From contig JAEEGY010000087.1 of NCBI GenBank assembly GCA_016280565.1, positions 1-10,521 of the forward strand: a DNA stretch of 10,521 nucleotides, read 5' to 3'. Below are positions 1-10,521 of the stretch, piece by piece. A model generated the notes under the pieces. That model did no database searches. It worked only from the letters and a program-made list of their open reading frames with translations, and was not told where the DNA came from. Position 1 is the stretch's first letter. The number at the start of each line of letters is the position of its first letter. Source of the stretch: Fretibacterium sp. Its GTDB lineage: Bacteria; Synergistota; Synergistia; Synergistales; Aminobacteriaceae. The position numbers and the translations under genes are program-made.

Positions 1-144
1 ATACGACCTCCAACGCTCAACCCGTACCTACCCTCGCGCACAACCAACGCTCCTTCCCGCCCTTCGGCCTTCCTGTGCCGCAACATAACTACCAAAAGCT
101 CAGACTTACGCGATCAACACATTTCCGTCTGCACCCCTCTGGGC

Positions 145-153
145 TGTTATAAT
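145..153 (+). promoter_or_regulatory. Extended -10 promoter for rhaBD
   Basis: TGTTATAAT at 145-153 is a perfect extended -10 element. No good -35 hexamer lies 16-18 bases upstream, as is usual for extended -10 promoters. Transcription would start near 160, giving a leader of about 57 bases before rhaB. A small palindrome, TTGC-N4-GCAA at 170-181, lies just after the predicted start and could be a regulator site, but nothing else supports that. The same promoter type recurs in this window. Confidence 0.6.
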
Positions 154-216
154 AAAGGTGCCACACATGTTGCTTGTGCAATTTTTGCTCGGGATAAACG
201 AGGGAGGCGGCGGGAC

Positions 217-1542
217 ATGGCAAAAGCGGAAAACGATACGTCAGCGCCGCGGCGCCCTTTTGACAAAGGGAAACGCTGCCTGGCCATCGATATTGGCGCG
301 TCCTCAGGCCGGCATATCGTGGGCTGGATGGAGGACGGGGAAATCCAAACGCGGGAGGTCTATCGCTTTCCCAACGGAATGACGGAGGAGGAAGGCCGTT
401 TGACATGGGACGTTCAGGCGCTTTTATCCCATGTGGAGCGGGGCGTTGACGAAGCCCGGAGGGCTTACCCCGACCTGGCGAGCCTGTCCGTCGACACCTG
501 GGGAGTGGATTATGTCCTCATGCAGGGGGAACGGGAGATTTTTCCCTGCCATGCCTATCGAGACAGGCGCACGGAGGCCGTGATGTCCCAAGTGCACGAA
601 AAAATACCCTTTGCCGAACTGTACCGTCGAACGGGCATCTCCTGTCAGCCCTATAACACCATTTATCAGCTTTACGCGGACAAGTTGGCCGGAAGGCTGA
701 ACGAGGCTACGGATTTTCTGCACATGCCGGAGTATTTTTTGTACAAGCTCTGCGGGGTCAAGGGGCATGAGTACACCGAGGCCACGACGGGCAGCATGGT
801 CAGCGCGGAGAGCGGACAGTACGACCGAGAGATCGTGCGGGCCCTCGCGCTGCCAGATCATCTGTTTGGAAATCTCAGCCAGCCGGGGACGAAATTGGGG
901 AAATACCGGGGCATTGACTGCATCCTCTGCGCCACCCACGACACGGCCAGCGCGGTGGAGGGAATCCCCATGGAGGGCAGCGCGCTCTACCTCTCCTCCG
1001 GCACCTGGAGCCTGCTGGGGGCGAAGGTCCCAAAGCCTCTGACGGATGAGGATAGCATGGCCGCCAACTTCACCAATGAGGGCGGCGTGGGTTATATTCG
1101 TTACCTAAAAAACATCATGGGAATGTGGCTGGTCAACCGCCTGAGGGAGGAGCTTTGCCCGGGCAGGGATTTCCGGGAGATCGTAACGGAGGCGGAGGAG
1201 AATCATTTTGAACCCACCGTGGACGCCACCGACCCCGCTTTCCTCTCCCCAGAGAGCATGAAGGCCGCTTTCGACGAAAGGCTGCCTCATCCGCCGAAGT
1301 GCGCTGCGGGTTATTTTCGGTGTGCCTACCGCTCCCTGGCCATGTCTTACCAACAGGCCGTCTCAGAGATTGAGCGCAACACGGGCCAGACGTATGAAAA
1401 GCTGTACATCGTTGGCGGCGGAGCAAAAAATCAGTTCCTGAACCGCTTGACGGAGGAAGTCACCGGCAAACGGGTTATCGTCCTGCCCATCGAGGCGACC
1501 GCTCTGGGTAATTTAAAGATACAAATGGAGGCCATAGCATGA
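217..1542 (+). CDS. rhaB: Rhamnulokinase (FGGY family sugar kinase)
   Basis: Phosphorylates L-rhamnulose to L-rhamnulose-1-phosphate with ATP in the cytoplasm. The 441-residue protein has the FGGY N-terminal phosphate-binding motif AIDIGASSGR (23-32), the rhamnulokinase-like SVDTWGVDY (91-99), the HDTASA motif with the likely catalytic base Asp242, GTWS (262-265) and the C-terminal ATP-site motif VGGGAKN (399-405). The start is ATG 217 with GGGAGG at 202-207, nine bases upstream. Residues 1-20 are a charged extension before the usual start of the fold. The protein is shorter than typical RhaB (about 470-490 residues): the stretch before HDTASA is compressed, and it stops at EATALGNLKIQMEAIA, where relatives continue for some tens of residues. 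The stop overlaps the rhaD start, so this end looks genuine and the enzyme may still work. Assignment is firm because of the adjacent rhaD. Confidence 0.93.
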   Translation: MAKAENDTSAPRRPFDKGKRCLAIDIGASSGRHIVGWMEDGEIQTREVYRFPNGMTEEEGRLTWDVQALLSHVERGVDEARRAYPDLASLSVDTWGVDYVLMQGEREIFPCHAYRDRRTEAVMSQVHEKIPFAELYRRTGISCQPYNTIYQLYADKLAGRLNEATDFLHMPEYFLYKLCGVKGHEYTEATTGSMVSAESGQYDREIVRALALPDHLFGNLSQPGTKLGKYRGIDCILCATHDTASAVEGIPMEGSALYLSSGTWSLLGAKVPKPLTDEDSMAANFTNEGGVGYIRYLKNIMGMWLVNRLREELCPGRDFREIVTEAEENHFEPTVDATDPAFLSPESMKAAFDERLPHPPKCAAGYFRCAYRSLAMSYQQAVSEIERNTGQTYEKLYIVGGGAKNQFLNRLTEEVTGKRVIVLPIEATALGNLKIQMEAIA

Positions 1543-2351
1543 AAAACATAACGGAAGCGCCGTTCATGGTTGAGATGATACGAACCACGACGAATATGTA
1601 CGCTCACGGCTGGGATGAACGCAACGGCGGGAACATCTCCCTGCTTTTGGAGGAGGCGGAGAGTTGCGAATATCTCGCCGGGGCCGAGCCGCTGCGCAGC
1701 CTCCCCACCGGCTTCACTGCGCCGGAGCTAGACGGTAAAGTCTTCCTCGTGACCGGCACGGGCAAGTATTTTAAAAACGTACAGTACGCCCCCGAGGTCA
1801 ACCTGGGCATCGTGCGTCTTGAGGAGGGCGGCGCCGTCGCGCGGCTCCTGTGGGGCTTCGCGGATGGAGGGCAGTTCACCAGCGAGTTCCCTGCCCATAT
1901 GATGAGTCACGCGGCGCGGCTGAAAGCAAACCCGCAAAATCGCGTCGTGATGCACTGCCACCCCTCGAATCTGTTGGCCATGACCTATGTGCACGACCTG
2001 GACGAGCGCGCCTTCACCCGGACGCTGTGGCAGATGTGCACCGAATGCATTGTGGTGTTCCCGGACGGCGTGGGCGTGCTGCCCTGGATGCCCTGCGGCA
2101 CCAACGAGATCGGCGCAGCCACCGCGCGAAAGATGGAGACGGTGCGTCTGGTGGTGTGGCCCCAGCACGGCATTTATGGTGTCGGCCGGGACCTGGACGA
2201 GGCGTTCGGCCTCATCGAGACAGCGGAGAAGGGCGCGGAGATTTACATGAAGATCGCGCATCTGCCCCTCCTCAACACACTCTCGGACGAGCACCTCCAT
2301 CAGCTTGAGAAACGCTTTAACCTCAAGGTCAGGGAGGGGTATTTGAGTTAG
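1539..2351 (+). CDS. rhaD: L-rhamnulose-1-phosphate aldolase
   Basis: Class II zinc aldolase that splits L-rhamnulose-1-phosphate into dihydroxyacetone phosphate and L-lactaldehyde. The 270-residue length is close to E. coli RhaD (274). Visible motifs are NGGNISLL (29-36), the phosphate-binding TGTGKYFKN region (72-80), the putative catalytic Glu116 in TSEFPAH, and the zinc ligands His139 and His141 (MHCHPSN) and His210 (PQHGIYG). Spacing matches the known E117, H141, H143 and H212 of the E. coli enzyme. The start ATG overlaps the rhaB stop (ATGA) and is preceded by GGAGG at 1527-1531, so the two genes are translationally coupled. No isomerase (rhaA), transporter or regulator is in the window; they may lie to the left. 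Confidence 0.95.
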   Translation: MKNITEAPFMVEMIRTTTNMYAHGWDERNGGNISLLLEEAESCEYLAGAEPLRSLPTGFTAPELDGKVFLVTGTGKYFKNVQYAPEVNLGIVRLEEGGAVARLLWGFADGGQFTSEFPAHMMSHAARLKANPQNRVVMHCHPSNLLAMTYVHDLDERAFTRTLWQMCTECIVVFPDGVGVLPWMPCGTNEIGAATARKMETVRLVVWPQHGIYGVGRDLDEAFGLIETAEKGAEIYMKIAHLPLLNTLSDEHLHQLEKRFNLKVREGYLS

Positions 2352-2411
2352 CTCGGGCGCGCCGGCATGATTTAAAAGAGCTTTGTCCCCCACTCGAAGG
2401 GGCCCACAGCG

Positions 2412-2449
2412 AAAAAATCAGCGGGGGAAAGTTTTCCCTCCCCCGCTGA
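2412..2449 (-). terminator. Intrinsic terminator of nfnAB
   Basis: On the minus strand, TCAGCGGGGG and CCCCCGCTGA form a perfect 10-bp stem around a 12-base loop, followed directly by six T's (2417-2412). It lies 28 bases beyond the nfnB stop. In the plus direction the hairpin lacks a T-run, so it is a weaker candidate for stopping rhaBD transcription. Confidence 0.9.
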
Positions 2450-2476
2450 ACCGTTCTCAGGTTGTGATGTCCCGGC

Positions 2477-3967
2477 TTACTTTCCGGCCAGGTACTGGTT
2501 GATGCTGGCGGCTGCCCTGCGGCCCTCGCCCATGGCAAGGATGACCGTCGCGGCGCCCAGCACGATGTCTCCGCCGGCCCACACGCGCGGGATGCTGGTC
2601 TTCTGGTTCTCATCCACGATGATGTTGCCGCGCTCCGTGACCTTGAGGCCCTTGGTGGTGGCGGCCATCAGCGGGTTGGACTCGTTGCCCAGGGCCACGA
2701 TCGCCGCGTCGATCTCAAGCTGGTGCTCCGTCCCCGGTTTGGCGACGGGCTTGCGGCGGCCGGAGGCGTCCGGCTCGCCCAGCTCGTAGCTCAGCAGCTC
2801 CACGGCCTTCAGCTTCCCGTTCTCGTCGCCGATGAAGCGGGTGGGGTTCTCCAGGAAGTGGAAGTCCACGCCTTCCTCCATCGCGTGCGCGACCTCCTCG
2901 GCACGGGCGGGCATCTCAGCGCGGGTGCGGCGGTAGACGCAGTAGACCTTCTCCGCGCCGAGGCGAAGGGCCATGCGTGCGCCGTCCATTGCCACGTTGC
3001 CGCCGCCGAAGACGGCCACGCGCTTGGCCGGGAACATGGGGGTGTTCGCGTGCTCCACGTCGTAGGCCTTCATCAGGTTCGCGCGGGTGAGGTACTCGTT
3101 GGCGCTGAACACGCCGATGAGGTTCTCGCCCTCGATCCTCAGGAACTTCGGCAGGCCCGCGCCCGTCCCGATGAACGCGGCGTCGAAGCCCTCGCGGTCC
3201 AAAAGCTGCTCCAGCGTCTCCGTGCGGCCCACCAGGAAGCTCATCTTGAACTCCACGCCCATCTTCTTGAGGTTCTCGACCTCCTTGGAGACGATCTCCT
3301 TGGGCAGACGGAACTCAGGAATGCCGTAGACCATGACGCCGCCGGTCTTCTGGAATGCCTCGAACACCGTGACGCTGTGCCCGGCCCGGCGGGTGTCCGC
3401 CGCAACGGTCAGGCCCGCGGGGCCGGAGCCGATGACGGCCACGCGCTTGCCCGTGTCCGGCGCGGGCTGCGGGACGGTGATCTGGTTGTGGGCCCGCTCC
3501 CAGTCCGCCACGAAACGCTCAAGGCGTCCAATGGCCACGGCCTTCTCCGGGGACTTCTGAATTTTGCCCACTGTGCAGAAGCTCTGGCACTGCTTCTCCT
3601 GCGGGCAGACGCGGCCGCAGATGGCGGGCAGGAGGTTCGTGGTCTTGATGGTGTCCACGGCGCCCTTGAAGTCGCCCTTCTGGATGTGGGCGATGAAGTC
3701 CTTGATGGGCACGCCCACGGGGCAGCCCTTTGTGCAGGGGGCGGCGGCGCAGCCCAGGCAGCGCTCCGCCTCAACGCGGGCCTGGGTCTCCGTGTAGCCC
3801 AGGGCCACCTCGCCCATCTCATGCGCCCTCTGGATGGGGTCGCGGGAGGGCATCTCCTGCGGCGGAATCGCGCCGCGGTCCGCGTTGGTCAGCGTCTTAT
3901 CCTTAATCCCGGCCCAGACCTTCTCGGCCTCCTGGTTGAGCATCTCCGTCGTCTTGTGTTCGGACAT
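2477..3967 (-). CDS. nfnB: NfnB-like large subunit (GltD-type flavoprotein) of electron-bifurcating ferredoxin:NADP+ oxidoreductase
   Basis: 496-residue flavoprotein of the glutamate-synthase small-subunit family. An N-terminal iron-sulfur domain has two Cys clusters: C70, C73, C78, C82 and C117, C121, C127, C131. The CPQE motif (121-124) includes the Glu that can ligate a [4Fe-4S] cluster in NfnB proteins. An FAD-binding GSGPAG follows (180-185), then a second nucleotide motif GGGNVA (321-326, probably NADP(H)) and the C-terminal AGGD (464-467). ATG 3967 is chosen because it begins 2 bases after the upstream stop, has a GGAAAGG Shine-Dalgarno, and starts just before the conserved part; a longer frame to 4183 would overlap nfnA. 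Annotation pipelines often call such proteins NADPH-dependent glutamate synthase, but the partner gene and the absence of a large glutamate synthase subunit argue for NfnB. In Nfn enzymes this subunit bifurcates electrons from NADPH to ferredoxin and, through NfnA, to NAD+. Confidence 0.88.
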   Translation of the reverse strand: MSEHKTTEMLNQEAEKVWAGIKDKTLTNADRGAIPPQEMPSRDPIQRAHEMGEVALGYTETQARVEAERCLGCAAAPCTKGCPVGVPIKDFIAHIQKGDFKGAVDTIKTTNLLPAICGRVCPQEKQCQSFCTVGKIQKSPEKAVAIGRLERFVADWERAHNQITVPQPAPDTGKRVAVIGSGPAGLTVAADTRRAGHSVTVFEAFQKTGGVMVYGIPEFRLPKEIVSKEVENLKKMGVEFKMSFLVGRTETLEQLLDREGFDAAFIGTGAGLPKFLRIEGENLIGVFSANEYLTRANLMKAYDVEHANTPMFPAKRVAVFGGGNVAMDGARMALRLGAEKVYCVYRRTRAEMPARAEEVAHAMEEGVDFHFLENPTRFIGDENGKLKAVELLSYELGEPDASGRRKPVAKPGTEHQLEIDAAIVALGNESNPLMAATTKGLKVTERGNIIVDENQKTSIPRVWAGGDIVLGAATVILAMGEGRRAAASINQYLAGK

Positions 3968-3969
3968 GG

Positions 3970-4881
3970 TTACGCACCCGCCTTTCCAAGTGTAGAACCG
4001 TTCGTCAGACCAATGCGGCACACGTGGTCCTTCTCCTTCTGGTAGTCCGCCTGCTCGCGGTCCCGGAAGGCGCGCATACGCTGCATCATGTTGTCGAAGT
4101 CCACCTTGAAGCCGTCGAACTCCGGCCCGTCCACGCAGACGAACTTCGTCTCGCCGCCCACGCTGACGCGGCAGCAGCCGCACATGCCCGTGCCGTCGAT
4201 CATGATCGTGTTCAGGGACACAGTGGTGGGGACGTTGAAGGGCCGGGTGGTGGCCACGCAGAACTTCATCATGATGGGGGGCCCGATGGCCACGACCTCA
4301 TTGGGCATGGAGTAGCCGCCCTTGCCCTCGCAGATCTCCTTCAGGGGCTCCGTCACCAGGCCCTTGCGGCCATAGGAACCGTCGTCCGTCACGACGATAA
4401 GCTCGTCCGCGGCCTTCTTCATCTCCTCCTCGAAGATCATAAGGTCCTTGGTGCGGGCGCCCATGATGGCGATCACGTGGTTGCCCGCGGCGTGGTGAGC
4501 CTGGACGATGGGGTGCATGGGCGCAACGCCGATGCCGCCGCCCACGCAGACGACCGTGCCGATCTTCTCGATCTTCGTGGGGCTGCCCAGCGGCCCGACG
4601 ATGACGGGAATGGCGTCGCCCACCTCAAACTGCGAGAGCTTCAGCGTAGAAGCCCCCACCGTCTGGAACACGATAGCGATCCAGCCCTCGTCCGCGTTGG
4701 CATCCGCGATAGTCAGCGGGATGCGCTCCCCGTAGGTCTCGTCGACCTGCAGAATGATGAACTGTCCGGCCTTGCGGTTCCGGGCGATCTCAGGAGCCGT
4801 CACCTTGAAGTAGTAGACGTCCTGACTCCTCTCCTCGTCGTGAGAGAGCCGCCGCTTCTCCAAAATCTTATGCAAAGTCAA
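3970..4881 (-). CDS. nfnA: NfnA-like small subunit (FAD/NAD and [2Fe-2S] binding; dihydroorotate dehydrogenase electron-transfer type)
   Basis: 303-residue protein of the ferredoxin-NADP reductase/PyrK-like group that carries electrons between NAD(H) and NfnB. Seen in order: an FAD-binding RIPLTIAD (53-60), a nucleotide-binding GGGIGVAP (114-121), an NAD-domain IGPPIMM (199-205), and a C-terminal [2Fe-2S] site IDGTGMCGCC...FVCVDG (228-252). In NfnA proteins this cluster is ligated by one Asp and three Cys; Asp229, Cys234, Cys237 and Cys249 are the likely ligands. The start is TTG at 4881, with GAGG in an AGAGGGGG tract six bases upstream. A second in-frame TTG at 4875 would give a protein starting MHKILEK, close to family N-termini, and cannot be excluded. 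Two bases separate it from nfnB, so the two are surely co-transcribed. The lack of pyrD nearby argues against PyrK. Confidence 0.88.
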   Translation of the reverse strand: MTLHKILEKRRLSHDEERSQDVYYFKVTAPEIARNRKAGQFIILQVDETYGERIPLTIADANADEGWIAIVFQTVGASTLKLSQFEVGDAIPVIVGPLGSPTKIEKIGTVVCVGGGIGVAPMHPIVQAHHAAGNHVIAIMGARTKDLMIFEEEMKKAADELIVVTDDGSYGRKGLVTEPLKEICEGKGGYSMPNEVVAIGPPIMMKFCVATTRPFNVPTTVSLNTIMIDGTGMCGCCRVSVGGETKFVCVDGPEFDGFKVDFDNMMQRMRAFRDREQADYQKEKDHVCRIGLTNGSTLGKAGA

Positions 4882-4919
4882 GTTCCCCCTCTAAGATGGT
4901 ATACACACAATCGTAGGTT

Positions 4920-4948
4920 ATGATAAGCCATTTTCCCCAAGAATACAA
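4920..4948 (-). promoter_or_regulatory. Possible promoter for nfnAB
   Basis: On the minus strand TTGTAT (4948-4943), a 17-base spacer and TATCAT (4925-4920) resemble a sigma-70 promoter. The -10 matches 5 of 6 bases but the -35 only 3 of 6. Transcription would start near 4913 and give a leader of about 30 bases. No other candidate in the divergent 156-base gap is better for this direction. Confidence 0.35.
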
Positions 4949-4991
4949 GATTACGGGGTGACAGTTTGCCCTCGATTTTTGCCCGCCTGTC

Positions 4992-5000
4992 TGCCATAAT
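4992..5000 (+). promoter_or_regulatory. Extended -10 promoter for the STAS gene
   Basis: TGCCATAAT at 4992-5000 is an extended -10 element with one mismatch (CATAAT). The expected start near 5007 leaves about 30 bases before the GTG start, enough to include the AAAGGAGG ribosome site. No clear -35 is seen. Confidence 0.5.
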
Positions 5001-5037
5001 ATCCTTATCCCTTACAGATGAAAGGAGGCGGTGCCCA

Positions 5038-5463
5038 GTGTCCGGGGGCAGGAAACTGACTCTCAGATTTAACGCGGGGGAGGTACCCCCCGCACCCCCT
5101 GAGTCCGGTATGAAGGCGGGCAGAGAGCTCACGCTGGTGTTAAGCGAACGAAGGTTGGATGCGGAGTCGGCCCCCCGTTTCCATGAGGTGCTGAGGCGGA
5201 ATATCGCAGGGGCCACGAGCCTCGTCGTCGATATGGCCGCTGTGGTTTACATCTCCTCCGCGGGGCTTCGCGCCCTTTTGTCGGCGCAGCACGCGATGGA
5301 GGAGGGCCAGGGGCCCCTTCCCGGCGGGGGGAGCCGCGTGACGCTCCGCAACGTGAGCGAGGAGGTCATGAGCACCCTCGAGGTGACAGGCTTCTCTGAG
5401 ATATTCAACGTGGAACCGGCCGCAGGGCATACCCACGGGGTCCAGACAGGCGGGGCACGATAA
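5038..5463 (+). CDS. STAS-domain protein, anti-sigma-factor-antagonist type
   Basis: 141-residue single-domain protein of the SpoIIAA/RsbV-like STAS group. Such proteins bind an anti-sigma factor kinase and release the sigma factor or other partner, with phosphorylation on a conserved Ser as the switch. Seen: LTLVLSERRLDAESAPRF (31-48), SLVVDMAAVVYISSAGLRAL (61-80), the hallmark strand-loop-helix with candidate phospho-site Ser73/Ser74, and VTLRNVSEEVMSTLEVTGFS (101-120). Residues 1-28 are a Pro/Gly-rich lead with no match to the fold. GTG 5038 is chosen because a perfect AAAGGAGG (5021-5028) sits nine bases upstream. A longer frame from TTG 4966 would swallow the promoter, and ATG 5110 has no ribosome site. 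No kinase or sigma gene is adjacent, so the partner is unknown. Confidence 0.85.
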   Translation: MSGGRKLTLRFNAGEVPPAPPESGMKAGRELTLVLSERRLDAESAPRFHEVLRRNIAGATSLVVDMAAVVYISSAGLRALLSAQHAMEEGQGPLPGGGSRVTLRNVSEEVMSTLEVTGFSEIFNVEPAAGHTHGVQTGGAR

Positions 5464-5506
5464 AAACCGGAGCGCAGCCGGGGGATACTCCCTCGGACTG
5501 CGCCCC
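5462..5506 (-). terminator. Intrinsic terminator of the 34-codon gene
   Basis: On the minus strand CTGCGC/GCGCAG (5498-5503 with 5472-5477), CGG/CCG and CCC/GGG pair around a 5-base loop, followed by TTTTT (5466-5462). The T-run overlaps the stop codon of the convergent STAS gene. There is no T-run in the plus direction. Confidence 0.75.
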
Positions 5507-5519
5507 TCCTGCAAGTGCC

Positions 5520-5624
5520 TTACCGCTTACGGGCGGCGGCTGTGGGTTCGCGGAAAACAACGATAACCCAGCGGCCAAACTTCAGATAGAGCTTGAAGTC
5601 AAGGCGTTTCAGCCAGTTCAGCAT
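5520..5624 (-). CDS. 34-residue small basic protein, candidate type I toxin or antisense-regulated small protein
   Basis: Short frame with a full expression unit: an extended -10 promoter (5757-5765), AAAGGAG (5640-5634) nine bases before ATG 5624, and an intrinsic terminator 14 bases after the TAA. The peptide begins MLNWLKRLDFKLYLK, an amphipathic Leu/Lys/Trp stretch. It continues through a hydrophobic WVIVVF (19-24) and ends in Ala and basic residues (AAARKR, 29-34), so it is strongly cationic and could associate with membrane. I recognise no known family. Its mRNA has features typical of type I toxin messages: a long folded leader, a sequestered ribosome site, and small RNAs encoded next door that are complementary to its start region. 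It might instead be a harmless small regulatory protein. That it is a gene is well supported; that it is a toxin is inference. Confidence 0.72.
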   Translation of the reverse strand: MLNWLKRLDFKLYLKFGRWVIVVFREPTAAARKR

Positions 5625-5750
5625 AAGAACTATCTCCTTTCTGTGAAAGGATGCCCACCCCGCGAAAGGTGGACCAATGCAAGGGTTTTTAAGCCCCGCA
5701 AAGACTTAGCCCCCAGAGCTCGCGGTATTCCTTATGCTCTGCTGTGCAGT
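5625..5750 (-). promoter_or_regulatory. Folded 5' leader of the 34-codon mRNA
   Basis: About 126 bases from the predicted start (near 5750) to the ATG. Three hairpins are visible in the minus-strand RNA. Hairpin A is UAAGUC/GGCUUA (5708-5703 with 5695-5690), loop UUUGCGG, with a U-G wobble that would be a C-A mismatch on the other strand. Hairpin B is CCACC/GGUGG (5672-5668 with 5659-5655), loop UUUCGCGG. Hairpin C is UCCUUUC/GAAAGGA (5651-5645 with 5641-5635), loop ACA; its 3' arm contains most of the Shine-Dalgarno. Loops A and B are complementary to hairpin loops of the neighbouring small RNAs. Hairpin C should lower translation of the full-length message. Confidence 0.65.
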
Positions 5751-5756
5751 AAAGAT

Positions 5757-5765
5757 ATTTTAGCA
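5757..5765 (-). promoter_or_regulatory. Extended -10 promoter of the 34-codon gene
   Basis: TGCTAAAAT on the minus strand, one base off the consensus TGnTATAAT. It sits four bases after the T-run that ends small RNA 1, the same junction seen four more times in the array. Predicted start is near 5750. Confidence 0.65.
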
Positions 5766-5768
5766 TAG

Positions 5769-5849
5769 AAAAAAGAGGTCCCTTTTGAGTTTCAGTGTTC
5801 GCGGGCACTGAAAGAGGGACCTCCTATGCTGAAATGGCTGAAACACCTT
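5769..5849 (-). ncRNA. Small RNA 1, predicted antisense to the 34-codon mRNA start region
   Basis: Predicted about 81 nt, from near 5849 to the T-run at 5774-5769. Its 5' part matches the antisense of the 34-codon mRNA over 28 bases (5849-5822 against 5601-5628) with 25 identities. Two differences become G-U wobbles in RNA, leaving one true mismatch. The pairing covers the start codon and codons 2-8; the unbroken blocks are GUUUCAGCCA and UUCAGCAUA. The 3' part is a hairpin: outer stem GAGGUCCC/GGGACCUC (5775-5782 with 5816-5823), inner stem CAGUG/CACUG extended to 8 bp, loop CCCGCGAA, which is also complementary to leader loop B. Because mRNA and small RNA come from the same strand at separate loci, this is trans pairing, not cis overlap. 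Confidence 0.7.
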
Positions 5850-5855
5850 ACCTCT

Positions 5856-5864
5856 ATTATAACA
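5856..5864 (-). promoter_or_regulatory. Extended -10 promoter of small RNA 1
   Basis: TGTTATAAT on the minus strand, a full match to TGnTATAAT, one base after the TTTTTG that ends small RNA 2. Predicted start near 5849. Confidence 0.7.
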
Positions 5865-5865
5865 C

Positions 5866-5953
5866 AAAAACCCCTTCCTTTAGCCCTGACAGTTGCAGTC
5901 TGCCAGAAAAGGAAGGGGAATTGCAAAGGCCGCGTAAGCCTCGCCTCGTATGT
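5866..5953 (-). ncRNA. Small RNA 2 (target unknown)
   Basis: Predicted about 88 nt. It ends in an 11-bp stem AAAGGAAGGGG/CCCCTTCCTTT (plus-strand 5908-5918 with 5871-5881) and TTTTT (5870-5866). Its loop, around GACTGCAACTGTC, differs from the shared CCCGC loop of the other three. The 5' segment contains ACATACGAGG but no convincing anti-Shine-Dalgarno. It shares only seven bases (GCTTACG) with the antisense of the 34-codon gene's 3' end, which I do not count as evidence of pairing. It may be a diverged or decayed member. Confidence 0.55.
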
Positions 5954-5959
5954 AAGGAT

Positions 5960-5968
5960 ATTATAGCA
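5960..5968 (-). promoter_or_regulatory. Extended -10 promoter of small RNA 2
   Basis: TGCTATAAT on the minus strand, a full match to the extended -10 consensus, next to TTTTTTG of the preceding terminator. Predicted start near 5953. Confidence 0.7.
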
Positions 5969-5969
5969 C

Positions 5970-6040
5970 AAAAAATCTCCCCCACTTTACTCTCTGGTGT
6001 TTGCGGGCACCAAAGAAGGGGGAGTGAGTCAATATGTCGT
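5970..6040 (-). ncRNA. Small RNA 3, predicted antisense RNA with a target elsewhere
   Basis: Predicted about 71 nt. The terminator stem is CTCCCCC/GGGGGAG (6024-6018 with 5983-5977) with inner UGGUG/CACCA, loop CCCGCAAA, then TTTTTT (5975-5970). The loop is exactly complementary to UUUGCGGG in the 34-codon mRNA leader (5702-5695). The 5' segment contains CGACATATTGACTCACTCCCCC, the shape of an antisense to a purine-rich ribosome site followed by ATGTCG. No such target gene is in the window. Confidence 0.65.
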
Positions 6041-6046
6041 GCCCTT

Positions 6047-6055
6047 ATTATAGCA
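6047..6055 (-). promoter_or_regulatory. Extended -10 promoter of small RNA 3
   Basis: TGCTATAAT on the minus strand, a full consensus match, following seven T's and one A. Predicted start near 6040. Confidence 0.7.
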
Positions 6056-6056
6056 T

Positions 6057-6130
6057 AAAAAAACTCCCCCTTAAATTCCCGGCGTTTGCGGACACCGAGA
6101 AAAGGAGGAGGTACCCAAAATGCTTCACTT
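6057..6130 (-). ncRNA. Small RNA 4, predicted antisense RNA with a target elsewhere
   Basis: Predicted about 74 nt. The outer stem CUCCUCCUU/AAGGGGGAG (6110-6102 with 6072-6064) and inner CGGUG/CGCCG each contain a U-G wobble that would be a C-A mismatch on the other strand. This supports the minus strand as the RNA. The loop is UCCGCAAA, followed by seven T's (6063-6057). The 5' segment carries AAGTGAAGCATTTTGGG and then CCTCCTCC: the antisense of a strong ribosome site, an 8-9-base spacer and ATGCTTCACTT. Part of that anti-ribosome-site sequence is shared with the terminator stem. No matching gene lies in this window. Confidence 0.65.
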
Positions 6131-6136
6131 GAAGAT

Positions 6137-6145
6137 ATTATATCA
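6137..6145 (-). promoter_or_regulatory. Extended -10 promoter of small RNA 4
   Basis: TGATATAAT on the minus strand, a full match to TGnTATAAT, one base after TTTTTG. Predicted start near 6130. It is the first promoter of the array. Confidence 0.65.
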
Positions 6146-6146
6146 C

Positions 6147-6193
6147 AAAAACTCAGGATAAGACGCGGGAGCTCCTGTGTGGAGCCCCCGCGT
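6147..6193 (-). terminator. Terminator-like hairpin upstream of the small RNA array
   Basis: Minus-strand stem ACGCGGG-G-GCUCC / GGAGC-U-CCCGCGU (6193-6181 with 6175-6163), loop ACACA, with one G-U wobble that would be A-C on the other strand. The T-run (6151-6147) is separated from the stem by 11 bases, so termination is less certain than for the other hairpins. It would end transcription arriving from the large gene or from the folded element between them. Confidence 0.5.
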
Positions 6194-6213
6194 TCGATAG
6201 CTTTTACCGTCAG

Positions 6214-6403
6214 GGCGCTAGGTCGGCGCACCGCGTCCCGACAGCCCGGCGCTAGGTCGGGGGCTCACGGTTAGCCAGGCGACCGGGCTCACGCGATCCC
6301 GCAGGGAGCGCGGCGTCCGGTCGATCGGCTATGTCGGAGGGAAGCGTGGGACGCTTCCCGGAGGCCCGATAACACGTTCCGAGATTGCGTCGCCGTGAGC
6401 CCC
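6214..6403. ncRNA. Strongly folded GC-rich element, possible structured RNA of unknown class
   Basis: About 190 bases with nested pairing and no credible gene. A closing 11-bp stem GGGGCTCACGG (6260-6270) with CCGTGAGCCCC (6393-6403) encloses two arms. Arm 1 is TAGCC/GGCTA (6272-6276, 6327-6331), CGACCGG/CCGGTCG (6280-6286, 6317-6323), ACGC/GCGT, and CCC-GCA-GGG at the tip. Arm 2 is TCGG/CCGA and GGGAAGCG/CGCTTCCC (6339-6346, 6352-6359). Before the closing stem lie two copies of GGCGCTAGGTCGG (6214-6226, 6248-6260) and a hairpin GTCGG/CCGAC. A multi-branched fold of this kind occurs in large bacterial RNAs, including the omega/HEARO RNAs of IscB/IsrB elements. I cannot assign it, and no transposon protein is next to it. 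One G-T pair weakly favours the plus strand. Confidence 0.5.
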
Positions 6404-6407
6404 TCTC

Positions 6408-6434
6408 CTACGCGCCTCAATTTACTACGCGCCT
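6408..6434. repeat. 10-base direct repeat at the end of the large gene
   Basis: CTACGCGCCT occurs at 6408-6417 and again at 6425-6434. The second copy contains most of the stop codon of the large minus-strand gene. This may be a small local duplication or the edge of an insertion that brought in the folded element at 6214-6403; only one side shows it. Confidence 0.5.
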
Positions 6435-9400
6435 ACTTCTTCCTTGTCGCTACCAGCCCGCACAGCACCAACAGTCCCGCAAGGCCCAGCCCCGCGTCGC
6501 AGCCGCCGCCGTCCTTGTCGCTGGTGGGGCTGTCGCCGCCGGAGGGCGCGCCGGTCAGGGAGAGGGTCACGTCCATGCTCACGCCCTCGAGGCCCGTGTC
6601 GTAAACGTAGGTCACCGTGGCGGGGACGGAGGCAAACGTGGCCACGCCCGTCTCCGTGTCCCACGTTGTCTCAATGGGCGAGCCGTCCGGCCCGTAGCCC
6701 TGCACCTCCGTCACGAGGCTTGGGGTGTAACCGACGTAGGGCGTCAGATCCAGCGTCTTGCCCAATGGCACGCCGCTGATGCTCTGCCCGCCGCATTTCA
6801 GCTGCGAAAGGCGGTTCAGCCCCCCGAGGTCCAGACGGCCCAGCCTCCGGCCGGCGCAGTCCAGCGACAGCAGCCACTTTGCGCCGCTCAGATAAAGTTC
6901 GCTCAGCACGCCGCAGCCCTCGATGTTCAGGGAGTACAGCTCCGCGCAGCCGTTGGCCGTCAGCTTCTCCAGCGCCGGGCAGTTCGAGGCGTTCAATTCC
7001 TTCAGCGCCGCGCAGTTCGACACGTCCAGCTCCTTGAGGTTCGCGATGCCGCTCACGTCCAAACTCACGAGCCCGGCGTTGCCGCTCAGGACCAGCACGT
7101 CCAGCGACAGGCAGCCGCTCAGGTTCAATTCCGGCACCTGGCTATCCGTCAGCTTGAAGTTCTCGAACACCACGCCGGAGGGCAGTTTCAGAGAGGACAG
7201 CGCCGTCGCCTCCGCGAGAGACAGGGACTTCAGCCCCGCGCAGCCGCTCAAGTTCAGGGCCGTCATCTTCGCCCCGTTCAGCGAAACGTCCGTCAGGGCG
7301 TTGCACCCGCTCAGGACCAGCGTTGCCAGGGAGGGACACCCGTTCGCGCTCAGGCTTTCCAGCGCCGTGCAGTTCGCCGCTTTCAGCGAGGTCAGCTTCT
7401 CGCAGCCGGTGACGTCCAGATTCGCCAGAGATGCGAAACCGCTCACGTCCAGAGCCGTCACCGCCGTGCCGTACAGCGACAGGCTTTCCAGCCCGGAGCA
7501 TTCTCCCATGCCCGTCAGGTCCGTCAGCTTCGAGCAGTCGTTAATCATGACGGCCGACAGCGACGAACACCCGGTCACGTCCAGCGAGGTCAAATCCTTG
7601 CAGGCGTACAGCGACAGGGACGTTAAGGCCGTTTTGCCGCGCAGGTCAAGTTCTGTCACATCTGACTCGTCGACGGACAGCTCCGCCAGGTTGGGCAGCT
7701 TATCAAGGCCGTCCAGCGTGCCAGCCGCGCCCCTGCGAAATTCCAGACGGACGACCTTGTCCAGCCGGCCGGCCAGGGCCGCCAACATCGTGTCCACGTC
7801 GGGGTAAACGTATTCCGCGCCCTCCACATTGGGGACCGCCGTGCCGATCACCGCCGAGATGTTGCCGGTGTCGGGGTCCACTTCCCCGTTGACGTAGTAC
7901 GTCACGCCGTCGCCCAGCCCCACGTGCCCGTCCGTGTCCTCGTCATCGGCGGCAAGGTCGATCAGGGGATCGTCATTGATCGGGAGAGCGAACTTATCCG
8001 AGATGTCAATTGCTCTCCCAGAATCTCGGTAGTAACGAATAATCCTCCCATGCTTGGTGAGGCCAGTGCTGTTGTGGGCAGTGACATATATCGTGTAGTC
8101 GCGATCCCCCCGATTCACTGGTACACTAAATTCGAATCTTATGGTGCTCTCCCCGGCTCCTGACCCCAGATCAGGAATGGATTTGCAAGGGGGCACATCG
8201 GTCTTCCACTTGTATTCGACGTGCGTCCCCATACGCTCCCTGAAGAGCACAGTGAAGGGCTGGTATTTTGATTCGTATATTTTGACCAGCCAGGAGCGAA
8301 AGTTTGGCTTCACGTCCTTGACCTTGAGGGTGAACGCGCGCTCGTCCGCCCCGGCGGCGTTGGAAGCCCTCACGGTGAAGGCGTAGGTCCCCACGGCTGA
8401 AATGTGTTTATATGTTCCCGGGGTTGAACTCTTATCTAGATTCGGCTTGCCGGAAATCTCGCCCGTGTCCTTGTTGAGTGTCAAACCCTCCGGCAGACTG
8501 CCTTTCACGATCTGATACTTGATAGGCTTCATCCCCGTGGTCACGATCTTATCGCTGTAGCTTTTCGTGACCGTCGCGTTACCGAGGAACGTGGTCGTGA
8601 TCTTCGCCGGTTCGGGCGTAACAGCCTTAACGGAGAGCGTTTTTGTCACCACCGAGCTGGTCTTGACGCCACTGTGCAGAGCGGAAGTGGTGACCTGGTT
8701 CGTTATCCCGCTGGATCCGCCGCCGTCGGTGACGGTATAGTTGTAGTCCCCGTCCTCAATGTCAGTCGAATTTGTGGGGTTTGCAGTGACCTTGCCGTTG
8801 CTGTCGATGGTCAGCCACGAGGGCCAGTTGCCACTCTGCGCGAAGGACAGCGCGGCGTTCCTGATGGGCTTCATCGTGCCGTCGCCCAGCGTTGCCACGA
8901 GCGCGGCGTAGTCGCTCAGGTCCGCGGACGACTTTTGCCCGGAGGCGGCCTCCATTATCGCCGAGTTGGCCATGATCCTGAGGGCCGTGCTGTCGTCCGA
9001 GGTGACAGGGGCGGGAGTGTCGCCGGTGCCCTTGTTATCGTCCGGGGTGACGGGGGTGTCGCCGCCGCCCTTGTTATCACTGTCCGGGGTGACGGGGGTG
9101 TCACCGCCACCGCTCTTGTTATCGTCAGGGGAGACGGGGGTGTTGTTGTCGCTGCTCTTTTCCGTGACCGTGACGGAGACATTGGCCGTGGCGGCTTGGC
9201 TTGTCACGCTGCCGTCCGTGGTGGACGCCTGGACCTCAACGGGGACGAGAACCGCGCTGTCGGTGGCCGCCGCTTCGGTCCCGACGGTGAGCGTGCCGTC
9301 CGTGAACGAGAAGCCCGCGGGCAGTGTGCCGGTGGCCTTCCACGCGAGGTTGTAGCCGCTGGTGAGGGTCTCTGTTTTGCCGTTGCTGTACGTGGCCGTG

Positions 9401-10467
9401 ACCGTCGCGCCCAGTGTCAGCGTGCCCGTCTGGCCCTGCGTGACCGTCAGCGGCGTGTTGCCCGTGATGTCGACGGAGACGCCGGTGAGGGTAACCGGGG
9501 CAGCCGCGATCTCCACCGCGCCGATATCGTGGGCGTTATCGATAGCACCGAGCTGGTCCTCAGTGAGGGTAATTGTGCCGGTCTTCTCAGCGGCGAAGAG
9601 CTGGGCGTGGTTTCGGAAGACGGTGTGGGTAACTCCGCCGACAGTTGTTTTCTCATCGGAGGTGGACGTGGGGACGGAGGTGAGCTTCAGCTCGTTGTTT
9701 GTCAGGCAAGTGGACGTATCGACGCCAGCAGTGCTGCCGTAAATGATGGAGTTTCCAATTTTTCGGGAGGTTTTGTCGTCGTCGTTGCCGTCGTCGCAAT
9801 AGATTTCCGCGCCCATGGTAGCCTTGTTGTTCACGAACGTGCAGTAATTGACCGTGACGGACCCGCCGTAGCAGACATACAGGCCGCCGCCATTACTGTT
9901 GTTGCTTTGCGTTTTGTTCTCCGTGAACGTGCAGTTTTCAATCGTATCGACGTCGGCATCGGTGTTCTTTTCGATGTGTATCCCACCTCCGTTGCCGCCG
10001 GTATTGTTGTAGAAAGTGCAGCGTTTCACGGTCAGCGAGCCGATTGTCTCAGAGTAGATGCCGCCGCCCATGTCCGCGGTGTTGCCCTCAAAGCGGCAGT
10101 TTGTGACGGTCAGGGTACCGCTCGTTTTGTAAATCCCGCCGCCCTTGTCGGCCCTGCCGTTGGCGATGACGAAGCCGTCGATGGTGGGCTCGCCATCGGT
10201 GATTTCAAAGACGCGGCACTGGTTTTGTCCGTTCAGCCTCGCGCCGTTGCCTTTGAGGGTGACGGTCTTGCCAATCTTGATGGTTGCGTCCAAATCATAC
10301 GAGGCCGGCTCAAAGGTAACTTCGCCCGTTGCGTTGGATATGACCTCGTTTATTTTTTCAGCCTTCATATCCTTCGTGATCGTCTCCGCCCAGCCCGGCA
10401 CGGCCAGCGTCCCAATGGGAACCAGCGCCGCGCACAAGGCCAATAACAATAACGCAAACTTTTTCAT
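6433..10467 (-). CDS. Secreted beta-helix / Ig-like / leucine-rich-repeat protein with Synerg-CTERM anchor
   Basis: 1344-residue surface protein. ATG 10467 is chosen because it starts a clear signal peptide (MKKFALLLLALCAAL, cleavage probably after about residue 28) and has GGAGG at 10482-10478. Domains in order: right-handed beta-helix coils with repeated GGGIY and NCxF motifs (about 70-225); a segment ending DIGAVEI (238-320), as in choice-of-anchor-Q proteins; an Ig-like region (325-435); a Pro/Asp/Gly linker (444-486); a region of unclear fold (487-615); a putative Ig domain with SLPEGLTLNKDTGEISGKP (657-675); an unassigned segment (720-835); Cys-containing leucine-rich repeats of about 20 residues (905-1228); and GGGCDAG plus a hydrophobic helix and TRKK (1320-1344), the Synerg-CTERM signal. 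That signal implies export and surface sorting. The likely role is adhesion or substrate binding; no catalytic motif was recognised. Confidence 0.9.
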   Translation of the reverse strand: MKKFALLLLALCAALVPIGTLAVPGWAETITKDMKAEKINEVISNATGEVTFEPASYDLDATIKIGKTVTLKGNGARLNGQNQCRVFEITDGEPTIDGFVIANGRADKGGGIYKTSGTLTVTNCRFEGNTADMGGGIYSETIGSLTVKRCTFYNNTGGNGGGIHIEKNTDADVDTIENCTFTENKTQSNNSNGGGLYVCYGGSVTVNYCTFVNNKATMGAEIYCDDGNDDDKTSRKIGNSIIYGSTAGVDTSTCLTNNELKLTSVPTSTSDEKTTVGGVTHTVFRNHAQLFAAEKTGTITLTEDQLGAIDNAHDIGAVEIAAAPVTLTGVSVDITGNTPLTVTQGQTGTLTLGATVTATYSNGKTETLTSGYNLAWKATGTLPAGFSFTDGTLTVGTEAAATDSAVLVPVEVQASTTDGSVTSQAATANVSVTVTEKSSDNNTPVSPDDNKSGGGDTPVTPDSDNKGGGDTPVTPDDNKGTGDTPAPVTSDDSTALRIMANSAIMEAASGQKSSADLSDYAALVATLGDGTMKPIRNAALSFAQSGNWPSWLTIDSNGKVTANPTNSTDIEDGDYNYTVTDGGGSSGITNQVTTSALHSGVKTSSVVTKTLSVKAVTPEPAKITTTFLGNATVTKSYSDKIVTTGMKPIKYQIVKGSLPEGLTLNKDTGEISGKPNLDKSSTPGTYKHISAVGTYAFTVRASNAAGADERAFTLKVKDVKPNFRSWLVKIYESKYQPFTVLFRERMGTHVEYKWKTDVPPCKSIPDLGSGAGESTIRFEFSVPVNRGDRDYTIYVTAHNSTGLTKHGRIIRYYRDSGRAIDISDKFALPINDDPLIDLAADDEDTDGHVGLGDGVTYYVNGEVDPDTGNISAVIGTAVPNVEGAEYVYPDVDTMLAALAGRLDKVVRLEFRRGAAGTLDGLDKLPNLAELSVDESDVTELDLRGKTALTSLSLYACKDLTSLDVTGCSSLSAVMINDCSKLTDLTGMGECSGLESLSLYGTAVTALDVSGFASLANLDVTGCEKLTSLKAANCTALESLSANGCPSLATLVLSGCNALTDVSLNGAKMTALNLSGCAGLKSLSLAEATALSSLKLPSGVVFENFKLTDSQVPELNLSGCLSLDVLVLSGNAGLVSLDVSGIANLKELDVSNCAALKELNASNCPALEKLTANGCAELYSLNIEGCGVLSELYLSGAKWLLSLDCAGRRLGRLDLGGLNRLSQLKCGGQSISGVPLGKTLDLTPYVGYTPSLVTEVQGYGPDGSPIETTWDTETGVATFASVPATVTYVYDTGLEGVSMDVTLSLTGAPSGGDSPTSDKDGGGCDAGLGLAGLLVLCGLVATRKK
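9010..9138 (-). repeat. In-frame repeats coding for a Pro/Asp/Gly linker
   Basis: Three imperfect copies of a 40-50 base unit code for variants of GGGDTPVTPDSDNK (residues 444-486 of the large surface protein). They form a flexible, acidic linker between the Ig-like region and the rest of the protein. All bases stay in frame, so copy number could change without breaking the gene. Confidence 0.75.
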
Positions 10468-10475
10468 TACTCTAA

Positions 10476-10510
10476 CGCCTCCATAGGCCAAAATCAAAAA
10501 CATCTATATA
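10476..10510 (-). promoter_or_regulatory. Ribosome site and possible -10 of the large surface protein gene
   Basis: GGAGGCG (10482-10476) lies ten bases before ATG 10467 and decides the start against a frame extending to 10503. TATATA (10510-10505) in an AT-rich stretch may be the -10; its -35 would be outside the window, so the promoter is only a suggestion. Confidence 0.45.
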
Positions 10511-10521
10511 TTTTCCCCAAT

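Follow-up and report, generated by a model that had tools for sequence, protein, structure and literature searches.

What does a gene of only 34 codons do with four RNA genes standing in a row just upstream of it? The minus strand of a 10,521-nucleotide stretch of Fretibacterium sp. DNA (hereafter the window) raises this question, and an original prediction answered it with a type I toxin-antitoxin-like module in which four antisense RNAs serve one peptide gene. Based on the analysis below, the locus is likely to be one of a new type I toxin-antitoxin-like family, found within a family of Synergistota, with a double-locked peptide mRNA, an antisense RNA (unit 1) that would contact it at two places, and arrays that would have arisen by toxin loss.

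Results

A small peptide gene and an array of RNA units

As predicted, the gene has its own putative promoter, folded leader and terminator. Its reading frame (MLNWLKRLDFKLYLKFGRWVIVVFREPTAAARKR; positions 5520 to 5624, minus strand, as all features below) encodes a probable small toxic membrane peptide of net charge +7. It is preceded by a structured leader (5625 to 5751, fold z-score -2.37) and a -10 box, TAAAAT (extended, TGCTAAAAT), at 5757 to 5762, and is followed by a candidate intrinsic terminator, a GC-rich hairpin and T5, at 5462 to 5503. The next gene downstream (4966 to 5463) is convergent, and we dropped an attenuator or leader-peptide reading for this reason.

Four RNA units lie upstream on the same strand, also as predicted, each composed of a TGnTATAAT extended -10, a distinct 5' tail and a bulged terminator hairpin with T5 to T7; the fold z-scores of units 1 to 4 are -3.35, -3.77, -3.51 and -3.46. 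With its probable transcript start, unit 1, the candidate cognate antisense RNA, covers about 82 nt (5769 to 5850; -10 TGTTATAAT at 5856 to 5861), with a tail complementary to the Shine-Dalgarno sequence (SD) and AUG of the peptide gene and the terminator-hairpin loop CCCGCGAA at 5805 to 5798. The presumed starts of the other three, which we regard as orphans, place unit 2 (loop ACUGCAA) at 5866 to 5953 with its -10 (TGCTATAAT) at 5960 to 5965, unit 3 at 5970 to 6040 with the same box (TGCTATAAT) at 6047 to 6052, and unit 4 at 6057 to 6130 with its -10 (TGATATAAT) at 6137 to 6142. The -10 box of the peptide gene is less consensus-like than those of the units, and TATAAT is found in 16 of 19 RNA units versus 3 of 11 leaders in tandem loci (P = 0.0045, boxes picked by eye), suggesting that the promoter of unit 1 is probably the stronger one.

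None of the four unit promoters or hairpins was picked up by a generic scan for sigma-70 promoters and terminators, probably owing to the bulges in the hairpins and the lack of a -35 match in the promoters; the scan returned one promoter-like site (0.9 in shuffles) and three terminator-like sites (2.4 in shuffles). With Rfam 15, no match in the window reached gathering score; when the search was relaxed, the region and the loci of three relatives yielded matches below that score only. Two array-like systems were set aside: in a type III module one tandem-repeat RNA binds a protein toxin, whereas every unit here has its own promoter and terminator, and the units differ where the repeat of a CRISPR-like array would be constant, with cognate units matching gene starts.

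The peptide looks coding and probably toxic

Family peptides measure 29 to 42 aa (14 copies), within the limit of 60 aa for the small peptides of type I systems. Four comparisons between peptide genes, two of which have C135 in common, gave dN/dS values of about 0.27, 0.30, 0.21 and 0.47, while the close pair C18a-C18b (dN 0.13, dS 0.11) has a ratio near 1 on few changes; with selection seen in four of five comparisons, the peptide looks coding. All copies except that of G012, which has a net charge of -1 and a longer C-terminus, are cationic with a hydrophobic stretch (13/14), and the window peptide was modelled as one helix (pLDDT 72, single sequence).

No family in Pfam matched any of the 14 peptides at E up to 1, none in NCBIfam matched the three scanned, and a PADLOC scan of three gave one chance-level match (E 0.025). 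These blanks speak for a peptide that is under genuine antisense control without being a toxin, such as a small membrane or signalling peptide. We nevertheless consider this rather improbable in view of the cationic, hydrophobic character of the peptides and the one-helix model, and also since type I modules usually combine an SD-masking leader with an antitoxin RNA acting on it, and antitoxin-only remnants of such modules are known. A probable toxin thus remains our preferred reading.

A patchy family in Synergistota genomes

Conservation in relatives, which the original prediction had set as a test, was found: leader models identified 14 intact copies, distributed patchily over 7 of 81 family genomes, Fretibacterium fastidiosum included. 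Six leaders served to build model R2, which detected eight more, in G087 (E 4.8e-19), C93 (2.6e-10), C262:435 (4.4e-10), G068 (1.5e-8 and 1.0e-3), G070 (1.0e-7 and 5.9e-6) and G016 (0.02). A tandem antisense unit stands beside 10 of the 14 intact copies; beside the four copies of G068 and G070 it was looked for and none was seen. Three same-genus genomes yielded no intact copy, and three weak leader matches in them were rejected on reading. The same fate befell matches in G034, G089, G036, G125, G174, G007 and G097; the leader search that covered the three same-genus genomes lost seven of its nine weak matches in this way, those three included. Two weak matches remain in G008 (E 1.4 and 1.46), and one in G004 was read as a relic.

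When genome contigs were scanned with a leader-motif pattern, 16 stretches matched; the leader model confirmed two of them, in F. fastidiosum NC_021038.1 and in the Synergistaceae MAG contig WRKN01000006.1. It confirmed none of the three stretches that the pattern matched in viral contigs, and a BLASTn search with the gene and its leader matched no plasmid or phage. A further search gave 21 matches, the window's own array among them. Of the others, L099, L100, L103 and L107 were read: one, in G001, is a unit whose leader is cut off, and three are scraps resembling promoters or loops. Two more are the known loci C93 and C262, and one is, by position, G012's own unit.

Two predicted locks on the peptide mRNA

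The predicted leader fold contains hairpins H2 (5678 to 5700) and H3 (5653 to 5675; loop UUUCGCGG at 5667 to 5660) and an anti-SD/SD hairpin (5634 to 5652), in which the anti-SD AUCCUUU (5652 to 5646) would cover the SD AAAGGAG (5640 to 5634). A second lock would be provided by a long-range helix, whose 5' strand (5728 to 5735) pairs with positions 5631 to 5624, just ahead of and at the start codon. The adjoining segment CCGCGA (5720 to 5725) is complementary to the H3 loop and could form a pseudoknot with it, so that this loop has two predicted partners, the pseudoknot element and the loop of unit 1.

These pairings covary. Within an alignment of 14 leaders that was fitted to the leader model, 91.6% of helix cells pair and both partners vary in 22 of 26 pairs, a level reached by none of 500 shuffles and by no slid version (at most 55.6%). 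For the pseudoknot, own segments scored 5.7 versus 3.5 in 15 leaders with hand-set segments and 5.4 versus 3.4 in 14 leaders whose segments followed the alignment columns (0/200000 shuffles each); the copy G068b scored 7 with its hand-set segment and only 3 with the aligned one. Long-range helices in 14 leaders, again with hand-set segments, averaged -8.1 versus -4.1 (0/200000 shuffles), with weak cases in G087 (-3.5) and in G068b and G070b (-3.9 each), where several non-own pairs were stronger. In these two tests, as in the tail/start test below, many segments were set by hand; the shuffle counts of all tests ignore kinship between loci.

Unit 1 matches its own gene at two places

Unit 1 is complementary to the gene start, as claimed at the outset, through an inverted repeat of 39 nt with 79% identity (-51.1 kcal/mol); an RNA complementary to the peptide mRNA, as type I systems have it for their toxins, is present. 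Among nine unit-gene pairs, predicted tail/start pairing averaged -42.4 kcal/mol for own and -22.8 for other partners (1/200000 shuffles), and with a tenth pair added, all ten tandem units were predicted to pair best with their own gene among 14 mRNAs. For the C18a mRNA, cross-talk is predicted: its pairing with window unit 1 (-40.4) is stronger than that with the unit of its own locus (-28.4), so that one of nine columns fails. Terminator loops were predicted to share the longest runs with the H3 loop of their own leader (11 units; mean run 6.2 versus 3.3; 0/200000 shuffles), and in 10 of 11 rows no other partner surpassed the own one; the C262 loop fits another H3 better (6 versus 5), and G016b forms only four loop pairs. 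The hairpin loops, originally described as shared, therefore vary, and they do so together with the leader hairpin loop. That diverged loci of differing sequence show the arrangement again, and that each tandem unit fits its own gene best, places it above chance.

Covariation thus strongly supports unit 1 as an antisense regulator of a small peptide, and the pairing over SD and AUG implies that the RNA would block translation or lead to degradation of the mRNA. Since the H3 loop also pairs with the upstream segment in the predicted pseudoknot, the antisense RNA would imitate the leader's own lock. What found no support was the notion of four antisense RNAs for one gene: predicted pairing of units 2 to 4 with the window gene (-24.4, -15.9 and -20.3 kcal/mol) is no better than that of units from other loci. 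The type I reading accordingly stands for antisense control of a coding peptide, on the strength of covariation and dN/dS, and lacks support for the four-RNA array directed at a single gene.

Units 2 to 4 resemble orphan antitoxins

Such arrays are not unique to the window genome, as F. fastidiosum (NC_021038.1) has three units and another genome has two. The extra units matched no known family gene, and searches for targets of four of the eight found none in their own genomes, two of these three genomes being drafts. The mirror of an SD and ATG is kept in five of eight orphan units (null mean 1.4, P = 0.005), including unit 3, whose tail has the reverse complement GGGGGAGTGAGTCAATATGTCG, and unit 4 (GGAGGAGGTACCCAAAATGCTTCAC), each with no target found; unit 2 lacks it. 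At up to three mismatches in the own genome (81% complete), unit 3 had two other sites, both read and by eye coding and without a leader, and unit 4 had none. One extra unit of F. fastidiosum had no other site in its single-contig genome, and that of G087 had three sites with three mismatches, without a leader. In viral contigs, an exact 18-mer for the unit 3 target occurred in four stretches, all without a leader, and exact 18-mers derived from unit 4 and from an F. fastidiosum unit did not occur.

It is conceivable that units 2 to 4 are working regulators of other cellular mRNAs, since their promoters, tails, hairpins and U-tracts are intact and the tail of unit 2 bears no start-site mirror. 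However, units 3 and 4 have tails like most cognate ones, and neither their searches nor those for the F. fastidiosum and G087 units revealed a leader-bearing target site, making this explanation quite unlikely. Still less can be said for inert repeats, functionless duplications of a terminator-promoter segment. They would agree with the uniform junctions (4 nt from U-tract to next -10 in five of seven array steps) and with two degenerate extra units in the own genome, C262_o, which has no U-tract, and C93_o, which by eye has none either. Inert repeats would not covary with paired genes, though, as tails and loops of unit 1 and nine relatives do, and we regard this possibility as very improbable. 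Units 2 to 4 instead look like antitoxins of other or lost genes, and a decay series is in keeping with this: RNA and leader persist without a toxin at G000:C262:435 and at same-genus G001:C50.

Discussion

The mode of action suggested by these pairings is that the peptide mRNA, if transcribed as its promoter predicts, would keep its SD in the anti-SD hairpin and the stretch up to the start codon in the long-range helix, while unit 1, made from its own promoter just upstream, would gain access to the same two places from outside. Contact would probably begin between its terminator loop and the H3 loop, whereupon its 5' tail could pair with SD and AUG and block translation. Units 2 to 4 may be antitoxin genes of like make, whose toxins were lost or reside elsewhere; in tandem modules, similar terminator/-10 junctions probably recombined, which would have removed toxin genes and left antitoxins standing in rows. 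One can ask whether selection keeps such rows as an antitoxin memory, in which orphan RNAs guard against modules once carried or met again on incoming DNA, and which grows by module capture and toxin loss. We hold this to be a speculative and rather doubtful extension; if true, new addictive toxins of this family could not take hold.

A passage in a 2025 paper has type I systems found only in Proteobacteria, Firmicutes and Tenericutes, with a cyanobacterium added (PMC12390103). If confirmed, the present family would add Synergistota to these phyla, on covariation evidence to which searches by toxin sequence are blind. The family would offer a clean model of an antitoxin RNA imitating the cis lock of its own target and, because both contacts covary, of how specificity is split between paralogs. 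With the arrays, what becomes of antitoxins once their toxins are lost can be put to the test, and a named species with a complete genome record, F. fastidiosum, has a three-unit locus.

The best reading of the mechanism places it close to par of pAD1 and to timPR. As outlined in the relevant part of PMC7472228, par (fst, RNA I/RNA II) encodes a 33-aa peptide, masks the SD by an intramolecular stem-loop and uses two contacts, a kissing contact of the terminator loop and a further duplex in which the initiation site is sequestered. Peptide size and, by prediction here, a stem-loop over the SD and two RNA contacts are common to both loci, but the par RNAs are convergent with a common bidirectional terminator, whereas the window antisense RNA is a separate upstream tandem gene on the same strand, and its loop is partnered by a leader hairpin rather than by the toxin's terminator. 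Nor did the peptides scanned (14 in Pfam, three in NCBIfam) match the Fst/Ldr family. The timP leader, according to the section of PMC11228461 concerned, holds its SD in a stem-loop and forms a covarying pseudoknot, and the antitoxin TimR acts on the pseudoknot-bearing form. A predicted, covarying leader pseudoknot occurs here as well; TimR, however, binds the loop of another stem-loop, SL2, which is no partner in the pseudoknot, whereas the window antisense loop is complementary to the pseudoknot's own H3 loop and its tail would cover SD and AUG.

For zor/orz, the portions of PMC3919570 and PMC11264685 on this system describe an antitoxin RNA from a separate gene, pairing limited to 18-19 nt, duplicated loci with specific partners, and about 30% of E. 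coli genomes studied as having orz only. The antitoxins of zor/orz, tisB/istR-1, shoB/ohsC and dinQ/agrB are encoded divergently and bind within the 5' UTR, clear of the initiation site, as stated in the corresponding part of PMC4147584. These systems share with the window locus an antitoxin RNA encoded by a separate gene and pairing over a limited length, and zor/orz also shares with the family duplicated loci with specific partners and antitoxins that stand without a toxin; in contrast to them, the window unit is arranged in tandem on the same strand and would pair with both start site and loop, and antitoxin-type genes here stand in rows of up to four.

Results

As the original prediction had it, the window carries a 34-codon gene with four promoter-terminator units upstream of it in the same orientation. 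The gene lies at 5624-5520 on the minus strand; every unit is short and consists of a promoter of the form TGnTATAAT, a 5′ tail that differs from unit to unit, and a terminator hairpin with a bulge. Repeat finding in the window placed the promoter junctions of the four units in one repeat family with spacings of 104, 87 and 90; a generic promoter and terminator scan of the window picked up none of the four units, and an Rfam scan returned no family at gathering score. The peptide gene is convergent with a gene for a STAS-domain protein (4966-5463). On the other side, a GC-rich stretch (6160-6420), containing direct repeats GGCGCTAGGTCGG at 6214 and 6248 and an 18-nt inverted repeat (6253/6393), separates the array from the end of a gene for a 1356-aa surface-type protein with polymorphic-membrane-protein-like, Ig-like and leucine-rich repeats (6433-10503, minus strand). 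In G001, a genome of the same genus, a decayed unit has a relative of this protein as its neighbour (locus L099 1-1074, minus strand; 34% identity across 225 aligned columns).

In the genome of the window itself (1.48 Mb, 279 contigs, 81% complete), a DNA search matched contigs C262 and C93 and two places on contig C18; at the peptide level, paralogs occur on C262 and, as a tandem pair, on C18. A covariance model built from six leaders matched eight of 81 family genomes at E ≤ 0.1, of which G034 proved false on reading. An improved leader model gave matches in 14 of 180 genomes from the order (E ≤ 0.05) and in 12 of 185 from the phylum (E ≤ 0.01), two sets that overlap; the sole three outside the family (G036, G125 and G174) were all false on reading. 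Once the matches of the leader models had been read, 14 peptide genes were counted as intact, spread over 7 of the 81 genomes in the family. The genome of the window holds five; G008 (Fretibacterium fastidiosum NC_021038.1; the genus belongs to Synergistota), G012 (which includes WRKN01000006.1) and G087 hold one each, and G016, G068 and G070 two each; G008 and G012 were identified by matching sequence. Three same-genus genomes yielded no intact copy, even at laxer filters, and G004 has a decayed leader with no peptide gene behind it (locus L058 271-390). Filters were stricter in scans that covered more than 40 genomes, so weak copies may have been missed.

None of the 14 peptides matches Pfam. 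Thirteen of them carry a net charge between +6 and +13, and that of G012 one of -1; a single-sequence structure model of the window peptide predicts that residues 3-24 form a helix (mean pLDDT 72). dN/dS is about 0.27 for C135-C18a, 0.30 for C135-C18b, 0.21 for G068a-G070a (first 35 codons) and 0.47 for G016-G016b (one codon shifted by hand); for C18a-C18b, with few changes, it is near 1. Directly behind the C262 peptide gene lies a type II-like pair (locus L007 2476-2987, plus strand), comprising a 74-aa protein that matches nothing in Pfam and a toxin of the YafQ family (E 8e-36).

The helices predicted for the leader were assessed by covariation in 14 leaders, 13 from intact genes and one without toxin, in an alignment fitted to the covariance model. 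Paired cells amounted to 91.6%, compared with at most 55.6% when partners were slid, and both sides change in 22 of 26 pairs; 77 cells were changed on both sides versus 28.7 in shuffles, none of 500 being as high. In the six-sequence MAFFT alignment, on which the structure was based, pairing was 87.8% versus at most 61.0%. One predicted helix covers the Shine-Dalgarno (SD) sequence, a predicted long-range helix covers the stretch up to the start codon, and in the pseudoknot a segment, usually ACCGNNA, covaries with the loop of leader hairpin H3.

Of the intact genes, 10 of 14 are directly preceded by a tandem unit. When duplex energies were computed between all units and all genes of nine such pairs, they averaged -42.4 kcal/mol for own partners versus -22.8 kcal/mol for others, the own partner being best in 9/9 rows and 8/9 columns, a result reached by one of 200,000 shuffles; with a tenth pair added and 14 mRNAs, all ten units preferred their own gene. 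In the failing column, the C18a mRNA is predicted to bind window unit 1 more strongly than its own unit, and cross-talk is therefore possible. A second contact joins the unit terminator loop to the H3 loop (mean run 6.2 versus 3.3; 0 of 200,000 shuffles), with loops taken from folds and alignment columns and the G016b leader loop set by hand.

In G068 and G070 the leader is present but no copy has a tandem unit. For three of these four copies, a terminator scan reads leader hairpin H2, on the opposite strand, as an intrinsic terminator (CCCCGGTTTTGAAGCCGGGG followed by a T-rich stretch; L046 1561-1580, L047 1184-1203 and 1555-1574), which suggests a possible variant in which a convergent cis antisense RNA stands in place of the tandem unit. 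By eye, TGnTATAAT boxes occur on the opposite strand downstream of two of these genes; the scans list none.

Among 19 units compared, ten were cognate, one (C262:435) had a leader without toxin, and eight were orphans, matching no known peptide gene of the family (three in the window, two in F. fastidiosum and one each on C262, on C93 and in G087). Paired with the 14 known mRNAs, the orphans reached at best -22.8 to -33.0 kcal/mol each; cognate pairs reached -28.4 to -51.1 kcal/mol, nine of ten being stronger than every orphan's best partner. An SD and ATG mirror was found in five of eight orphans (shuffle mean 1.4, P 0.005, for an SD pattern of our choosing). Targets with at most three mismatches were sought for four orphans: unit 3 had two other sites in its own genome, both without leader on reading; unit 4 had none there or in eight other genomes; one F. 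fastidiosum orphan had none; and the G087 orphan had three sites, none with a leader. Since the genome of the window and G087 are drafts, orphan targets may be absent from the assemblies.

Discussion

As the H3 loop is also the partner in the pseudoknot, the antisense loop would imitate the leader's own segment; and because the tail pairs where the long-range helix covers the mRNA, our main mechanistic inference is that the whole antisense RNA acts as a mimic of the leader's 5′ part.

The most likely reading of the arrays is that they are antitoxins that have outlived their toxins. In G001, a further unit precedes a truncated leader with no peptide gene behind it, which gives a direct picture of toxin loss. 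Within arrays, the -10 of the next unit lies 4 nt past the U-tract in five of seven steps; at intact or leader-bearing loci, the distance from the U-tract to the leader -10 is 4-6 nt in six of 12 cases and 8-22 nt in the remaining six. Recombination between such U-tract/-10 junctions would remove a toxin and keep its antitoxin.

We found no paper joining type I toxin-antitoxin systems with Synergistota in a search outside which most subscription papers fall, and no such arrays among the matches listed, by title and start of abstract, for pseudoknot/kissing, Fretibacterium/Synergistetes, tandem/orphan antitoxin and anti-addiction. Judged by its anatomy, the module would work like a type I toxin-antitoxin system with a two-contact antisense RNA, and it falls in none of the described families tested. 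Among the papers listed, orz-only E. coli (PMC11264685) comes nearest to the arrays.
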